Assembly (NCBI GenBank): GCA_031292525.1
Contig: JARLGY010000019.1
Span: 1 to 64,000, forward strand
Direction of reading: 5' to 3'
DNA length: 64,000 bases
Source: Flavipsychrobacter sp.
GTDB lineage: Bacteria > Bacteroidota > Bacteroidia > Chitinophagales > Chitinophagaceae
Position numbers and translations under genes: made by a program. The number at the start of each line of letters is the position of its first letter. Position 1 is the first letter of the stretch. The notes under the pieces were generated by a model, which was given only the letters and a program-made list of their open reading frames with translations, did not search any database and was not told where the DNA came from. Positions 1-64,000 of the stretch are shown here, one piece after another.

Positions 1-1
1 C

Positions 2-30
2 CCCTCCTTGAAAAAAGCTAATCCTTACCC
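2..30 (+). repeat. Left terminal inverted repeat of the IS
   Basis: 29 bp at the left end that pair with the reverse complement of 1411-1438: 8 matching outer bases, a mismatched A-rich spacer, then 15 matching bases. It begins one base after the window start, so the element may extend by a base further left. Confidence 0.85.
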
Positions 31-67
31 AAAAGTCTTATAGTTATTTTTGCATACAAAAATCTCT

Positions 68-1423
68 ATGCATAACATTACGGTCAAGGATTTCCCTCAT
101 CTTGATTTTGGTGATAAGAGGCGTGATAGGCGATTTGTGACTTTAATTGATAATCTCACCCAGCACATTGGGAGTAGTATTCCCGGACAAAATGATAATT
201 GGTATGAGACAAAGGCTACTTATAATTTTTTTAAAAATGAAGAAATAACGATAGATAGTTTAAAGAAGACAATTGCATCCTATGGAGCTGCACAGGTGTC
301 AGATTTATCACAGGTACTTATTATTCATGATATAAGTAACATTAGCTTTAGCGGCCTACAAGCAGAAGGATTGGGCTACCTTGATCATGGCCATGGCAGA
401 GGCATTTTATCTTTTAACAGCATTGCTGCGAGTATCGACGGGCTGCCTATTGCATTGATGTATCAAAATACCTGGACAAGGTCAGTAGATCAAATGGGTA
501 AAGCAAAAGACAGGAAGGGCAAAAATTTTGAAGACAAAGAGAGTAATCAATGGTATCTGGGTATAACAGAAGTAAATAAAAGCATAGGAAACAGCTTACA
601 AAAGATACATATAGCAGATCGGCAGGCGGACATATACGAGTTGTTTTTTAGCGCCTATGAAGAACAAACTGATTTATTGATCCGGGCACATGTTAATCGT
701 AAGTTGAGTAATGGAAGCCACCTGTGGACAAACATTGCGAGTCAGGATATAAAAGGTCATGTAAATCTCCAGATACCGGATCAAACAGGTAAAAAGAAAC
801 AAGAAATAACGGCATCAGTACGCTATGAACAAGTAGAAATACTAAGACCCTCTACAAGTAAAGACAAATACGAATCTGTAGAGCTTACGGCTATTGAAGT
901 AGTACAAACGGGAATGGTAGATAATGAAGATGAAAGAATTGAATGGAGACTATTAACTACACTTGATGTAAGATCTCTTAGCGATGTCCTAAAATACATA
1001 AAATGGTATACCTATCGATGGCTTATAGAACGGTTCCATTATGTTTTAAAAAGTGGTACCAAGATTGAAAACCTTCAGCTTAAACAAGCAAAATCGCTTC
1101 AAAAAGCTATATCAGTATACAGTTTAGCTGCTTTTAGGGTAATGCAGTTGGTTTATCAGTCCAGGCATTATTCAGAGGTCAGTTGTGAAGTTATTTTGAC
1201 TAGAAATCAATGGCAGACATTATACATGCTTTTCAATAAATCGCATCCGGTATTAGAACAACCACCTAATCTACAACAAGCAGTAAGGTGGATCGGTAAA
1301 CTAGGCGGCCATCTTGGACGAAAATCTGATGGTCCACCGGGGCTTAAAACAGTCTGGTTAGGTTATCAAAAATTATGTCATGCAGTAGCGATTTATGAAC
1401 TTACAGTTTTGGGTAAGGATTAG
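68..1423 (+). CDS. IS4-family transposase (Tn5-like DDE)
   Basis: This 451-aa protein would catalyse cut-and-paste transposition of the surrounding element. The N-terminus (LDFGDKRRDRRF, followed by a region with YNFFKN) resembles the DNA-binding domain of Tn5 transposase. The DDE core is visible: first Asp in IIHDISNISF, second in IADRQADIYELF, and the Glu inside a perfect YREK signature, Y-x2-R-x3-E-x6-K, in YTYRWLIERFHYVLK. No internal stop or truncation is seen. I chose the ATG at 68 rather than the in-frame TTG at 50, because the TTG overlaps a -7-like box (TATTTTTG, 45-52). The stop codon lies in the right inverted repeat. Expression is probably weak and leader-poor, as usual for IS elements; that is inference. 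Confidence 0.93.
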   Translation: MHNITVKDFPHLDFGDKRRDRRFVTLIDNLTQHIGSSIPGQNDNWYETKATYNFFKNEEITIDSLKKTIASYGAAQVSDLSQVLIIHDISNISFSGLQAEGLGYLDHGHGRGILSFNSIAASIDGLPIALMYQNTWTRSVDQMGKAKDRKGKNFEDKESNQWYLGITEVNKSIGNSLQKIHIADRQADIYELFFSAYEEQTDLLIRAHVNRKLSNGSHLWTNIASQDIKGHVNLQIPDQTGKKKQEITASVRYEQVEILRPSTSKDKYESVELTAIEVVQTGMVDNEDERIEWRLLTTLDVRSLSDVLKYIKWYTYRWLIERFHYVLKSGTKIENLQLKQAKSLQKAISVYSLAAFRVMQLVYQSRHYSEVSCEVILTRNQWQTLYMLFNKSHPVLEQPPNLQQAVRWIGKLGGHLGRKSDGPPGLKTVWLGYQKLCHAVAIYELTVLGKD

Positions 1424-1438
1424 CTGAAAAAAGGAGGG
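1411..1438 (-). repeat. Right terminal inverted repeat of the IS
   Basis: 28 bp; the reverse complement reproduces the left repeat with one base fewer in the spacer. It encodes the last residues and stop codon (TAG, 1421-1423) of the transposase, so gene and end overlap. Confidence 0.85.
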
Positions 1439-1808
1439 AAGCTGAATAACGCCCCAGCGTTCTCCACACCTGTGAAACATTCCAACTCGTGGAACGGTGG
1501 ATATCTCCTTTTTGCTACAATCCACAGCCATCGTAAATTACAACCGTTATTATAAGCCTGTAAACCGCAGTTACAAGCACGCAAAACATAAAATATTTAC
1601 CACAATCAAACACACTAAAAACCCAATTACCATCACCAACAGACATTTATGGACATTTTATATAAAACTAATATCAGCACCACAAACACATTCAGCAGTT
1701 TCCACCACACAAAATGTCCGTTACTATTTTTTTCCAGCAACAGACATTTTACCAATCCCTCTCAAAAGTCACCGTTTTCACCCACAGGTTGCTAGCCCTC
1801 AACACGTA

Positions 1809-1833
1809 AGGTTGCTTCGTGCCTCGCAAAGAC
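1809..1833 (+). repeat. REP-like dispersed repeat (single copy here)
   Basis: The sequence AGGTTGCTTCGTGCCTCGCA followed by AAGAC is close to a short repetitive sequence found scattered between genes in many bacteria (consensus around ATTGCTTCGT..CTCGCAATGAC). Recognition is from memory of that consensus. Only one copy lies in this window, so repetition within this genome is not shown. Confidence 0.45.
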
Positions 1834-1871
1834 AAAAAAAATACAATTAACCACAAACACCCCATGCACCC

Positions 1872-1887
1872 TGTCCGGTACCGGACA
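1872..1887. promoter_or_regulatory. Perfect 16-bp palindrome, possible operator
   Basis: TGTCCGGTACCGGACA is identical to its own reverse complement. Further TGTCC/GGACA half-sites lie nearby at about 1714, 1947 and 1969. It sits between the IS and the 3' end of the adhesin gene, so no obvious target promoter is adjacent. A dimeric regulator site or DNA-structure role is possible; I cannot assign one. Confidence 0.35.
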
Positions 1888-1962
1888 CACCAGACACCTT
1901 AATTAAAACACATATCAGCCACCATCAAGCACTTCAGCCACACACCTGTCCGCATACCAATA

Positions 1963-1990
1963 AAAAACCGGACAAGATAGCCCGGTTTTT
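1963..1990 (-). terminator. Rho-independent terminator of the adhesin gene
   Basis: The arms AAAAACCGG (1963-1971) and CCGGTTTTT (1982-1990) pair around a 10-nt loop; on the minus strand a T run follows. It lies about 20 bases past the stop of the leftward gene. The A/T arms make it potentially bidirectional. Confidence 0.8.
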
Positions 1991-2012
1991 AATAACATAT
2001 AAGGAGTAAGCG

Positions 2013-5000
2013 CTATCGTATCACCGTCACATCGCCTTTGTAAGAAACAGTCCCTGTTTTATTGGCACCGCAACGAATGACAATGTTGTAAAAGTAAGTC
2101 CCCATATCTACCGGTACCCCTTTGTAGGTGCCATCCCAAACCTCGCTCTGGTTAGCACCACTAAATACCAATTGCCCAAAGCGGTTAAAAATGGAGATGG
2201 TCATAGTATATATATTGCCTACATAGTGTACCCTAAACACATCGTTGCGCCCATCGCCATTGGGGGTAAATGCATTGGGTATAAATAGTTTATTGGCCGA
2301 ATCTATAACCTGGCAAATAACAGAGTCGCGACAGCTGTGCGCATCGGTAGCCACCACTAAGTATTTCCCACTGGTAAGACCACGGATGGAGGGTCCTGAT
2401 TGGCCGGTACTCCAGGTGTATCTGAAAGGCTTTACGCCCCCACTTGCAAGCGCGGTGATGCTGCCATCGCCGTCACCATCGCAATGGCAATAATTGGGTT
2501 CGGTTACCGTGTTTATCGTGATCTCGTCGGGCTGTGATAACTCTACAGCAAGATCTGCACTGCAGCGGGTGGTATCTTGTGCGTGTATGTTGTAAGTGCC
2601 TGCACTAAGTGAGCCGAAAACACCTGTGGTATCGGAAAGACCAGCCTCGGCAATAGAATAAGTATAGGTACCGGTAATACCATTTGTCATTACAGTTATA
2701 GACCCGTCGTTGCCACCGTAGCATGTTGGTGGAACATCTTTAATAAGACTCATTACCAGCTGTTTTAAACCTGGCATTACCAGGGTAGTATCTTCTGCAC
2801 AGCCATAAGAGTTGAGGAAGTGTACGGTATAAATGCCTGCAAACAGACTATCGCGAACGGGTGCATTCACAGCGTTAAAAACATGGTTGCCCGGTGCATC
2901 TATACTGATGGTATAAGGTGGCGGAGAGCCAATGGGCGATAAAATAAATACGCCTCGTTTTGAACAATTGGCAGAATCGACCAGGTCGATTTTCAAGTGC
3001 GCATCGGGGAGCACGGCGAATGTTATTACAGCACGGTCACTTTCGCAACCGTTTACTACCTGGCTTACATACCACGTGCCCGACAATGATCCGTTGGCAG
3101 TAATAAGCGGCGGGTATGTAATGGCTGCACCACCTACCGCACTTGAATACCAATGCAGCGCGCTGCCGGTAGCGCTGAGCGCAATTGGCAAATTGTGCCG
3201 GCAAAAGGTTGCCGGGGCGGTAACCGGAGGAGTGGGCTTGGCTTTCACTAATACCGTTACAGGAGCACGGTCGCTTTCACAACCATCGATGGTTTGGGTA
3301 GCGTACCAATTTGTGGTGCCGGGGTTTGAAGATGGTGGTACCGGTGCTGCACTAGTGCCTGTGCCGCCTGTGGCAGCAGTGTACCATAATATATGGGTAC
3401 CGGTGGCGCTAAGGGCGCCCACAGTATCGTACTGGCAGACATCTATCGGCGTAGTTACAACCGGCAATGGGGCTGTAGCTACTACAACAGAGATGGAAGA
3501 TCTGATGCTCTCGCAGCCGTTAACCGTTTGGCTTACGTACCATATAGTGCTGCCGTTTGCTGCAGTAGATGGTGTTGGCGCAGTTGCGGTGCCTGTGCCA
3601 CCGGTAGGGTTAGTGTACCAAAGCAGGTTGGCACCTATTGCGGTTAATGGTACTGCAGGCTTGTTCCTGCAATAGTTGACGGGGGTAGTTACACCAGGCG
3701 CAGATGGGACGGGTATTACTGTTACTGTTTTTGTAACTGAAGTGCTGCATATGCCGCCATTAACACCGGTAACTGTATATATGGTAGTAGCTGAAGGGCC
3801 GGCGCTAACGCCAGGGCCGGTAGTGCTGCTGAGTCCCGCTGCGGGAGACCAGCTATAGGTGGTGGCGCCAGATGCTGTAAGGAAAATACTGCTGCCCGCG
3901 CAAACATTTGCATTTGTTGGGGTTATATTTAATACGGGGGTGGGAATGACTGTGACCATTGAGGCTGCGGTATCCTTACACCCGTTGGCACCTGTGCCGG
4001 TTACAATGTAGGTAGTTGTGGCCGGTGGTGTGGCTACAACAGTGGTACCAGATGCACTGCTAAGGCTTGCAGATGGAGACCAGGTATAAATAGTACCACC
4101 AGATGCGGTAAGCGATACATTGCCGCCACTGCACAGAGTATCGAGCATAGGCGAAACAGAAACAACGGGATTTGTATTTACTGAGATGGTTTCTGTATCT
4201 GAATATACGCCACAGCCCGGCACGTTTATGGTAAGCATGTACTGCCCTGCATTTATGGGTGCTACATTGGTAATGAACGGGTTTTGCAGGTTGCTGGTAA
4301 AACCGTTAGGGCCTGTCCAGCTATAGGTAGCAGATAGTACCGCATTGCCCTGCAGCTTCAGTGTATCGCCTATACAAACAATTGGAGGCAGCGCTGTTGC
4401 CTTTGCGCGGAAAGTATTAAAATCGCTGAAAAAACCGTAGCCGTCACCACCGCTGCCACCGCCCTGCAACACTCCCATCTGAAATACTTGCAGCGTGTTA
4501 CTTATATTTACTAAAGAACCAAGCGGATAGGTAGCCACAGGTAAACTGATCTTTGCAGCATAGTACTGTCCCCCGGTGCCGGGTACCGGTGAAAATTGGG
4601 CGGATGTGATAAGCGAACTCGCCACGTTGTTTATAAGGAAACCCGATTGCCCCCCATTTTTTATAACAAGCATAACATCAAATGCATCGGCGGTATTCCG
4701 GGATACAGAGACTGAGCTGCTACCGGTACAATTGATCTTTGGTAATATAGCCGACCCTACCTCGCAACCATCACCAGAAAGCTGGTAGGCGTAAACAGGC
4801 GCCGATGCCTGCACATAGGTAGAAGGATTACTTATGGTAAGCTGTGTGCTTTGCCCCGCGCCAAGTGTGGTAACATATGTACCGTCCTGGTTTACGGTGG
4901 TACCGCCTTGTGTCCCCATTATATACAGCTTATCGTAAGGATAACGCAGATTGCCCTGTACCGCTACATAGTCTGTACCTATAGATGTTATAGGTACTGT

Positions 5001-5783
5001 TTGGTCGCCAGCCAGATCGGCACAGCCACCATAGGGAGCCCCACTTAGCAAGTCGTCAGACAATGTAATAGCTATCGGCTTATCTGATGTTACATGAGAG
5101 CCTTGCAAGTGTAAGGATGCCAGTTCAGAAGAGGCAATTGCAGCGTAGGTTTGTCCCTTGTTGAGGCTTACGGTAAAAGTAACGCCACCACTATGCCCTA
5201 CAATGTTATTGGTTGGTGTAATAGTGACCGTTGTATTATCCTGGGTAGCTACAATATTGAAAGATGAGTAAGGAAGCGGGTTATACAAATTTGAATTGTT
5301 AAGAAAATATTGAGATGATATATAAAACTCTGTACCTAAAGCATTACTGCCTTTAAGCACATAAAACTCAGGATTTAGCCCGCCATTGAAGGAGTTTACC
5401 TCATAATACGCTGAAATAGGAGCGGTACCTGATATTTTTAAACCATAGTTTAATACCACATCGCCAGGCTTACATTCTATTTGGTCTATCCATTGGGTTA
5501 CATCTACCGCTGTAGTTGAGTTTGCCGGTATTGTTACCGTTTGTGGTGGCATACCGCCACTCGCGGGTTGTGAAATGGTAACAGAACTTGGATACTGATA
5601 AGCAGTTATACTGAAAACTATAGGCCTATCTAAAATAGGGCTAGGCAGGTTTTCTGACACCTCTGGTGCAGCAAACCAAAATGTGGTATCGGTTTGCGCA
5701 ACGCATTTTTTTGAAAAACCGGTGATAACTACTAGTAATAATATCGCCAACAGTTTATTCTTTGGCAAGAAAAATGTATTCAT
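2013..5783 (-). CDS. Large secreted adhesin-like protein with type B T9SS sorting domain
   Basis: 1256 aa, predicted to be exported by Sec and then moved to the cell surface by the type IX system. A signal peptide covers about residues 1-30. Residues ~31-460 resemble the IgGFc-binding-protein N-terminal module found on many Bacteroidota surface proteins. Next come PKD/Ig-like segments, two with a TYSWSP or YTWSP core, then three near-identical Cys-bounded Ig-like repeats with the core LWYT or HWYS and ending NGCES or DGCES. Two SprB-type repeats follow (CYGGNDGSI and CHCDGDGDGS). The C-terminus (~1166-1256, starting LFIPNAFTPNGDGRNDVF) is the gliding-motility-associated CTD that marks type B substrates. 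It stands alone, with its own terminator. A role in adhesion is inferred from domain type only. Confidence 0.9.
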   Translation of the reverse strand: MNTFFLPKNKLLAILLLVVITGFSKKCVAQTDTTFWFAAPEVSENLPSPILDRPIVFSITAYQYPSSVTISQPASGGMPPQTVTIPANSTTAVDVTQWIDQIECKPGDVVLNYGLKISGTAPISAYYEVNSFNGGLNPEFYVLKGSNALGTEFYISSQYFLNNSNLYNPLPYSSFNIVATQDNTTVTITPTNNIVGHSGGVTFTVSLNKGQTYAAIASSELASLHLQGSHVTSDKPIAITLSDDLLSGAPYGGCADLAGDQTVPITSIGTDYVAVQGNLRYPYDKLYIMGTQGGTTVNQDGTYVTTLGAGQSTQLTISNPSTYVQASAPVYAYQLSGDGCEVGSAILPKINCTGSSSVSVSRNTADAFDVMLVIKNGGQSGFLINNVASSLITSAQFSPVPGTGGQYYAAKISLPVATYPLGSLVNISNTLQVFQMGVLQGGGSGGDGYGFFSDFNTFRAKATALPPIVCIGDTLKLQGNAVLSATYSWTGPNGFTSNLQNPFITNVAPINAGQYMLTINVPGCGVYSDTETISVNTNPVVSVSPMLDTLCSGGNVSLTASGGTIYTWSPSASLSSASGTTVVATPPATTTYIVTGTGANGCKDTAASMVTVIPTPVLNITPTNANVCAGSSIFLTASGATTYSWSPAAGLSSTTGPGVSAGPSATTIYTVTGVNGGICSTSVTKTVTVIPVPSAPGVTTPVNYCRNKPAVPLTAIGANLLWYTNPTGGTGTATAPTPSTAANGSTIWYVSQTVNGCESIRSSISVVVATAPLPVVTTPIDVCQYDTVGALSATGTHILWYTAATGGTGTSAAPVPPSSNPGTTNWYATQTIDGCESDRAPVTVLVKAKPTPPVTAPATFCRHNLPIALSATGSALHWYSSAVGGAAITYPPLITANGSLSGTWYVSQVVNGCESDRAVITFAVLPDAHLKIDLVDSANCSKRGVFILSPIGSPPPYTISIDAPGNHVFNAVNAPVRDSLFAGIYTVHFLNSYGCAEDTTLVMPGLKQLVMSLIKDVPPTCYGGNDGSITVMTNGITGTYTYSIAEAGLSDTTGVFGSLSAGTYNIHAQDTTRCSADLAVELSQPDEITINTVTEPNYCHCDGDGDGSITALASGGVKPFRYTWSTGQSGPSIRGLTSGKYLVVATDAHSCRDSVICQVIDSANKLFIPNAFTPNGDGRNDVFRVHYVGNIYTMTISIFNRFGQLVFSGANQSEVWDGTYKGVPVDMGTYFYNIVIRCGANKTGTVSYKGDVTVIR

Positions 5784-6008
5784 GTGTATGAGTTAAGTTT
5801 ATAGTTATGTAATTTACATTTGACGGCACAAGCTAATTTTTTTCTCCATCAATTTAAATACTTTATAAAAGTATTTTTTTAATAACCATGTACAATAATG
5901 AAAGACATCCTTCATTTAACAAAGGAAGGATGCTATGACGTAAAATGTTGCTCTTAACTAAAAAATAATTTGTGGGAAACAAATCTTTTAAATAAAACTT
6001 CACTTACC

Positions 6009-6016
6009 TACCTTTG
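6009..6016 (+). promoter_or_regulatory. -7 promoter box upstream of prs
   Basis: TACCTTTG matches the Bacteroidota -7 consensus TAnnTTTG and ends 17 bases before the prs ATG. No good TTG -33 element is seen at the usual 17-23-base spacing, so the call rests on the -7 box alone. Confidence 0.5.
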
Positions 6017-6033
6017 CACTCCATTCCACTTTC

Positions 6034-6984
6034 ATGCATTCTTCAGTAAAGATTTTTTCAGGTACGGGTTCCTTATACCTCGCAGAAAATATTGCGCGTT
6101 CTTTTGGCAAGGGCCTAGGTAAAATAGACATCCAGAAGTTTAGCGATGGCGAGTTTCAGCCATCCTTCCAGGAGTCTATTCGTGGCGACTATGTTTTCCT
6201 GGTGCAGTCCACATTTTCTCCGGCCGACAACCTGTTGGAGCTTTTAATGATGATAGATGCAGCCCGCAGGGCATCGGCAGGCTATATAACAGCGGTAATA
6301 CCCTACTTTGGCTATGCACGCCAGGACAGGAAAGATAAGCCCCGTGTAAGTATAGCCAGTAAACTGGTAGCTAACCTGCTTACCAAGGCCGGCGCAGACA
6401 GGGTGATGACCATGGACCTGCACGCACCGCAGATACAGGGCTTCTTTGATATACCGGTGGATCACCTGGACGCATCTGCAATTTTCATCCCATACATAGA
6501 AAAACTTAAGATTGAAAACCTTATCTTTGCGTCCCCTGACGTAGGAAGTACCAACAGGGTGCGCGAGGTAGCTAAATATTTCGAGGTGGACATGGTGATC
6601 TGCGACAAGCAGCGCAAACGTGCCAACGAAATAGCAGCCATGACAGTAATAGGTGATGTAAGCGGCAGGAACGTGGTGTTGATAGACGACATATGCGATA
6701 CGGCCGGTACACTAAGCAAAAGCGCCGCCATACTTATGGAGCGCGGAGCACTAAGTGTAAGAGCATTTTGCACGCACCCGGTACTAAGCGGCAAGGCTTA
6801 CGACAATATTGAAAACTCGGTATTGGAAGAGCTGGTGGTTTGCGATACTATACCACTGCGGAAGAAAATAGATAAAATAAAGGTGCTGCCAACAGCCGAG
6901 CTTTTTGCAGTGGCTATACGCAACACTTTTGAAAATAAATCCATCAGTTCTTTGTTTGTACACGGCAGCACACGTAACAACTAA
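6034..6984 (+). CDS. prs: Ribose-phosphate pyrophosphokinase
   Basis: Makes PRPP from ribose 5-phosphate and ATP, feeding purine, pyrimidine, histidine, tryptophan and NAD synthesis in the cytosol. The 316-aa length is normal for class I enzymes. Family motifs are present: FSDGE near residue 36, YFGYARQDRK at 91-100, the catalytic-region His in MDLHAPQIQGFF (~127-138), and the PRPP-binding loop VVLIDDICDTAGT (~214-226). It is followed 165 bases later by rplY on the same strand, and the pair may be co-transcribed. A -7 box lies just upstream. Confidence 0.97.
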   Translation: MHSSVKIFSGTGSLYLAENIARSFGKGLGKIDIQKFSDGEFQPSFQESIRGDYVFLVQSTFSPADNLLELLMMIDAARRASAGYITAVIPYFGYARQDRKDKPRVSIASKLVANLLTKAGADRVMTMDLHAPQIQGFFDIPVDHLDASAIFIPYIEKLKIENLIFASPDVGSTNRVREVAKYFEVDMVICDKQRKRANEIAAMTVIGDVSGRNVVLIDDICDTAGTLSKSAAILMERGALSVRAFCTHPVLSGKAYDNIENSVLEELVVCDTIPLRKKIDKIKVLPTAELFAVAIRNTFENKSISSLFVHGSTRNN

Positions 6985-7086
6985 GCTGCACCACGGCAAA
7001 TGCTGATGCAATAAGAAAGAGATTAACGACTGTTTATACAACAAAACCTGTCCGGTATTAAAACCGCACAAACATTTTTAAAAACG

Positions 7087-7130
7087 TTTCAACGTCCGGA
7101 CGTTCGACGGGTATCCGATCGGTGTTGAAA
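7087..7130 (+). promoter_or_regulatory. Potential structured leader of rplY
   Basis: TTTCAAC (7087-7093) can pair with GTTGAAA (7124-7130). Inside lie a perfect 14-bp palindrome AACGTCCGGACGTT (7091-7104), whose pairing overlaps the outer stem, and a small CGG-GTAT-CCG hairpin. It ends 19 bases before the rplY start. Autoregulation is a common theme for ribosomal proteins, but nothing here proves that this structure is used. Confidence 0.3.
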
Positions 7131-7149
7131 GGAAAAACAAAACACTACA

Positions 7150-7752
7150 ATGAAAAGTGTAAAAATTGAAGGAACACTCAGGAGCGACTACGGCAAGAAA
7201 GCAACCCGTCAGCTGCGCACTGAAGGCCTTGTACCAGCCGTTATATACGGTGGTGATGAAGTGGTGCATTTTACTGCACCCGTTCTGGCATTCCGTACCC
7301 TGGTTTACACACCAGAGTTTCAGAAAGCAGAAATTACTGTAGGTGGCAAAACTTACGAAACAATTGTAAAAGACTTGCAGTTTGACGTAGTTACAGATGC
7401 CCTGAACCACATTGACTTCCTGGAGCTGAGCGACGACCGCAAGGTGTTGGCTACCCTGCCCCTGAAGTTTGTAGGTTCATCAGTAGGTGTTAAAGCAGGT
7501 GGACGTTTGGAGATCAAACTGAAATCGCTGAAAGTACGCACAATGGCAAAACACCTTATTTCTGCTATTGAGGTGAACATAGACAACCTGGAACTGCACG
7601 GTAACATACGTGTACAGGATGTAGTTGCAGAAAACATGGAGATCATGAATGCTCCACGTATCCCTGTAGCATCAGTTGTTACTACCCGTGCCCTGCGCCA
7701 GGCTGAAACAGATGCAATTGCTGCTGCTAAAGCTCCTGCTAAAAAGAAATAG
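7150..7752 (+). CDS. rplY: 50S ribosomal protein L25 / general stress protein Ctc
   Basis: Binds 5S rRNA in the large subunit. At 200 aa this is the long two-domain Ctc/TL5 form: an N-terminal L25 5S-binding domain (about 1-95, with GKKATRQLR and PAVIYGG near the start) and a C-terminal beta domain, ending in an Ala/Lys-rich tail. Gene order prs-rplY-pth is common in bacteria and supports the call. A strong terminator follows immediately, so pth probably has its own promoter or depends on read-through. Confidence 0.95.
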   Translation: MKSVKIEGTLRSDYGKKATRQLRTEGLVPAVIYGGDEVVHFTAPVLAFRTLVYTPEFQKAEITVGGKTYETIVKDLQFDVVTDALNHIDFLELSDDRKVLATLPLKFVGSSVGVKAGGRLEIKLKSLKVRTMAKHLISAIEVNIDNLELHGNIRVQDVVAENMEIMNAPRIPVASVVTTRALRQAETDAIAAAKAPAKKK

Positions 7753-7773
7753 TCTTTTTGAAAATTATATTGA

Positions 7774-7802
7774 AAAGCCCCTTGCAGCATGCAAGGGGCT
7801 TT
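7774..7802 (+). terminator. Rho-independent terminator of rplY
   Basis: A 13-bp perfect stem, AAAGCCCCTTGCA (7774-7786) with TGCAAGGGGCTTT (7790-7802), closes on a 3-nt loop and is followed by a T-rich stretch. Confidence 0.93.
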
Positions 7803-7854
7803 GTATTTTTACCTTCTTTAAAAGTTGAATATAAATAATATTTTATTATAATAC

Positions 7855-8415
7855 ATGAAGTATCTTATAGTAGGCTTAGGTAACCTGGGTATGGAATACG
7901 ATAGCACCCGCCACAACATAGGTTTTGACGTAGCCGATGCCCTAGTCATAAAAAACGATGGTAAGTTCACCCTGGATCGTCATGCCTACAAAGCCGAAGT
8001 AAAATGGAAGGGCAAAACCTTTGTGGTTATAAAACCCACCACCTACATGAACCTTAGCGGCAAAGCTGTACGCTACTGGCTGGATAAAGAGAAGATACCC
8101 ATAGAGAACATGCTGGTGATAGTTGACGACCTGGCCCTGCCACTTGATGCCCTTCGGATACGCGCCGGCGGCAGTGATGCGGGCCACAACGGCCTCAAGA
8201 ATATACACCTGATGCTGAACACAGACCAATACCCCAGGCTACGCTTTGGCATTGGCAACCAATACCCAAAGGGCCAGCAAATAGACTTCGTCCTCGGTCA
8301 TTGGACACCCAGCGAGATGCCTGTGGTAAAGGAGAAACTACTGAAGTGCATAGAAATAATAGAATGCTTTGCCGCACAGGGAATAGTAAAAACAATGAAC
8401 CTATATAACAAGTAA
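7855..8415 (+). CDS. pth: Peptidyl-tRNA hydrolase
   Basis: Cleaves peptidyl-tRNA released from stalled ribosomes so tRNAs can be reused. The 186-aa protein has the bacterial Pth motifs: GLGNLGMEYDSTRHNIGF at 7-24 with Asn10 and the catalytic His20, PTTYMNLSGK at 61-70 with Asn66, VDDLALPL at 90-97 with the conserved Asp91, and GGSDAGHNGL at 105-114 with Asn112. All key residues are present. The leader is very AT-rich. It sits downstream of the rplY terminator on the same strand. Confidence 0.96.
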   Translation: MKYLIVGLGNLGMEYDSTRHNIGFDVADALVIKNDGKFTLDRHAYKAEVKWKGKTFVVIKPTTYMNLSGKAVRYWLDKEKIPIENMLVIVDDLALPLDALRIRAGGSDAGHNGLKNIHLMLNTDQYPRLRFGIGNQYPKGQQIDFVLGHWTPSEMPVVKEKLLKCIEIIECFAAQGIVKTMNLYNK

Positions 8416-8529
8416 AACACCAAACACAGCTACTTTTTTAAGTACAGATACCCAATAGTATAATTTCTTGCATAGTTTATAAAAACAACATTAAATTTAT
8501 ATTACCAGTTGTTGATTAATAAATTATAA

Positions 8530-10593
8530 ATGAAGAGAAAAATACTATTTACCCTTGTGTGCGTGCTCGCTATAATGAGTGCCAATGCCCAGTCTTATGT
8601 GGCGGCTCCCCATAAAATCATATCTGGCACTAGCCAGGATGTTTACGATACGCTGAATGTAACGAGCCTTAGTCCTGCCACACTAAATGGCAGCCACGGC
8701 CTAGATAGTGTGACGCTGAACCTTACCTACAGCTACGATGAGGACCTGGAAATAAGCCTCATAGCGCCTGATGGCACCATAGTGCAACTCGCTGATAAAC
8801 TAGGTGGCAGCGACAGTAACTATATACATACCTGCTTTTGCATGAGCACAAGCAGTCTGATAGATGATGCCTCCGCCCCCTTCAGCGGGCAGTTGCAGCC
8901 AGAGGACTGGCTGGGGCGAGTAAATAATGGCCACAGTGGCGTGGGCAAATGGGTTTTACACATCATCAACGCCAACATATCTACCAACACGGGGGTGCTG
9001 CTGAACTGGGGGTTATACTTTGACGCTCACCCTGCACCTGTGAGCTTATTAACAACATCTACTTTACCACTTGTAGTGATCAATACCACAAACAATGCTG
9101 TAATACCCTACGATGAAGATGTGAAAGTAATTGGCCAAATGGGCATTATTTACAATGGCGCAGGCCAGGTAAACCACATAACCGATCCTTATAACAATTA
9201 TAACGGTTATATATCCATTAAAGTGAGGGGGAACAGTACGAGATACTTTGCACAAAAAGCATTTTCAGTAGAAACAGAAAATGCTAATGGCAGCAATAAT
9301 AACGTTTCGCTACTGGGTATGCCTATGGATAATGACTGGGTATTGTACGCGCCTTATGACGATAAATCGATGATCAGGAATGTGATCACTTATCAAATGT
9401 CTAACGTGATGGGCGATTATGCCCCACGTACCCGCATGGTAGAACTGGTTTTGAATGGTGACTACCGTGGGGTATATGTATTGATGGAAAAAATAAAACA
9501 GGGTGCAAACAGGGTAAATGTAACTAAGATGAAAGCAACCGATACTGCTGGAAATAGTGTGACAGGTGGCTATATATTTGAAGTGGATAGGAGTGGTACG
9601 GTAGGATATGATTCATGGCAATCGAACTACTTATCGTGCTTAACAGCAGGTTCTAATATCTATTTTGCTTATGCAGTGCCCAAAAGCTCTGATATTGTTA
9701 CACAGCAGCAACAATACATTGCCAATTATGTAAACCAATTTGAAACAGCCCTGAAAGATACAAGCGTTTACGATACAGTAAATGGTTATCGCAAGTATAT
9801 AGATGTGCTATCCTTCATAGATCAATCGCTGCTGCAGGAAATTGGACATAATGTGGATGGGTACAGGTTGAGCAGCTATCTGCACAAAGATAGGGGCGGA
9901 AGGCTTGCTGGTGGACCAATATGGGATTTTAATGAAGCCTACGGAAATGCAGACTATAATGGTGGGAGCGACTACAATACTTTTGAATGGGACCTACCCT
10001 GCTCCCTACCAGATGGTAATCTAAATCCTTTCTGGTGGCAGAAGTTCCTAACCGATACCAACTATGTAAACGAATTAAAATGTCGCTACACACAGCTAAG
10101 ATCAGGTGCATACGATACTGTGAAGATGAACCACATGATAGATTCACTGGTGGGAATATTGCAAGTGCCGCAGCAAAGGCATTTTGCCAGGTGGCCGCTA
10201 TTAGGAAATTACGTATGGCCCAATAGCTACGTGGGCAATACATGGCCAGACGAAATAAACTATCTAAAAGGCTGGCTTGCAAATAGGGTAAAATCAATGG
10301 ATAGTGCCTTAATCAATAAAGCCTGCAAGGTAAAAACCGAAATAAATAATATCACTTCGCCTTCTGAGATAACTATGTATCCCAATCCGGTGGCTGATGA
10401 GTTGCATATAACGTCGGGCACCGAAATAAATGGCTTGGCGATATATAACATGGTGGGACAGGCGGTTTATACTAGCAATATTAAAAGCGTTGCATTTACC
10501 ATTTCGTTAAAACAATACAATTCCGGAGTATATACAATAATTATCTACACAACCGACGGAATAAGCACGCGGAAAATAGTACACGTTGAATGA
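8530..10593 (+). CDS. Secreted CotH-kinase-like protein with P-domain and type A T9SS signal
   Basis: 687 aa. A signal peptide spans residues 1-20 (cleaved after SANA). Residues ~38-165 resemble a proprotein-convertase P-domain (beta-jellyroll with LTYSYDEDLEISLIAPDG). Residues ~205-600 match the CotH family: a KVRGNSTRYFAQK segment, NGDYRGVYVLMEKIK, and a RLAGGPIWDFNEAYGN segment with the family's WDF. The last ~75 residues (EITMYPNPVADELHI to the end) form a type A T9SS sorting domain. CotH proteins are atypical protein kinases in Bacillus spore coats; here the substrate is unknown and activity is inference. No operon partner is close on the left; an esterase follows after 110 bases. Confidence 0.88.
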   Translation: MKRKILFTLVCVLAIMSANAQSYVAAPHKIISGTSQDVYDTLNVTSLSPATLNGSHGLDSVTLNLTYSYDEDLEISLIAPDGTIVQLADKLGGSDSNYIHTCFCMSTSSLIDDASAPFSGQLQPEDWLGRVNNGHSGVGKWVLHIINANISTNTGVLLNWGLYFDAHPAPVSLLTTSTLPLVVINTTNNAVIPYDEDVKVIGQMGIIYNGAGQVNHITDPYNNYNGYISIKVRGNSTRYFAQKAFSVETENANGSNNNVSLLGMPMDNDWVLYAPYDDKSMIRNVITYQMSNVMGDYAPRTRMVELVLNGDYRGVYVLMEKIKQGANRVNVTKMKATDTAGNSVTGGYIFEVDRSGTVGYDSWQSNYLSCLTAGSNIYFAYAVPKSSDIVTQQQQYIANYVNQFETALKDTSVYDTVNGYRKYIDVLSFIDQSLLQEIGHNVDGYRLSSYLHKDRGGRLAGGPIWDFNEAYGNADYNGGSDYNTFEWDLPCSLPDGNLNPFWWQKFLTDTNYVNELKCRYTQLRSGAYDTVKMNHMIDSLVGILQVPQQRHFARWPLLGNYVWPNSYVGNTWPDEINYLKGWLANRVKSMDSALINKACKVKTEINNITSPSEITMYPNPVADELHITSGTEINGLAIYNMVGQAVYTSNIKSVAFTISLKQYNSGVYTIIIYTTDGISTRKIVHVE

Positions 10594-10703
10594 TAATTGT
10601 GCCTTCAACTAGGCCATTTTACTACCGCCTTCCGCGTGATTTATATGAGCAAGAGTTGTGTAATGCCAGATAACAAGTATTTTGCCTCATTAACCTCATC
10701 TAC

Positions 10704-11519
10704 ATGAAGCCTATACTTACGCTTTTGGTGTGCCTCTTACTATCCGCGAATCCTTTACAAGCCCAGATAAAGGCTTACCAGACACCCTTTATATTAGGGC
10801 ATACTGACACTATATCATCTGCAATATTAGGAGAAAGAAGAGCACTTAATATTTACTTGCCGGACGGATACGTTAAAGACAGCAGTTACCCTGTTATTTA
10901 TTTACTAGATGGGTCTGCAAATGAAGACTTTGTGCATGTGGTAGGCATTGTGCAGTTCCTTACCATGATAGAAGCCATGCCCAAATCGATAATAGTAGGC
11001 ATAGCTAATGTAGACCGGCGGAGGGATTTCACCTTTCCTTCTACAGTTGAAAAGGATCGAAAACTGGTTCCAACAGGTGGAGGCTCTTCTAAGTTCATAT
11101 CCTTTATGGAGCAAGAGTTGCAGCCCTATATTCAACATACTTACAGCGCCAGTATTAACACAACTATTATAGGGCAATCTTTAGGTGGTTTAGTTGCTAC
11201 AGAAATGCTGATTGAAAGACCATCACTATTCAGTACTTACCTTATTGTAAGCCCAAGTCTGTGGTGGGATAACGAATCTCTTTTGGCAAAAGCAAAGAGC
11301 CTATCGATACAACCGGATAAAAACATACGGGTATATATTGCTGTTGGTAACGAAGGAAAACAAATGGAAGAGGATGCAAAGAAACTGCACACCACACTTA
11401 AAGCAACAGGCAATGAACAAATACGATCATCTTTTACCTTTATGCCTGACGAAAACCACCTAACCATATTACACAACTGCGTTTATAAAGCGTTGACAGA
11501 ATTAAACAGTAAAAAATGA
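10704..11519 (+). CDS. Exported alpha/beta-hydrolase (putative esterase, Fes/IroE-like family)
   Basis: 271 aa with a signal peptide (~1-20, ending LQA). The fold is alpha/beta hydrolase of the putative-esterase family: the nucleophile elbow GQSLGG places Ser at ~159, VSPSLWWDN follows about 25 residues later, and a late His in DENHLTILH (~252) would complete the triad. Relatives hydrolyse siderophores, acetyl esters or acyl groups; substrate cannot be told from sequence. It stands alone between the CotH-like gene and a membrane protein, all on the same strand. Confidence 0.82.
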   Translation: MKPILTLLVCLLLSANPLQAQIKAYQTPFILGHTDTISSAILGERRALNIYLPDGYVKDSSYPVIYLLDGSANEDFVHVVGIVQFLTMIEAMPKSIIVGIANVDRRRDFTFPSTVEKDRKLVPTGGGSSKFISFMEQELQPYIQHTYSASINTTIIGQSLGGLVATEMLIERPSLFSTYLIVSPSLWWDNESLLAKAKSLSIQPDKNIRVYIAVGNEGKQMEEDAKKLHTTLKATGNEQIRSSFTFMPDENHLTILHNCVYKALTELNSKK

Positions 11520-11588
11520 CATTTATATAGTTGCAGTAGGTCAGTTTCAATATCTCGTGTTACATTTATCGTTAAACATTGTGCGAAC

Positions 11589-12899
11589 ATGAAGCTGGTC
11601 CATAAACTCCCTATTTTTATCGTATTGCTGCTCATGCTATTATTTGCAAACCTGCGTGCAAACAAACGCGATGGAGGTCATGGGTACTGCTTAAATATTT
11701 GTGGCGATGCGCGTGGTTACTATGCCTGGTTACCAGCTATATTTATCTACCACGATCTTAATTTTCATTTCTTTGAGTCGGTAGAAAAAAAAGATTCCAC
11801 CTGTGGTGTCAATGTACAAGCCAATATACAGGACTATAGACATACATTCGACGGCATAGATTGCGATAAATATTACCCAGGGGCTTCTTTCCTAATGCTG
11901 CCTTTTTTTGCAATAGCACACTTTGCTACTCTCCACACTACAGCATATCCGCCCAATGCCTATACTTTACTTTATTTTAAAATAATGCCTTTTTGCTGCG
12001 ACTTTTATTTCCTGCTGGGCATGCTATTCTTCCTGATGATACTGGACAAATTGAAGTGCACTACACTACAAAAATGCCTTACTATTATCTTCCTCATCTT
12101 TGGCTCCAACATTGTATTTTATATTGTGGATGCGCCACTATATTCCCACGTGTATTCCTTTGCGCTCATCTCTGCTTTCTTATACTATGCCTTTTGTCTT
12201 AAGGAAAACTATAAAGTCCGATACATTATACTTATATGCTTTCTTGCAGGCTGGATAATGATAACAAGGCCAGTAAATATTTGCATAGTACTGATGCTGC
12301 CATTTATACTCGGCCGCAGGTTGCCTGCCATTTGGCAAGAAACAACGCAAAGACCTATACGTTTATTAGCAGTGCTTTCCGGGTTGATAATGCCGGCTAT
12401 ATTACTTGTGATATATAAGATATCAACAGGGCATTACTTCATCTATTCGTACGGACCAGAGGGTTTTAATTTCAAACACCCTCATTTGTTACATTATTTG
12501 TTCAGTTACGATAATGGAGTACTACCCTATACTCCGCTCTTCTTTGCTCCAGTGCTTATATTATTTGCATGGTATCGACAAGAATATAAAAACATGGTAG
12601 CTGGTATACTGCTCACACTTGCAGCTATGGTGTATGTAAATAGTTCGTGGTGGTGCTGGTGGTACGGCACATCATTTGGCGCACGCAGCATTCTCGACTT
12701 TTTACCTTTGTTCGGCATCCTTATTGCCTTATCGCTGCAGGTAAAAACTCGTAACTACTTGTATATACTGCCTGTTTACCTGCTTTGTTGTGGCCTTACC
12801 ATGCTGCTGTATCACGAAAACAGTGCTTGTCACTACATGGGACTATACCCAGTTACCGACTATTGGAAGGCAATAAATGATGGTTTAGGTCTAAAATAG
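11589..12899 (+). CDS. Multi-pass membrane protein, possibly a GT-C-type glycosyltransferase
   Basis: 436 aa with an N-terminal hydrophobic segment, a soluble loop of ~100 residues, and about eight further hydrophobic helices. The first loop contains CGDARGYYAWLPA and KYYPGASFLMLPFF, a pattern seen in large-loop GT-C-like membrane proteins of Bacteroidota; the acidic Asp in GDARGY could be functional. I do not recognise a named family with certainty. It might transfer a sugar from a lipid carrier, but no neighbouring sugar-pathway gene supports that. It faces the EGF-like gene convergently. Confidence 0.6.
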   Translation: MKLVHKLPIFIVLLLMLLFANLRANKRDGGHGYCLNICGDARGYYAWLPAIFIYHDLNFHFFESVEKKDSTCGVNVQANIQDYRHTFDGIDCDKYYPGASFLMLPFFAIAHFATLHTTAYPPNAYTLLYFKIMPFCCDFYFLLGMLFFLMILDKLKCTTLQKCLTIIFLIFGSNIVFYIVDAPLYSHVYSFALISAFLYYAFCLKENYKVRYIILICFLAGWIMITRPVNICIVLMLPFILGRRLPAIWQETTQRPIRLLAVLSGLIMPAILLVIYKISTGHYFIYSYGPEGFNFKHPHLLHYLFSYDNGVLPYTPLFFAPVLILFAWYRQEYKNMVAGILLTLAAMVYVNSSWWCWWYGTSFGARSILDFLPLFGILIALSLQVKTRNYLYILPVYLLCCGLTMLLYHENSACHYMGLYPVTDYWKAINDGLGLK

Positions 12900-12960
12900 C
12901 GGCAGAAGATATTACCATATACCTGCACTCAATCAACAGAAACCAATTCAAAACAGGAAA

Positions 12961-13647
12961 CTAGTTTGCTGTCAGGGTAATTGACTGATTTGAAGTAAAC
13001 GGCAAGGCTAAACTATTAAAAGACCAGTAGTTCGCCCCTGATTCAAACCGGGCATTAGAATTAGAGTAAGCCTCATAATATCCTATACCATACACGTGCC
13101 CATCATTAGGCAGAGATATATAATCTACGGTTTGCGCTGTAAGGCCATAATTCACGTAAACTGTCTGTATGTTGTATGGGCTTATATTTACTATTTTTAA
13201 ATAGAAATAATCTTGTGTAACATCCAGGTACTGAACTGACGTACCATTTGAAGGAAATGTGGCATTCAAATCCCACTGGATCACTTGCCCTATCACACTA
13301 CCGGAGCTTGTGGTGCCCGATGTTGATGCATTACCTGTTAATTGGTCGCCATATGTGCCGGTATAAGTTATTGTCCCACCTACCGGAATTACACCATTGC
13401 TTCCATTAACTGTTATATAGATTGGCGTGTATGTATCGTTTTGGTACGTAATACTTGTTTGGGCAACAAGTTCACAATGGTATCCGCCAAAACCAGAAGG
13501 GCAACTACAGCTTCCATCGAAGCAAGAGCCACCATTATAGCAGGCATAACCGGCACATCTATCCCGGGTACAAGAGGTATAAGTGACCAAGGAAAAAGCT
13601 AAGACACATATTATAGCAGCGATAAAGACATAACTCGTTTGTTTCAT
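12961..13647 (-). CDS. Exported protein with an N-terminal EGF-like domain (probable lipoprotein)
   Basis: 228 aa. After a hydrophobic leader comes a Cys (TYTSC, ~residue 26) that could be a weak lipobox, then an EGF-like module with six cysteines (CAGYACYNGGSCFDGSCSC.. ends GGYHCE, ~32-58). The rest is beta-rich, rich in Thr, Ser, Gly and Tyr, with no recognised domain. Bacteroidota often carry such EGF-headed lipoproteins at the surface. Function unknown. It is transcribed away from the ArsR cluster, from a 190-base shared intergenic region. Confidence 0.72.
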   Translation of the reverse strand: MKQTSYVFIAAIICVLAFSLVTYTSCTRDRCAGYACYNGGSCFDGSCSCPSGFGGYHCELVAQTSITYQNDTYTPIYITVNGSNGVIPVGGTITYTGTYGDQLTGNASTSGTTSSGSVIGQVIQWDLNATFPSNGTSVQYLDVTQDYFYLKIVNISPYNIQTVYVNYGLTAQTVDYISLPNDGHVYGIGYYEAYSNSNARFESGANYWSFNSLALPFTSNQSITLTAN

Positions 13648-13782
13648 TTTTCCAGTTTTTTAGTTAATCCGGCCTAATGTATAAATGTACAAGTTAGTCC
13701 TATTCAGGTGCTGGCAAAAAACGTACCAACTCAATTAAGATTAGCTATTAAAGTGTGTAATTCCATTTTCTAAAAAATAAAC

Positions 13783-13813
13783 TTGTGCAACCAAAAGGTT
13801 CCATTTATATTTG
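13783..13813 (+). promoter_or_regulatory. Promoter of the ArsR cluster
   Basis: A -33 TTG (13783-13785) is followed after 20 bases by the -7 box TATATTTG (13806-13813), matching the Bacteroidota sigma consensus. The ArsR ATG lies 26 bases beyond. Both elements are overlapped by the two operator copies. Confidence 0.75.
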
Positions 13814-13826
13814 CAACCAAAAGGTT
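13786..13826 (+). promoter_or_regulatory. Two-copy operator overlapping the ArsR promoter
   Basis: TGCAACCAAAAGGTT occurs twice, at 13786-13800 and 13812-13826, exactly 26 bp apart. Each copy contains the dyad AACC-N4-GGTT, the shape expected for a winged-helix dimer. The first copy abuts the -33 element and the second begins inside the -7 box, so binding would block RNA polymerase. The likely ligand is the ArsR protein encoded directly downstream; that is inference. Confidence 0.72.
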
Positions 13827-13839
13827 TCATACTAGTATC

Positions 13840-14175
13840 ATGAGAAGAGATGTGTTTCAGGCAATTGCAGACCCAACGAGAAGAGAGATTTTGAACATGA
13901 TAGCCCACGAGTCGCTGAATGTAAATGCGGTGGCTGGCCATTTTGATGTGAGCCGAACAGCGGTATATAAGCACGTGAAAATACTTACAGAGTGCGGGCT
14001 AGTGGTAATGAAACAGCAAGGCAGAGAACGCTACTGCGAAGCAAGACTGGAGAAACTAAATCAGGTATCGGACTGGGTAGAGCAATACCGTAAATTCTGG
14101 GATGCGCGTCTCGACTCGCTGGAAAATTATTTAAGTGAACTTCAAACTAAAAATAAAGAAGATGACCACAAATGA
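13840..14175 (+). CDS. ArsR-family winged-helix transcriptional regulator
   Basis: 111 aa. The ArsR HTH is clear: RRDVFQAIADPTRREIL at the N-terminus, the recognition-helix region VAGHFDVSRTAVYKHV, and a wing around KQQGRERYCEA. The cysteine metal-binding motif of classical ArsR (ELCVCDL) is absent, so it belongs to the non-metal branch that is typically paired with SRPBCC proteins. ATG 13840 was chosen over an upstream TTG because the latter lies within the promoter. Its end overlaps the next gene by 14 bases, implying translational coupling. Probable autorepressor through the twin operator. Confidence 0.93.
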   Translation: MRRDVFQAIADPTRREILNMIAHESLNVNAVAGHFDVSRTAVYKHVKILTECGLVVMKQQGRERYCEARLEKLNQVSDWVEQYRKFWDARLDSLENYLSELQTKNKEDDHK

Positions 14176-15124
14176 ACAAGAACAAAAAGCACAGCGGGAA
14201 TTCATAACAACGCGCCTCATTAATGCGCCTGTAGCGCTCGTCTATAAAGCATGGACGGACCCGCAACACATTGATAAATGGTGGGGCCCCCATGGCTTCC
14301 AAACTACTACCAGTGAAATAAATGTAAAGCCCGGTGGTACCTGGCGTCATGTAATGCATGGCCCCGATGGTATAGATTATCCCAGCAAGGTTGTATATAA
14401 AGAAGTAATACCCAACGAACGCCTTGTGTATGATCATAGTGGTGAGGCCTCATTTGATAATATTAATTTTGAGGTCACAGTCACCTTCGTGCCGGAAGGC
14501 GAGAAAACAAGACTAACCATGCAGATGTTATGCGCTTCTGTGGAAGAATATAAATTCATCATGAATGATTTTGCCATAGAGGGTAACAAACAGCACCTGG
14601 ATAACCTGGAAGCTCACCTTGTAGAAATGAGTGGCAACTATCAGGACTTTATCATAACCCGCACATTTAATGCACCGCGCCAGCTTGTTTTTGATGTATT
14701 TACCAAACCTGAACATATGGCTAAATGGTGGGGACCTAAAGGCTTTACCATGCTGGTAAACAATATGGACCTGCGCCCCGGTGGTTCTTACCATTACTGC
14801 ATGGCCTCACCTGAAGGTTTTAAAATGTGGGGGAAATTTGTGTACCGCGAAATTGCTGCGCCTGAGCGTGTTGTTTTTGTCAGCTCATTTTCTGATGAGC
14901 AGGGTAACCCAACCCGCCACCCCATGGCGCCCACCTGGCCGCTGGAAGTTTATAATACATGGACCCTTACTGAAGCAGATGGTAAAACTACACTCAAACT
15001 AAGCGGTCATCCTATCAATGCAAGCCAGGAGGAGATAGCATTATTCAATTCGATGCACGAAAGCATGCAGCAAGGCTTTAAGGGTACATTTGACCAGCTG
15101 GAAGAATACCTGGCAACGCTATAA
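14162..15124 (+). CDS. Tandem two-domain SRPBCC (AHSA1-type) protein
   Basis: 320 aa made of two SRPBCC/AHSA1 domains on one chain (~12-155 and ~162-320). Each carries the family signature: AWTDPQHIDKWWGPHGF with VKPGGTWRHVM in the first, and TKPEHMAKWWGPKGF with LRPGGSYHYCM in the second. Usual family members have one domain of ~140-160 aa. SRPBCC folds bind hydrophobic ligands or act as Hsp90-activator-like modules; the ligand here is unknown. The ATG at 14162 lies inside the end of the ArsR gene (14-base overlap), and the pair is a known recurring arrangement. Confidence 0.92.
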   Translation: MTTNEQEQKAQREFITTRLINAPVALVYKAWTDPQHIDKWWGPHGFQTTTSEINVKPGGTWRHVMHGPDGIDYPSKVVYKEVIPNERLVYDHSGEASFDNINFEVTVTFVPEGEKTRLTMQMLCASVEEYKFIMNDFAIEGNKQHLDNLEAHLVEMSGNYQDFIITRTFNAPRQLVFDVFTKPEHMAKWWGPKGFTMLVNNMDLRPGGSYHYCMASPEGFKMWGKFVYREIAAPERVVFVSSFSDEQGNPTRHPMAPTWPLEVYNTWTLTEADGKTTLKLSGHPINASQEEIALFNSMHESMQQGFKGTFDQLEEYLATL

Positions 15125-15134
15125 CTTAATATCA

Positions 15135-15365
15135 ATGATAGAAGTATTTAAAACGAACGTAGACGCCCATGAGCATGCTTGCATGCTCGTGGAGCGAATT
15201 CATGCTTCATTTGCAGGCTACCGTGCTAATTTTGACCTGGAGGACTGCGACCGGATACTTCGGGTGTTGTGCAATACGGAAGCTATTTGCCCACACAAGA
15301 TCATTGACACCCTGCAACAATATGGCTATTGCGCCACCATACTCACAGATGATGTAGAGGTGTAA
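15135..15365 (+). CDS. Small protein with HMA-like (beta-alpha-beta) pattern
   Basis: 76 aa starting at the ATG at 15135, 10 bases after the SRPBCC stop. The sequence (MIEVFKTNV..., FDLEDCDRILRVL, then IIDTLQQYGYCATIL) shows the alternating strand-helix pattern of small ferredoxin-like/HMA folds but lacks the CxxC metal site. Similar small proteins are widespread in Bacteroidota, as I recall, and have no assigned function. Co-directional spacing puts it in the ArsR operon. Confidence 0.68.
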   Translation: MIEVFKTNVDAHEHACMLVERIHASFAGYRANFDLEDCDRILRVLCNTEAICPHKIIDTLQQYGYCATILTDDVEV

Positions 15366-15421
15366 CGGTAATAGTAAAAGACAATAACGAACCATAAATA
15401 ACAACTAAAAAACAGAACTAT

Positions 15422-16003
15422 ATGAGAAAGATAATTTCATTTATGCACATGTCGCTCGACGGTTTTGTAGCTGGCCCGAACGGAGAAATGAACTGGATAA
15501 AAATTGATCAGGAAATTTTTAACCATGTGGATACGCGGATCTCTAAAACCGACACCGCACTGTACGGACGAACAACTTACCAGATGATGGAAAATTACTG
15601 GCCTGCTGCAGGGGAAGCTCCAACAGCCAGCAAGCACGACATAGAACATTCGAAGTGGTATAACAACGCTCACAAAATTGTTTTATCAAAAACAATGAAA
15701 GGTGCGGAACTCGCTAATACGACAATTATCCGCGACAACCTCACCGACAGAATAAATGAAATAAAGCAGTCTGGCGATGACGGGAGTGAAGAGATCTTGC
15801 TTTTTGGCAGCCCTACAGCAACACATTCACTTATTCAACAGAACCTGATCGACGGCTACTGGCTATTTGTCAATCCAATTATACTTGGGCAAGGCATCCC
15901 ATTGTTCGTAGATATCAAAGACAAAATAAAACTGAAACTACTGACCTCGAGACAATTTACCAACGGGGTAACTGCCCTGGATTACACAGTAGACACACAA
16001 TAA
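15422..16003 (+). CDS. Dihydrofolate-reductase-family protein (RibD C-terminal domain type)
   Basis: 193 aa with the RibD_C/DHFR-like fold: an N-terminal SLDGFVAGPNGEMNW segment, LYGRTTYQMMENYWP, a KIVLSKTM strand, and a glycine-rich LLFGSPTATHSLI cofactor segment, ending VNPIILGQGIPLF. These proteins bind NADPH and are common orphans next to ArsR/SRPBCC genes; they are seldom true folate enzymes. Located 56 bases after the small HMA-like gene, probably in the same transcript. Confidence 0.9.
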   Translation: MRKIISFMHMSLDGFVAGPNGEMNWIKIDQEIFNHVDTRISKTDTALYGRTTYQMMENYWPAAGEAPTASKHDIEHSKWYNNAHKIVLSKTMKGAELANTTIIRDNLTDRINEIKQSGDDGSEEILLFGSPTATHSLIQQNLIDGYWLFVNPIILGQGIPLFVDIKDKIKLKLLTSRQFTNGVTALDYTVDTQ

Positions 16004-16093
16004 CAACGGGCAGCTGACAATGACCTTGCGACCATATACCGTCTATTATATAACGACAATTTTCTACCTTGTATTTTCTTTCAACTAAAAAAA

Positions 16094-16474
16094 ATGAAAA
16101 AGATCAACATTGCATATTGGGTATTCACCATCCTCATGGCCATACTCATGACCATATCGGCTATCCCTGATATCATAAAAGTTCCTGAAGCTGTAGATAT
16201 GGTAACAACGCACTTAGGTTACCCACCCTACTTCCTGCAATTTATTGGCGTGGCCAAGGCTCTTGGGGTTATTGCCATACTGGTGCCGGGCTTCCCAAGG
16301 ATAAAGGAATGGGCGTACGCGGGCTTTGTTTTTGATATGACAGCTGCGGTATACTCGACCATATGTGTAGGTGACCCGGTGAGCAAGTGGCTACCCATCA
16401 TTATTATGGGTACTATAGTAGTTGGCGGTTCGTACTACTTTTATCATAAGCGGCTAAACGCAGCATTAAAATAA
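16094..16474 (+). CDS. DoxX-like membrane protein
   Basis: 126 aa, four predicted membrane helices (starting around residues 6, 48, 73 and 101). It matches the DoxX-like family: LGYPPYFLQFIGVAKALG in the second helix region and an FPRIKEWAYAG turn. DoxX relatives are linked to quinone or redox biology, but this short branch has no assigned role. It is the last gene of the ArsR/SRPBCC cluster and is closed by a strong terminator. Confidence 0.85.
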   Translation: MKKINIAYWVFTILMAILMTISAIPDIIKVPEAVDMVTTHLGYPPYFLQFIGVAKALGVIAILVPGFPRIKEWAYAGFVFDMTAAVYSTICVGDPVSKWLPIIIMGTIVVGGSYYFYHKRLNAALK

Positions 16475-16487
16475 ATTTCAATAACTT

Positions 16488-16518
16488 CGGGTGGGCAGGT
16501 AGCCCACCCGTTTTGTTT
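16488..16518 (+). terminator. Terminator of the DoxX cluster, abutting the next start codon
   Basis: A 9-bp GC-rich stem, CGGGTGGGC (16488-16496) with GCCCACCCG (16502-16510), is followed by TTTTGTTT and then directly by the ATG (16519) of the NHL-repeat gene. Any transcript entering that gene from upstream must read through the hairpin. Confidence 0.85.
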
Positions 16519-17409
16519 ATGAAAAAAGTCCTTGTTTTATTTTGTTTTCTCACTTCAAGCATTGCGCGTGCACAAATCATTACAACATGGGCCGGCAATG
16601 GCCCCGGAGGTGGGTTAGATGGTGTAGGTGATGGCTTGCATAAAGATTCTGCAACATTCACTGCCCCTGTTAATATATTCTTTGATAAAGCAGGTAATTT
16701 TTATGTCACTGACCAAGGCGAGCATAGAGTAAGAAAAGTTGATACCAATAGCATAATAACTTGTATTGCAGGTACCGGTGCCAACGGTTATAACGGCAGT
16801 GCGGGCAGCACAAGTATCCTACAGTTAAATCAACCAGCTTCTGTTATTACAGACTCCATTAACAACATATACATAGCAGATTTTGTTAATTATAGAATAT
16901 TGAAGATAGACCACTTGACAGGTTTAATTTCAACCATAGCAGGCACAGGTGCAAGTGGTATTAGTGGTGACAATGGACCGGCAGTAAATGCACAACTTTC
17001 GGCCCCATTTGATATATGTTTTGATAAACATAGCAATTTGCTGATCGCCGATCATAACAGGATACGAAAAATAAATAGTATAGGCACAATTACATCAATT
17101 GCAGGCAATGACAGCCACACAACAACTGTAAATGGCGGCCTTGCAGATACCTCTGCAATTGGCGTGCTCGGAGCCATTTGCACGGATAGGTTTGAAAACA
17201 TATTTATCGCTGATGCCTATAATAGCAGGATATATAAAATTGACAATGCGGGAACTATTACAGTTTTTGCTGGCAATGGTAATGCTTACTATAACGATGA
17301 TAACATACCAGCTATTAATGCGCAAATTAATCCTGGAGCAATTAAAATTGACCCAAAAACAGGCAATCTTTTTTTGTTGATGTGGAACCGAATAACAGGA
17401 TACGGATGA
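16519..17409 (+). pseudogene. NHL-repeat T9SS substrate, N-terminal part (frameshifted)
   Basis: The upstream reading frame (296 aa from the ATG at 16519) encodes a signal peptide (~1-19, ending ARA) and about four NHL-type beta-propeller repeats, each with a pattern such as IAGTGANGYNG followed by NNIYIADFVNYRILKID. The frame then runs into MWNRITGYG and a TGA. In the -1 frame the missing continuation reads VDVEPNNRIRMIDGGG, the expected next NHL blade. The break lies at a run of seven T (17369-17375). It may be a true disabling mutation, a homopolymer sequencing error, or frameshifting at T TTT TTG. The reading frame before the break looks undamaged. Confidence 0.72.
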
Positions 17410-17873
17410 TAGATGGTGGTGGTATAATACATACTGTCGCAGGCAATGGAACAAGTACCTATACCGGTGATGGCGGTCTTGCAACAGATGCTGGAGTAGA
17501 TAATCCAGGAGGCCTGGGTTTTGATAATTGCGGCAATTTATTTATTTCCGAAGTCGGTGGACCTGCAGTGATTAGGGAAGTAATTTTTGATACATCTTGT
17601 CATATACATGCTGCGCAAAATGTGGGCGTAAATAACATAGTTAAGCTTACTGATGTAAAAACATATCCCAACCCTACCACTGATATTCTGCATATAGAAA
17701 CACCAACAGCCACATACTACACCCTGATAAATATGCTTGGTGCTATAATGCAGCAGGGTGATTTGAAATCAGGTGATAACAGTATTTCTGTAGCTGCACT
17801 GGCAAGTGGGGTTTATGTACTGGAAGTGAGTAGTTGCGAGAGTAGAATAGTGAAGAAAGTGGTGAAGCAGTAG
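17382..17873 (+). pseudogene. NHL-repeat T9SS substrate, C-terminal part (frameshifted)
   Basis: This frame is open from the T7 run (17376 onward) and encodes the last NHL blade and a type A T9SS sorting domain (VKTYPNPTTDILHIE to the end, ~70 residues, closing IVKKVVKQ). The ATG at 17382 lies mid-blade and is unlikely to be a real start. Together with the upstream part it would make a normal exported protein of ~450 aa. Without the join, the propeller would lack its surface-sorting signal. Confidence 0.7.
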
Positions 17874-17893
17874 GGGAAAGTTATGTGAGGCCC

Positions 17894-18050
17894 TGATTGG
17901 CTAATTGCAACGGCTCGGCGGATCCCGGGTCAGGCCCGGGATGACATGGCTATTGGGCTGGGTTATGTGGGTGCTTTGATCTGACTTATTGCAAGAATTC
18001 GGGAGATCCGGGGTCAAGCCCGAGATAACAGGGCTATTGCGGTGGATTAT
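17894..18050. repeat. Two diverged copies of a REP-like palindromic repeat
   Basis: Two units starting at 17894 and 17978 (period ~84 bases) share ATTGCAA, a core resembling GATCCCGGGTCAGGCCCGGG followed by ATGACA, and GGCTATTG. The core is a GC-rich hairpin (CCCGGGTC-A-GGCCCGGG). The second copy is more mutated (GATCCGGGGTCAAGCCCGAG). Cores of this kind are widely dispersed in bacterial intergenic DNA. They lie between the NHL gene and the convergent alpha operon. Confidence 0.7.
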
Positions 18051-18056
18051 AAAATG

Positions 18057-18091
18057 AAAGAACCCGGCAACTGTTAGTAGCCGGGTTCTTT
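18057..18091 (-). terminator. Terminator at the 3' end of the alpha operon
   Basis: AAAGAACCCGGC (18057-18068) pairs with GCCGGGTTCTTT (18080-18091), a 12-bp perfect stem with A/T flanks on both strands, 38 bases past the rplQ stop. Symmetry suggests it works in both directions. Confidence 0.92.
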
Positions 18092-18128
18092 ATTATTGTT
18101 GTATAATGAACGTTAGTTCATAACTGTA

Positions 18129-18671
18129 TTAAGCAGTTGCCTCTTCAGTACCTTCAGCAGCTGGTGCTTCAGGAGTAGTTTCAACAGCTGGAGCTTCTGT
18201 AGCTTCAACGGCGGCGGGAGCAGCAGTTGTAGCAGCTTTAGCGCCACCACCTGCACGGCGGCTACGGCGTGTTTTCTTACCTTCTTTCTCAGAGCTGTCC
18301 TTAGTGTACAGTTCGTTAAAGTCAACCAGTTCTATCATTGCCATATCAGCAGCATCACCAGCACGTGTTGGCAGCTTAATGATACGTGTATAGCCACCTG
18401 GACGGTCAGCAATCTTATCGCTGATCACACCAAAAAGTTCCTTGATGGCTTCTTTATCCTGCAGTTTGCTGAATACAACACGACGGTTGTTCATGTTATC
18501 CACTTTACTGCGATTGATCAGGGGTTCTGCATACACACGCAAAGCCTTAGCTTTTGCCAAGGTAGTAGTGATACGTTTGTGCTCTATAAGCTGGCAGGTA
18601 AGGTTAGAAAGTAACGCTTTCCTGTGTGCCGTTTTACGGCCTAAATTGTTGATTTTGTCTCCGTGACGCAT
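18129..18671 (-). CDS. rplQ: 50S ribosomal protein L17
   Basis: Large-subunit protein near the exit tunnel. The first ~120 residues are classical L17: [20 protein letters not shown] at the start, [16 protein letters not shown], then [20 protein letters not shown]. The protein runs to 180 aa because of a Lys/Arg patch ([11 protein letters not shown]) followed by an Ala/Pro/Glu/Thr-rich low-complexity tail of ~45 residues. Such tails are common on Bacteroidota L17. It follows rpoA, from which it is separated by a terminator-like hairpin. Confidence 0.97.
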
Positions 18672-18755
18672 GACTGTTTTGTTTTTGAACCGCTATTAGC
18701 GGCTATTCACCCGCAACCGTGTCAAGGAATTGCAGGCTACTTATGTGATAAAAAA

Positions 18756-18791
18756 AGGTCAGAATGTATGGAACCCCATATATTCTGACCT
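18756..18791 (-). terminator. Terminator-like hairpin between rpoA and rplQ
   Basis: AGGTCAGAAT (18756-18765) pairs with ATTCTGACCT (18782-18791), with an inner ATGG/CCAT pairing. On the minus strand the hairpin is followed by seven T. It lies inside the operon, so it would reduce rplQ relative to rpoA unless read through or countered by a second promoter. Confidence 0.75.
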
Positions 18792-18804
18792 GCATAAAAT
18801 TTAC

Positions 18805-19800
18805 TTATTCTTCTCCTCTGCGGAATTTGCTGATATCCATACCGAAGTGCAAACCACGTTCGTGTAATACCTGCTCAATTTCAGAAAGTGACTTCTGACC
18901 GAAGTTGCGGAACTTCATCAGTTCTTCCTGTGTGTACTGTACCAGTTCGCTCAGTGAGTTGATCTTAGCTGCTTTAAGGCAGTTGAATGCACGTACTGAA
19001 AGTTCCAGATCTTCAAGTGGTGTATGCAGCACTTTACGCAGTTGCAAAGTTTCTTCATCCACTACTGTTTCTTTTTCTTCGCGTTTTGTATCCAGGCTGA
19101 TGTTTTCATCTGTGATGATCATCAGGTGCTGAATGAGAATGCGTGAAGCTTCTTTAACTGCTTCTTCAGGATGTATAGTACCATCTGTGATCACTTCCAT
19201 GATCAGTTTTTCGAAATCCGTACGTTGTTCAACGCGGGTATTTTCGATAGTGTATTTTACATTCTTGATCGGCGTGTATATAGAATCGATAGCAATGATA
19301 CCTACAGAACCATCTTTAGGACGATTCTCTTCGCTTGGCACATAACCACGACCTTTACCAACAAATATTTCTATTACAAAATTAGTGTTAGGCTCCATGT
19401 TGCAGATGATCAACTCTGGGTTCATCACCTGGAAGTTTGGCAGCGCTTCACCAATCATACCGGCAGTAAAAACTTCCTGGCCTTTTATGTTCAGTTCTAC
19501 CCTGTCACCATTTACATCACTTTCACCTATTGCTTTAAAACGTACTTGTTTCAGGTTCAGGATGATTTCTGTAACGTCTTCAAGCACACCTTTGATAGTA
19601 GCAAACTCGTGATCCGCACCAGCAATTTTTATAGCTGTTATCGCATAGCCTTCCAGAGAGGAAAGCAGTACGCGGCGCAGCGCGTTACCAATAGTAACAC
19701 CGTAACCGGGCTCTAATGGACGGAACTCAAACTGTGCTTCAAAGTCAGTAGTTTTCTGCAGCGCAATTTTATCCGGCTTTTGAAAATTCAATATGGCCAT
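18805..19800 (-). CDS. rpoA: DNA-directed RNA polymerase alpha subunit
   Basis: 331 aa, full-length. The N-terminal dimerisation/assembly domain (1-~235) holds FRPLEPGYGVTIGNALRRVL and SSLEGYAITA. The C-terminal domain (~255-325) contains LSVRAFNCLKAAKINSLSEL and LMKFRNFGQKSLSEIEQVL, which contact promoter DNA and activators. It lies between rpsD and rplQ, the standard alpha-operon order. Hairpin-forming sequences lie on both sides of the gene. Confidence 0.98.
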   Translation of the reverse strand: MAILNFQKPDKIALQKTTDFEAQFEFRPLEPGYGVTIGNALRRVLLSSLEGYAITAIKIAGADHEFATIKGVLEDVTEIILNLKQVRFKAIGESDVNGDRVELNIKGQEVFTAGMIGEALPNFQVMNPELIICNMEPNTNFVIEIFVGKGRGYVPSEENRPKDGSVGIIAIDSIYTPIKNVKYTIENTRVEQRTDFEKLIMEVITDGTIHPEEAVKEASRILIQHLMIITDENISLDTKREEKETVVDEETLQLRKVLHTPLEDLELSVRAFNCLKAAKINSLSELVQYTQEELMKFRNFGQKSLSEIEQVLHERGLHFGMDISKFRRGEE

Positions 19801-19862
19801 ATTGAGATTTATTTATTTTTTTGAAATTGTTTACAATTGAAAAAAGAACCTGGTAAATAAAA

Positions 19863-19890
19863 GGGGTAAGCCCCTGGTTAAAGGGGCTTA
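19863..19890 (-). promoter_or_regulatory. Alternative-pairing hairpin between rpsD and rpoA
   Basis: TAAGCCCC (19867-19874) pairs with GGGGCTTA (19883-19890); the same CCCC can instead pair with GGGG at 19863-19866. The two hairpins exclude one another. The site lies in the 94-base gap between rpsD and rpoA. It could be a weak terminator or a processing or regulatory structure; no function is proven. Confidence 0.4.
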
Positions 19891-19895
19891 AAATA

Positions 19896-20501
19896 TTACT
19901 TAGAATAAAGTTCTACTATCAGTTGTTCCTTAATGTTTTCCGGTACATAATCCCTTTCAGGATGGGTAAGGTAAGTACCTTTCATATCTTTTTCACTCCA
20001 TTCAACCCAGTTGATCTTAGGATTTTTTCCACGGATCATACCAGAAACGGTAACATTCACTTTGCTCTTTGGTTTCAGTTCAATAACATCACCTGGTTTC
20101 AGGCTATAAGATGGTATGTTCACTGTTTCACCATTTACCATGATGTGTTTGTGCGACACTAGCTGACGAGCAGCAGGGCGTGTAGGCGCAACACCCATAC
20201 GGTAAACTGTATTGTCTAAACGAGCTTCAAGCAACTTGATGAGGTTTTCACCAGTTGCGCCTTTTTGGCGAGATGCTTCTACGTAAGTATTTGCAAATTG
20301 CTTTTCGAGCAGGCCATAAGTGTATTTTGCTTTCTGCTTTTCTTTAAGCTGTATAGCATATTCACTTGGCGCTTTGCGCTTACGTGTTCCGCCGTGCTGG
20401 CCGGGAGGGTTGCTCTGCTTTTGCAGGCTTTTGCCTGATCCTAGGATAGGCTCGCCGAAGATGCGGCAAATTCTGTTCTTTGGTCCTGTATAACGCGCCA
20501 T
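19896..20501 (-). CDS. rpsD: 30S ribosomal protein S4
   Basis: 201 aa. Primary 16S rRNA binder that nucleates 30S assembly. Starts MARYTGPKNRICRIFGEPI; contains the S4 RNA-binding fold LLEARLDNTVYRMG followed by PTRPAARQLVSHKHIMVNG. The N-terminal Zn-type cysteines of some S4 proteins are not present as a cluster. In other bacteria S4 represses the alpha operon, so the structured gaps in this operon are candidate targets. Confidence 0.98.
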   Translation of the reverse strand: MARYTGPKNRICRIFGEPILGSGKSLQKQSNPPGQHGGTRKRKAPSEYAIQLKEKQKAKYTYGLLEKQFANTYVEASRQKGATGENLIKLLEARLDNTVYRMGVAPTRPAARQLVSHKHIMVNGETVNIPSYSLKPGDVIELKPKSKVNVTVSGMIRGKNPKINWVEWSEKDMKGTYLTHPERDYVPENIKEQLIVELYSK

Positions 20502-20609
20502 TGACGATTTTTTTGTTTACCTGCTCCGTCTCATTTAAAAATCGTAAAAGCCGATCCGGAACAGGGGATTATGAAAAATTGATTGTCTCTTTGTATTGTG
20601 CTGTGCAGA

Positions 20610-21011
20610 TTATACACGGCGTTTTTTAGCTGGGCGGCAGCCATTGTGCGGTAATGGAGTGATATCCTTGATAGAAGTGATCTCAATACCATTGTTGCTT
20701 AAACCACGGATAGCGCTTTCGCGTCCAGATCCTGGTCCTTTCACATAAACGTCAACTCTCTTCAGGCCAGCGTCTGTTGCTACTTTAGCACAGTCCTGTG
20801 CTGCAAGCTGGGCAGCATACGGTGTGTTTTTCTTAGAACCGCGGAAGCCCATCTTACCAGCGGAAGACCAGGATATTACCTGACCTGTTTTGTTAGTGAT
20901 GCTGATGATGATGTTATTGAAGGTTGCACTGATGTGCACATCGCCATGAGTATCTACTTTTACGATCCGCTTTTTAGCGGCGGTTTTAGCGGTTGATTGC
21001 GCTTTTGCCAT
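20610..21011 (-). CDS. rpsK: 30S ribosomal protein S11
   Basis: 133 aa; platform protein of the small subunit. Shows [20 protein letters not shown], the conserved [20 protein letters not shown] segment, [13 protein letters not shown] and the C-terminus [11 protein letters not shown]. The N-terminus is a short Ala/Lys-rich extension. It sits between rpsM and rpsD with unusually long intergenic gaps (106 and 108 bases). Confidence 0.98.
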
Positions 21012-21063
21012 TTTCTTTTAAAAATAAGGTAGTCAAAAAATGTTTAACCGGTATTACGCGGTC

Positions 21064-21116
21064 CTTAACCATTCCTCCCCGGTGCACCAAACAACCGGAT
21101 CCGGCAATGGTTTAAG
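21064..21116 (-). promoter_or_regulatory. Long-range stem in the rpsM-rpsK gap
   Basis: CTTAACCATT (21064-21073) can pair with AATGGTTTAAG (21106-21116), with one bulged base. The enclosed sequence includes the perfect palindrome CCGGATCCGG (21094-21103). It fills the gap upstream of rpsK on the transcript. Possible ribosomal-protein leader; inference only. Confidence 0.35.
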
Positions 21117-21117
21117 A

Positions 21118-21498
21118 TTATTTCTTAGGTGCTTTCTTCTTCCCTGCAACTGTCTTACGCTTACCTTTACGAGTACGGCTGTTGGTACGAGTGCGCTGAC
21201 CACGTAAAGGAAGACCTTTACGGTGACGTACACCACGATAACATGCAATATCCATTAGGCGCTTGATGTTCATTTGCACTTCAGAACGGAGCTGACCTTC
21301 TACTTTAAACTCGCTGTTGATGATATTACGAATGGCAGTCTGCTCTTCATCGTTCCACTCAGCGGCTTTCTTGTCATAATGAATGCCGGCTTTGTCGAGG
21401 ATGTACTGGGCAGTACTTGGTCCAATACCATAAATGTAGGTGAGTGCGATCTCACCGCGCTTGTTTCTAGGAAGATCAATACCAGCTATACGAGCCAT
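21118..21498 (-). CDS. rpsM: 30S ribosomal protein S13
   Basis: 126 aa; head protein of the small subunit that contacts the P-site tRNA and the large subunit. Starts [19 protein letters not shown], has [30 protein letters not shown] and [18 protein letters not shown]. Length and motifs are normal. It follows rpmJ by 36 bases. Confidence 0.98.
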
Positions 21499-21534
21499 TA
21501 ATATTGAATATTTAAATTAAAAATTAAGAAAAAA

Positions 21535-21651
21535 TTATCCTTGTCTTTGTTTGAAGCGTGGGTTCTTTTTGTTGATGATGTACAGTTTCCCTTTACGGCG
21601 TACAATCTTACAATCAGCACTGCGCTTCTTGATAGCTGCTCTAACCTTCAT
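21535..21651 (-). CDS. rpmJ: 50S ribosomal protein L36
   Basis: 38 aa, found by translating the gap between infA and rpsM on the minus strand: [20 protein letters not shown] at the start and ending NPRFKQRQG. It is the Cys-poor form: only Cys14 of the zinc-ribbon set remains, and the second CxxC and the His are missing, as is usual in Bacteroidota. It starts 18 bases after the infA stop. Confidence 0.96.
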
Positions 21652-21669
21652 AACCGGTTATTTTTGTTT

Positions 21670-21888
21670 TTATTTGTAACGATATATAATACGACCCCTA
21701 CTCAAATCGTAAGGGCTCATTTCTACTCCAACTTTATCTCCGGGTAGTATCCGTATGTAGTGCATACGCATCTTGCCAGAGATGGTGGCTAATATTTCGT
21801 GACCGTTTTCGAGGCGCACACGAAACATAGCATTTGACAAAGCTTCGACGATTGTCCCGTCTTGTTTGATTAAAGACTGTTTAGCCAT
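21670..21888 (-). CDS. infA: Translation initiation factor IF-1
   Basis: 72 aa, one S1-like OB fold: [20 protein letters not shown], then [20 protein letters not shown] and [20 protein letters not shown]. Binds the 30S A site during initiation. It is the first gene of this transcript; the usual upstream partners secY and map are absent. A -7/-33 promoter lies directly upstream, with a very short leader. Confidence 0.98.
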
Positions 21889-21901
21889 ATTTTAAGGACT
21901 G

Positions 21902-21929
21902 CAAAGGTAATGAAAATATTTTATCCCAA
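21902..21929 (-). promoter_or_regulatory. Promoter of the infA/alpha operon
   Basis: On the minus strand a -33 TTG (21927-21929) is followed after 17 bases by TACCTTTG (21902-21909), matching TTG-N17-23-TAnnTTTG. The -7 box ends 13 bases before the infA ATG. Confidence 0.65.
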
Positions 21930-22122
21930 TAAAGATATTTTCAGAAAAAATTATTTTTTGCTGAAATATTGAGAAACCTATGCATTTTGTGGTGTAAAAA
22001 TGGCAAATGGATGCTTATCTGCTCCTGACATGCCAAGTTTAATTGCAAAACAATTAAAGAACCGTTATTTTATTTATATCTATTCCACCACAATTACTTT
22101 CTCCCCTATCCTTTTTTAAACT

Positions 22123-22698
22123 TTATACCATCGGTGACATTACCAAGGTTTTCGCCCAGGCTAATAATGACGGGTATTGTTCATCAATAAAATCGTGTGG
22201 TAATTCAAAAGCAGGGTACTTTGTAGTGAGGAATACGGTGTGCATACCCAAACGTTTGCCAAACTCCATATCGCTCATGGTATTACCTACCATTACCGAA
22301 TTTCTAAAGTCGATATTAGGGAAATCTTCTTTTGCCTGCAGCCCCATGCCGGTATTGGGCTTACGGTTATGGTCCTGGTCGCTTATCGCGATACAGGAGT
22401 AAACCTTGTCTATTCTTCCGCCAGCATCCTTAACCTGTGCAATCATGTTCACCGAAATGTCTTTCAGTGCCTCCATGCTCATAATGCCGCGGCCTACGCC
22501 ACGCTGATTGGTAACCACCACAATAGTGCTGAAAATATGGCTTAGCGTACTTATAGAAGACAGTACGCCTTCGTGAAACTCAAATTCTTTCCACGACGTA
22601 ATGTAAGACCCTACACTTTCTACATTGATTACTCCATCTCGGTCCAGAAACAAGGTACGGCTATCATCGTTGCCGCCCTCTATATTAAAGGGGTTCAT
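22123..22698 (-). CDS. gmhB: HAD-IIIA hydrolase, GmhB-like heptose-bisphosphate phosphatase
   Basis: 191 aa. HAD motif I is FLDRDGVIN (Asp19, Asp21), motif II TNQRGVGRG, motif III RKPNTGM, and motif IV reads VGNTMSDMEFG. Relatives remove the 7-phosphate of D-glycero-D-manno-heptose 1,7-bisphosphate during lipopolysaccharide or S-layer heptose synthesis. In motif IV the first acidic residue of the usual GD is Asn here, and the Cys cluster of the GmhB zinc loop is missing, so the exact substrate is uncertain. It follows gmhA with a 12-base gap, which supports the pathway. Confidence 0.8.
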   Translation of the reverse strand: MNPFNIEGGNDDSRTLFLDRDGVINVESVGSYITSWKEFEFHEGVLSSISTLSHIFSTIVVVTNQRGVGRGIMSMEALKDISVNMIAQVKDAGGRIDKVYSCIAISDQDHNRKPNTGMGLQAKEDFPNIDFRNSVMVGNTMSDMEFGKRLGMHTVFLTTKYPAFELPHDFIDEQYPSLLAWAKTLVMSPMV

Positions 22699-22710
22699 TT
22701 TATAATATTT

Positions 22711-23283
22711 TTAAAAAAGTTCCTGTTCAACTAACTGACAAATAATATGCCCAACCATTATATGTGCTTCCTGTATCCTCGGTGTATCATTACTAGGCAC
22801 GTTTACCAGATAGTCGCATATATTTTTCATTTTTCCACCACCCTCACCTGTTAACCCTACACTAATCATACCATTTTCTTTAGCTTGTTCTATAGCCTTT
22901 ATGATATTAACAGAATTACCAGATGTACTTAAAGCAACTAAAACATCGCCTTTCTTGCCCATTCCCTTTATCATACGACTATAGACCACATCGTACCCAT
23001 AATCGTTGGCCACTGCAGTCATATACGATGAATTGCAGTGTAGAGCTTCAGAAGGCAAAGGATCGCGGTCTGTATAGAAGCGGCCACTGAACTCTGCCGC
23101 CAGGTGCTGCGCATCGGCTGCACTGCCTCCATTACCGCAGAAGAGCACCTTGTTGCCATTTTTAAAGGCATCAGTCATAAGTGCCGTAATCTTTTCAATG
23201 GTGTCCAGCAAGGCTGGGTTTTCCAGTATGCGTTGCTTGGTGGTTACCGAGGCGGTAATAATATCTTTTATTGCTGTCTGCAT
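22711..23283 (-). CDS. gmhA: Sedoheptulose 7-phosphate isomerase (SIS domain)
   Basis: 190 aa, first step of ADP/GDP-heptose synthesis. SIS-fold motifs: VLFCGNGGSAADAQHLAAEF, FYTDRDPLPSEAL, VALSTSGNSVNI and GLTGEGGGKM. The His/Glu pair around AEF and QEAHIMVGH near the C-terminus fits GmhA. It is co-transcribed with the GmhB-like phosphatase; the kinase (HddA or HldE) is not in this window. Confidence 0.93.
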   Translation of the reverse strand: MQTAIKDIITASVTTKQRILENPALLDTIEKITALMTDAFKNGNKVLFCGNGGSAADAQHLAAEFSGRFYTDRDPLPSEALHCNSSYMTAVANDYGYDVVYSRMIKGMGKKGDVLVALSTSGNSVNIIKAIEQAKENGMISVGLTGEGGGKMKNICDYLVNVPSNDTPRIQEAHIMVGHIICQLVEQELF

Positions 23284-23310
23284 AATTTTAAAGTCGCTAA
23301 AAATACAAAA

Positions 23311-23331
23311 AGCGCACGGAATACGTGCGCT
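23311..23331 (-). terminator. Terminator of queA
   Basis: AGCGCACG (23311-23318) pairs with CGTGCGCT (23324-23331); on the minus strand TTTTTGTATTTTT follows. It lies 42 bases past the queA stop. Confidence 0.88.
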
Positions 23332-23373
23332 ATTAAAACGTTTTTCTATCGTTAATTATTGTAAATGAACAAA

Positions 23374-24423
23374 TTATATTACCAGCATTGCATCACCATA
23401 GCTGAAGAAGCGATACTTTTCTTTTATAGCGGTCTGGTAAGCTTCCATTGTAAGGTCGTAACCGGCAAATGCACAAACCATGATCAACAGGCTGGTTTTA
23501 GGCAGGTGAAAGTTTGTAACCAGTGAATTAGCTATAGAAAACTCATATGGCGGGTGTATGAACAGGTTTGTCCATCCTTCCTGCTGTTTCAGCAAACCTT
23601 GTGCTGTTACAGAGCTTTCAAGAGCACGCATGCTGGTAGTACCTATAGAACAAATGTTCCTTTTTTCAATTTTCGCCTTGTTAACTATCTGGGTAGCGTA
23701 GTCGGTAACGTTAAAGTATTCAGCGTCCATTTTATGCTTGCTCAGGTCTTCAACTTCTATAGGGCGGAAGGTACCTAAACCGGTATGTAATGTCACCTCA
23801 GCAAAGTTCACCCCTACTATTTCAAGGCGTTTTATGAGCTCACGGCTAAAGTGGAGGCCAGCGGTAGGTGCAGCAACTGCTCCTTCGTACTTAGCATATA
23901 CAGTTTGGTAGCGTTCTTTATCTTCTTCTTCAGGCTTGCGTTTGATGTACTTTGGCAACGGGGTTTCGCCCAGTGTTTCCAGCATATCTTTAAAATCCTG
24001 TTCGCTGCCATCAAAAAGGAAGCGTATGGTACGCCCACGAGATGTAGTATTATCAATTACTTCGGCTACCAGCTCATCATTATCACCAAAATACAGCTTG
24101 TTACCTACACGTATTTTACGGGCAGGGTCAACGATAACATCCCAAAGATGGTTTGGCTTATTCAGTTCACGCAGTAAAAACACTTCAATTTTGGCACCAG
24201 TCTTTTCTTTACGGCCATAAAGGCGTGCAGGAAAAACTTTAGTGTTATTTACCACCATTACATCCTTATCGTTGTAATAGCTTAAAATGTCCTTGAAGGT
24301 CTTATGCTCAATCTTGCCGGTATCCTTATGAACAATCATCAGGCGGCTTTCTTCACGTGTCTTTGTTGGATGTTGCGCTATTAGATTTAACGGTAATTCG
24401 AATTTGAATTGCGACAACTTCAT
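23374..24423 (-). CDS. queA: S-adenosylmethionine:tRNA ribosyltransferase-isomerase
   Basis: 349 aa from the ATG at 24423 ([19 protein letters not shown]). It transfers the ribosyl moiety of SAM to preQ1-tRNA to form epoxyqueuosine. Motifs include [10 protein letters not shown], the [13 protein letters not shown] segment, [28 protein letters not shown], and [17 protein letters not shown] near the end. The frame is open further upstream, but family alignment points to this start. No preQ1-type aptamer was seen upstream. Confidence 0.96.
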
Positions 24424-24553
24424 ATTTGGAGAATATAATTTAAAAGTTGGCGAAGATAGCGAAAAAAATACCTTTATCCAATAAAATATTTTATCGTTAT
24501 ATGTTTTGGACCTGCCGTAACCAGAGTTTGCAAGCACTATAAACCCCAAAAAA

Positions 24554-24579
24554 CAGGGCTTAATAAACATTAAGCCCTG
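24554..24579 (-). terminator. Terminator of the FKBP gene
   Basis: CAGGGCTTAA (24554-24563) pairs with TTAAGCCCTG (24570-24579); six T follow on the minus strand. Confidence 0.88.
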
Positions 24580-24604
24580 CAATGAATATGTTACATTCTT
24601 ATCC

Positions 24605-25039
24605 TTAGTTGATACCCAGTAATTCTACATCAAATATCAAAGTACTGTTAGGACCTATCTGTGCACTTACCTGCCTGTCGCCATAGCCCAGTTCAGATGG
24701 AATAAAGAACCTGTACTTGCTGCCAACAGACATCAAAGGCACTCCTTCTGTCCAGCCCTTGATAACTGCCTGCAAAGGAAAACTTGCGGGCTGGCCGCGC
24801 TGTACAGAGCTATCAAATATAGTACCGTCTATCAGTGTGCCGTGATAATGGCATGTTACTTTATTTGCTGCTGTTGGTTTAGGTCCGGTACCTTCTGTAA
24901 GTACTTCGTACTGCAGACCACTTGGGGTTGTGACAATGCCTGGTTTCTGCTTGTTCGCTTCTAGGAAATCCTGACCTGCTTTTAAATTTGCTGCTGCTGC
25001 TTCGTTTTTCATTTTAAATAATTTATCTGCTACACCCAT
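24605..25039 (-). CDS. FKBP-type peptidyl-prolyl cis-trans isomerase
   Basis: 144 aa from the ATG at 25039 ([10 protein letters not shown]); an in-frame ATG at 25099 would add 20 residues with no family resemblance. An N-terminal helical region ([17 protein letters not shown]) precedes the FKBP fold (~52-144), with [35 protein letters not shown], and [19 protein letters not shown]. It resembles the FkpA/Mip type but has no export signal with this start, so it is probably cytoplasmic. It lies 76 bases after the T9SS protein on the same strand, with its own terminator. Confidence 0.92.
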
Positions 25040-25115
25040 TACGGTTGAATTAGGCCCGCAATTTAAGGATAATAAATTATTTGAAACCACATTAGACATT
25101 CTATCTCACCACAGG

Positions 25116-25955
25116 TTATTGTAAAGCTGCTTTTGCAAAACCGGAGCTTGTTTCATTACCCAGCCGAACTATATACATCCCCCGGGGCAAGTCTAAATTA
25201 CTAAGCTGTATGCGTTGTGTACCTGCAGCTTTTGAAAGCTTTTTTGATAGTACAATACGCCCGGTTATATCGTACAAGGCAAGATTGTAATTTCCTGCAA
25301 CTGGCAAGGTGCATTCCATGTTAATATTATCGCTGCCTGGCATGCCCAATATGGTGAGCGGGATATCTTCTTTTACAGGATTATTGAGCAGCAATGTAGT
25401 GGAAGTGAACACACTGTCTATATACCAAATGCTCCCGGTACTATCTGTTGATGTGTATTTAAAAGCTACGTATAGTGGCTTAGCCTTGTAAGGAGTCAAA
25501 TCGATCTGGTGCATTCGCCAGGCTGTGTCATCAGCAGAAAATGGAACAACGATCTTTGTCCAACTACAACTATCACACAAAGGATCTTCCGTTCCATTAT
25601 CATTGGTTACATATACCCCCAGGCTATCGCCATTACGTGAATAGCGGTCAAAGAAATTGAAGTATATGTGTGTGTATGCACTTAAATCAAGTTTGGGTGT
25701 GTACAATACTTGAGTATCTATGTTGTGGGTTGTAGTGTAATCATTAATGGCCATGCATGGCGACCCGTTTAAGCCTTGATTTGATGAGCACTGCCAAAAT
25801 TGCAGCCCCCAAATAGCGTATTGTGTCCAGTGATTAGGGAAAGGTGTTGCAGACACACAGGCCGCGTCAAAATTTTCGTTAAGGGACGTAAAAGATTGGG
25901 AATAACAAGACCCCAAGACAAGGAAGCATAGAAATGATAGGATAAGTGATTTCAT
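25116..25955 (-). CDS. Secreted protein with T9SS type A signal (jellyroll), copy 1
   Basis: 279 aa. Signal peptide ~1-19. Residues ~20-190 form a jellyroll of the choice-of-anchor-J type: LNENFDAAC, YTPKLDLSAYTHIYFNF, SCSWTKIVVPF, HQIDLTPYKAKPLYVAFKY. A T9SS type A sorting domain follows (YNLALYDITGRIVLSKKL, then LPRGMYIVRLGNE). It is a close paralogue of the next gene upstream, in line on the same strand. Ligand unknown; surface binding or degradation roles are possible. Confidence 0.87.
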   Translation of the reverse strand: MKSLILSFLCFLVLGSCYSQSFTSLNENFDAACVSATPFPNHWTQYAIWGLQFWQCSSNQGLNGSPCMAINDYTTTHNIDTQVLYTPKLDLSAYTHIYFNFFDRYSRNGDSLGVYVTNDNGTEDPLCDSCSWTKIVVPFSADDTAWRMHQIDLTPYKAKPLYVAFKYTSTDSTGSIWYIDSVFTSTTLLLNNPVKEDIPLTILGMPGSDNINMECTLPVAGNYNLALYDITGRIVLSKKLSKAAGTQRIQLSNLDLPRGMYIVRLGNETSSGFAKAALQ

Positions 25956-26069
25956 AATGGGTAATTAAAACTAAGTAGCAGATTTGTTTTTTATGTCATA
26001 GTATTATTAACTCAAAGCGGTGGTTTAGAGTTGTGAATAGAGCGATTAAAGAACGATTACCTATTCTTC

Positions 26070-26921
26070 TTACTGAACAGCAGCCTTTGCGTAACCAGAC
26101 CAAGTTTCATTACCCAGCTTAACCAAGTACATACCCTTTGGCAAGTTCATATCATTGAGCAATGTGCGTTGCACGCCAGCCGGTTTTGTAAATGTTTTAG
26201 CAATGAGCACCCGGCCGGTAATATCGTACAAGTTCAATTGGTAAGTGCCACCAACAGGCAACGTATATTCAAGATTAATACCGTCTCCACCAGGCATACC
26301 CAAAACAGTAACAGGAATACTCTCTTTTATGACATTAGGGCCGACCGAAAGTGTTTGTGTTGTGAATACACTATCTATATACCAGATACTACCAGCAGTG
26401 GCAGATGAGCTGTATTTAAATGCTACATAAAGTGGTTTATTTTTATAAGGAGTAAGGTCTATCTGGTGCTCCTTCCAGGTAGTATCGCTTTGAATAAAAG
26501 GAATAACGATCTCGGTCCAACTACAACTATCGCACAAAGGGTTACCGCTGCCACCATATTGGCTGGTCACATATACATCAAGAGTATCTCCACTGCGTGA
26601 GTATTTGTCGTAGAAATTGAGATATATCTTGTTGTAACTACTTAAATCTAGTTTGGGCGTGATGAGCCATGTTGTATCTGCATTATGCATGTTTGTGTAG
26701 TCATTCATGCTGATGCACGGTGTGTTATGAAGGCCCTTACCTTGTGTACATAGCCACGTTTGCGTACCTGCTACAGCAAATTGGTACCAAAAATCAGGAA
26801 AACCGGAAATGGAGGCACAGGAAATATCAAAATTTTCATCCAAAGAGGTAAGAACTGGGTCCTGGGCATGACAATGCCCAAAAAGAAATAGGGAAAATAT
26901 GGATAGGAAAAATGTTTTCAT
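26070..26921 (-). CDS. Secreted protein with T9SS type A signal (jellyroll), copy 2
   Basis: 283 aa from the ATG at 26921 (MKTFFLSIFSLFLFG, signal peptide ~1-20). Its architecture equals that of the 25,116 gene: LDENFDISCAS, LITPKLDLSSYNKIYLNF, SCSWTEIVIPF, HQIDLTPYKNKPLYVAFKY, then the T9SS domain YQLNLYDITGRVLIAKTF. The two proteins can be aligned end to end with roughly half of residues identical, so this is a tandem duplication. The longer frame upstream of 26,921 has no signal-peptide logic and is not used. Confidence 0.87.
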   Translation of the reverse strand: MKTFFLSIFSLFLFGHCHAQDPVLTSLDENFDISCASISGFPDFWYQFAVAGTQTWLCTQGKGLHNTPCISMNDYTNMHNADTTWLITPKLDLSSYNKIYLNFYDKYSRSGDTLDVYVTSQYGGSGNPLCDSCSWTEIVIPFIQSDTTWKEHQIDLTPYKNKPLYVAFKYSSSATAGSIWYIDSVFTTQTLSVGPNVIKESIPVTVLGMPGGDGINLEYTLPVGGTYQLNLYDITGRVLIAKTFTKPAGVQRTLLNDMNLPKGMYLVKLGNETWSGYAKAAVQ

Positions 26922-27080
26922 ACCTAAATGTGTTGAAAAAATGAAAGGCTTGGCTACTTTCATGGTATAATATTAAGAAATAAAATCCTATTGTGGTAAG
27001 AATGCAGGAAAAAAAGACCTACAATATGGATGTGCAAGTGTAAATTTAAGTAGCGGCTGACGGAACGAGTAAATGCACCT

Positions 27081-27212
27081 ATGACGAAAAAGAAGAAAAA
27101 GCTACCGGCAGTTTACAAATTATTTGGTGTGGTAGCCGTAGGTATATATGTATGCGCTGTAGGATGTGTGGTGATCAGCATTACCATTTTCAGGAAGATG
27201 ATACCAAAGTGA
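27081..27212 (+). CDS. Possible 43-aa single-pass membrane protein
   Basis: ATG at 27081 and TGA at 27210-27212. The sequence begins MTKKKKKLPAVYKLF, then has one hydrophobic stretch (GVVAVGIYVCAVGCVVISIT) and ends in basic residues (FRKMIPK). The positive N-terminus plus one helix is typical of small inner-membrane proteins. No homologue comes to mind and no promoter is evident, so the call is tentative. Confidence 0.45.
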   Translation: MTKKKKKLPAVYKLFGVVAVGIYVCAVGCVVISITIFRKMIPK

Positions 27213-27274
27213 ATGCCTACATTTCACCATACAACAAAAAAGCAAGAGCTACAAAATCTAATCAACTTTAGGCT

Positions 27275-27282
27275 TACTTTTG
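27275..27282 (+). promoter_or_regulatory. -7 box of the dipeptidase gene
   Basis: TACTTTTG fits TAnnTTTG and ends 19 bases before the ATG at 27302. No TTG lies at the right distance for a -33 element. Confidence 0.5.
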
Positions 27283-27301
27283 ACTCCAAAATATAAAAAA
27301 C

Positions 27302-28675
27302 ATGCAAGCCTGGAACGACTATCTGTCTCAGAACAAAGACCGTTTTCTTAATGAACTGCTGGACCTTTTGCGCATACCATCGGTTAGTGCAGACAGCAAA
27401 TATAAAAATGATGTAGCACGCTGTGCCGAAGCTGTAAAAGAGAACATGCTTAAGGCTGGCTGCAACACTGTTGAGATTTGTCCTACTGCCGGACACCCGA
27501 TAGTGTATGGTGAAAAGATAATTGATGCAAGCTTGCCCACAATACTAGTATATGGCCACTATGATGTGCAACCTGCAGACCCGCTAGAACTGTGGCACAG
27601 CGGCCCCTTTGAACCAGTAATTAAGGATGGTAAAATATACGCCCGCGGCGCATGTGATGACAAAGGCCAGATGTTTATGCATATAAAGGCACTGGAGGTG
27701 ATGACCAAGACCAATACACAGCCTTGTAATGTAAAGATCATGATAGAGGGTGAAGAAGAGGTTGGTTCAACAAATCTTGGCAAATTTCTTGAAGAAAATG
27801 TAGCCAAACTGAAAGCAGACATCGTATTGATATCTGATACTTCTATGATCAGTATGGAACACCCTTCCATAGAAAGTGGCTTGCGTGGACTTGCATATAT
27901 GGAAGTGGAAGTTACAGGCCCTAACCGCGACTTGCATAGTGGCGTATATGGCGGTGCGGTAGCAAACCCTATTAATATACTGGCCAAAATGATCGCTTCC
28001 CTGCACGATGAAAATAACCGCATAACCATTCCGGGCTTTTATGATAAGGTGCAAGAACTAAGTGCAGCAGAGCGTACAGAGTTGAACAAGGCGCCGTTTG
28101 ACCTTAATGAATACAAAGCAGAGTTGGGTATTAAAGCTGAACTTGGCGAGAAGGGATACACTACCATAGAACGTACAGGCATACGCCCTACCCTTGATGT
28201 AAATGGTATATGGGGCGGCTATATTGGCGAAGGTGCAAAAACAGTATTGCCTTCAAAAGCAAACGCCAAAATATCTATGCGCCTTGTGCCTAATCAGGTA
28301 TCTGGTGAAATATCTGACCTGTTCAAAAATCATTTTGAAAGCATAGCACCTGCAGGCGTAACTGTAAAGGTAACGGCCCACCATGGTGGCGAAGCTGTAG
28401 TAACACCAACCAACTCCCCAGCATACCAGGCGGCTGCAAAAGCTATAAAAACTACATTTGGTAAAGATCCAATACCTACACGTGGCGGCGGTAGCATACC
28501 TATTGTAGCGCTGTTCGAAAAAGTATTAGGAACAAAAAGCGTATTACTCGGCTTTGGATTGGATAACGACAACATACATTCCCCTAACGAGAAATATGAT
28601 GTGTTCAATTATTACAAGGGCATCGAAACTATACCTTACTTCCACAAATACTTTACAGAAAGTCACGGTAAGTAA
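27302..28675 (+). CDS. M20-family dipeptidase/metallopeptidase
   Basis: 457 aa. Zinc-dependent peptidase of the M20 dipeptidase branch, cytosolic. Metal ligands are in place: His in VYGHYDVQPADP, Asp in ARGACDDKGQM, catalytic Glu pair in IEGEEEVGS, Asp in LISDTSM, and late His in DNDNIHSPNEKYDV. The lid/dimerisation domain starts after RDLHSGVYGG. Monocistronic, with its own promoter box and a terminator shared with the convergent OmpH operon. Likely role: breakdown of dipeptides. Confidence 0.94.
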   Translation: MQAWNDYLSQNKDRFLNELLDLLRIPSVSADSKYKNDVARCAEAVKENMLKAGCNTVEICPTAGHPIVYGEKIIDASLPTILVYGHYDVQPADPLELWHSGPFEPVIKDGKIYARGACDDKGQMFMHIKALEVMTKTNTQPCNVKIMIEGEEEVGSTNLGKFLEENVAKLKADIVLISDTSMISMEHPSIESGLRGLAYMEVEVTGPNRDLHSGVYGGAVANPINILAKMIASLHDENNRITIPGFYDKVQELSAAERTELNKAPFDLNEYKAELGIKAELGEKGYTTIERTGIRPTLDVNGIWGGYIGEGAKTVLPSKANAKISMRLVPNQVSGEISDLFKNHFESIAPAGVTVKVTAHHGGEAVVTPTNSPAYQAAAKAIKTTFGKDPIPTRGGGSIPIVALFEKVLGTKSVLLGFGLDNDNIHSPNEKYDVFNYYKGIETIPYFHKYFTESHGK

Positions 28676-28705
28676 AGATCATAATACTAAACCAATACAA
28701 AATAA

Positions 28706-28740
28706 AAAGCGGTGGTTAGGATATCCCTACCACCGCTTTA
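28706..28740. terminator. Bidirectional terminator between dipeptidase and ompH operon
   Basis: AAAGCGGTGGT (28707-28717) pairs with ACCACCGCTTT (28729-28739), with a further partial pairing near the loop. A/T flanks on both sides fit termination in both directions between convergent genes. Confidence 0.85.
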
Positions 28741-28805
28741 ATATTTATTGATTTTCTTTTGTTTCCTTCCACCTATCAATTAGGTATTAGTTGCTGATAA
28801 CCCAA

Positions 28806-29318
28806 CTACTTGATACCCAGCTTTGATTTTACAAGAGCAATGATATTATCGCCTTCGTTAGCATAGATCAGAGATCCGCCACTGGCATCAAATATGTAAG
28901 AGAAGCCATTTTCTTTAGCTACTGAATTGATGGCCTTAGTTACCCTTTCAGTGATAGGTTTGTACATTTCTTCCTTCTTAGCTTGTATTTTTTCCTGTGC
29001 GCTCTGCTGCAGACCTTCTATACGGTTCTGCAGATCAAGCAATTCCTTCTGCTTTACTTCCTTTACTGCATCAGACATAGTTTTTTCACCACCCTGGTAT
29101 TGCTGAAGTTTTGACTGGTATTCTTTACCCATTGATTCCAGTTCTTCCTGGTAAGACTTTGCATATTTTGAAAGTGCTGTATCTGCTTTCCTGATCTCGG
29201 GCATAGCAGCCAGCAGTTCAGAAGAGTTAACATAACCCAGCTTCAGTGCAGGGGCCTGTGCCATTGCAAAATGGCTCATAAATAAACTACAGGCGATAAC
29301 AATAAATACTTTTTTCAT
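28806..29318 (-). CDS. OmpH/Skp-family periplasmic chaperone, copy B
   Basis: 170 aa. Signal peptide ~1-20 (ending AMA). The body is a long charged helix pair (about 45-135; KEVKQKELLDLQNRIEGLQQ) flanked by beta strands (LKLGYVNSSELLAAMPE and FSYIFDASGGSLIYAN), the Skp layout. Skp holds unfolded outer membrane proteins on their way to BamA. It is the last gene of uppS-bamA-ompH-ompH, 48 bases after its paralogue. Confidence 0.92.
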   Translation of the reverse strand: MKKVFIVIACSLFMSHFAMAQAPALKLGYVNSSELLAAMPEIRKADTALSKYAKSYQEELESMGKEYQSKLQQYQGGEKTMSDAVKEVKQKELLDLQNRIEGLQQSAQEKIQAKKEEMYKPITERVTKAINSVAKENGFSYIFDASGGSLIYANEGDNIIALVKSKLGIK

Positions 29319-29366
29319 CAGGAATTATTATATTTTCTTATTTTAAGTTTTGCAAAATAACTGCCA

Positions 29367-29882
29367 TTATTTGTTTATTCCAAGAATTTTTAAAACATCG
29401 TCACTGTGATCAAGTTTTGGATCAGCATAGAAGAGGCTTATTCCACCTGCTTTGTCCAGCACCATATCGTAAGCCCTTGATGATGCCATTTTCTGTACCG
29501 CATTGTACATACGATCTTGTATTGGCTTTACTAATTCCTGCCTTTTTTTAAACAGATCACCTTCGTATCCAAACCGCTGTTTCTGTAGGTCCTTTGCAGC
29601 TTTCTCCTTTCCTACTATTTCATCTTCCCGCTTTTTCCTCATGTCATCACTCAACATTGGACGCTCAGCCTGGTAGGCTTTGTACATCCTGTCCACTTCA
29701 GCCATACGGTTATCAATTTCCTCCTGCCAGGTTTTAGAAAGATTGTCCAGCTTGGTCTGGGCATCTTTGTAGTCAGATATCTTTTCCAGGATATACTTAG
29801 AATCGATAACGCAGTAGTGTTGTGCATCAGCTTTGAAAGCGGATGCTGCCACCAGCAACATAACAAACATTAGTTTTTTCAT
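29367..29882 (-). CDS. OmpH/Skp-family periplasmic chaperone, copy A
   Basis: 171 aa, signal peptide ~1-20 (ending ADA). Same helix-rich layout as the following copy, with HYCVIDSKYILEKISDYKDA at the start and YDMVLDKAGGISLFYADPK at the end. The two copies differ in many residues and are probably old duplicates; bamA followed by two ompH genes is the usual Bacteroidota arrangement. It starts 26 bases after bamA ends. Confidence 0.93.
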   Translation of the reverse strand: MKKLMFVMLLVAASAFKADAQHYCVIDSKYILEKISDYKDAQTKLDNLSKTWQEEIDNRMAEVDRMYKAYQAERPMLSDDMRKKREDEIVGKEKAAKDLQKQRFGYEGDLFKKRQELVKPIQDRMYNAVQKMASSRAYDMVLDKAGGISLFYADPKLDHSDDVLKILGINK

Positions 29883-29908
29883 AGCTATGATTTTGATTGT
29901 TAAGGTTA

Positions 29909-32572
29909 TTAATCCGGCTCAAAGCCCAGCATGAAGTTGAATTTAGAAATATCTTTCAATGCCGTTGTTCCTGCCGCTGGGTTAATCCTATCAAGTCCAA
30001 TGCCATAATCAAGCCCTAACAAGCCAAACATTGGTAAAAATATACGTATGCCCACACCAACATCCCTATTCAACTGCAATGGATTGTACACCTTAAAGTT
30101 GTCCCAGGCATTGGCTGCATCAGCAAACACAAGGCCGTAGATGGTTGCAGTTGGCGACAAAGAGAATGGATAACGTAGCTCTGTTGTGTATTTGTTAAAT
30201 ATGGTTGCTTCAGAAGAGTACACCTCATAGCCACGTTGCGAAATGATATCGCGACCTATGAAATAAGAATAACCAGACAAACCGTCGCCACCCAACTGGA
30301 ATCTATTTAACGGAGAGAAACCAATATCCGGATTATAATAGCCTATGAAACCATACTTGGTAGTAAACCTGAGTACCAAGTTACCTACTACTTTCTGATA
30401 CCAATCGGCAGTAAAACGGTATTTGTGGTATTCTATCCACTTATACTTTTGCTGAGATGTCTCGGTAGCATAGTCCTGACCGCTAAATGCACTGTATGGT
30501 GGTGTGAACTGGAATGTGAAGCTGATGTTAGAACCACCACGCGGATAAAGCGGCTGATCTATAGAGTTACGTGCTATTACAAATTTGAAATAAAGGTCGT
30601 TTGCTGTACCCTGGGTAAAGTCGGAAAGTAAAGCATAGTTCTGTAATTTATAATTATTGTAGAACAACCCATAAGTCATCACGAAGAAGTCATCGGGTAC
30701 CTTAAGGCGTTTGCTTATGGCAATACCACCACCTATAACTCTCAAATAAGACAGGTTAGGATCGGTACCTACTGCTGCCGCAGAATACTTACTGTAAACA
30801 AAGTTGGTAGTAAGGGCATTGGGTTTATGACCACCCAACCATGGCTCTGTAAATGATGTATTGAACGAGTTGTAATACTGACCGTTAGACTGGTAGTTTA
30901 TTGAGAACTTCTGGCCATCGCCCACAGGCAACGGATCCCAGAACTTAGGTTTGAAGATATTGCGTATAGAGAAATTGCTGAACGTGATACCTATGTTACC
31001 ATAGAAGTTGATACCACCGCCAAAACCAGCAGATAATTGCAACTGGTCGCTCGATTTTTCAACAACAGTGTATTCAATGTCAACCGTACCATCTTCAGGA
31101 TGTGGTTTAGGCTGGATACCTATTTTTTCCTGATCAAAGAAACCAAGATTGGCAATTTCGCGCTGTGAACGGATAAGATCTGCGCGACTAAATTTATTTC
31201 CCGGCAATGTGCGCAGCTCACGACGTATAACATGCTCATTGGTACGGTCATTACCAAATATGGTTATATCCCTGATGGTGGCCTGCGTACCCTCTGTGAT
31301 GCGCATTTCAAAATTGATGGTATCACCGATAATTGAAGTTTCAACAGGATCCACATTAAAGAAGAGATAACCATCATCCATGTAAAGGCTACTTACATCC
31401 TCACCACCACCTTCAGGACTCAACTGACGGCCAATACGAGTTTCAAGTAATTGTTGGTTGTAAACATCGCCTCTTTTTATAGCAAGCACTTTGGTCAACT
31501 GCTCGTTTGAATATTTCGTGTTGCCTTTCCAGGTAATATCTCCGAAATAGTATTTATTGCCCTCTTTTACCTTTATATCAATATTGATGTTACCATTATC
31601 AACCGGGTAGATAGTATCGGCTGCAATAGCAGCATCACGATAACCCAATGTATTATAATAGGCAACTAACGATTGCTTGTCATCGTCAAACTTTGTCTGA
31701 TTGAACTTTGAAGAACTCAAAGACATGTGTACATAAGGGTCTAAAGCATCTATAGTTTTAGATAGCGATAGGAAACCAAAGTTGGAAATGTATTTACCAA
31801 AAGAACGCTTGTTAGAACTGTATATACTTATTTCATCTGCCGGATGTAAAGTGATGCGCATTTTCTCTTTAGTAGATTTTAAAGAGTGCTTCAATTTACC
31901 TTCAGAAGCATGATTATTTCCTGAAATGTTGATCTGATTGATGTGCGTTTTATTACCCTTGTCTATGGTAAAAGTCAGCATCACCTTATTGGCTGCAATA
32001 GTATCCTGTTTTTCCTGTACTGTAACTGAAACCCTGCCAAACCCCTTGTCTGTATAGAATTTCTTTATTCTTACAACAGCTTCCTTTTTTGTGGCTTCAG
32101 TTACTACACGTTCTTTTATAAGGTTCAGCTTTTCTTTCAGTTCCTTTGCTTCTCCTGACTTTATGCCCCTGAAGTTATAACGTCCAAGTCTTGGCCTTTC
32201 TTCTATTTGTATAGTGAGGAAGACTTTATCGCCAATGGTTTTAGAAATGATGATATTCACATTGGAAAACAATTCCTGTTTCCACAAATTTTTGATAGCT
32301 TTTGCTATCTTATCATCATTGGGCAATCGCACTTTTTCGCCCACGCTAAGGCCAGTAACAGCTATAAGCAAGTCCTGGTCAAGATATTTTGTACCACTTA
32401 CTGTGACGCCACCTATTTCAAACTCTTTTGGTTTTTCCGGATCTGTATTTTGCGGACCCTGGTACTGTTGTAAGCCCCCCCCACCTGTACGACCACCAAT
32501 TTGCCCGTAAGACGCCAACGTACACACACTAAATATTGACAATAGGCAAAAGCGCAAAATACTTTTATACAT
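29909..32572 (-). CDS. bamA: Outer membrane protein assembly factor BamA
   Basis: 887 aa from the ATG at 32572 (MYKSILRFCLLSIFSVC, signal peptide). POTRA repeats cover ~50-500: ITVSGTKYLDQDLL-type starts recur, for example INQINISGNNHASEG and IRDITIFGNDRTNEHVIRR. The C-terminal ~380 residues form the Omp85 barrel, with LRYPFSLSPTATIYGLVFAD and GLDYGIGLDRINP near the end. It folds beta-barrel proteins into the outer membrane. This start gives an 8-base overlap with uppS, indicating coupling; an upstream in-frame ATG at 32602 would add ten residues before the signal. Confidence 0.95.
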   Translation of the reverse strand: MYKSILRFCLLSIFSVCTLASYGQIGGRTGGGGLQQYQGPQNTDPEKPKEFEIGGVTVSGTKYLDQDLLIAVTGLSVGEKVRLPNDDKIAKAIKNLWKQELFSNVNIIISKTIGDKVFLTIQIEERPRLGRYNFRGIKSGEAKELKEKLNLIKERVVTEATKKEAVVRIKKFYTDKGFGRVSVTVQEKQDTIAANKVMLTFTIDKGNKTHINQINISGNNHASEGKLKHSLKSTKEKMRITLHPADEISIYSSNKRSFGKYISNFGFLSLSKTIDALDPYVHMSLSSSKFNQTKFDDDKQSLVAYYNTLGYRDAAIAADTIYPVDNGNINIDIKVKEGNKYYFGDITWKGNTKYSNEQLTKVLAIKRGDVYNQQLLETRIGRQLSPEGGGEDVSSLYMDDGYLFFNVDPVETSIIGDTINFEMRITEGTQATIRDITIFGNDRTNEHVIRRELRTLPGNKFSRADLIRSQREIANLGFFDQEKIGIQPKPHPEDGTVDIEYTVVEKSSDQLQLSAGFGGGINFYGNIGITFSNFSIRNIFKPKFWDPLPVGDGQKFSINYQSNGQYYNSFNTSFTEPWLGGHKPNALTTNFVYSKYSAAAVGTDPNLSYLRVIGGGIAISKRLKVPDDFFVMTYGLFYNNYKLQNYALLSDFTQGTANDLYFKFVIARNSIDQPLYPRGGSNISFTFQFTPPYSAFSGQDYATETSQQKYKWIEYHKYRFTADWYQKVVGNLVLRFTTKYGFIGYYNPDIGFSPLNRFQLGGDGLSGYSYFIGRDIISQRGYEVYSSEATIFNKYTTELRYPFSLSPTATIYGLVFADAANAWDNFKVYNPLQLNRDVGVGIRIFLPMFGLLGLDYGIGLDRINPAAGTTALKDISKFNFMLGFEPD

Positions 32573-33326
32573 GCTGGGGATTGTTCGTTTGAATTTGTTC
32601 ACTGGTTTTGCCGAAACGGCGTTCGCGTTGCTGGTAGTTCAGCAATGCCTCATATAAATTTTGTTTTCTGAATTCCGGCCAATGGACGTTTGTGAAATAC
32701 AGTTCCGCATAAGCCAACTGGTAAAGTAAAAAATTACTTATGCGGTGCTCACCACTAGTGCGTATCATCAGCTCAGGGTCTGGGAAAGCCGAAGTGTTGA
32801 GATACTCATGAAATTTATCGCCTTTTATATCTTCAGGTTTTAGCTTACCGGCAAGGGCATCAGCTACCATATTTCTTGCGGCTTCATTTATTTCCCAGGT
32901 TGAACTATAACTTAATGCAAGTATTAGGTTAAGCCCGGTATTAGCTGCGGTAAGTTCCTTCGCTTCATTCAGTTCCTTCTGGCATATTTCAGGCAGGCTT
33001 TTAAAGTCACCTATAACATGCAGACGAACGTTATTTTTTCTAAGCTCCTCAACCTCGCGGCGTATGGTATTTACCAACAATTCCATTAAAGCATTTACCT
33101 CTGCCTGGGGGCGTTTCCAGTTCTCAGTAGAAAAGGCATAAAGCGTAAGATAAGAGATGCCTATCTCGGCACAGGTATTTACTATTTCACGTACGCTGAT
33201 CACCCCTTCATGATGACCATATACCCTATCCTGGCCTTTTTCTTTTGCCCACCTTCCATTGCCATCCATTATAATGGCAATGTGCTTTGGCAATTGTGCA
33301 AGGTCAACAGATTGTAACAGATCCAT
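32565..33326 (-). CDS. uppS: Isoprenyl transferase (undecaprenyl diphosphate synthase)
   Basis: 253 aa. Condenses isopentenyl units onto farnesyl diphosphate to make the C55 carrier for peptidoglycan and polysaccharide synthesis. Motifs: HIAIIMDGNGRWAKEKG with catalytic Asp21, YLTLYAFSTENWKRP, LILALSYSSTWEI, and DPELMIRTSGEHRISNFLL. First gene of the uppS-bamA-ompH-ompH operon, a conserved order across bacteria. Confidence 0.97.
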   Translation of the reverse strand: MDLLQSVDLAQLPKHIAIIMDGNGRWAKEKGQDRVYGHHEGVISVREIVNTCAEIGISYLTLYAFSTENWKRPQAEVNALMELLVNTIRREVEELRKNNVRLHVIGDFKSLPEICQKELNEAKELTAANTGLNLILALSYSSTWEINEAARNMVADALAGKLKPEDIKGDKFHEYLNTSAFPDPELMIRTSGEHRISNFLLYQLAYAELYFTNVHWPEFRKQNLYEALLNYQQRERRFGKTSEQIQTNNPQHV

Positions 33327-33782
33327 ATTCAGATATCAGCAATTATGTAAAAAGGTGTGCAAAGGTACAAAAATAGAAAGTAGAGTACGGTAACAAAATA
33401 TAACACAATAGTTTAACTCCATTTTAACGGCAATTACGTCCAATTACGACATGATAAAAATTAAAAGTTCTGACCATCCGCCAACAGAACGCATATACAT
33501 AAATACATATAAAATATTAATTGGCCATCATATTTTAATCCCTTGTTCATCATTATATTATCCCTACTTATCATTTCTTGACTGATCTATATGGACGAAA
33601 CTGAAGGTTTATTTTTGTGAGAATATAGCTGTACTACAACGGGAAATAAAGGCTAAAATCAACCCAACCAAAATAAAATTTAACTCTGTCTTGTATTATA
33701 TCTCTAATTGACTTATTTTGCTATCGGAATTTAAAAATTCTGTGTTTTTACTTCAAAACTTACTAATTAAACATACTACCAG
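33327..33782. other. 456-base divergent intergenic region
   Basis: AT-rich DNA between uppS (minus) and the PorP/SprF-like gene (plus). It holds a TACCTTTG box for uppS at 33360-33367. For the rightward gene there is a TTG (33691-33693), 20 bases, then TATTTTGC (33714-33721), a near-consensus promoter with a leader of about 55 bases. A perfect TATTTTTG occurs at 33610-33617. No ORF, repeat or RNA gene is visible. Confidence 0.55.
33360..33367 (-). promoter_or_regulatory. -7 box of the uppS-bamA operon
   Basis: The minus strand reads TACCTTTG, identical to the boxes before prs and infA, 33 bases upstream of the uppS ATG. The nearest TTG is 26 bases away, rather far for a -33 element. Confidence 0.45.
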
Positions 33783-34820
33783 ATGAAGAAAATATTACTA
33801 GGGGTTAGTGCCGCAATGATACTGACGAGTTCTGTAATAGCCCAGGATATTCACTACACACAGTACTTTACATCACCATTAACGCTAAACCCTGCACTTA
33901 CGGGTCTTGTACAGAATGATGTGCGCTTTTCTGCAAACTACCGTACACAGTGGGCTACCGTATCATCAAACCCCTACATCACAGGTACTGTAGCTTTTGA
34001 TATTGCCACCTTGAAAGGTAAATTACCTGAAGGTGATGCACTTGGTCTGGGTTTGCTGGGGTTATATGACAAATCAGGCGAAGGTGGATTGCAGAATACA
34101 TCTGTAGGCCTTTCTGCTGCTTACCATAAAGCATTTGGCGGTTCTAAACAGCACACTATATCATTAGGCGTACAAGGTATGCTGGTTACCAAAAACCTTG
34201 ACTTCACTAAATTAAGGTTTGAAGATCAGTTTGATGCTGCAACAGGTGGCACACCATATTCAACAAAAGAAACTTTTGGTACTGCCGATCTCAGTTATGC
34301 TGACTTCAATGCAGGGGTTATGTATTCTGGCCACGTTAGCGAGCATGCAACTGCTTATGCAGGTTTCTCTTATTATCACCTTACAGAACCAGTTGAAACT
34401 TTCCAGAGCAGCAACCACCAGATACATTCACGCCAAACTGCCTACCTTGGTGGTTCTTTCGACCTGAATGAAAACATGGTATTGTATTCAAGCGCTTTAT
34501 ATCAGGCACAGGCTTCAGCTACAGAAGTATTAGTAGGTGCTGCAGTTGGTTTTGTATTGAATCCAGGTCATGACCTAGAATATCGCAAGAACACAATATT
34601 CTATCTTGGTGGCTGGTATCGCTACGGAGATGCAGTATCTCCATACATTGGTTTAGGTTGGGCTAAAATGCAGCTTGGCGTAAGCTACGATGTTAATATC
34701 TCTAGCTTCACACCAGCTACCGGCGGTGCAGGTGCTTACGAACTGTCTCTGACTTTCAATGGTAACATCAACAAACGTGCTGATCAACCACACTACAACT
34801 TTGCTTGTCCTAAGTTCTAA
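33783..34820 (+). CDS. PorP/SprF-family outer membrane protein (T9SS-associated)
   Basis: 345 aa, signal peptide ~1-20 (ending VIA). Starts QDIHYTQYFTSPLTLNPALT, the diagnostic PorP/SprF N-terminus, then barrel-like strands to the end. PorP and SprF are outer-membrane barrels that help type IX secretion or surface attachment of large type B substrates, and are often encoded next to them. Here no large substrate is adjacent; the type B protein at 2.0-5.8 kb is 28 kb away. Ends at a shared terminator. Confidence 0.92.
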   Translation: MKKILLGVSAAMILTSSVIAQDIHYTQYFTSPLTLNPALTGLVQNDVRFSANYRTQWATVSSNPYITGTVAFDIATLKGKLPEGDALGLGLLGLYDKSGEGGLQNTSVGLSAAYHKAFGGSKQHTISLGVQGMLVTKNLDFTKLRFEDQFDAATGGTPYSTKETFGTADLSYADFNAGVMYSGHVSEHATAYAGFSYYHLTEPVETFQSSNHQIHSRQTAYLGGSFDLNENMVLYSSALYQAQASATEVLVGAAVGFVLNPGHDLEYRKNTIFYLGGWYRYGDAVSPYIGLGWAKMQLGVSYDVNISSFTPATGGAGAYELSLTFNGNINKRADQPHYNFACPKF

Positions 34821-34840
34821 TTCGAACTACCATATTTTAA

Positions 34841-34866
34841 AAAACCGGCTTTGCGCCGGTTTTTTT
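34841..34866. terminator. Bidirectional terminator
   Basis: AAAACCGGC (34841-34849) pairs with GCCGGTTTT (34855-34863) around TTTGC, with A and T runs outside. It serves the convergent PorP/SprF and glycosylase genes. Confidence 0.92.
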
Positions 34867-34869
34867 GTT

Positions 34870-35475
34870 TTATAGTCCTTTTGCTTTGCTTACGTACTTG
34901 TTGTCCTTTATCCAAAACCTGTACGGCAGCATGGCGTCATCCTGCGCATAAGCAACTCCTACGCGGGTGCCTGCTATGATGTCTTTAGACTTTATTTGAA
35001 TACCCCTATCTTCTATATATATGTCTGGACCTGAGAGCCTGGCACCTGTCATATGTTTGTCTATTCCCATTGCAGCACTTAGCGCGCCAGGGCCGGCAGT
35101 AACAGCAGACACCAGCTTTTCTTTGTTCCTGCGCTGCAGCATATAAGGAATACCATCTAGCGGCTCTAATGCTCTTACAAGGACTGCATGGGGGGTGTCT
35201 TTAAAATGGGTAACCACATTAAATAGATGATGTATGCCATAACACAGATACACATAAGCTACCCCACCCTTGCTATACATCACCTCGGTGCGACTGGTAC
35301 GCCTGCCACCATGGGCATGCGATGCCTTGTCAATAACACCGGCATAAGCTTCTGTTTCTACGATCATCCCGGCTGTATATTCGCCATTAAAATTGGTGAC
35401 CAGTACTTTGCCTAACAATTCGCTTGCGACCTGTACTACATCCTCCCTGGTATAAAAAGACTCTGGCAATATCAT
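34870..35475 (-). CDS. DNA-3-methyladenine glycosylase (AAG/MPG family)
   Basis: 201 aa. Removes alkylated purines in base-excision repair. Motifs fit the eukaryote-like MPG family: ELLGKVLVTNF, IVETEAYAGVIDKASHAHGG with the catalytic-region Glu, TEVMYSKGGVAYVYLCYGIH with the intercalating-Tyr region, AVLVRALEPLDG, and VTAGPGALSAAMGID. Monogenic, convergent with the PorP/SprF gene. Confidence 0.95.
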   Translation of the reverse strand: MILPESFYTREDVVQVASELLGKVLVTNFNGEYTAGMIVETEAYAGVIDKASHAHGGRRTSRTEVMYSKGGVAYVYLCYGIHHLFNVVTHFKDTPHAVLVRALEPLDGIPYMLQRRNKEKLVSAVTAGPGALSAAMGIDKHMTGARLSGPDIYIEDRGIQIKSKDIIAGTRVGVAYAQDDAMLPYRFWIKDNKYVSKAKGL

Positions 35476-35599
35476 GCTGCAAAGATAAAATGGATATGAT
35501 TGATAATGATAATTATCGTTCCAGTGTGAGCCACACCTCTTTCCAGCTAAATAGTTGCTGACCTTTTATATAAACTACCAAACACCTATCTTTACCTTG

Positions 35600-35917
35600 T
35601 TGAAAATATTTACTTTCATATTGTCCATATACATACTGCTGCTTACAGGGGTGCCTTGCTGCATATTTGATAATTGTGCAAAAGATAAAGTGGAGCAATC
35701 TCAACCAACAAAGCAGCGGCCAGTAAAAGAAAAAGGTTGCAACAATTGTTGTTCACCATTCTTTAGCTGCAGTAATTGTGGCGGCTTTATAGTTCAGCAA
35801 CATCTTACTATCGCCCCCATCCCAGCACAAAGTAATATTCAGAAGTTCCCCCTTTATAAACAGCCCTACCAGCCCGAATACGTGCCATCTGTATGGCAAC
35901 CTCCACGTTTAGCCTGA
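35600..35917 (+). CDS. Small Cys-rich exported protein (DUF6660-like)
   Basis: About 105 aa. There is no ATG; the frame opens with TTG codons at 35555, 35597 and 35600, and 35600 gives a normal leader, KIFTFILSIYILLLTG. Then come clustered Cys (VPCCIFDNC, GCNNCCSPFFSCSNCGG). The layout (hydrophobic start, Cys-rich middle ending C-x-PF-x-x-C-x-x-CGG) recalls a short family, DUF6660, that I associate with genes next to metal-related TonB receptors; this is from memory. It precedes the TonB receptor by 72 bases, so a shared role in metal or cofactor uptake is plausible. Confidence 0.6.
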   Translation: MKIFTFILSIYILLLTGVPCCIFDNCAKDKVEQSQPTKQRPVKEKGCNNCCSPFFSCSNCGGFIVQQHLTIAPIPAQSNIQKFPLYKQPYQPEYVPSVWQPPRLA

Positions 35918-35989
35918 TTTGACATTTTGTAATCGACCATGACCAAACGGGCATTGGTTATCAACATTTATTTATTTCAAATCCAGGTA

Positions 35990-38164
35990 ATGAAAACAAT
36001 CATTATAAGTGTAATGGCTTTATTTGCCATACAACAAGCATCAGCGCAAAGCAGTTTTTCATTTTATTTAAAAGACAGTAAAACAAAAGAAAGTGTACCG
36101 GGTGCAACGGCTAACATACAAGGAACAACAAATGGGGGCACTACAGATATAGATGGCTTGATAACCCTACAAGGGATAGCTAACGGCCAGCAGATCATAA
36201 TCTATAAAGCTATAGGTTATAAGCCAAAGTCTGATACGCTCATCTTTCCATTAGCAACCATTGATACGAATACTATTTTTATGGATGGTACAGAGGCCGA
36301 GTTGGACGAAGTAACCGTGAGCACAACCAGGAGTACACGAACTATAAAAGACATCCCCACCCGCGTGGAAGTGATAGGGGGAGAGGAACTTGATGAGAAA
36401 GGAAACATGAAACCAGGAGATATACGCATGATGCTGAGCGAAAGTACAGGCATCCAAACCTTGCAAACCTCTGCTACATCAGGCAATTCATCAATCCGTA
36501 TAGAAGGACTTGATGGCCGATATACCCAGATATTGAAGGATGGGTTTCCGCTATATGCAGGATTTTCCGGAGGGTTGGGGTTATTGCAAACACCACCACT
36601 GGACCTGAAGCAAGTGGAAATAATTAAAGGTTCGTCCTCAACACTCTACGGAGGTGGCGCAATAGCCGGACTCATCAACCTCATATCTAAAACACCAAAG
36701 GAGAAGCGTGAGCTACGTTTTCTTGTAAACGGCACATCGGCCTTAGGATTAGATATAAACGGATATTACGGACAACGCTTTGGCAAAGTAGGGCTTACTA
36801 TTTTTGCAGCCTATAACAGTAATGCTCCTTACGACCCTGCTGGCATAGGACTAACAGCTATCCCCAAATTTGAACGTTATACTTTCAACCCAAAATTGTT
36901 TTTTTATCTGGATAAAAAGACTGATTTAATATTTGGATTAAACACCACCGTTGAAAAAAGACTAGGCGGTGATATACAATACATTAAAGGTAATGGGGAT
37001 AGCACACATAGTTACTATGAAGACAATAACACACAACGCTATAGCAGTCAACTTGAAGTAAAACACAGATTCAGTGATCACGCATCACTCTCTATTAAAA
37101 ACAGTATAGATCTTTTTGACAGAGTGATCAATACGCCGGGTTACAAGTTTGATGGCTCACAAACCAGCAGCTTTACAGAAGCCAGTTATTTGCACCATAA
37201 GGATAAAACCGAATGGGTAGGTGGCGCAAATGTGTTTACTGATGGATTTAGTGAACGAAAATTGACCAGTATACCGTTGCGTAATTACACACAAACAACA
37301 ATAGGTGGGTTTATACAGAACACATGGGACATTAGTCACAAAATAATTCTTGAAAGTGGCTTGCGCAGTGATTATATACTGGACTACGGCTGGACCTTGC
37401 TACCTCGTATATCATTACTATATAAAATCAATAGCCAACTGACATCGCGGCTGGGCGGTGGCCTAGGTTATAAAACACCCACTATTTTTACGGAAGAGAG
37501 CGAGCGGATACAATATCATAATGTTTTACCAATAAGCGCAGACAGCAATAAACTTGAAAAAAGCTATGGCGCAAATTGGGATGTAAATTATAGAACATCT
37601 TTTGCTGATGGCAGCATTTCTTTTTCGGTAAACCAACTCTTTTTCTATACGCGCCTTAACAATCCATTACTGTTAACCCCCATCGGGACAGACTTGTATC
37701 AATTTAAAAACGTAGCCGCGCACATTGATGCACAAGGTGCCGAAACAAATATTAAGCTCGGGTATAAAAACTTTAAACTATACCTGGGCTATACCTGCAC
37801 TTATTCCTATATACACGACGGCAGTAATGTAAATGAAACGCCATTAACACCCCGGCATCATACCAATTCAGTATTGACCTATGAAATTGAAAACAAATTA
37901 AAGTTGGGCCTGGAAGCCTACTATTACAGTCCACAAAAGCTAAGCGATGGTTCTACAGGAAGGGATTACTGGCTTTGTGGATTTATGGCAGAGCGTGCCT
38001 GGAAAAAGTTCTCACTGTTCATCAACTTTGAGAACTTCCTTGACACCCGGCAAACGCGTTTTGGCGCCATTTATACCGGCAGCCTTACCAACCCTATATT
38101 TAAAGATATATACGCTCCATTAGACGGTTTTGTTGCTAATGGAGGAATTAAAATAAATCTATAA
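35990..38164 (+). CDS. TonB-dependent receptor with carboxypeptidase-like N-domain
   Basis: 724 aa from the ATG at 35990 (MKTIIISVMALFAIQQASAQ, signal peptide); the open frame to 35939 is upstream read-through. A carboxypeptidase-regulatory-like domain (~20-105) precedes the plug (DEVTVSTTRSTRTIKDIPTR, then SIRIEGLDGRYTQILKDGFP and VEIIKGSSSTLYGGGAIAG), followed by a 22-strand-type barrel. The plug signatures match vitamin-B12/siderophore/metal-type receptors rather than SusC. Ligand unknown; the Cys-rich neighbour hints at a metal. TonB, ExbB and ExbD are not in the window. Confidence 0.93.
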   Translation: MKTIIISVMALFAIQQASAQSSFSFYLKDSKTKESVPGATANIQGTTNGGTTDIDGLITLQGIANGQQIIIYKAIGYKPKSDTLIFPLATIDTNTIFMDGTEAELDEVTVSTTRSTRTIKDIPTRVEVIGGEELDEKGNMKPGDIRMMLSESTGIQTLQTSATSGNSSIRIEGLDGRYTQILKDGFPLYAGFSGGLGLLQTPPLDLKQVEIIKGSSSTLYGGGAIAGLINLISKTPKEKRELRFLVNGTSALGLDINGYYGQRFGKVGLTIFAAYNSNAPYDPAGIGLTAIPKFERYTFNPKLFFYLDKKTDLIFGLNTTVEKRLGGDIQYIKGNGDSTHSYYEDNNTQRYSSQLEVKHRFSDHASLSIKNSIDLFDRVINTPGYKFDGSQTSSFTEASYLHHKDKTEWVGGANVFTDGFSERKLTSIPLRNYTQTTIGGFIQNTWDISHKIILESGLRSDYILDYGWTLLPRISLLYKINSQLTSRLGGGLGYKTPTIFTEESERIQYHNVLPISADSNKLEKSYGANWDVNYRTSFADGSISFSVNQLFFYTRLNNPLLLTPIGTDLYQFKNVAAHIDAQGAETNIKLGYKNFKLYLGYTCTYSYIHDGSNVNETPLTPRHHTNSVLTYEIENKLKLGLEAYYYSPQKLSDGSTGRDYWLCGFMAERAWKKFSLFINFENFLDTRQTRFGAIYTGSLTNPIFKDIYAPLDGFVANGGIKINL

Positions 38165-38236
38165 GCAAGGATTATTGGTTTTATTTATCTCGGCAGCTTT
38201 ATTACCTGTCTCCATTACCGTACATTTATAACGTTT

Positions 38237-38941
38237 ATGTCCAACAAAGCAAAGCTCTACCTCATCCCCGTACCAATTGCAGATGGTGCCGTGCACACTC
38301 TGCCTGCAGATGTATATACTATAACTGACGATATCAAGTATTATTTCGTAGAAAACATACGTTCAGCAAGGCGTTTTTTGCGCTTATTGCACCCCGCTAT
38401 CAATATCGATGAGATGCAATTCTCGGAGATCAGCAAGCATGAAGGGGCCGATATGAATACCTTCAAAAAATGGCTGAAAGAAGGGCATACAATTGGAGTA
38501 CTCAGTGAATCGGGCTGCCCGGGTATTGCTGACCCTGGTGCAGAGTTGGCAGCTGTGGCACACCAGGCCGGCGTAGCTATAATACCCATTACAGGACCTA
38601 GTTCGATCATCCTATCACTCATGGCATCGGGCCTTAACGGCCAAAGCTTTTGTTTTACCGGCTACCTGCCTGTAAAAGATCCCGAACGCAGCAAGCGCAT
38701 AAAACAACTGGAACAAGTATCTGCAAAGGAAAAGCAAACACAACTGTTTATAGAAACCCCTTATCGCAATGATGCTTTGCTCGCCGATTTGCTTAAGACT
38801 TGTTTGCCTGGCACCAGGTTGTGCATAGCACAGAACCTAACTGCACCTGATGCTTTTATAAAAACATGCAGTATTGAGCAATGGAAAAAAGAAACACGTG
38901 TATTAGGGAAGATACCAGCAGTATTTTTAATACTGGCTTAA
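38237..38941 (+). CDS. RsmI-like SAM-dependent methyltransferase (tetrapyrrole methylase fold)
   Basis: 234 aa. Related to RsmI, which 2'-O-methylates C1402 of 16S rRNA. Motifs: KLYLIPVPIADGAVHTLP at the start, YFVENIRSARRFLR, GVLSESGCPGIADPGAELA, IIPITGPSSIILSLMASGL and LFIETPYRNDALL. It is shorter than E. coli RsmI (~286 aa) and lacks its C-terminal domain, as do many Bacteroidota homologues, so the exact nucleotide is less certain. Confidence 0.88.
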   Translation: MSNKAKLYLIPVPIADGAVHTLPADVYTITDDIKYYFVENIRSARRFLRLLHPAINIDEMQFSEISKHEGADMNTFKKWLKEGHTIGVLSESGCPGIADPGAELAAVAHQAGVAIIPITGPSSIILSLMASGLNGQSFCFTGYLPVKDPERSKRIKQLEQVSAKEKQTQLFIETPYRNDALLADLLKTCLPGTRLCIAQNLTAPDAFIKTCSIEQWKKETRVLGKIPAVFLILA

Positions 38942-38945
38942 TGAT

Positions 38946-38980
38946 AAATGAATAGGGCGGGTAGCCTGCCCTATTCATTT
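38946..38980. terminator. Bidirectional terminator
   Basis: AAATGAATAGGGC (38946-38958) pairs with GCCCTATTCATTT (38968-38980), a 13-bp perfect stem, between convergent genes. It overlaps the stop codon region of the leftward gene by two bases. Confidence 0.9.
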
Positions 38981-39389
38981 AATATGGATTAGTGCTATCC
39001 ACACTAACTATACGGTCCACAATATATTGCCCTTTATCGCTGTTTTTATCATTATAATTATCGCCCCGCCATGGTAAGGCACGGCGGTACTGTACATAAT
39101 GTAACTTCACTATTCTACCCGTATTTGCATTCAATGAATCTGCAATTCCCTTGTCTGAAACACTGAAATAAAAATAATTAGAATTCACTAAACCTGTGTT
39201 AGCACGCTGGCCAAAACCTAGCTGCACCATTTCACCCTCGTAAGTTTTGAACAGGTTGCCACGTCTTGAAAATTTCTGCAGTGCCCCCTCGCGATAACCG
39301 TCACTATATACACTGTAGTAAAACCAGTACACATACGCGGTTACGCCCATAATTATGGCTATTGAAAGGAACAGGATAACTTTACGCAT
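38979..39389 (-). CDS. Single-pass membrane-anchored protein of unknown function
   Basis: 136 aa: one N-terminal membrane helix (ILFLSIAIIMGVTAYVYWFY), then a soluble domain with GALQKFSRRGNLFKTYEGEM and WRGDN. Similar Bacteroidota proteins are sometimes labelled 6-phosphogluconate dehydrogenase in databases; nothing here resembles that enzyme. It is the third gene of a leftward operon with a hydrolase and a glycosyltransferase (33-base gap). Confidence 0.78.
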   Translation of the reverse strand: MRKVILFLSIAIIMGVTAYVYWFYYSVYSDGYREGALQKFSRRGNLFKTYEGEMVQLGFGQRANTGLVNSNYFYFSVSDKGIADSLNANTGRIVKLHYVQYRRALPWRGDNYNDKNSDKGQYIVDRIVSVDSTNPY

Positions 39390-39421
39390 AGCAGTATAAA
39401 TATTGATAAAATTAGTTGAAA

Positions 39422-40558
39422 TTATTTGACTGTCCTACCCTTCCACTGGTATGTACCAGTAAAACCCGCAAACCCAACCAGCACTATATACAATATATGC
39501 AACGGCTGTAGCAAAGGGAACACCCATAACTGTCGTCTTTTATTAAAGAACCGGGCAACCGGATACAGGTAAATAAGCTCTGCAGCAATCTTAATACCAA
39601 TGCAAACTCCTAGTACCAGCAAGTAATCCTTATTGAATATGCACCCAATAGCCAATACAAACATTGCGAGGTTAAAAAGATAAACAAAGCTGAGCACTAT
39701 AGTCATTTTTTGATCATCGTACTTACCCGATTTTGAAGCCCAGCGTACTCTTTGTCTGTAAAAACCAAGCCAGTCAGGTTGTGGGGGTGTACTTACAATA
39801 GCAGCTTTTGATTTAAGATAACCAATACGCGAAGGGAACTCCTTTTGTAGCTTCATCATAAGCAAATAATCATCGCCTGATGCAAGATGGTCTATCCCAT
39901 TGTAACCATCAACCTGCAGGTAAGCTTCACGCGAGAACGCCAGGTTTGCACCATTGCTCATGTTGCCCATCTTCATATAATGGCTTGCAGCAGTGATCCC
40001 CTGCATACTCATAAAATCGAGCGACTGAAACACCTGTACGAGGCTAGCATCATTAGTAAAATCAACAGGCGCAACAATCAGAACCGGCTGTTCCTGTTCA
40101 TACTTTGCGGTTATGTGCGCCAGCCATTTAGACGGCGCAGTACAGTCAGCATCAGTGGTTATAATGAGCTCCCCTGTACTATAAACTATTCCGGTAGCAA
40201 TAGCTTTTTTCTTATATGCCACCACACCTTCTTCATTCATGTGGGCTGCCAGGTTGATATACCTAACCCTATCATCTTTGTAGGTATTTACAACTGCTGC
40301 TGTTCCATCTGTGCTATGGTCATCCACAACTACTATCTCAACCAGCGACTGAGGGTATTGCTGCGCAAGTATAGCATCTATACACTTTCCTATATTAGCT
40401 TCCTCATTCCTTGCCGCTATAATAATACAAATGGAAGTATGCGGCACGTAGTCATCACTCATATGATGCAACGGTTGCTTTAGCCAACCATAGAGGTACA
40501 GCATCATGAGTACGATGTAGGCTATCAGCAGAAGCACGCAAAACCCGGGAAATATCAT
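39422..40558 (-). CDS. Family 2 glycosyltransferase, membrane-bound
   Basis: 378 aa. One N-terminal helix (~4-24), a cytosolic GT-A domain, and three helices at the C-terminus. GT2 signatures: ICIIIAARNEEANIGKCID, VVVDDHSTDGT, TTDADCTAPS (metal-binding Asp pair), SGDDYLLM and QRVRWASKSG (the QxxRW motif of processive or membrane GT2). Donor and acceptor unknown. Its start overlaps the hydrolase stop by one base (TAATG), so translation is coupled. Confidence 0.92.
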   Translation of the reverse strand: MIFPGFCVLLLIAYIVLMMLYLYGWLKQPLHHMSDDYVPHTSICIIIAARNEEANIGKCIDAILAQQYPQSLVEIVVVDDHSTDGTAAVVNTYKDDRVRYINLAAHMNEEGVVAYKKKAIATGIVYSTGELIITTDADCTAPSKWLAHITAKYEQEQPVLIVAPVDFTNDASLVQVFQSLDFMSMQGITAASHYMKMGNMSNGANLAFSREAYLQVDGYNGIDHLASGDDYLLMMKLQKEFPSRIGYLKSKAAIVSTPPQPDWLGFYRQRVRWASKSGKYDDQKMTIVLSFVYLFNLAMFVLAIGCIFNKDYLLVLGVCIGIKIAAELIYLYPVARFFNKRRQLWVFPLLQPLHILYIVLVGFAGFTGTYQWKGRTVK

Positions 40559-41367
40559 TAGTCGAGAAGGGTTTTAGCTATTTCAGGTATTGATTGTGTA
40601 TTTATGGTACGATGACCACAATTCAAAATGGTTAAATGGGCTGTTTTCAAGTTTTTCACAAAGTTAATGGCCAACCGCGCAGGTATTATGGTATCGTATT
40701 GGCCAACAAAAACATAAACGGGTATCCTATATTTATTCAACATGCTTTTTAGCCTGCCAATATAAGGTCTTAATGAGCTGGTTACATTCCACACATTCCG
40801 TAAAAACTCCCGGCTTTGTTTGTTCTGTAAATGGTTGAGCACAAAAGTATGCAGCGATGTCTTAATCAACTTAAATCTGCTTAATTGGTTAAGGACACTG
40901 ATATACACGCCAGGCTTTTCTACAAGATGGTTCATGAAGCGCTTACCTAGGTAAGTGGTCGTACTAAAAGAGTAGAATGAATGCGACGACATCCCATCTG
41001 ATGACAACAGCACTAATCTATCAATTTGTTCCGGCATGTGTTCAGTAATAGCCAGGCATATGCGACCACCCAGACTATACCCCATTAGCGAGAATTTATC
41101 TACACTATACCTTTCCTTCATGTCCCTGGATAATAAACAAAGATCCGCCATACTAAGCTGCCTGCCATCCCATTTACTACTTCCATGATAAGGCAAATCA
41201 AAAGAAAGGATGGTGTATTCCCTGCCCAGGTATTTTTCAAAAGGAATAAAAAGAGTTGCATTATTACTATACCCGTGAAATGTAAGTAACAGTTTTTTAC
41301 CCGTACCCATCACTATGTAGTGCAACTCTTCATCACCCCGCAAAACATATATACCTGTTCGTTGCAT
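40558..41367 (-). CDS. Alpha/beta hydrolase
   Basis: 269 aa, no signal peptide. Alpha/beta-hydrolase fold: oxyanion segment LLTFHGYSNNATLF, SFDLPYHGSSKW, nucleophile elbow MGYSLGG (Ser ~100), acid in FVGQYDTIIP and His in LNCGHRTINT. Substrate unknown. First gene of a three-gene leftward operon with a GT2 and a membrane protein. Confidence 0.9.
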   Translation of the reverse strand: MQRTGIYVLRGDEELHYIVMGTGKKLLLTFHGYSNNATLFIPFEKYLGREYTILSFDLPYHGSSKWDGRQLSMADLCLLSRDMKERYSVDKFSLMGYSLGGRICLAITEHMPEQIDRLVLLSSDGMSSHSFYSFSTTTYLGKRFMNHLVEKPGVYISVLNQLSRFKLIKTSLHTFVLNHLQNKQSREFLRNVWNVTSSLRPYIGRLKSMLNKYRIPVYVFVGQYDTIIPARLAINFVKNLKTAHLTILNCGHRTINTQSIPEIAKTLLD

Positions 41368-41484
41368 TCTTAGAGAAATTCTATACTTGTATTGAAAAAA
41401 TAATGACCAATATCATCAGGATAATGTGGTAATTTAACAAGTGTAATCGTGATTATTCATTTATTTTTATAAAAAAGCAGTGAT

Positions 41485-43266
41485 ATGGAAATGCAAACCA
41501 AGGCTGGCATACAAGGTGGTGGATTTTTGATACAAACTTCTACCCCCGAAGATACGTTTACCCCTGAAGATTTTAATGATGAGCAGCACATGATCATAGA
41601 TATGTGCCGGGAATTCCTGGATAAGGAAGTGATACCTCATTTGATTGAAATTGATGCGCAGAAAGAAGGTCTGATGCCGGAACTGCTAGACAAAGCGGGC
41701 GAGCTAGGCTTACTGGGAGCTGCCTTCCCAGAAAAATATAACGGACTGGGTAAGGACTTTGTAACATCTACCCTGGTAAATGAATGCCTGGGCGGTGGTC
41801 ATTCTTTCGCGGTGGCCATGGCTGCACACAATGGTATAGGTTCTTTGCCTATACTATACTTTGGTACAGAGGCACAAAAAGACAAATACATACCCAAGCT
41901 GGCTACAGGCGAAATGAAGGGCGCTTATGCACTTACAGAACCGGGTTCGGGATCGGATGCGTTGGGTGCTAAAACTACTGCAACCCTAAGCGCAGATGGC
42001 AAACAATATGTAATAAACGGACAGAAAATATGGATCACAAATGCAGGCTTTGCTGATGTATTTACGGTATTTGCTAAGATTGATGGCGACAAGTTCAGCG
42101 CATTTATAGTAGATAGGGGTACACCGGGCCTGACGTTTGGAGCCGAAGAGCATAAAATGGGTATTAAAGGATCCAGCACACGCCAATTATTTTTTGAGAA
42201 CTGTGCTGTTCCTGTTGAGAACCTACTGGGCGAAATAGGCCGTGGACATATCATAGCATTCAACATCCTGAATATAGGCAGATTAAAACTTTGTGCTGCT
42301 ACACTCGGAGGGGCTAAACGCGCATTGAATACCAGCATAGTATATGCGGCAACACGCGAGCAGTTTAAAACGCCAATAGCCAACTTTGGTGCTATACAAT
42401 CTAAAATAGCTGAAATGGCCATAAGGGTATTTGCATCAGAAAGTGCACTGTACCGCAGTAGCCAATGGGTGGATGAAAAGGAACATGAATTGCGCACAGA
42501 AGGCAAGCATGAAAACGAAACGCTACTGGGTGCAGCTGAAGAATATGCTATAGAATGTGCTATGTTGAAAGTATTGGGTAGCGAATGCCTGGACTATGTT
42601 GTGGATGAAGGAGTGCAGATACATGGCGGCAATGGCTTTTCAGATGAGTATAACATCAGTCGTGCATATCGAGATAGCCGCATCAACCGCATATTTGAAG
42701 GCACCAACGAGATAAACAGACTCCTTGTGCTGGATATGTATCTGAAACGTGCACTTAAAGGTCGCATCAACCTGCTGGGCCCTGCAATGGGCATACAGAA
42801 AGAACTTACCAGCATACCCGATTTTGATACCAGCGATGCACCATTTGCTGCCGAATACAAGGTTATAGCTAGCTTTAAAAAAGCCATACTAATGTGTGCA
42901 GGTGCTGCAGCACAAAAGCTATTGGCCAACCTGGAACACGAACAAGAAGTGCTGATGAACATAGCCGATATGGCTATTGACACCTTCCAGGCTGAAAGTA
43001 TGCTGCTGCGAGCTATAAAGATGAGCAATAATAGCCATGCTAATGCAGAACTTGCCCTGGATGCTACACGTACTTTTATTGCTGACGCTGGTGACCGCAT
43101 CAATCACAACGGTAAGAATGCCATTAATGCATTTGCCGATGGCGATGAGCAACGTATGATGCTAATGGGCTTGAAACGCTTCAGTAAGACAGACAACTTT
43201 AATACTAAAGACGCGCGCAGGAGAATTGCTAAGAGGCTGCTAGAAAATAACCAGTATTTCTTTTAA
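41485..43266 (+). CDS. Acyl-CoA dehydrogenase (long-chain/VLCAD-like)
   Basis: 593 aa. FAD enzyme making trans-2-enoyl-CoA in beta-oxidation. Contains YALTEPGSGSDALG, the FAD/substrate strand WITNAGFADVFTVFAKI, YAATREQFKTPIANFGAIQ, and RINRIFEGTNEINR with the catalytic-base Glu. It is longer than the ~380-aa short-chain enzymes because of a C-terminal helical extension (~430-593), as in VLCAD/ACAD9-like enzymes. Monocistronic, terminated against the aminotransferase. Electron-transfer flavoprotein genes are not in the window. Confidence 0.95.
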   Translation: MEMQTKAGIQGGGFLIQTSTPEDTFTPEDFNDEQHMIIDMCREFLDKEVIPHLIEIDAQKEGLMPELLDKAGELGLLGAAFPEKYNGLGKDFVTSTLVNECLGGGHSFAVAMAAHNGIGSLPILYFGTEAQKDKYIPKLATGEMKGAYALTEPGSGSDALGAKTTATLSADGKQYVINGQKIWITNAGFADVFTVFAKIDGDKFSAFIVDRGTPGLTFGAEEHKMGIKGSSTRQLFFENCAVPVENLLGEIGRGHIIAFNILNIGRLKLCAATLGGAKRALNTSIVYAATREQFKTPIANFGAIQSKIAEMAIRVFASESALYRSSQWVDEKEHELRTEGKHENETLLGAAEEYAIECAMLKVLGSECLDYVVDEGVQIHGGNGFSDEYNISRAYRDSRINRIFEGTNEINRLLVLDMYLKRALKGRINLLGPAMGIQKELTSIPDFDTSDAPFAAEYKVIASFKKAILMCAGAAAQKLLANLEHEQEVLMNIADMAIDTFQAESMLLRAIKMSNNSHANAELALDATRTFIADAGDRINHNGKNAINAFADGDEQRMMLMGLKRFSKTDNFNTKDARRRIAKRLLENNQYFF

Positions 43267-43314
43267 TGCTCCTTGTTGCTAAAAGACAAAAATTGACGTT
43301 CAGCTAAATTTCAT

Positions 43315-43350
43315 AAAGCGCATTACCTTAACGGGTAATGCGCTTATTTT
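43315..43350. terminator. Bidirectional terminator
   Basis: GCGCATTACC (43318-43327) pairs with GGTAATGCGC (43334-43343), followed by TTATTTTTTATTTT; A-rich bases precede. Serves the convergent dehydrogenase and aminotransferase genes. Confidence 0.9.
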
Positions 43351-44541
43351 TTATTTTAGTTCAACTAAAGCTTTCCCTACCCTATCCATAGCCTCTTTTA
43401 GGAGTGGCATAGCAGCAGCAAAAGATATCCTGATACAGTCGCTATCACCGAAGGCGCTCCCCCATACAGTAGCAACATTTGCTTTATGCAACAAGTACAT
43501 AGAAAAGCTTTCGTCGTCGGTAATAGTTGTACTACCATCTGTTTTACCAAAGAATGAACTGATATTGGGGAAGGCATAAAATGCACCATCAGGCATATTT
43601 GCTTTTACCCCCGGCATTTGCTGTAGAGCCCCAATGATATAATCCCGGCGTTCATGAAAAGCTTCACGCATAGCATAAGTTGGTGCAAGATCGCTAGTTA
43701 ATGCAACAACCGATGCCCGTTGTGTAATAGAATTGGCACCTGAAGTAAACTGTCCCTGAAATTTTTCACAAGCCTGTATCAACTGTTGCGGCCCCGCCAT
43801 ATAACCCAGGCGCCAGCCGGTCATTGCAAACCCCTTAGACATCCCGTTTATAACCACTAACTGGTCACGCAATTCCAGGAACTGGGCTATGCTTTCATGA
43901 CCACCAATATAATTGATGTACTCATATATTTCGTCACTGATAATAGTGATATTTGGATAACGTTTAAACACCTCAGCCAACGCAGCAAGTTCAGCACGGC
44001 TATATACACTACCTGTAGGATTACATGGTGATGAGAAGATAAACAACTTTGTTTTGTCTGTTATATTGGCCTCCAGTTGCTGTGCTGTGAGCTTAAAATT
44101 ATTCTCTATGCTACACGGAATATATTTAACTACTCCCCCCGCCAACGACACTTGTGCTCCATAAGTAACCCAAAAAGGAGTGGGTATTATAGCTTCATCT
44201 CCAGCATCAATCAGGCACAATATTGCATTAGCTATGGCTTGTTTTGCTCCGGTTGATACCATCACCTCAGCAGGTGTATAAGAAAGGTTATTATCCCTTT
44301 TAAGTTTCGTGCATATAGCAGCCTTCAGCTCTGGTATACCGGCAACTGGTGGATATTTTGTGTAGCCATTCTTAATGGCATCTATTGCGGCGTCACATAC
44401 ATGTTCAGGAGTGCGAAAATCAGGTTCACCTATACTCAGATCTATAACATTAATACCTTGGGCCTTCAATTCGCGGCTCATTTTAGCCATTTTAATGGTC
44501 TGCGGTTCTGATATACGGCTGAGGCGTTGTGATAATTGCAT
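43351..44541 (-). CDS. Class I/II PLP-dependent aminotransferase (aspartate-type)
   Basis: 396 aa. Fold type I transaminase, subgroup I-gamma: IDLSIGEPDFRTPEHV, STGAKQAIANAILCL, SSPCNPTGSVYS, SDEIYEYINY, and the PLP lysine in NGMSKGFAMTGWRLGYM, with the carboxylate-binding Arg in DCIRISFAAA. Probably aspartate/2-oxoglutarate activity, though substrate specificity is not readable. A TATATTTG box ends only five bases before the ATG, so the mRNA may be nearly leaderless. Confidence 0.94.
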   Translation of the reverse strand: MQLSQRLSRISEPQTIKMAKMSRELKAQGINVIDLSIGEPDFRTPEHVCDAAIDAIKNGYTKYPPVAGIPELKAAICTKLKRDNNLSYTPAEVMVSTGAKQAIANAILCLIDAGDEAIIPTPFWVTYGAQVSLAGGVVKYIPCSIENNFKLTAQQLEANITDKTKLFIFSSPCNPTGSVYSRAELAALAEVFKRYPNITIISDEIYEYINYIGGHESIAQFLELRDQLVVINGMSKGFAMTGWRLGYMAGPQQLIQACEKFQGQFTSGANSITQRASVVALTSDLAPTYAMREAFHERRDYIIGALQQMPGVKANMPDGAFYAFPNISSFFGKTDGSTTITDDESFSMYLLHKANVATVWGSAFGDSDCIRISFAAAMPLLKEAMDRVGKALVELK

Positions 44542-44546
44542 AGGGG

Positions 44547-44554
44547 CAAATATA
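44547..44554 (-). promoter_or_regulatory. -7 box directly in front of the aminotransferase
   Basis: The minus strand reads TATATTTG, matching TAnnTTTG, with five bases between it and the ATG. No TTG at the right spacing. If used, the transcript would start about at the start codon. Confidence 0.35.
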
Positions 44555-44655
44555 ATAATGATAACGTGAATGAGGTTGGATATTGCCTAAGAAATGAAAT
44601 AGAGGTGATTGACTACCGGAATTTCTAAAAAGTATTAAGGCAAGATCTGTAAACA

Positions 44656-44686
44656 TATTAGGGTGGAGACAAGCTCCACCCTAATA
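44656..44686 (-). terminator. Hairpin downstream of the POT transporter
   Basis: TATTAGGGTGGAG (44656-44668) pairs with CTCCACCCTAATA (44674-44686), a 13-bp perfect stem. The T tract is weak on the minus strand, so it may be an inefficient terminator or mRNA-stabilising hairpin. Confidence 0.7.
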
Positions 44687-44707
44687 GTTTTGAAATATAA
44701 GAGCGCG

Positions 44708-46504
44708 TTATCTCACCCCATGCATCATTTTTTTCAGTGTACCGGATAAAAAGAATAATATTATAGAAGCAACACCCGAAAGCACCACAAACACCATAAA
44801 GAATTCAAATAGATTATGTATGGTGAACCCTGCAAAATGTGGATTCTCAATACTGATCTTTGCCGATTGTAGAAAACTCAATTGATCTGAAGTCGGCACA
44901 ACCCGTTTATCCAACACTGCCTGCAAATCAATGCCATGACTGGATGCCGCTACAAACTTGTCTGTGGTATTGGGTATAAGTGCACCAAGTGTACCTGCCA
45001 AGGCATAACCAGCTGCATTTGAAAGGAAGAACACTCCAAAAAGCAATGATGAAAACCGTTGCGGAGAAAGTTTCGAAACAAGCGAAAGACCTATTGGAGA
45101 AAGACATAGTTCACCTAAGGTATGGAGCAAGTAAAGAATGATCAACCAGCCCACACCCATTTTTTCTGTCATACCCAAAGATTTCACCCTCATGGCTATT
45201 ACAAAATAACCTGCAGCCAAAAGCAAAAGACCAATAGACTGTTTAACAGGAGATATTGGCTCTTTACCTTTTTTACTTAATTGAACCCACATCCAGCTGA
45301 AAGGGAATGCAAATATGACTATGAAAATGGCATTAAAGTTCTGTACAAGACTAGGGGGCATCTGCCACCCAAGAACATTTGTATCTGTTTGCTGATCGGC
45401 AATGAAAGTAAGTGAAGAACCAGCCTGCTCAAAACAAGCCCAGAAAAAGATAACAAAGAACCCTACAATATAAATAACCAGTATGCGTTGCGTTTCTACT
45501 TTGGTTAATGATTTATCAGTAAGAATAAACACTGCAAGGCTGATACCAGAAGCATAAATAAAAGGATAAACAAAGGTTTTAATTGGTGAAGATGCGAGCG
45601 CACTGAAATAACCACCCAGACCGGCTGCACCTGAAGGAACAGGCATAGCTATCGGGTCCCATGCAAGGTACTGGAAAACGAAATACAGGGCTATCATTAA
45701 TAAAGAAACCAGGAACAATGATTTGCCTGAGAACTTTGCTACTATAACATCTTCATCAACAGCGGTAGAGCTCCTTTTAGGCATGCTACCAATAGGTTTA
45801 CCTTCTGGAGTTACGATATACTTGTTTTTAAGAATAAAAAAAGTAACAGTGGCCAGCAGCATGGCACAACCCGCAGCCAGGAAACCGTATTTAAATGCTT
45901 CCACCACGCGAATATCGCCATGTTTTACATCGCCAACAATAGAGCATACAGTAGTGCCAATAAAGGCACCTACATTTATACCCATGTAAAATATAGTGAA
46001 CGCAGAATCCAGGCGCGTATCAGCCTTAGGATATAAGCTACCCACCATAGACGATATATTGGGTTTAAAAAAACCATTTCCCAGTATGATAACACCCAAT
46101 GCTATATACATCAATGTTTGGGCAAAATGCAGATCGGTCTTATACTGCGAGGCACTCACAAAAAGCATAAACTGCCCTAATGCCATGGTAAGCCCACCAA
46201 TGGTGATGCAATTCCTATTTCCTAGGAACTTATCCGACATATAACCACCCAACATTGGTGTTAAATAGCATAAGCCTAAGAAACCACCATAAATAAGAGA
46301 ACTATCAGAGTCTTTAAACGCGAGTGCATTTATAAGGAACAATGATAGTATGGCGCGCATGCCATAGAAGTTAAAACGTTCCCACATTTCTGTAGTGAAC
46401 AGTACGGCAAGCCCCTTGGGGTGTTTCAACCGCGCAGGTGTTTCCTCTACTGATATTGGCATATCGAGCGTTGTGCCAACTTTAAGATCTTGATCCTGAC
46501 CCAT
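44708..46504 (-). CDS. Peptide MFS transporter (POT/PTR2 family)
   Basis: 598 aa, 12-14 predicted helices. Proton-coupled di/tripeptide uptake. POT signatures: ATTEMWERFNFYGMRAILSL-like FTTEMWERFNFYGMRA at the N-terminus (ExxER-type region), GGYMSDKFLGNR, and FTIFYMGINVGAFIG (the PTR2 FYxxINxG motif). A long periplasmic/cytosolic insert near the C-terminus (~480-555) is typical of Bacteroidota members. Monocistronic, divergent from purD. Confidence 0.95.
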   Translation of the reverse strand: MGQDQDLKVGTTLDMPISVEETPARLKHPKGLAVLFTTEMWERFNFYGMRAILSLFLINALAFKDSDSSLIYGGFLGLCYLTPMLGGYMSDKFLGNRNCITIGGLTMALGQFMLFVSASQYKTDLHFAQTLMYIALGVIILGNGFFKPNISSMVGSLYPKADTRLDSAFTIFYMGINVGAFIGTTVCSIVGDVKHGDIRVVEAFKYGFLAAGCAMLLATVTFFILKNKYIVTPEGKPIGSMPKRSSTAVDEDVIVAKFSGKSLFLVSLLMIALYFVFQYLAWDPIAMPVPSGAAGLGGYFSALASSPIKTFVYPFIYASGISLAVFILTDKSLTKVETQRILVIYIVGFFVIFFWACFEQAGSSLTFIADQQTDTNVLGWQMPPSLVQNFNAIFIVIFAFPFSWMWVQLSKKGKEPISPVKQSIGLLLLAAGYFVIAMRVKSLGMTEKMGVGWLIILYLLHTLGELCLSPIGLSLVSKLSPQRFSSLLFGVFFLSNAAGYALAGTLGALIPNTTDKFVAASSHGIDLQAVLDKRVVPTSDQLSFLQSAKISIENPHFAGFTIHNLFEFFMVFVVLSGVASIILFFLSGTLKKMMHGVR

Positions 46505-46614
46505 TTTTTTGTTTTGTTTTTACTATAATACCTATAGAACCGCCAAAATAAATAAATTTATTTAGCGAACGCCCTGCATTTTTTTTCTTTTTTTTGCGGT
46601 ACTTAATATTATAC

Positions 46615-47889
46615 ATGAATATTTTACTGCTTGGCAGTGGTGGCCGCGAGTGCGCCCTTGCATGGAAATTACAGCAAAGCCCGCTTTGCGACAGCTTATA
46701 TATAGCCCCTGGCAACGCCGGAACGCTTGCTTACGGCACTAATTTGCCAGTAAGTGTAACAGATTTTGAGGCAATAAAAAAAATCTGTATCGACAAACAA
46801 ATAGATATTTTACTCCCGGGCCCTGAAGATCCGTTGGTAGAAGGTATATATGATTTCTTTAAAGCAGATGCTGAATTACAACATATAATAGTTGCCGGTC
46901 CTTCAAAAGAAGGTGCACAACTGGAGGGCAGCAAAGCATTTTCTAAAAAATTCATGCAGCGGCACAATATACCAACTGCAGGCTACCAGGAGTTTAATAA
47001 AGATACTTTTGATCAGGGCATTGCTTACCTGCAGCAACATAATTTACCTATAGTTATTAAAGCCGATGGTCTGGCAGCCGGGAAAGGCGTGGTAATAGCA
47101 CAGACCCACAATGAAGCAATTATAGCCTTTACCCAAATGATAAAAGAAGGGCAGTTTGGGAATGCAGGCGACAAGGTGGTGGTAGAACAGTTCCTGGATG
47201 GTATAGAAATGTCGGTATTTGTACTTACAGACGGCACTTACTATGCATTATTGCCTGAAGCAAAAGATTACAAACGCATACTTGAAGGCGATAAAGGGCC
47301 TAACACAGGTGGCATGGGTGCTATATCTCCGGTACCGTTTGCTGATGATGTATTCATGAAGAAAGTGACAGATAGAGTTATACTGCCTACGGTAAAAGGA
47401 CTTGCTGCTGAAAACATCACTTATCGTGGGTTCATTTTCTTTGGATTGATAAAAGTAAATAACGAGCCCTATGTAATAGAATATAATTGCCGCATGGGCG
47501 ACCCAGAGACCGAGGTGGTGATTCCACGTCTGGAAAATGACTTGGTGGACCTGATACTGAAAATGAGTGAAGGGAGACTAAATGAAGTTATCATGCAGCA
47601 TAGCGCTCAAAAAGCCTGCACAGTAATGCTGGTATCTGCAGGATATCCGGGTAGCTACGAAAAAGGAAAAGTGATGACTGGCTTTGCAAACACGGAAAAT
47701 AGCTTGTTGTTCCACGCAGGTACAGCAAACAAAGGCAACGAGGTAGTATCCAACGGCGGTCGTGTACTTGCGGTAACCTCCTTAGCCAATACTTTAGAAG
47801 ATGCCTTGGAAATATCTTATAAAAATATAGAATCCATTTCCTACGACGGTAAGACCTACAGGAAAGATATAGGTTACGAATTCATATAG
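46615..47889 (+). CDS. purD: Phosphoribosylamine-glycine ligase
   Basis: 424 aa from the ATG at 46615 (MNILLLGSGGRECALAWKL). Joins glycine to 5-phosphoribosylamine using ATP, second step of purine synthesis. ATP-grasp motifs: VIKADGLAAGKGVVIA, EQFLDGIEMSVFVLTDG, GPNTGGMGAISPVP and EYNCRMGDPETEVVIPRL. It is isolated from other pur genes in the window. A divergent 110-base region separates it from the POT gene. Confidence 0.97.
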   Translation: MNILLLGSGGRECALAWKLQQSPLCDSLYIAPGNAGTLAYGTNLPVSVTDFEAIKKICIDKQIDILLPGPEDPLVEGIYDFFKADAELQHIIVAGPSKEGAQLEGSKAFSKKFMQRHNIPTAGYQEFNKDTFDQGIAYLQQHNLPIVIKADGLAAGKGVVIAQTHNEAIIAFTQMIKEGQFGNAGDKVVVEQFLDGIEMSVFVLTDGTYYALLPEAKDYKRILEGDKGPNTGGMGAISPVPFADDVFMKKVTDRVILPTVKGLAAENITYRGFIFFGLIKVNNEPYVIEYNCRMGDPETEVVIPRLENDLVDLILKMSEGRLNEVIMQHSAQKACTVMLVSAGYPGSYEKGKVMTGFANTENSLLFHAGTANKGNEVVSNGGRVLAVTSLANTLEDALEISYKNIESISYDGKTYRKDIGYEFI

Positions 47890-47914
47890 CTACCAGAAAG
47901 CCTGGGCAATGTCA

Positions 47915-49423
47915 TCAATATGCAGCTACCTGCAGGAAAGCCTTGCCCAGATTATCTATAATATCGCCTGCTATCAATGCTTCCTGCGATTTTTCTGCGG
48001 CTGCGATGTCTCCTGAAAGGCCGTGTAGGTAAACACCCAGCAATGCAGCTTCATGTGCAGAGTAAGCTTGCGCCATTAACCCTGTTATTATCCCTGTAAG
48101 TACATCCCCAGCTCCACCTGTAGCCATGCCGGCATTCCCGGTCAGGTTATACCAGCAGTCACCCTCTGGTGTAACAATAGCAGTATTATGACCTTTAAGT
48201 ACAATAAATATATTGTAGCGCATGGCTTGTGCACGCGCCTGTTCTAATTGCATTATACTATCCTTGCTTTCTCCAAACAGCCGTTCAAATTCCTTAGGGT
48301 GCGGAGTAAGCACCGAATTTGCAGGCACTTTGGCCAGTAGATCAGCATTTTTAGAAAGTATGTTCAGTGCATCAGCATCTATAACAAGGGGATGCTTGCA
48401 GGTTTCAACAAAAGCTGCAAAAGCTTTTACGGTTTGGACATTGGTGCCCATACCCGGCCCAATACCTATTGCCTTCATTTTTTCCCAATCTTGTATAGCC
48501 TCTATATTTTTACTTCCGCTTGTCATACACATGGCCTCTGGCACCGCTGTCTGCACTACGTTGTAGCCACATTCTGGCACCAATGCCGTTACCAACCCTG
48601 CTCCGGCCCGCAAAGCTGCCAGGCTACTCATGGTTATAGACCCCATTTTTCCGTAGCTGCCGCCTATTAAAAACGCATTGCCATAGGTGCCTTTATGCGA
48701 AAAAGCTTTCCGGGGTTTATATATGTCTTTTATATCCTGTGGATATATAGCATGATACTGGCTGTGTGTAGAAGAAATAAATGTTTCATCCAATCCAATT
48801 TCAAGTATATGTATATCTCCGCAAAACACACCTGTCTCAGGATGCAGAAATGTTCTTTTGTAAAACTGGAAGCTGAGAGTATCGCTCACTTCCATAATTG
48901 ATGCGGCGGGATCAGGAATACTATCTGCCGGTAACCCGGTAGGTATATCTATAGCAACTTTTCTATTAGGCAATATATTTACCTGATTAACAAAAGCAGC
49001 CAGCCATCCCGTTACAGGCCTATTAATGCCGGTACCCAATATAGCATCAACGATTACTATGTGAGCCGGAATATCGGTAATAAAAGTATCCGGGGTAAGT
49101 GTGGTGACTATTTTACTGTCTATCTTTTTTATCCGGTCCAGGTTATCGCTGCAGTCTTTTGAGAGCTTATCATCTACTTGCAGCAAAAATGCCTTAACAC
49201 CATAACCCGCCAGATGCATCATACGTGCTATGGTCAACCCATCACCTCCATTATTCCCGCTACCACATAATATTACAAAAGGTGTATCTATTGCAAATGT
49301 GGCCATTAGCCATTCTGCACATTTACCTGCTGCTCGCTCCATCAGGTCTAGAGAGGTAATACCTGATGCATGAATGGTATATGCATCGCATGCCCTTATC
49401 TGTGCTGCTGAAAAGATTTTCAT
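47915..49423 (-). CDS. nnr: Bifunctional NAD(P)H-hydrate epimerase/dehydratase
   Basis: 502 aa from the ATG at 49423 (MKIFSAAQIRACDAYTI). Repairs damaged NADHX and NADPHX. The N-terminal YjeF-N epimerase (~1-215) has CGSGNNGGDGLTIARMM and VDAILGTGINRPV. The C-terminal ribokinase-like dehydratase (~225-502) has AFLIGGSYGKMGSITMSSL, IGIGPGMG, TPHPKEFERLFG, and GNAGMATGGAGDVLTGII, the ADP/ATP-binding loop. The frame also contains an in-frame start three codons upstream. Converges on purD with a 25-base gap. Confidence 0.95.
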   Translation of the reverse strand: MKIFSAAQIRACDAYTIHASGITSLDLMERAAGKCAEWLMATFAIDTPFVILCGSGNNGGDGLTIARMMHLAGYGVKAFLLQVDDKLSKDCSDNLDRIKKIDSKIVTTLTPDTFITDIPAHIVIVDAILGTGINRPVTGWLAAFVNQVNILPNRKVAIDIPTGLPADSIPDPAASIMEVSDTLSFQFYKRTFLHPETGVFCGDIHILEIGLDETFISSTHSQYHAIYPQDIKDIYKPRKAFSHKGTYGNAFLIGGSYGKMGSITMSSLAALRAGAGLVTALVPECGYNVVQTAVPEAMCMTSGSKNIEAIQDWEKMKAIGIGPGMGTNVQTVKAFAAFVETCKHPLVIDADALNILSKNADLLAKVPANSVLTPHPKEFERLFGESKDSIMQLEQARAQAMRYNIFIVLKGHNTAIVTPEGDCWYNLTGNAGMATGGAGDVLTGIITGLMAQAYSAHEAALLGVYLHGLSGDIAAAEKSQEALIAGDIIDNLGKAFLQVAAY

Positions 49424-49586
49424 AACCACCAAATTAATGCATTTGAAATTCCGTCTTTAAAATATTTACTGGCGATGCACAATGGTAACAGATTCAACAT
49501 AATAATACATTAGATAATTCCACCTATAATATAGTGATTATCTAAAATATAATATCGTTAAAACTCATTAACAATAAGCAATCAGG

Positions 49587-49617
49587 TTTGGTCACAATAT
49601 TGTAATACCTATCTTTG
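49587..49617 (+). promoter_or_regulatory. Promoter of the TonB-like/TPR/barrel cluster
   Basis: TTTG (49587-49590), 19 bases, then TATCTTTG (49610-49617): a full match to the Bacteroidota housekeeping-promoter consensus. The ATG of the first gene follows after about 62 bases. Confidence 0.8.
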
Positions 49618-49679
49618 TTGCGCTTTATATTAGCAGGCTGTATGCCTGAAAAACTAACCATCTTAAAATATATTATAAC

Positions 49680-52010
49680 ATGCAGAAGTGCATAAGCCTG
49701 TTGGCATCACTCCTTTTTTTAACATCCATAACAGCTTTTGCACAATCTAAAAACGGTACCGTTAAAGGGTTCGTTTACGATAAAGTAACTGGTGAACCTT
49801 TAATATATACCAATGTATTGTTTCCCGGCACACGGTATGGCGCCCAAACCGACCTTAACGGGTATTTCTCTATTTCGCTACCAGCTGGCAGCTATACACT
49901 CATCACTACCCAAGTAGGGTACGATACGGCAACATCTACAATAAACCTGTTGCCTGACGCACTAGTTACCAAAAAATTATTCATCTCTAACCAGGGATTA
50001 CAACTGAAAGGTGTAGAAATTTCTGGCAGAAAGACCGAAAAGCAAACCCATATAAATGTGGGTGTGACCACTATAACACCAAAGGATATTAAATTGCTAC
50101 CCAGTTCTGGTGGCGAACCCGATGTAGCCCAGTTTTTACAAGTGGTGCCAGGCGTCGTTTTCACCGGCGACCAAGGTGGTCAGTTGTACATCCGTGGTGG
50201 CTCACCTGCGCAAACAGGTATCTTGCTGGATGGTGTTACCATCTTCAACCCGTTTCACTCCATAGGTCTATTTTCTGTTTTCGAAACAGATGCCATACGT
50301 AACGTAGATGTTTATACTGCAGGATTCAATGCTGAATATGGCGACCGTACATCGGCCATAGTAGATGTACACACTAAGGATGGTAACAAGAATGATATTG
50401 CTGGCCTGGTATCTGTATCCCCAATTATGACGAGAGCCTTGCTGGAAGGCCCGCTTGTTAAGTCAAAAAAGAAAAACGGTTCAGGTGTAACATTCCTGGT
50501 ATCTGCTAAAAAAAGTTACCTTGATGAAACTTCAAAATCAGTATACGGCGGTTTAGGCGAACCATTTAGTAATGGGCTACCATACAGCTTTACTGATGTG
50601 TATGGCAAAGTAACCTTAAGTGCCGATAATGGTAGCAAGTTGAACCTTTTCGGCTTCAGCTTTAATGATGATGCTAAATTGCTAGACCCGCAAACACATG
50701 TACCTGCAGCTGATTTCAACTGGAAGGCTTCTGGTGGTGGTGGTACCTTTGTAGTGTCGCCCGGTAGCTCCTCAGCGCTTATTGATGGTAAGTTTGCCTA
50801 TTCAAGATACAATATCAACTTCAACAACTACGCATTAACTACCCCGAGTACCAGCGAAATAGACAATTTTGAAGCCGGTTTGAATTTCACATACTATCTT
50901 CCTCACTATAGCGAATTAAAATATGGCCTGGAAGTAAGCGGTTACCACACCAGCCTTAGTTATAATGAGTTGCAGAACATCAGCACCACTTTAGAACAGC
51001 AAAGCACTCTTGCGGGTTTGTATGTGGTGTTCCGTAAAAATTTCAGTGAAAAATTCATCATTGAGCCTAGCATACGTTTCCAATATTATTCAGAACTATC
51101 GCAGATATCTCCTGAACCGCGCTTGGGGCTCAAGTATAATATCAATGATAACCTTCGCCTGAAATTTGCAACGGGCCTTTACTCTCAAAACATTGTTAGT
51201 ACCAAAAACGATGTTGATATAGTAAACTTCTTTACCGGTTTTTCATTGAGTCCGCAACAAACAGTAAATGGTACAAATGGGCAACCGGTTTCATCGCCGC
51301 TACAAACTGCTTACCATGTAAGCGGTGGTATAGAATATGACCTGAACAGGGTGGAACTGAACCTGGAACCATGGGTGAAAGACTTTACCAGGCTCATCGA
51401 AATAAACAGGTACAAGATTTATTCTACTGATCCTGACTTTGCTGCAGGTACCGGCCTTGCAACAGGTTTAGACCTTTCTGCAAAATATAGTTACGACAGG
51501 ATCTATCTATGGGCCGCTGCAGGGTTGCAGAATGTAAACTATACCAACATTGGTTCAGACGGGAAGGTGCAAACCTATCCAGCACCTTTTGACAGGCGTT
51601 TTAACCTGAATATTGTTGGCGCTTACACCGCTGGCAAAAAGAAGGATTGGGATCTTTCTGCACGTTTCAACCTTGGTTCACCTTTCCCATTCACCCTTAC
51701 CCAGGGTTTTTATGAAGCCTTGACGCCGGGAGCAGGTAACAATGTGAACTCAAATGTCAATCAGCAAAATGGTACACTTACCGCGCTCTATGCAAATGCT
51801 ATAAACGGAGGTAGGTTATCATGGTACCATCGCCTTGATGTGTCAGCAAAAAAACGCTTTGCACTCAGTAAGAAATCAAGCATTGACCTTACCTTTAGTT
51901 TAACTAATGTTTACGATCGTCAGAACATTTTTTATGTGGACAGGTACTCCAATATCAGTATCTTTCAACTACCAATATTTCCAAGTGTTAACCTGACCTG
52001 GAATTTCTAA
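49680..52010 (+). CDS. TonB-dependent receptor-like protein (first gene of envelope cluster)
   Basis: 776 aa, signal peptide ~1-22 (ending AFA). A carboxypeptidase-like domain (~25-110: GTVKGFVYDKVTGEPLIYTN, AQTDLNGYFSISLP) is followed by a plug (EPDVAQFLQVVPGVVFTGDQ, then LYIRGGSPAQTGILLDGV and VDVYTAGFNAEYGDRTSAIV) and an outer-membrane barrel ending in NLTWNF. No classical TonB box is obvious. First gene of a cluster with a TPR protein six bases downstream, a second barrel and an HU/SPOR-like protein. The tight spacing implies joint function rather than simple nutrient uptake. Confidence 0.9.
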   Translation: MQKCISLLASLLFLTSITAFAQSKNGTVKGFVYDKVTGEPLIYTNVLFPGTRYGAQTDLNGYFSISLPAGSYTLITTQVGYDTATSTINLLPDALVTKKLFISNQGLQLKGVEISGRKTEKQTHINVGVTTITPKDIKLLPSSGGEPDVAQFLQVVPGVVFTGDQGGQLYIRGGSPAQTGILLDGVTIFNPFHSIGLFSVFETDAIRNVDVYTAGFNAEYGDRTSAIVDVHTKDGNKNDIAGLVSVSPIMTRALLEGPLVKSKKKNGSGVTFLVSAKKSYLDETSKSVYGGLGEPFSNGLPYSFTDVYGKVTLSADNGSKLNLFGFSFNDDAKLLDPQTHVPAADFNWKASGGGGTFVVSPGSSSALIDGKFAYSRYNINFNNYALTTPSTSEIDNFEAGLNFTYYLPHYSELKYGLEVSGYHTSLSYNELQNISTTLEQQSTLAGLYVVFRKNFSEKFIIEPSIRFQYYSELSQISPEPRLGLKYNINDNLRLKFATGLYSQNIVSTKNDVDIVNFFTGFSLSPQQTVNGTNGQPVSSPLQTAYHVSGGIEYDLNRVELNLEPWVKDFTRLIEINRYKIYSTDPDFAAGTGLATGLDLSAKYSYDRIYLWAAAGLQNVNYTNIGSDGKVQTYPAPFDRRFNLNIVGAYTAGKKKDWDLSARFNLGSPFPFTLTQGFYEALTPGAGNNVNSNVNQQNGTLTALYANAINGGRLSWYHRLDVSAKKRFALSKKSSIDLTFSLTNVYDRQNIFYVDRYSNISIFQLPIFPSVNLTWNF

Positions 52011-52016
52011 AAAGTT

Positions 52017-55000
52017 ATGGCTTTAAAGGATTCGAAATGTTTTCTAACCTTACTACTAGCATCGTTCACATACTGCGGATATGCGCAGGTACATGCACCT
52101 GAAATTGTGCCCGACAGGTGGCTATCGATTGCAGACCAACAGTTTGCAGCTGAAAACTATACGCTTGCTATACAATCAGCTTGTCACTACTTGGATGCTG
52201 TTACCAGCCTTACTGATGCAAAAACGGGCAACGAGCGTACCAAAGCCAAATATTACATTGCTGTTTCACGGTTAAAGACCAACCAGGAAACAGGTTTAGA
52301 CGACGCCCGCCAACTGATAGCTGCTACACCAGTTGCAGCTTATAAACAACGTACATCGTATGCATTGGCACAATATTATTTCAGGCGCAATAAGTATATG
52401 GCTGCTATACCATATTACGAAGCTGCAGGGATAGCCAACCTGAGCAATGAGGAAATAGCCAACGAAAAGTTTGAGCTTGCATATTGTTACTTCAATAACC
52501 GCCAGCTAGATAAAGCAGAACCGCTATTTGCATCTATAAAAGAATTGCAACAGGGTAAATATTACGCCGCTGGAAATTATTATTATGGTCTGCTGGCATA
52601 TAACGCTAACAACTATACAGACGCATTAAGCAGTTTTGAACGTATAAAAGACCTGCCTCAATATAGTAACATAGTACCTTACTACATTGCCGAGATTTAC
52701 TATTTCACTGGCAAAAGGGAAAAGGCACTTGAAGAAGCAGAAACCCTTGTAAAAAGATCTGAAAAGCTTTATTACGATAACGAACTACACCTGCTGGCAG
52801 CACAATGCCTCTTTGAAGAACAACACTTTAAAGAGGCGCTACCCTATTTTGAGTTTTACTTTGATAACGTAGATAAAATAAGAAAAGAAGACCTCTACGA
52901 AATGGCCTATTGCTACTATCGTGTAAATAACTGGACACAAGCCATAGACAAATTCAAATTGCTGAGCAGCACACAAGATAGCCTGGGGCAAACTGCAATG
53001 TACTTGCTGGGCGATGCTTACTTGCAAACAGGCGATAAAACAAGTGCAAGGAATGCATTTAGTTTTTGCGGTGATATGCCTTTCAATACAGGACTGCAAG
53101 AGACTGCTATTTTGCTTTATGCCAAGCTTTCTTACGAAATGGGGTATAATGAAGATGCCACACTTGCATTAAAGAACCTACTGGAACATTTCAAAAAAAC
53201 AAAGTATAAGGATGAGGCTCGGACATTGTTATCCGACCTGCTGGTGAAGACCAATAATTACTATGAAGCTTATTTATACCTCACAGAAGTAAATGACAAG
53301 AACGCTGAATACTGGCGGGTGTATCAGAAAGTAGTATATGGCTATGCCCTGCAACAGGCCGAACTTGGCGATATGCGTGAAGCAGATAAACTGCTTGCAA
53401 GCACGTTGCAACATCCTGAAGACATCAGTTATGAGGCTGCTACCCTCTTCTGGAGAGGAGAGCTAGCCTACCGACAGAACAATTATGAAAACACCATCCG
53501 CTTTTCGCAAGAGTTTCTAAACAAAACTGAAAAGAACGCCAATATAAAAAGGATAAGCGCTGTAGCTACCCGGCCACATGCTTTGCTCAATATGGGCTAT
53601 GCGGCTATGGAAGAAAGTAAATTCAGCGATGCCCGTAAATACTTTAATGAAGCACAATTAAATACGGGGGCTGATACCACAGATAAACAGGAAGCTTTGC
53701 TGCATGAGGCAGATGCTGTCTTTATGACCAAAGACTACCCGCATGCAATCAGCCTTTACGATAGGATAATTGCGGCCAATGGCAGCGATGCAGATTACGC
53801 AAGATATCAGAAAAGTATATTGCTCGGTTTACAGAAACAGCCGGCAGCTAAGATAGCCCTATTACAATTGTTGATGAACAAGGGAGAGTTATCGCCCATG
53901 GCTAATCAGGCACGTTACGAGCTGGCCTCAACCTACATAGAAGGAAACAGGTATAAAGATGCTATTGCCATATTGCAACCATTAACAGGTGTAAAAAATG
54001 CAAGTAATCTTGCTCCTAAAGCTCTCCTAAAAACAGGCTTTGCTTACCAACAGTTGAATGATCTTCCTAATGCTATCAGTGCTTATAAGAACATTGTTAC
54101 TAGTTTTCCTGCCTCAGAAGAACGGCCTTCTGCAATGGATGCACTGAAAAACTTATATATAGAAAATGACGAGCCTGCGGCATATGCCCAGTTCCTAAAA
54201 GAGAACAACCTTTCATCTACTGACAACAACACCCTGGATTCAGCCTATTATAAGGCTGCAGAAGTTCAGTTTGCATCGGGCAATTGGGATAAGGCTCGCG
54301 AATCGATGACCAAATACATCAACCAGTTCCCTAATGGTACATTTATTACAAAGGCGCATTATTACCGTGCCGAAAGTAACTACCTGCTGAAAGACGGCAA
54401 AGATGCACTTGCAGACTACAATGCAATACTGAAAGGCCAGACAAATGAATTTACCGAAAACAGTGCAAAAAGGGCAGCAAGTATTGCATACCAGGCTAAA
54501 GATTATAAAGCAGCTGAAGACTACTATCGCGCATTCAGGAATACGACAGGCACCAATACTAACCTACAGCTGGCATACAGCGGTCTCATGAAATCCAGTT
54601 TTTACCTGGGTACAATGGACTCTTCATCAGCATATGCAGACTCACTTATTGCTAAGCCTCAAACTGATTCTACATTGAGGGCTGAAGCTTTGCTATACAA
54701 AGGCAAGATCTTATCGCAATCAAAAAATACCGAAGCTGCCCAATCTTACTTCCAGCAAGTTCAAGACAATTCAAATTCTACCATAGCTGCAGAAGCGCGG
54801 TACAATATTGCTGAGTACTATTACAACCAGGATAATTTGAAAGATGCGGAGAAGATGGCTAATTCCACAATACGCGCATCATCTGGCAACGACTACTGGA
54901 CGGTTAAGGCTTACCTTTTATTGTCAGATATATTGGTAAAAGAAAAAGACTATTTTAATGCCAAAGCCACCCTGCAAAGTATAGTAAAGAATACGGGAAT

Positions 55001-55085
55001 AGCAGAATTGAAGCAAGAAGCTACTAAGAAACTGGACCAGGTAAAGAAACTAGAGAAAAAACAAAGTAAACTATCTGAAGAATGA
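52017..55085 (+). CDS. Large tetratricopeptide-repeat protein, probably periplasmic
   Basis: 1022 aa, with a signal-like N-terminus (residues ~8-24, LTLLLASFTYCGYA). The body is filled with TPR-like helix pairs; many contain the A..YY or Y..A.A pattern, for example YKQRTSYALAQYYFRRNKYM, KFELAYCYFNNRQLDKAEPL and ARYNIAEYYYNQDNLKDAEK. The C-terminus is Lys-rich. TPR arrays bind proteins and often scaffold envelope machines. The start is six bases after the upstream barrel gene and the stop overlaps the next gene (ATGA), so all three are translationally linked. SprE/PorW is another large TPR protein in this phylum, but nothing shows it is that. Confidence 0.88.
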   Translation: MALKDSKCFLTLLLASFTYCGYAQVHAPEIVPDRWLSIADQQFAAENYTLAIQSACHYLDAVTSLTDAKTGNERTKAKYYIAVSRLKTNQETGLDDARQLIAATPVAAYKQRTSYALAQYYFRRNKYMAAIPYYEAAGIANLSNEEIANEKFELAYCYFNNRQLDKAEPLFASIKELQQGKYYAAGNYYYGLLAYNANNYTDALSSFERIKDLPQYSNIVPYYIAEIYYFTGKREKALEEAETLVKRSEKLYYDNELHLLAAQCLFEEQHFKEALPYFEFYFDNVDKIRKEDLYEMAYCYYRVNNWTQAIDKFKLLSSTQDSLGQTAMYLLGDAYLQTGDKTSARNAFSFCGDMPFNTGLQETAILLYAKLSYEMGYNEDATLALKNLLEHFKKTKYKDEARTLLSDLLVKTNNYYEAYLYLTEVNDKNAEYWRVYQKVVYGYALQQAELGDMREADKLLASTLQHPEDISYEAATLFWRGELAYRQNNYENTIRFSQEFLNKTEKNANIKRISAVATRPHALLNMGYAAMEESKFSDARKYFNEAQLNTGADTTDKQEALLHEADAVFMTKDYPHAISLYDRIIAANGSDADYARYQKSILLGLQKQPAAKIALLQLLMNKGELSPMANQARYELASTYIEGNRYKDAIAILQPLTGVKNASNLAPKALLKTGFAYQQLNDLPNAISAYKNIVTSFPASEERPSAMDALKNLYIENDEPAAYAQFLKENNLSSTDNNTLDSAYYKAAEVQFASGNWDKARESMTKYINQFPNGTFITKAHYYRAESNYLLKDGKDALADYNAILKGQTNEFTENSAKRAASIAYQAKDYKAAEDYYRAFRNTTGTNTNLQLAYSGLMKSSFYLGTMDSSSAYADSLIAKPQTDSTLRAEALLYKGKILSQSKNTEAAQSYFQQVQDNSNSTIAAEARYNIAEYYYNQDNLKDAEKMANSTIRASSGNDYWTVKAYLLLSDILVKEKDYFNAKATLQSIVKNTGIAELKQEATKKLDQVKKLEKKQSKLSEE

Positions 55086-55096
55086 TTTGCGGGAGT

Positions 55097-56743
55097 ATGA
55101 AAAAGTTATTCTTATTGACAACCGTTTGTGTTGCTGCATCTGCACATGGTATGGCGCAAACAGCCGCACCTGCAAAAGACACATCAATAAAAGGGGCAAC
55201 TATTGAGGTAATACAATCTTACAAGCCTGAAGTAAAACAACGGCCCAAGCAGGAATATACGCCTTCTCTCCCCCCTATTGATAATACACACCCGGTATTT
55301 AACTACATCGTACCTCAACAAACACTTAACTATTCTTACAATTCCTTACCGTTACGCCCCTTGGCACTGGGCCGGGATACTACCCTTCCACCATATCCTA
55401 ATTACGTAAAACTGGGTGGGGGTAATTTATCTACCCTATTCCTGGATGCAGGTATTGGCAGTCTGAAGGGTAAAGACTACGAAACCGTTTTTCATCTGCA
55501 TTCCATAACGCAACAGGGCAACATTCAAAATCAAAAATCTTCACTTACCGATTTTGAGGCAGACGGAACATTGCATAAAGCAAGTGGCCAATGGCATGGT
55601 TTCGCAGATGCCACGCGCAATCAGTACAGCTACTTTGGTTATAATCACGACCTGTACCAACCTACGGCAGACAGTATAAAACAAACGTTTACCGGTGTAA
55701 AAGTGGGTGCCGATATGCAAAAAGAAAACGCAGCAAATAGCAGGTTCAATTACCATCCTGCAATAGCCGCCTCTATTTATGCAGATAAATTCAGCACAAC
55801 TGAAACCTCTTTCACATTAAATGCTCCTTTTTACTACCAAATAGATAGTTCGCTCGACCTGCAGTTTGCGGCAAATGGAATTTTCACGCAGTATAAAAAC
55901 GCGCAGCAGAGTTTCAGTAACAATATTATTCAGTTCGATCCGGGTATTAACTATCATACAGGTTCGTTTACCGCCCATGCTTACCTTTCACCTGCTATAG
56001 GCAGCAATGCAAACTACCTCTTGCCCAACCTGGGGGCAACCTACAGCATACCCAAAACATTATTTACCATCAATGCAGGATGGATGGCGAGCGTAAGGCA
56101 AAACACTTACGAACAACTGACTACCGAGAATCCTTACATTTTCAACTCTTTTGTAGCGCCACAATATACATACTCACCCTTGCAAACGCGCAGCGATGAA
56201 ATATATGGCGGCATACAAACCAACCTGGGTAATCACTTATCTTTAAGTGGCAGAATAAGCTGGTGGCAGTACGACCATTTGCCTGTATTTATAAACAATA
56301 TAGGCGATCAAAAGCAGTTTAGTGTTATCTACGATAATGATCTTAACGCTACATCATTACAGGCAGCGCTTACCTACAAAGTTGCCAACAAGTTCTCTGC
56401 CGATGTGCAAGGCATTTTCTATACTTACTTCAACGGATCGCAGGCGAAAGCATGGCAGGAACCCGGCATACGCCTTAGAGGGTCGTTGCTCTATCGCCCT
56501 ATTGCTGCACTCAGCTTTACAGCCTATGCAAATGTGCTGGACCAAATATATGCTTTGCAAAATACCACAATAGTAAAGCTTGACCCCACCCTCGACATAG
56601 GAGGTAGCGTCGAGTACCAATTGATACCCCGATTATCTGTTTTCCTGCAGGTTAACAACCTACTGAACAACAAAAACGAACGCTGGCTTGGCTATCAGTC
56701 TTACGGTACTAATATATACGGCGGGCTGAGATTTAAATTTTAG
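55097..56743 (+). CDS. Outer-membrane beta-barrel protein, TonB-receptor-like without plug
   Basis: 548 aa from the ATG at 55097 (MKKLFLLTTVCVAASAHGMA, signal peptide). An earlier in-frame ATG at 55082 overlaps the TPR stop as ATGA and may be the true start, adding five residues. A Pro/Lys-rich stretch (YKPEVKQRPKQEYTPSLPPI) and then alternating barrel strands to a terminal RFKF make up the rest. The strands and closing ...NIYGGLRFKF are typical of TonB-receptor barrels; no plug is present. It is third in the cluster, between the TPR protein and the HU/SPOR-like protein. Confidence 0.82.
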   Translation: MKKLFLLTTVCVAASAHGMAQTAAPAKDTSIKGATIEVIQSYKPEVKQRPKQEYTPSLPPIDNTHPVFNYIVPQQTLNYSYNSLPLRPLALGRDTTLPPYPNYVKLGGGNLSTLFLDAGIGSLKGKDYETVFHLHSITQQGNIQNQKSSLTDFEADGTLHKASGQWHGFADATRNQYSYFGYNHDLYQPTADSIKQTFTGVKVGADMQKENAANSRFNYHPAIAASIYADKFSTTETSFTLNAPFYYQIDSSLDLQFAANGIFTQYKNAQQSFSNNIIQFDPGINYHTGSFTAHAYLSPAIGSNANYLLPNLGATYSIPKTLFTINAGWMASVRQNTYEQLTTENPYIFNSFVAPQYTYSPLQTRSDEIYGGIQTNLGNHLSLSGRISWWQYDHLPVFINNIGDQKQFSVIYDNDLNATSLQAALTYKVANKFSADVQGIFYTYFNGSQAKAWQEPGIRLRGSLLYRPIAALSFTAYANVLDQIYALQNTTIVKLDPTLDIGGSVEYQLIPRLSVFLQVNNLLNNKNERWLGYQSYGTNIYGGLRFKF

Positions 56744-56801
56744 ATCGGCTATGGTCACATTGAAACGATATGCTTACCTTCACTACAATTTTTGATTAGA
56801 A

Positions 56802-57743
56802 ATGGACATAGCTAAATATATAGGACTTTTTTTACTAAAAAATCACTTTTGCTACATACATGGCTTGGGCAATCTGGAGCTCAAAAAACGCTCGGCTACG
56901 CAGGATGGAGATACATTGCGCGGCCCTTCTTACGAGGTTGTAGTAACACAGGGTGGCTCAATAGATGATAACCTTGCCAACTTTATAGCTACTAACGAAT
57001 TTATCAGCATATCTAAAGCATCCAATGCATTGCGCGATTTCAGCACCGATGCGCGGGCTCAATTGCTGGAAGGTAAAGATGTTGTTATATCCAATATTGG
57101 GAAGTTCCAGGAGGTTAATGGAAGAATAACATTCACTACAGATCCTAACCTGCAATACACCCCATATTCGGTACCGTCTATGCGTACAGACCGCAGACCG
57201 GATGAAGCTGCTGCTGCACGGCCTTATACCCCGCCATTGCCGTCTATGCAGACCAATGCTGAAAAACCGACACAATCTGCAACCCCACCGCCACCTCCAC
57301 CAGCCCGTGCAACGGCAACTGTTGATTGGAAAAAAGTGATCGTAGCTGTGGTAGCATTAATAGTGCTTATTGTACTAGCATTAGTAGCTTTCAAATTCAT
57401 ACAGAACAGGAACAATAAAGCAGAATCAGATCTGCATCCTCATGTGCTGGTGCCCCCGCCGGTTATGGTTCAACCCAAAGTGGATAGTGCGGCTTTGATA
57501 AAGAATGCAGATACAACGCGTACCTACAATTTTATCATTGGTGACGAAGAAACACGCAAAAAAGCAGAGAAGAAGGTAGCACTCATGGTCTCTTACGGCC
57601 ACCAGGGTGTACAGATGGTAGCACAGGATTCTTCTATGTACCTGATAGTAATGCCTGTAAAATGTGCACCAAGCGACACGTTGAGGGTTATGGATTCCCT
57701 CGGCAGATTTTATGGTTATCCAGGTGTTAGTATTTATCAATAA
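56802..57743 (+). CDS. HU-CCDC81-like/SPOR-like membrane protein
   Basis: 313 aa. Residues ~1-120 fit the HU-related CCDC81-bac fold (MDIAKYIGLFLLKNHFCYIH, LGNLELKKR, GKDVVISNIGKFQEVNGRIT), then a Pro-rich linker (~130-170), one membrane helix (~179-200) and a C-terminal beta-alpha domain (~236-313) that resembles SPOR (VALMVSYGHQGVQMVA...). SPOR domains bind denuded peptidoglycan; the N-domain would be cytosolic. The gene lies 58 bases after the barrel gene on the same strand and ends in a strong terminator. Whether the HU part binds DNA is unknown. Confidence 0.78.
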   Translation: MDIAKYIGLFLLKNHFCYIHGLGNLELKKRSATQDGDTLRGPSYEVVVTQGGSIDDNLANFIATNEFISISKASNALRDFSTDARAQLLEGKDVVISNIGKFQEVNGRITFTTDPNLQYTPYSVPSMRTDRRPDEAAAARPYTPPLPSMQTNAEKPTQSATPPPPPPARATATVDWKKVIVAVVALIVLIVLALVAFKFIQNRNNKAESDLHPHVLVPPPVMVQPKVDSAALIKNADTTRTYNFIIGDEETRKKAEKKVALMVSYGHQGVQMVAQDSSMYLIVMPVKCAPSDTLRVMDSLGRFYGYPGVSIYQ

Positions 57744-57776
57744 AGCAATATATTAAACAGAATTTATTTTTTCTAT

Positions 57777-57796
57777 AAAAGGGCTTCTGCCCTTTT
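57777..57796 (+). terminator. Terminator of the HU/SPOR gene and cluster
   Basis: AAAAGGGC (57777-57784) pairs with GCCCTTTT (57789-57796) around a TTCT loop; ATTTTTTGC follows. Confidence 0.88.
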
Positions 57797-57905
57797 ATTT
57801 TTTGCGAGATATAGACATATATATATAGGCCGCAATCCTCCCTCCTAAAGAGTATCCCATATCCCAGAAAATGTATTACAGTAAAAGAGAAAAGAAAATC
57901 AGAAC

Positions 57906-58475
57906 TTATTCAGCTGCAAAAAATTGTTCTGCCATGGTTATGAGTTCACCTGTAGCTATGTTTAGGTGCTCGTTTATCAGAATCCGGTCAAACTGAGGGG
58001 CAAATGTAAGCTCCTGCTCAGCTTTCGATATACGTTCGTTTAAGCTGAACTCGGTTTCAGTACCGCGGTGAATAAGCCTGCGACGCAGTTCTTCAAGTGA
58101 TGGTGCTTCAATAAAAATAGTGAAAGAAATACTTGGGTACTGGTCGCGTATGGCAAGTGCACCTTGCACATCTATATCTACAAGTGGAGTTTTGCCGCTA
58201 TCCCATATTCTTTGCAACTCAGACCTTAATGTACCATAGTACTTACCAGGATAAACCATTTCCCATTCTACAAAAGCATCTTCATCTATCAGATGCTTGA
58301 ATTTCTCTTCATCAAAGAAATAGTAATCTTTACCATTGATCTCGCCAGAACGTGGTGACCGTGTGCATGCCGATATAGAAAAAGACAAGTTAGGACACGC
58401 GGTGAGTAACCGCTTCACTAAAGTAGTTTTACCGGAGCCGGACGGTGCAGTAATGATGATGATCTTGTTGGCCAA
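57906..58475 (-). CDS. gmk: Guanylate kinase
   Basis: 189 aa. Phosphorylates GMP to GDP. P-loop ITAPSGSGKTTLVKRLL at the start, SISACTRSPRSGEINGKDYY and EWEMVYPGKYYGTL (GMP-binding), then LVDIDVQGALAIRDQYP. The gene must start with TTG: the upstream in-frame codons back to a TAG contain no ATG or GTG, and the P-loop falls at the normal position. Monocistronic. Confidence 0.95.
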   Translation of the reverse strand: MANKIIIITAPSGSGKTTLVKRLLTACPNLSFSISACTRSPRSGEINGKDYYFFDEEKFKHLIDEDAFVEWEMVYPGKYYGTLRSELQRIWDSGKTPLVDIDVQGALAIRDQYPSISFTIFIEAPSLEELRRRLIHRGTETEFSLNERISKAEQELTFAPQFDRILINEHLNIATGELITMAEQFFAAE

Positions 58476-58615
58476 AGATGTACGCTTAAAGGAATGCGAA
58501 TATAAATTGATAATTCCACACTTCTATGTGCCACACTAGTTCTCATCACATTTTAAAAATACCGAACAATTATTATTTCAATGCGTAGCTCTGTTATTAC
58601 GCTGCATCTAAAGAA

Positions 58616-58655
58616 AAAATGGATTAACCTGCAATAGCAAAAGTTAATCCATTTT
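58616..58655 (-). terminator. Terminator of lepA
   Basis: AAAATGGATTAAC (58616-58628) pairs with GTTAATCCATTTT (58643-58655), a 13-bp perfect stem with a 14-base loop, 25 bases past the lepA stop. Confidence 0.85.
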
Positions 58656-58680
58656 ATATAATTAATTCGGTTTTCGATCT

Positions 58681-60477
58681 TTATTCATCCAGCTTCAGTA
58701 CAGCAAGGAAAGCTTCCTGTGGTATTTCCACATTCCCTATCTGGCGCATGCGTTTCTTCCCTTCTTTCTGCTTTTCAAGCAATTTGCGTTTACGCGATAT
58801 ATCACCACCATAACATTTAGCAGTAACATCCTTACGCATAGCCGATATAGTTTCGCGTGCTACTATCTTAGCGCCCAACGCAGCTTGTATTGCTATTACA
58901 AATTGTTGGCGCGGCAAAAGGTCTTTAAGTTTAGAACACAGCTTACGGCCAAACTCGTTGGCACGACTGCGGTGTATCAGAGCGCTCAATGCATCTACTT
59001 TTTCTGCATTCAGCAGTATATCCATCTTGGCTATATCGCTTTCGCGGTAGTCAAGCGGGTTATAATCGAAAGAGGCATAACCACGGGTTGATGATTTCAA
59101 CTTATCATAGAAGTCAAAAACTATTTCTGTAAGTGGCAATTCAAATATAAGCTCTACCCTGGTTGGCGTAAGGTAATGCTGATTGATAAGTACCCCACGT
59201 TTTCCCAGGCAGAGGCTCATAATATTGCCTATGTAATCAGGCAAGGTTATGATCTGTGCACGGATAAATGGCTCTTCAATACGATCTATACGGCTAGGGT
59301 CCGGCATTTCTGTCGGATTGTTCACAATGATCGCTTTATCCTTATCACGGGTCAGGTAAGCTTTAAAACTTACGTTGGGCACAGTAGTGATCACAGTCTG
59401 GTTAAACTCACGTTCCAATCGTTCCTGTATGATCTCCATGTGCAGCATACCCAAAAATCCGCAACGGAAACCAAAACCCAGCGCCTGCGATGTCTCAGGC
59501 TCGTAAGTGAGCGATGCATCGTTAAGCTGTAGTTTTTCCATGCAGTCACGCAGGTCCTCAAAATCATCAGTATCTACGGGGAATATCCCTGCAAACACCA
59601 TCGCTTTCACTTCCTGGAAACCGGCAACAATTTCCTGGGTAGGGTTAGCCACCTGGGTAATTGTATCCCCTACTTTCACTTCTCTGGCCACCTTTATACC
59701 TGTGATGAGATAACCAACATCGCCTGTTGTCACCTCCGGTCTGGGCACAAGTCCCATCTTTAAAATACCCACCTCATCAGCATAGTATTCTGCGTCTGTA
59801 TGTATGAATCTAATTTTTTCTCCTTTTTTAATGGTGCCATTGAACACGCGGAAGTAAACAATAATACCCCTGAACGAGTTGAACACACTATCAAATATAA
59901 CAGCCTGTAGTGGTGCATCTGTCTTTCCTTTTGGGGCAGGGATACGCTCTATAACGGCGGCCATTATTTCTTCTATGCCTATACCAGATTTACCGCTGGC
60001 CAGTATTATATCCTCTACCTTGCAGCCAATCAGGTCCACTATCTGGTCCTGGGTTTCAGGTATCATAGCGCCATCCATGTCTATCTTGTTGATAACCGGG
60101 ATGATCTCCAGGTCATTGTCAAGCGCCAGATAAAGGTTAGATATGGTTTGTGCCTGTATCCCTTGCGAGGCATCTACCAGCAAAAGAGCACCTTCGCAAG
60201 CAGCCAGTGCCCTCGATACTTCGTACGAAAAGTCAACGTGACCGGGAGTATCTATCAGGTTAAGCACATACTTTTCGCCCTTATATACATAGTCGATTTG
60301 TATAGCATGGCTTTTAATGGTAATGCCTTTCTCACGTTCCAGGTCCATATCATCAAGCACCTGCGCCTGCATATCGCGGGATGATATGGTTTTAGTAAAT
60401 TCTAAGAGACGATCGGCCAGGGTACTCTTACCGTGGTCGATATGGGCTATGATACAGAAATTGCGAATATTTTGCAT
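58681..60477 (-). CDS. lepA: Elongation factor 4 (LepA)
   Basis: 598 aa, full-length translational GTPase that acts on stalled or back-translocated ribosomes and in 30S assembly. G1 [17 protein letters not shown]3 [17 protein letters not shown]4 NKIDMDG; the unique LepA C-terminal domain ends with [29 protein letters not shown] -7 box lies 16 bases upstream of the ATG. Monocistronic. Confidence 0.98.
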
Positions 60478-60493
60478 AAGAAATTAAGAATTG

Positions 60494-60501
60494 CAAAAGT
60501 A
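60494..60501 (-). promoter_or_regulatory. -7 box of lepA
   Basis: The minus strand reads TACTTTTG, a TAnnTTTG match 16 bases before the lepA ATG; no clear -33. Confidence 0.45.
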
Positions 60502-60572
60502 CGCAAAAATGAGGGGTTTACCTTGCCAACGCAAGATGTGATTTTTACAATATTTCCGGAAGCTAAGAAGCA

Positions 60573-60613
60573 AAAAAAAGCCGGTAATAGAAAAGGTGCT
60601 TTCCTATTGCCGG
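60573..60613 (-). terminator. Terminator of the PhaB-like reductase
   Basis: CCGGTAATAG (60581-60590) pairs with CTATTGCCGG (60604-60613), with one G-T wobble on the transcript; eight T follow on the minus strand (60573-60580). Confidence 0.85.
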
Positions 60614-60636
60614 ATCTATATTAAAACTCAATATTG

Positions 60637-61383
60637 TTAGTACACGTGCTGCCCGCCGTTAATTGCATAATTGGCGCCGGTTATAAAACTGGCTTCCTTT
60701 GATGCAAGAAAAGACACCAGATGTGCTATCTCTTCAGTGCCGCCTAAGCGGCCAATAGGTATTTCGGCAACTATTTTATTCCTTATTTCTTCAGCTACAG
60801 CCATTACCATGTCTGTACCTATATAGCCGGGGGAGATAGTATTTACGGTTATTCCCTTCCGCGCCACTTCCATGGCCAGTGTTTTGGTAAAGCCGTGCAT
60901 GCCAGCCTTAGCAGCCGAGTAATTGGCTTGGCCAAACTGACCGCGCTGACCATTTACAGAAGATATATTTATAACACGTCCAAATTCGCGCTCTATCATT
61001 TGGTTGATAACGTTACGAGTACAATTAAATACACTATACAGGTTCGTTTTCAAAACTGCATCCCAGTTCGATGGTGTCATTTTCCTGAAAGCCCCATCGC
61101 GAGTTATACCTGCATTATTTACCAATATGTCTATACCTCCAATTTCACGCTCTACCTTTCCTATCATTTTCTCTACAGCATCGTAGTCGCTCACATCACC
61201 CTGGTACATATCAAAATCATAACCAAGCCCCTTCATCTTAATCTTCCAGGCAGCTGCTTTCTCTTCGTTGTTATAGTTAGCTACTACGCGGTATCCATCG
61301 TTAGCAAGCCTTATACAGATAGCTGTACCCAAGCCCCCTGTACTTCCCGTCACCAGTGCTACGTTTTTGTTTTCTAAATCCAT
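60637..61383 (-). CDS. SDR-family acetoacetyl-CoA reductase (PhaB-like)
   Basis: 248 aa. Short-chain dehydrogenase: NADPH loop VTGSTGGLGTAI, NNAG in ILVNNAGITRDGAF, catalytic Ser in INISSVNGQRGQFGQ, YxxxK as YSAAKAGMHGF, and TVNTISPGYIGTDM. The segment GRVINISSVNGQRGQFGQAN and the C-terminus fit PhaB better than FabG, so it probably reduces acetoacetyl-CoA to 3-hydroxybutyryl-CoA. PhaC and thiolase are not in the window, so a PHB pathway is unproven. Confidence 0.88.
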   Translation of the reverse strand: MDLENKNVALVTGSTGGLGTAICIRLANDGYRVVANYNNEEKAAAWKIKMKGLGYDFDMYQGDVSDYDAVEKMIGKVEREIGGIDILVNNAGITRDGAFRKMTPSNWDAVLKTNLYSVFNCTRNVINQMIEREFGRVINISSVNGQRGQFGQANYSAAKAGMHGFTKTLAMEVARKGITVNTISPGYIGTDMVMAVAEEIRNKIVAEIPIGRLGGTEEIAHLVSFLASKEASFITGANYAINGGQHVY

Positions 61384-61577
61384 AAACTATGAAGTTGTTT
61401 GTGAAGAAAATAATTGATACACAATGTAATTATTATTTCAATTACTCAGTGAAGCATACCAGAGGAATTATCTGACAAAAAACATTGAAGGTGTTGGCAC
61501 GAAATTTACTAAACACTATTTGTGCGAATGTATAGAGCGTAATAGATAAAAGCATAACGTAACGAAACCAAAACACA

Positions 61578-61760
61578 ATGAAAAAGATCCAGATTTTCCC
61601 GATTCTCGCACTTTTAGTAGCGCTAACCTTAAGCATGTCAGGTTGCCAGGTGATAGGTGACATATTTAAAGCCGGAGTATGGGCCGGAGTATTGATGGTA
61701 GTGGTGGTGGTGGGCCTCATTATCTTCCTTATATCCCGCATATTTGGCGGTGGCAAGTAA
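61578..61760 (+). CDS. Small lipoprotein with a membrane helix
   Basis: 60 aa. A signal with lipobox LSMSGC puts lipidation at Cys23, followed by VIGDIFKAGVWAG and a hydrophobic helix (VLMVVVVVGLIIFLISRIF) with a Gly-rich end. The short lipoprotein-plus-helix pattern is common in Bacteroidota and uncharacterised. It precedes the YtxH-type gene by 35 bases, on the same strand, so the two may form a stress-type pair. Confidence 0.75.
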   Translation: MKKIQIFPILALLVALTLSMSGCQVIGDIFKAGVWAGVLMVVVVVGLIIFLISRIFGGGK

Positions 61761-61795
61761 AAAACATTCTAATAATAAACCATAAAACAAGAACC

Positions 61796-62095
61796 ATGAG
61801 CACATCAAAATTTTTCGCAGGCGCACTAGTAGGACTAGTTGCAGGCTTGCTGATAGCACCCGAGAAAGGTGAAGAAATGCGTGAAGACATAGCAGTAAAT
61901 GCTGAAAAATGGAAAAAGAAACTCAACAAAATGCTAGGCAAAACTGGTGCAGAGCTAGATGACCTCAAAAGGCTTTTGGGTGAAGAGGTTGAAGGTCTAA
62001 GCGACGACGTACGTCACCGCATTCTCAATATTCTCGACGAAACAAGCAATACCGCAGGCAATATTAAAAGTAATTTTACTACAGAGTTTAGATAA
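61796..62095 (+). CDS. YtxH-domain protein
   Basis: 99 aa from the ATG at 61796. N-terminal helix with FFAGALVGLVAGLLIAPEKG (membrane-interacting, the YtxH signature GxxxGxxxxLLxAPxxG), followed by an amphipathic coiled-coil-like region. YtxH proteins are general-stress proteins of unknown mechanism. Follows the small lipoprotein and is closed by a terminator. Confidence 0.88.
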   Translation: MSTSKFFAGALVGLVAGLLIAPEKGEEMREDIAVNAEKWKKKLNKMLGKTGAELDDLKRLLGEEVEGLSDDVRHRILNILDETSNTAGNIKSNFTTEFR

Positions 62096-62132
62096 CTATC
62101 AACTAAAATTTCCGGAAACGGAATATATATAG

Positions 62133-62158
62133 AAAAGCCACCAGTCAGGTGGCTTTTT
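62133..62158 (+). terminator. Terminator of the YtxH gene
   Basis: AAAAGCCACC (62133-62142) pairs with GGTGGCTTTT (62148-62157) around AGTCA; a T follows. Confidence 0.9.
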
Positions 62159-62250
62159 CATGCAAAAATCTTTAAATAACCTCCACATCTTTATATATTT
62201 TCTTAAAGTCTTCTCAGTAAATTGCAGTTTACAGTGCTCCATTTTTGTGT

Positions 62251-62772
62251 ATGAGACTTTACGCTATTGCATATCCCCAACTTGCTGCTAATGATCTGGA
62301 GCTAATACAGAAATGTCGCAAAGAAAATAATAGGCTTTATGGTCTTATAGATCCGCATTTCACGTTTATATTTATGGTTAGCGATCAAACTATTTCGTCT
62401 TTTACAGCAGAGGTTACCAAACGCTTGAGAGACGTGAAACGCATTCACTTCACATTGAGGTGCGCCACTATTAATAAAGATGCATTCAGCGGTTACTATT
62501 TTGCTTTCCTTATACCTGACGAAGGACACAGCAGCATTAAAAAACTACACGACAAGCTGTACAGCTACAAATTATCCAACCACCATAGGCTAGACATCGA
62601 TTATATTCCACACATAGAGATAGCAAATTCGCTCGACAAAATAAAAATAAAGCAGTTAGTTGACCAATGGAATGAAACTGATTTTGCTATTACAGGAACT
62701 ATTGCATACATCAGTATTATCACTTTTGAAAACGGGATCTTAGAAACCGTAGCTGCAATACCCTTAAAATAA
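62251..62772 (+). CDS. 2H phosphoesterase / 2'-5' RNA ligase-like protein
   Basis: 173 aa from the ATG at 62251. Two 2H signatures about 85 residues apart: PHFTFIF (His36-x-Thr38) and PHIEIA (His121-x-Glu123). The second is H-x-E rather than the usual H-x-T/S, which may weaken catalysis or mark a subfamily. Relatives cut or join 2'-5' phosphodiesters or cyclic phosphates. Alone between terminators. Confidence 0.8.
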   Translation: MRLYAIAYPQLAANDLELIQKCRKENNRLYGLIDPHFTFIFMVSDQTISSFTAEVTKRLRDVKRIHFTLRCATINKDAFSGYYFAFLIPDEGHSSIKKLHDKLYSYKLSNHHRLDIDYIPHIEIANSLDKIKIKQLVDQWNETDFAITGTIAYISIITFENGILETVAAIPLK

Positions 62773-62801
62773 ATAGCCCCGGCATTGCGGTCGGGGCTAT
62801 T
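62772..62801 (+). terminator. Terminator of the 2H phosphoesterase gene
   Basis: AATAGCCCCG (62772-62781) pairs with CGGGGCTATT (62792-62801). It starts at the last base of the stop codon and may also serve the leftward DUF6515-like gene. Confidence 0.85.
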
Positions 62802-62823
62802 ATATCTTATCTATCTTGCATTA

Positions 62824-63642
62824 TTAATTCACTTGAATTACCTGGTAGGCATCTTGGCCGTTTTGCGAAATAGGCTGATAGTAGGTATTATTATACAATA
62901 ATACATCCTGCCCATTTATCTGCTGTTCTGTGGCGCCTTGGGGTATTTCTGTAACAATAGCACCAACTGGAGCCGGTACTACGCGGAAAGAATTACCCTG
63001 ATTCACATAAAACGCACCGCCATAATAATAGTAATCCGCATCCCCCAAAGGCACAGTTACATATCCGTTAGGTAGGTAGCTTACAACCGCGCCAACTGGT
63101 GGTGCAACAACTGTATAGCCTGCGCCCGATTGTTCGTAATAAACCCCATTATCATAATAATAAGCCTGGTTTGCGATAGAGAAATATAAAGCATCTGCAG
63201 CCAGCGAAGCGGCAAAATACCCAAATGGATGCCAATAAGGCCCCCATGCATACGGATGGTATGGATGATAAAAATAGGTACCTCCGCCATATATATGGCC
63301 ATAACCATAACCTGTATGATATGGATGGTCTGTAAAACGGACACCGCCACCACGGCCATAGCCGCCACCGTAACCGCCATCATAACCACCACGCCCTGCA
63401 GGAAATGAATGGCTACCTATGTTGCGAGCGCCACCGTTAAAACCTCCTCCTCCAAAGCCACCCCTTCCTGCCGGAGCTGAAGGACGTGAGAAACCCCCAC
63501 CTCCGCCACCGTGGAAGCCGCCGCCACCACCGCCGCCGCCATGGCCAAATCTCTGGGCCATACCATGCTGGGGAAAACAGAATATGGTGAAGGCAAAAAC
63601 ACTAATTATATTTATAAGCTTTATTTTACTGATCGTTTTCAT
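62824..63642 (-). CDS. Gly/Tyr-rich exported protein, DUF6515-like
   Basis: 272 aa, signal peptide ~1-29. A Gly-rich low-complexity region (~30-105, GGGGGGGG runs) leads into His/Tyr-rich YHPYHPYAWGPYWHP and a repeated YYYDNGVYYEQ / YYYYGGAFYV module (VVAPPVGAVV and VVPAPVGAIV) that recalls DUF6515. Role unknown; probably periplasmic or surface. It follows the DUF2092-like gene by 24 bases, so the pair is likely one operon. Confidence 0.82.
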   Translation of the reverse strand: MKTISKIKLINIISVFAFTIFCFPQHGMAQRFGHGGGGGGGGFHGGGGGGFSRPSAPAGRGGFGGGGFNGGARNIGSHSFPAGRGGYDGGYGGGYGRGGGVRFTDHPYHTGYGYGHIYGGGTYFYHPYHPYAWGPYWHPFGYFAASLAADALYFSIANQAYYYDNGVYYEQSGAGYTVVAPPVGAVVSYLPNGYVTVPLGDADYYYYGGAFYVNQGNSFRVVPAPVGAIVTEIPQGATEQQINGQDVLLYNNTYYQPISQNGQDAYQVIQVN

Positions 63643-63666
63643 GACTATAAATGTTGCTGAGTGAAA

Positions 63667-64000
63667 TTAATTTTTTGCTGATAATGGGGTTAATTTGATT
63701 TTCTTGGCATTTGCAGGAGCCTTGAAGTCAAAAATGCTGTTGGGCAAAACGGGGTTAATTTCCCAATCTGAATAAACAGCTTCGTATTGAGGAGTCATGG
63801 GTTTATTGGTATATATAATAACCAACTTTACAGGCAGGTAAAAAGCATCATTAGCTATCCAGAACTGGAATGTTTTGTCCTTTGAGGTGCCAGCGATGTG
63901 AAAACATTCTTTCCCATCCACCTTTGTCATACCCAGCATAGACAGATTTGTTGCATCGGCCAAAATATCGTCCACAAATGTGGGATACAGAAAATCTGCC
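63667..64000 (-). CDS. DUF2092-like (LolA-fold-like) protein, 5' end beyond window
   Basis: Partial: the reading frame is open to the right edge (…ADFLYPTFVDDILADATN is in frame upstream of the first GTG), so the start lies outside. The visible ~110 residues contain KECFHIAGTSKDKTFQFWIA and FYLPVKLVIIYTNKP, a beta-rich pattern as in DUF2092 proteins. Exported or periplasmic character cannot be judged without the N-terminus. Confidence 0.75.
   Translation of the reverse strand, partial: ADFLYPTFVDDILADATNLSMLGMTKVDGKECFHIAGTSKDKTFQFWIANDAFYLPVKLVIIYTNKPMTPQYEAVYSDWEINPVLPNSIFDFKAPANAKKIKLTPLSAKN

Follow-up and report, generated by a model that had tools for sequence, protein, structure and literature searches.

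The stretch of DNA analysed here, 64,000 nucleotides from Flavipsychrobacter sp. that we call the window, holds a run of four genes on its forward strand, confirmed at 49680-57743 by an open reading frame (ORF) listing and by reading of the window. The features of the locus are as follows.

49587..49617, + strand: promoter-like element TTTG-N19-TATCTTTG (sequence reading)
49680..52010, + strand: gene 1, predicted TonB-dependent receptor, 776 aa, lineage-specific partner (Pfam, neighbourhood counts)
52017..55085, + strand: gene 2, TPR protein, 1022 aa, core part (Pfam/NCBIfam)
55082..56743, + strand: gene 3, predicted plugless outer-membrane barrel of BtuB-like fold, 553 aa, core part (AF2 model, Foldseek, profile)
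55100..56743, + strand: alternative, nested start of the barrel gene (cleaner signal peptide by eye; profile match from 55097)
56802..57743, + strand: gene 4, predicted HU-HU-TM-SPOR inner-membrane protein, 313 aa (AF2 model, Foldseek)
57775..57798, + strand: intrinsic-terminator-like hairpin, 10 pairs, then a T-run

The four-gene arrangement described in an earlier note on this DNA, with 6 bases between gene 1 and the TPR gene, an ATGA overlap between the TPR and barrel genes, and 58 bases between the barrel and HU/SPOR genes, proved exact when the ORFs were checked; a barrel start at 55100 would abolish the overlap. The upstream element resembles a promoter of the Bacteroidota type. The single consensus promoter that the note had named is present, but its general pattern is no commoner in the window than chance (3 matches vs 2.5 expected from shuffles), so that the placement of the element supports a promoter while its rarity does not, and we have dropped it as evidence of co-transcription. 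The closing terminator-like hairpin is there too, and a scan of the whole window found 7 such sites against 8.8 expected. The 58-base gap holds one sigma-70-type site (56760-56789), so the HU/SPOR gene may have a transcription start of its own.

Predicted products of the four genes

Gene 1 carries plug and CarboxypepD-regulatory domains, the plug scoring 49.3 bits against a Pfam cut-off of 23.9, and its barrel part has no Pfam match. Gene 2 encodes many TPRs (Pfam) and its product is predicted to be periplasmic from a signal peptide read by eye. Its score against TIGR02795 (129.7 bits, cut-off 90.1) exceeds the cut-off, but as a sum over 6 TPR stretches. An identity with PorW/SprE of the T9SS was rejected, since NF052312 reached only 46.6 of 250 bits. 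The window's TPR protein also gave no Pfam match to the CpoB trimerisation domain, which the available part of PMC12204202 names as PF16331.

Gene 3 matches no Pfam family and no Pfam plug. Its AF2 model (mean pLDDT 80.9) places a barrel at residues 102-547, behind a low-confidence N-terminal tail that has no structured domain ahead of residue 102 and is probably disordered. Foldseek matches the model to BtuB (E 6e-16), a sequence profile of the barrel matches the end of PfeA (E 5e-7), and the 50 fold matches listed are TonB-dependent transporters. On this modelling, gene 3 is a plugless, BtuB-like relative of the TonB-dependent transporters, and the plugless barrel of the earlier note is borne out. 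None of the 109 barrel tails has a canonical TonB box. With a relaxed motif, in a pattern that required the final G, 17 of the 109 match (shuffled mean 3.2, maximum 11), and all 17 lie among the 32 barrels outside the window's class, with 0/77 within it, so that a grip by TonB on the window's own barrel would be read across from relatives only. We have accordingly rejected the TonB box as a firm feature of the barrel. Conservation of the tail was likewise set aside as evidence: the mean majority share over residues 34-54 of the model protein is 0.397, hardly above the 0.368 of the barrel part.

For gene 4 the AF2 model gives HU-like folds at residues 1-49 and 57-113, a helix at 176-204 and a SPOR-like fold at 240-313, and Foldseek matches it, all with weak E-values, to E. 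coli HU and to the SPOR domains of CwlC, DedD and RlpA. The description of this product as an HU-CCDC81/SPOR protein holds in the model but less well in Pfam, where HU-CCDC81_bac_2 scores 33.2 of 35 bits, just below cut-off, and SPOR (PF05036) has no match. Among its counterparts, L078 passes Pfam for both HU-CCDC81_bac domains, SPOR exceeds the Pfam cut-off in L078, L096, L099, L157, L163, L104 and L093, and that of L117 falls just below it. The HU domains are absent in several lineages; the constant third part of the set is the TM helix with SPOR, and the HU domains are optional. HU proteins carry long DNA-embracing arms, and in their place the second HU domain of the model has a two-residue turn. 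A link to the chromosome through these domains is therefore doubtful, since the arms seem absent in the model and the domain itself is optional, and we have rejected HU as a chromosome tether. No paper on HU-CCDC81 was found in our literature search.

Conservation of the gene set and its motor

Of 61 genomes sampled from the window's class, all but one have the TPR and barrel genes, whose homologues were located by separate searches, next to each other on the same strand (60/61), at gaps of up to 1138 bases, and this linkage is far beyond chance. In Sphingobacteriaceae, all seven genes of a longer series, TPR-barrel-HU/SPOR-ExbB-ExbD-TonB-FolC, are found at 59 of 69 scorable loci, 11 of 80 having been excluded for having <6.5 kb downstream; Pedobacter hartonius (L236) provides an example of a Sphingobacteriaceae set. 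The 32 barrel loci outside the class have the TPR gene in 27, the SPOR gene in 30, ExbB in 27, ExbD in 26 and TonB in 25. No gene other than these was observed to recur constantly around them, unlabelled neighbours being compared by size and some by Pfam. Altogether 121 stretches were scored. Of these, 109 count as barrel loci and 12 do not: L107 reads as a complete TonB-dependent transporter that includes a plug; in L208 the contig end truncates the barrel; and no barrel was found in L111, L146, L148, L162, L165-L167, L198, L201 and L216.

Gene 1 behaves differently from its neighbours. It lies upstream of the TPR gene at 13 of 24 barrel loci of the window's family (f1) and at 0/85 other barrel loci; the f1 regions, the stretch of the window's own genome excepted, were selected by a match to the window's HU/SPOR protein, so that 13/24 is an uneven sample of the family, and the 24 include L202, whose contig begins inside the TPR gene and where gene 1 is not visible. 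An early view, based on the first 40 regions, held that gene 1 has no such linkage elsewhere; this was wrong, and closer relatives keep it. Gene 1 is a lineage addition to the set and not a core part, and because 96 of the 109 barrel loci are without it, it was gene 1 that was added to the set, rather than the set to gene 1. The earlier note had counted gene 1 into the joint unit, which this confinement to one family contradicts. Its unit survives as TPR, barrel and SPOR, and is larger than the note had it, an ExbB-ExbD-TonB motor being the missing part.

The SPOR gene does not adjoin the TPR-barrel pair in 40 of the 61 class genomes. The parts were searched for in 37 of these 40 and in the window's own genome (G174, G222 and G245 were omitted). 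The window's HU/SPOR sequence alone has matches in only 7 of 247 genomes; a HU/SPOR profile matches 33 of 37 genomes with a split set at E<=5e-15. The same ExbB was found in 38/38 genomes where the set is split, and at the split-set ExbB loci that were fetched ExbD adjoins in 29/29 and TonB in 26/29. Genome G250 has its ExbBD locus beside receptor-TPR-barrel-SPOR (L203). The set occurs across much of the phylum Bacteroidota and as a rule has its own ExbB-ExbD-TonB motor, which either shares its locus or goes along with it. In the window's genome, the motor ExbB-ExbD lies on another contig with no TonB gene adjoining it, and the genome also carries an ExbB-ExbD-ExbD locus (L197) that is distinct from it and of general Ton type. 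In an ExbB tree one branch (support 82) divides the linked, dispersed and window copies from other Ton-type copies, the window copy falling inside a class clade marked 100*. The ExbB and ExbD of L078 pass Pfam cut-offs, as does TonB_C in L096, L104 and L157; the TonB-like proteins of L078 and L086 have no Pfam match, and for two TonB-like proteins the score is slightly below the NCBIfam cut-off for TonB. The motor subunits fall below the TolQ/TolR and ExbB/ExbD equivalog cut-offs, the window genome's ExbB scoring best to tolQ (83.1 of 221 bits) and its ExbD best to tolR (49.4 of 127.3 bits).

A putative force-transducing machine and its rivals

That the products form a joint trans-envelope system unlike nutrient uptake, as the earlier note had proposed, is supported, and its statement that the system has no assigned function agrees with our literature search, in which no description of it was found. 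From sequence and structure models, we consider it somewhat short of an even chance (roughly 0.45) that the TPR protein, the barrel and the HU/SPOR protein belong to a trans-envelope machine of Tol/Ton-like kind that transduces force and is widespread in Bacteroidota. The TPR protein would be its periplasmic part, the barrel its outer-membrane part, and the HU/SPOR protein its inner-membrane anchor. ExbB-ExbD would use the proton gradient to drive a TonB-like transducer, which would grip the barrel by its long N-terminal tail, and since the barrel has no plug to displace, the pull would act on the outer membrane itself. The SPOR domain would fix the inner-membrane end to septal peptidoglycan that amidases have processed, and the superhelix of the TPR protein would span from the barrel to the cell wall. 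Such a machine would pull the outer membrane inward or tether it, by analogy with Tol-Pal in Proteobacteria, and we infer a role in division. In the window's lineage, with ExbB-ExbD encoded elsewhere, the plugged TonB receptor may have joined the operon as an extra outer-membrane handle or regulator.

If the machine does act in this way, a TonB-type motor on a plugless barrel would mean force transduction beyond the gating of import. How Bacteroidota constrict and anchor their outer membrane with no identifiable Tol-Pal is a question raised in the available text of PMC12204202, and a conserved set with a motor, a plugless barrel and a SPOR domain supplies named genes with which that question becomes directly testable. 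The set is a candidate Tol-Pal counterpart of Bacteroidota. The fuller version of this idea, that it is the missing counterpart, is put forward tentatively and as less likely than not. In it a dedicated proton-driven motor present across most of the phylum would pull on a plugless TonB-transporter barrel, a giant TPR protein would form the bridge, and SPOR would place the machine at the division septum. Where the SPOR protein bears cytoplasmic HU-CCDC81-type domains, as it does in part of the phylum, these could bind the machine to the nucleoid or to itself.

The same parts could instead make a TonB-energised transporter or exporter, with the barrel as channel, the TPR protein as adaptor or gate, and ExbBD-TonB driving the passage of protein, lipid or glycan. 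The barrel is of transporter type, and TPR-plus-barrel pairs serve polysaccharide export, as in AlgK/AlgE, BcsC and PgaA. There is also the precedent of the TonB-dependent transporter Oar, required for PopC secretion in Myxococcus in the available account (PMC6434023). However, barrels of the AlgE/BcsC type are absent from the 50 fold matches listed, so wide a pore with no plug would need a gate to keep it from leaking, no further constant gene was observed around the set, and a SPOR protein is unexpected in a transporter, so we judge this unlikely. Ordinary nutrient uptake, with gene 1 a receptor for some nutrient and the following genes neighbours by history, draws on the TonB-dependent receptor domains at the N-terminus of gene 1. 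That gene is missing at 96/109 barrel loci and no SusD-like gene was recognised beside it on reading the ORF list, which makes this reading highly improbable.

Wide conservation and an envelope-spanning layout would also suit a helper in the assembly of outer-membrane proteins or lipids, BAM-like or in lipoprotein surface export, that uses the motor to remodel the envelope. The BAM of Bacteroidota, as far as the available parts of PMC12611786 and PMC12578637 describe it, has subunits specific to the lineage, one of them an additional outer-membrane protein. Yet the words TPR, tetratricopeptide and SPOR are absent from the main text of both papers, the barrel profile matches no BAM chain in the PDB, and the listed fold matches are, as given above, transporters; we rejected the products as BAM subunits and regard the assembly role as quite improbable. 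A relative of the Myxococcus Agl-Glt/Nfs machinery, moving surface material along the cell, would have a parts list of the same kind, in which TonB-like, TPR and outer-membrane proteins go with a motor of TolQR type. The available text of PMC3169522 lists AglR/Q/S, GltG with a TonB motif, the TPR proteins GltC/E/I, and the secreted proteins GltH and GltA, whose matches to outer-membrane domains are weak. But in that account Agl combines a single MotA/TolQ-type subunit with two of ExbD type, whereas the clusters here mostly have one ExbD and a SPOR protein instead, and no Glt model comes near its cut-off, the sole match being GltJ at 19 of 450 bits over a proline-rich linker. We hold this to be very unlikely.

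Comparison with Tol-Pal and other envelope systems

The proposed force-transducing machine resembles Tol-Pal (TolQ-TolR-TolA-TolB-Pal-CpoB) in its MotA/TolQ-ExbB-type and ExbD/TolR-type subunits, its putative TonB/TolA-type transducer, a predicted periplasmic TPR protein, a predicted capacity to bind peptidoglycan and a conserved operon. Unlike Tol-Pal, its outer-membrane partner would be the barrel, its TPR protein of about 1000 aa shows no CpoB trimerisation domain, its contact with peptidoglycan would be an inner-membrane SPOR domain, and full-length TolB was found in none of the 193 genomes outside the green sulfur family. With the Ton system (ExbB-ExbD-TonB, BtuB) the set shares the motor type, a TonB C-terminal domain in some members and a BtuB-like barrel, and differs in that its barrel has neither plug nor canonical TonB box. 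FtsN and DamX have a cytoplasmic N-terminus, one TM helix, a linker and a C-terminal SPOR domain. The modelled gene 4 product is like these FtsN/DedD/DamX proteins in topology, with DedD and RlpA giving weak fold matches through SPOR, but many Bacteroidia members carry tandem HU-CCDC81-type domains and the operon has a motor.

A different substitute for Tol-Pal has been proposed in this phylum, an outer-membrane/peptidoglycan tether based on PorE, a single CpoB-TolB-Pal-like fusion lipoprotein (PMC12204202, in the part available). That tether is one lipoprotein where ours is a multi-gene cluster, which the available part of the paper does not mention. The same 2025 paper, in that part, states that tol-pal loci are not identifiable in Bacteroidetes and that no Pal lipoprotein occurs there in the database it used (PMC12204202). 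In our own searches, full-length TolB (E<1e-150) is found in 53 of 54 green sulfur (f17) genomes and in 0/193 others, and genome G000 has neither PF04052 nor any match in the TolB search. The barrel is distributed the other way, in 0/54 green sulfur genomes and 173/193 others, the 54/193 split being counted by hand from the result tables. Neither was detected by these searches in 20 of the 193. TolB and the barrel are mutually exclusive in the 247 genomes, an exclusion that rests on one green sulfur lineage. A Bacteroides control genome, that of Bacteroides ihuae, matches TolB_N.

The four genes and their predicted products

The earlier note described four genes with exact spacing and a closing terminator, and ORF calls together with reading of the sequence agree on each of these points, the terminator being a terminator-like hairpin. 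The promoter it placed ahead of them is present as a motif, but the pattern is equally common in shuffled sequence. The features are:

49587-49617, + strand: promoter motif, read in the sequence
49680-52010, + strand: gene 1, carboxypeptidase-regulatory domain and TonB receptor plug (Pfam)
52017-55085, + strand: gene 2, TPR protein of 1022 aa, built of TPRs (Pfam), signal peptide by eye
55082-56743, + strand: gene 3, barrel, an ORF
56802-57743, + strand: gene 4, HU/SPOR protein, HU-CCDC81_bac_2 match slightly below cut-off

For gene 3 neither Pfam nor NCBIfam gave a match at E<=0.1. Its AlphaFold2 model, made from an alignment of 26 sequences (A1; mean pLDDT 80.9), has a barrel at residues 102 to 547 and a tail (residues 20-97) with pLDDT mostly <50. 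The best Foldseek match is E. coli BtuB (E 6e-16), all 50 matches listed are TonB-dependent transporters by name, and a sequence profile independently matched the end of the PfeA receptor barrel (E 5e-7). Because of the model and these BtuB and PfeA matches, gene 3 is predicted to be a transporter-type barrel without a plug, which bears out what had been a guess. A TonB-box argument for the tail is weak: the canonical box is found in 0 of 109 barrel tails, and a relaxed motif in 17 (shuffled maximum 11), with 17 of 32 barrels outside the window's class carrying it (e.g. IELPDFVITG) and 0 of 77 within the class.

The model of gene 4, from an alignment of 32 sequences (A2), contains HU-like domains at residues 1-49 and 57-113, a long helix at 176-204 and a SPOR-like domain at 240-313, with pLDDT of about 90 or more over most of each domain. 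Foldseek matched it to E. coli HU and to the SPOR domains of CwlC, DedD and RlpA (E 0.02-0.06, partial coverage each). Ranked first (E 1.7e-3) was a chain from 8snb, the doublet microtubule of sea urchin sperm; should this chain be CCDC81, the match would suit the HU-CCDC81 name. HU has long DNA-gripping arms between its last strands; since the second HU domain of the model has merely a two-residue turn there, DNA wrapping by gene 4 looks unlikely.

Linkage of the TPR and barrel genes and the larger operon

A search of 247 genomes of the phylum found the TPR gene in 61/61 genomes of the class, and the barrel in 58/61 with the window protein as query and 61/61 with a profile. The two are adjacent on the same strand, with gaps of up to 1138 bases, in 60/61 (the exception is G053), so that the conserved linkage which the earlier note proposed to check holds for this pair. 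The four-gene unit it proposed stands in that pair but not in gene 1, which is an addition to the set: within the window's family (f1) it lies upstream of the TPR gene at 13 of the 24 barrel loci, and elsewhere at 0 of 85. A second genome of the genus (G304) has the identical four-gene order, with an HU/SPOR protein 92% identical.

In several families the pair is followed by genes for the SPOR protein, for an ExbB/TolQ-type and an ExbD/TolR-type subunit and for a TonB-like protein, with FolC added after the last in four families of the class.

Genes accompanying the barrel, by number of loci
All 109 barrel loci: TPR (within 1.5 kb) 103, SPOR (within 1 kb) 67, ExbB 41, ExbD 40, TonB 40
32 loci outside the class: TPR 27, SPOR 30, ExbB 27, ExbD 26, TonB 25
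53 class loci without f1: TPR 52, SPOR 15, ExbB 14, ExbD 14, TonB 15

Family f23, which does not belong to the class, has the barrel-SPOR-ExbB-ExbD-TonB operon without the TPR gene at 5/5 loci fetched, and in 4/5 of these genomes (G054, G065, G139, G151) a TPR-family gene was recovered from another place. A scan of titled genome records gave 80 loci, nearly all with titles that name Sphingobacteriaceae or its genera (Pedobacter, Mucilaginibacter, Sphingobacterium and relatives), and 69 of them were scorable, having 6.5 kb or more of downstream sequence. The complete seven-gene order, from TPR to FolC, is present at 59 of these; the run reaches the sixth gene at 6 loci, the fifth at 1 and the second at 2, and at 1 locus it consists of the TPR gene alone.

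Irregular copies were also seen. Locus L216 (G323, 6175-12685) has receptor, TPR and HU/SPOR genes, the last two 65 bases apart with no barrel between them, the barrel being either lost or relocated elsewhere in the genome. In L205 (G270) a frameshift or an assembly error divides the TPR gene into one open frame of 599 aa and another of 472 aa, and a second TPR-family match in G002 (C1:1170301-1172598) has 2 internal TAA codons, the intact gene lying elsewhere in that genome.

The HU/SPOR gene diverges fast, its detection having required profiles: the window's own HU/SPOR sequence matched in just 7/247 genomes. Its HU domains are optional. The proteins of L157, L163 and L099 score above the SPOR cut-off with no HU match, that of L117 falls slightly below the SPOR cut-off, and for L086 and L133 the reading gives linker-TM-SPOR. 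Three family members, L071-L073, have a length of 191-209 aa, which leaves no room for SPOR; by reading they consist of HU and a TM helix. A second HU-TM-SPOR-like protein is encoded at L069:147-1058 (G007), some 4 kb away from the TPR gene and on the opposite strand to it.

Dispersed sets and the motor

The SPOR gene lies apart from the TPR-barrel pair in 40/61 class genomes. In 37 of these the HU/SPOR profile matched at E<=1e-3 in 36 and at E<=5e-15 in 33, and the cluster's ExbB matched in all 37 and in the window's genome (E<=6e-42). At 29 dispersed ExbB loci read (L333-L361), ExbD is adjacent in 29/29, TonB in 26, at 7 of which it has the opposite orientation, and FolC lies inside the short flank in 15. 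In f5 (L335, L349, L350, L354-L356, L360) ExbB-ExbD is flanked on one side by the TonB-like gene, encoded on the opposite strand, and on the other by FolC, and in f2 (L341, L346-L348) the operon has two consecutive ExbD-type genes, not one.

A tree of 81 ExbB proteins (29 linked, 29 dispersed, the two f1 copies from contig C52 of the window's genome and from G250, and 21 other Ton-type) separates the linked, dispersed and f1 copies from the other 21 with support 82 and places all class copies in one starred clade with support 100; since the tree was built quickly and some of its branches are long, the deep split is moderate evidence. The cluster-type ExbB of the window's genome (C52:17572-18243) is 50% identical to the Sphingobacteriaceae-type copy and is followed by ExbD and, by reading, a RecG-like gene, with no TonB gene beside the two at this locus. 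The corresponding ExbB-ExbD locus of G250 lies near receptor-TPR-barrel-SPOR on the other strand (L203). The window's genome also has a general-type ExbB-ExbD-ExbD locus on C34 (L197).

Comparison with Tol-Pal and Ton

From the parts, predicted folds and linkage observed here we infer a mechanism in which the motor and its TonB-like transducer would pull on the barrel tail, the SPOR protein would determine where the machine is located and the TPR protein would act as a bridge. We give the reading of the gene set as a Tol/Ton-like force-transducing envelope machine a probability of about 0.45; a division-specific Tol-Pal role is given about one chance in three. The likeness to Tol-Pal and Ton is in this presumed mode of working. 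Unlike Tol-Pal the set has no TolB, unlike Ton with its TonB-dependent transporters its barrel has no plug in the model, and for both systems matches fall short of the equivalog cut-offs; for these reasons the set belongs, by the tests made, to neither. The literature searched gave no recognisable description of it, most subscription papers, which may describe part, lying outside that scope.

With a TolB query taken from G010, TolB was found at E<1e-150 in 53 of 54 f17 genomes and 0 of 193 others, where the matches listed are propeller fragments (best 5e-34), whereas the barrel profile at E<=1e-40 was found in 173 of the 193 and 0 of the 54, a contrast of one lineage against the rest. The barrel-profile matches in f17 (best 5e-25) are taken as cross-hits to ordinary transporters. 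Neither protein was found in 20/193 (f12, f15, f28, f36, f37, f40, and one genome each from f19 and f34). The FMO protein, present in 10/10 f17 genomes tested, the one f28 genome tested (G125) and 0/7 others, identifies f17 as green sulfur bacteria. The distribution agrees with PMC12204202, according to which Chlorobiota possess tol-pal and Bacteroidetes have no identifiable loci. The Pfam TolB_N model matched in 6/118 genomes, 4 of these f17, and among 14 controls in E. coli, Caulobacter and Bacteroides ihuae.
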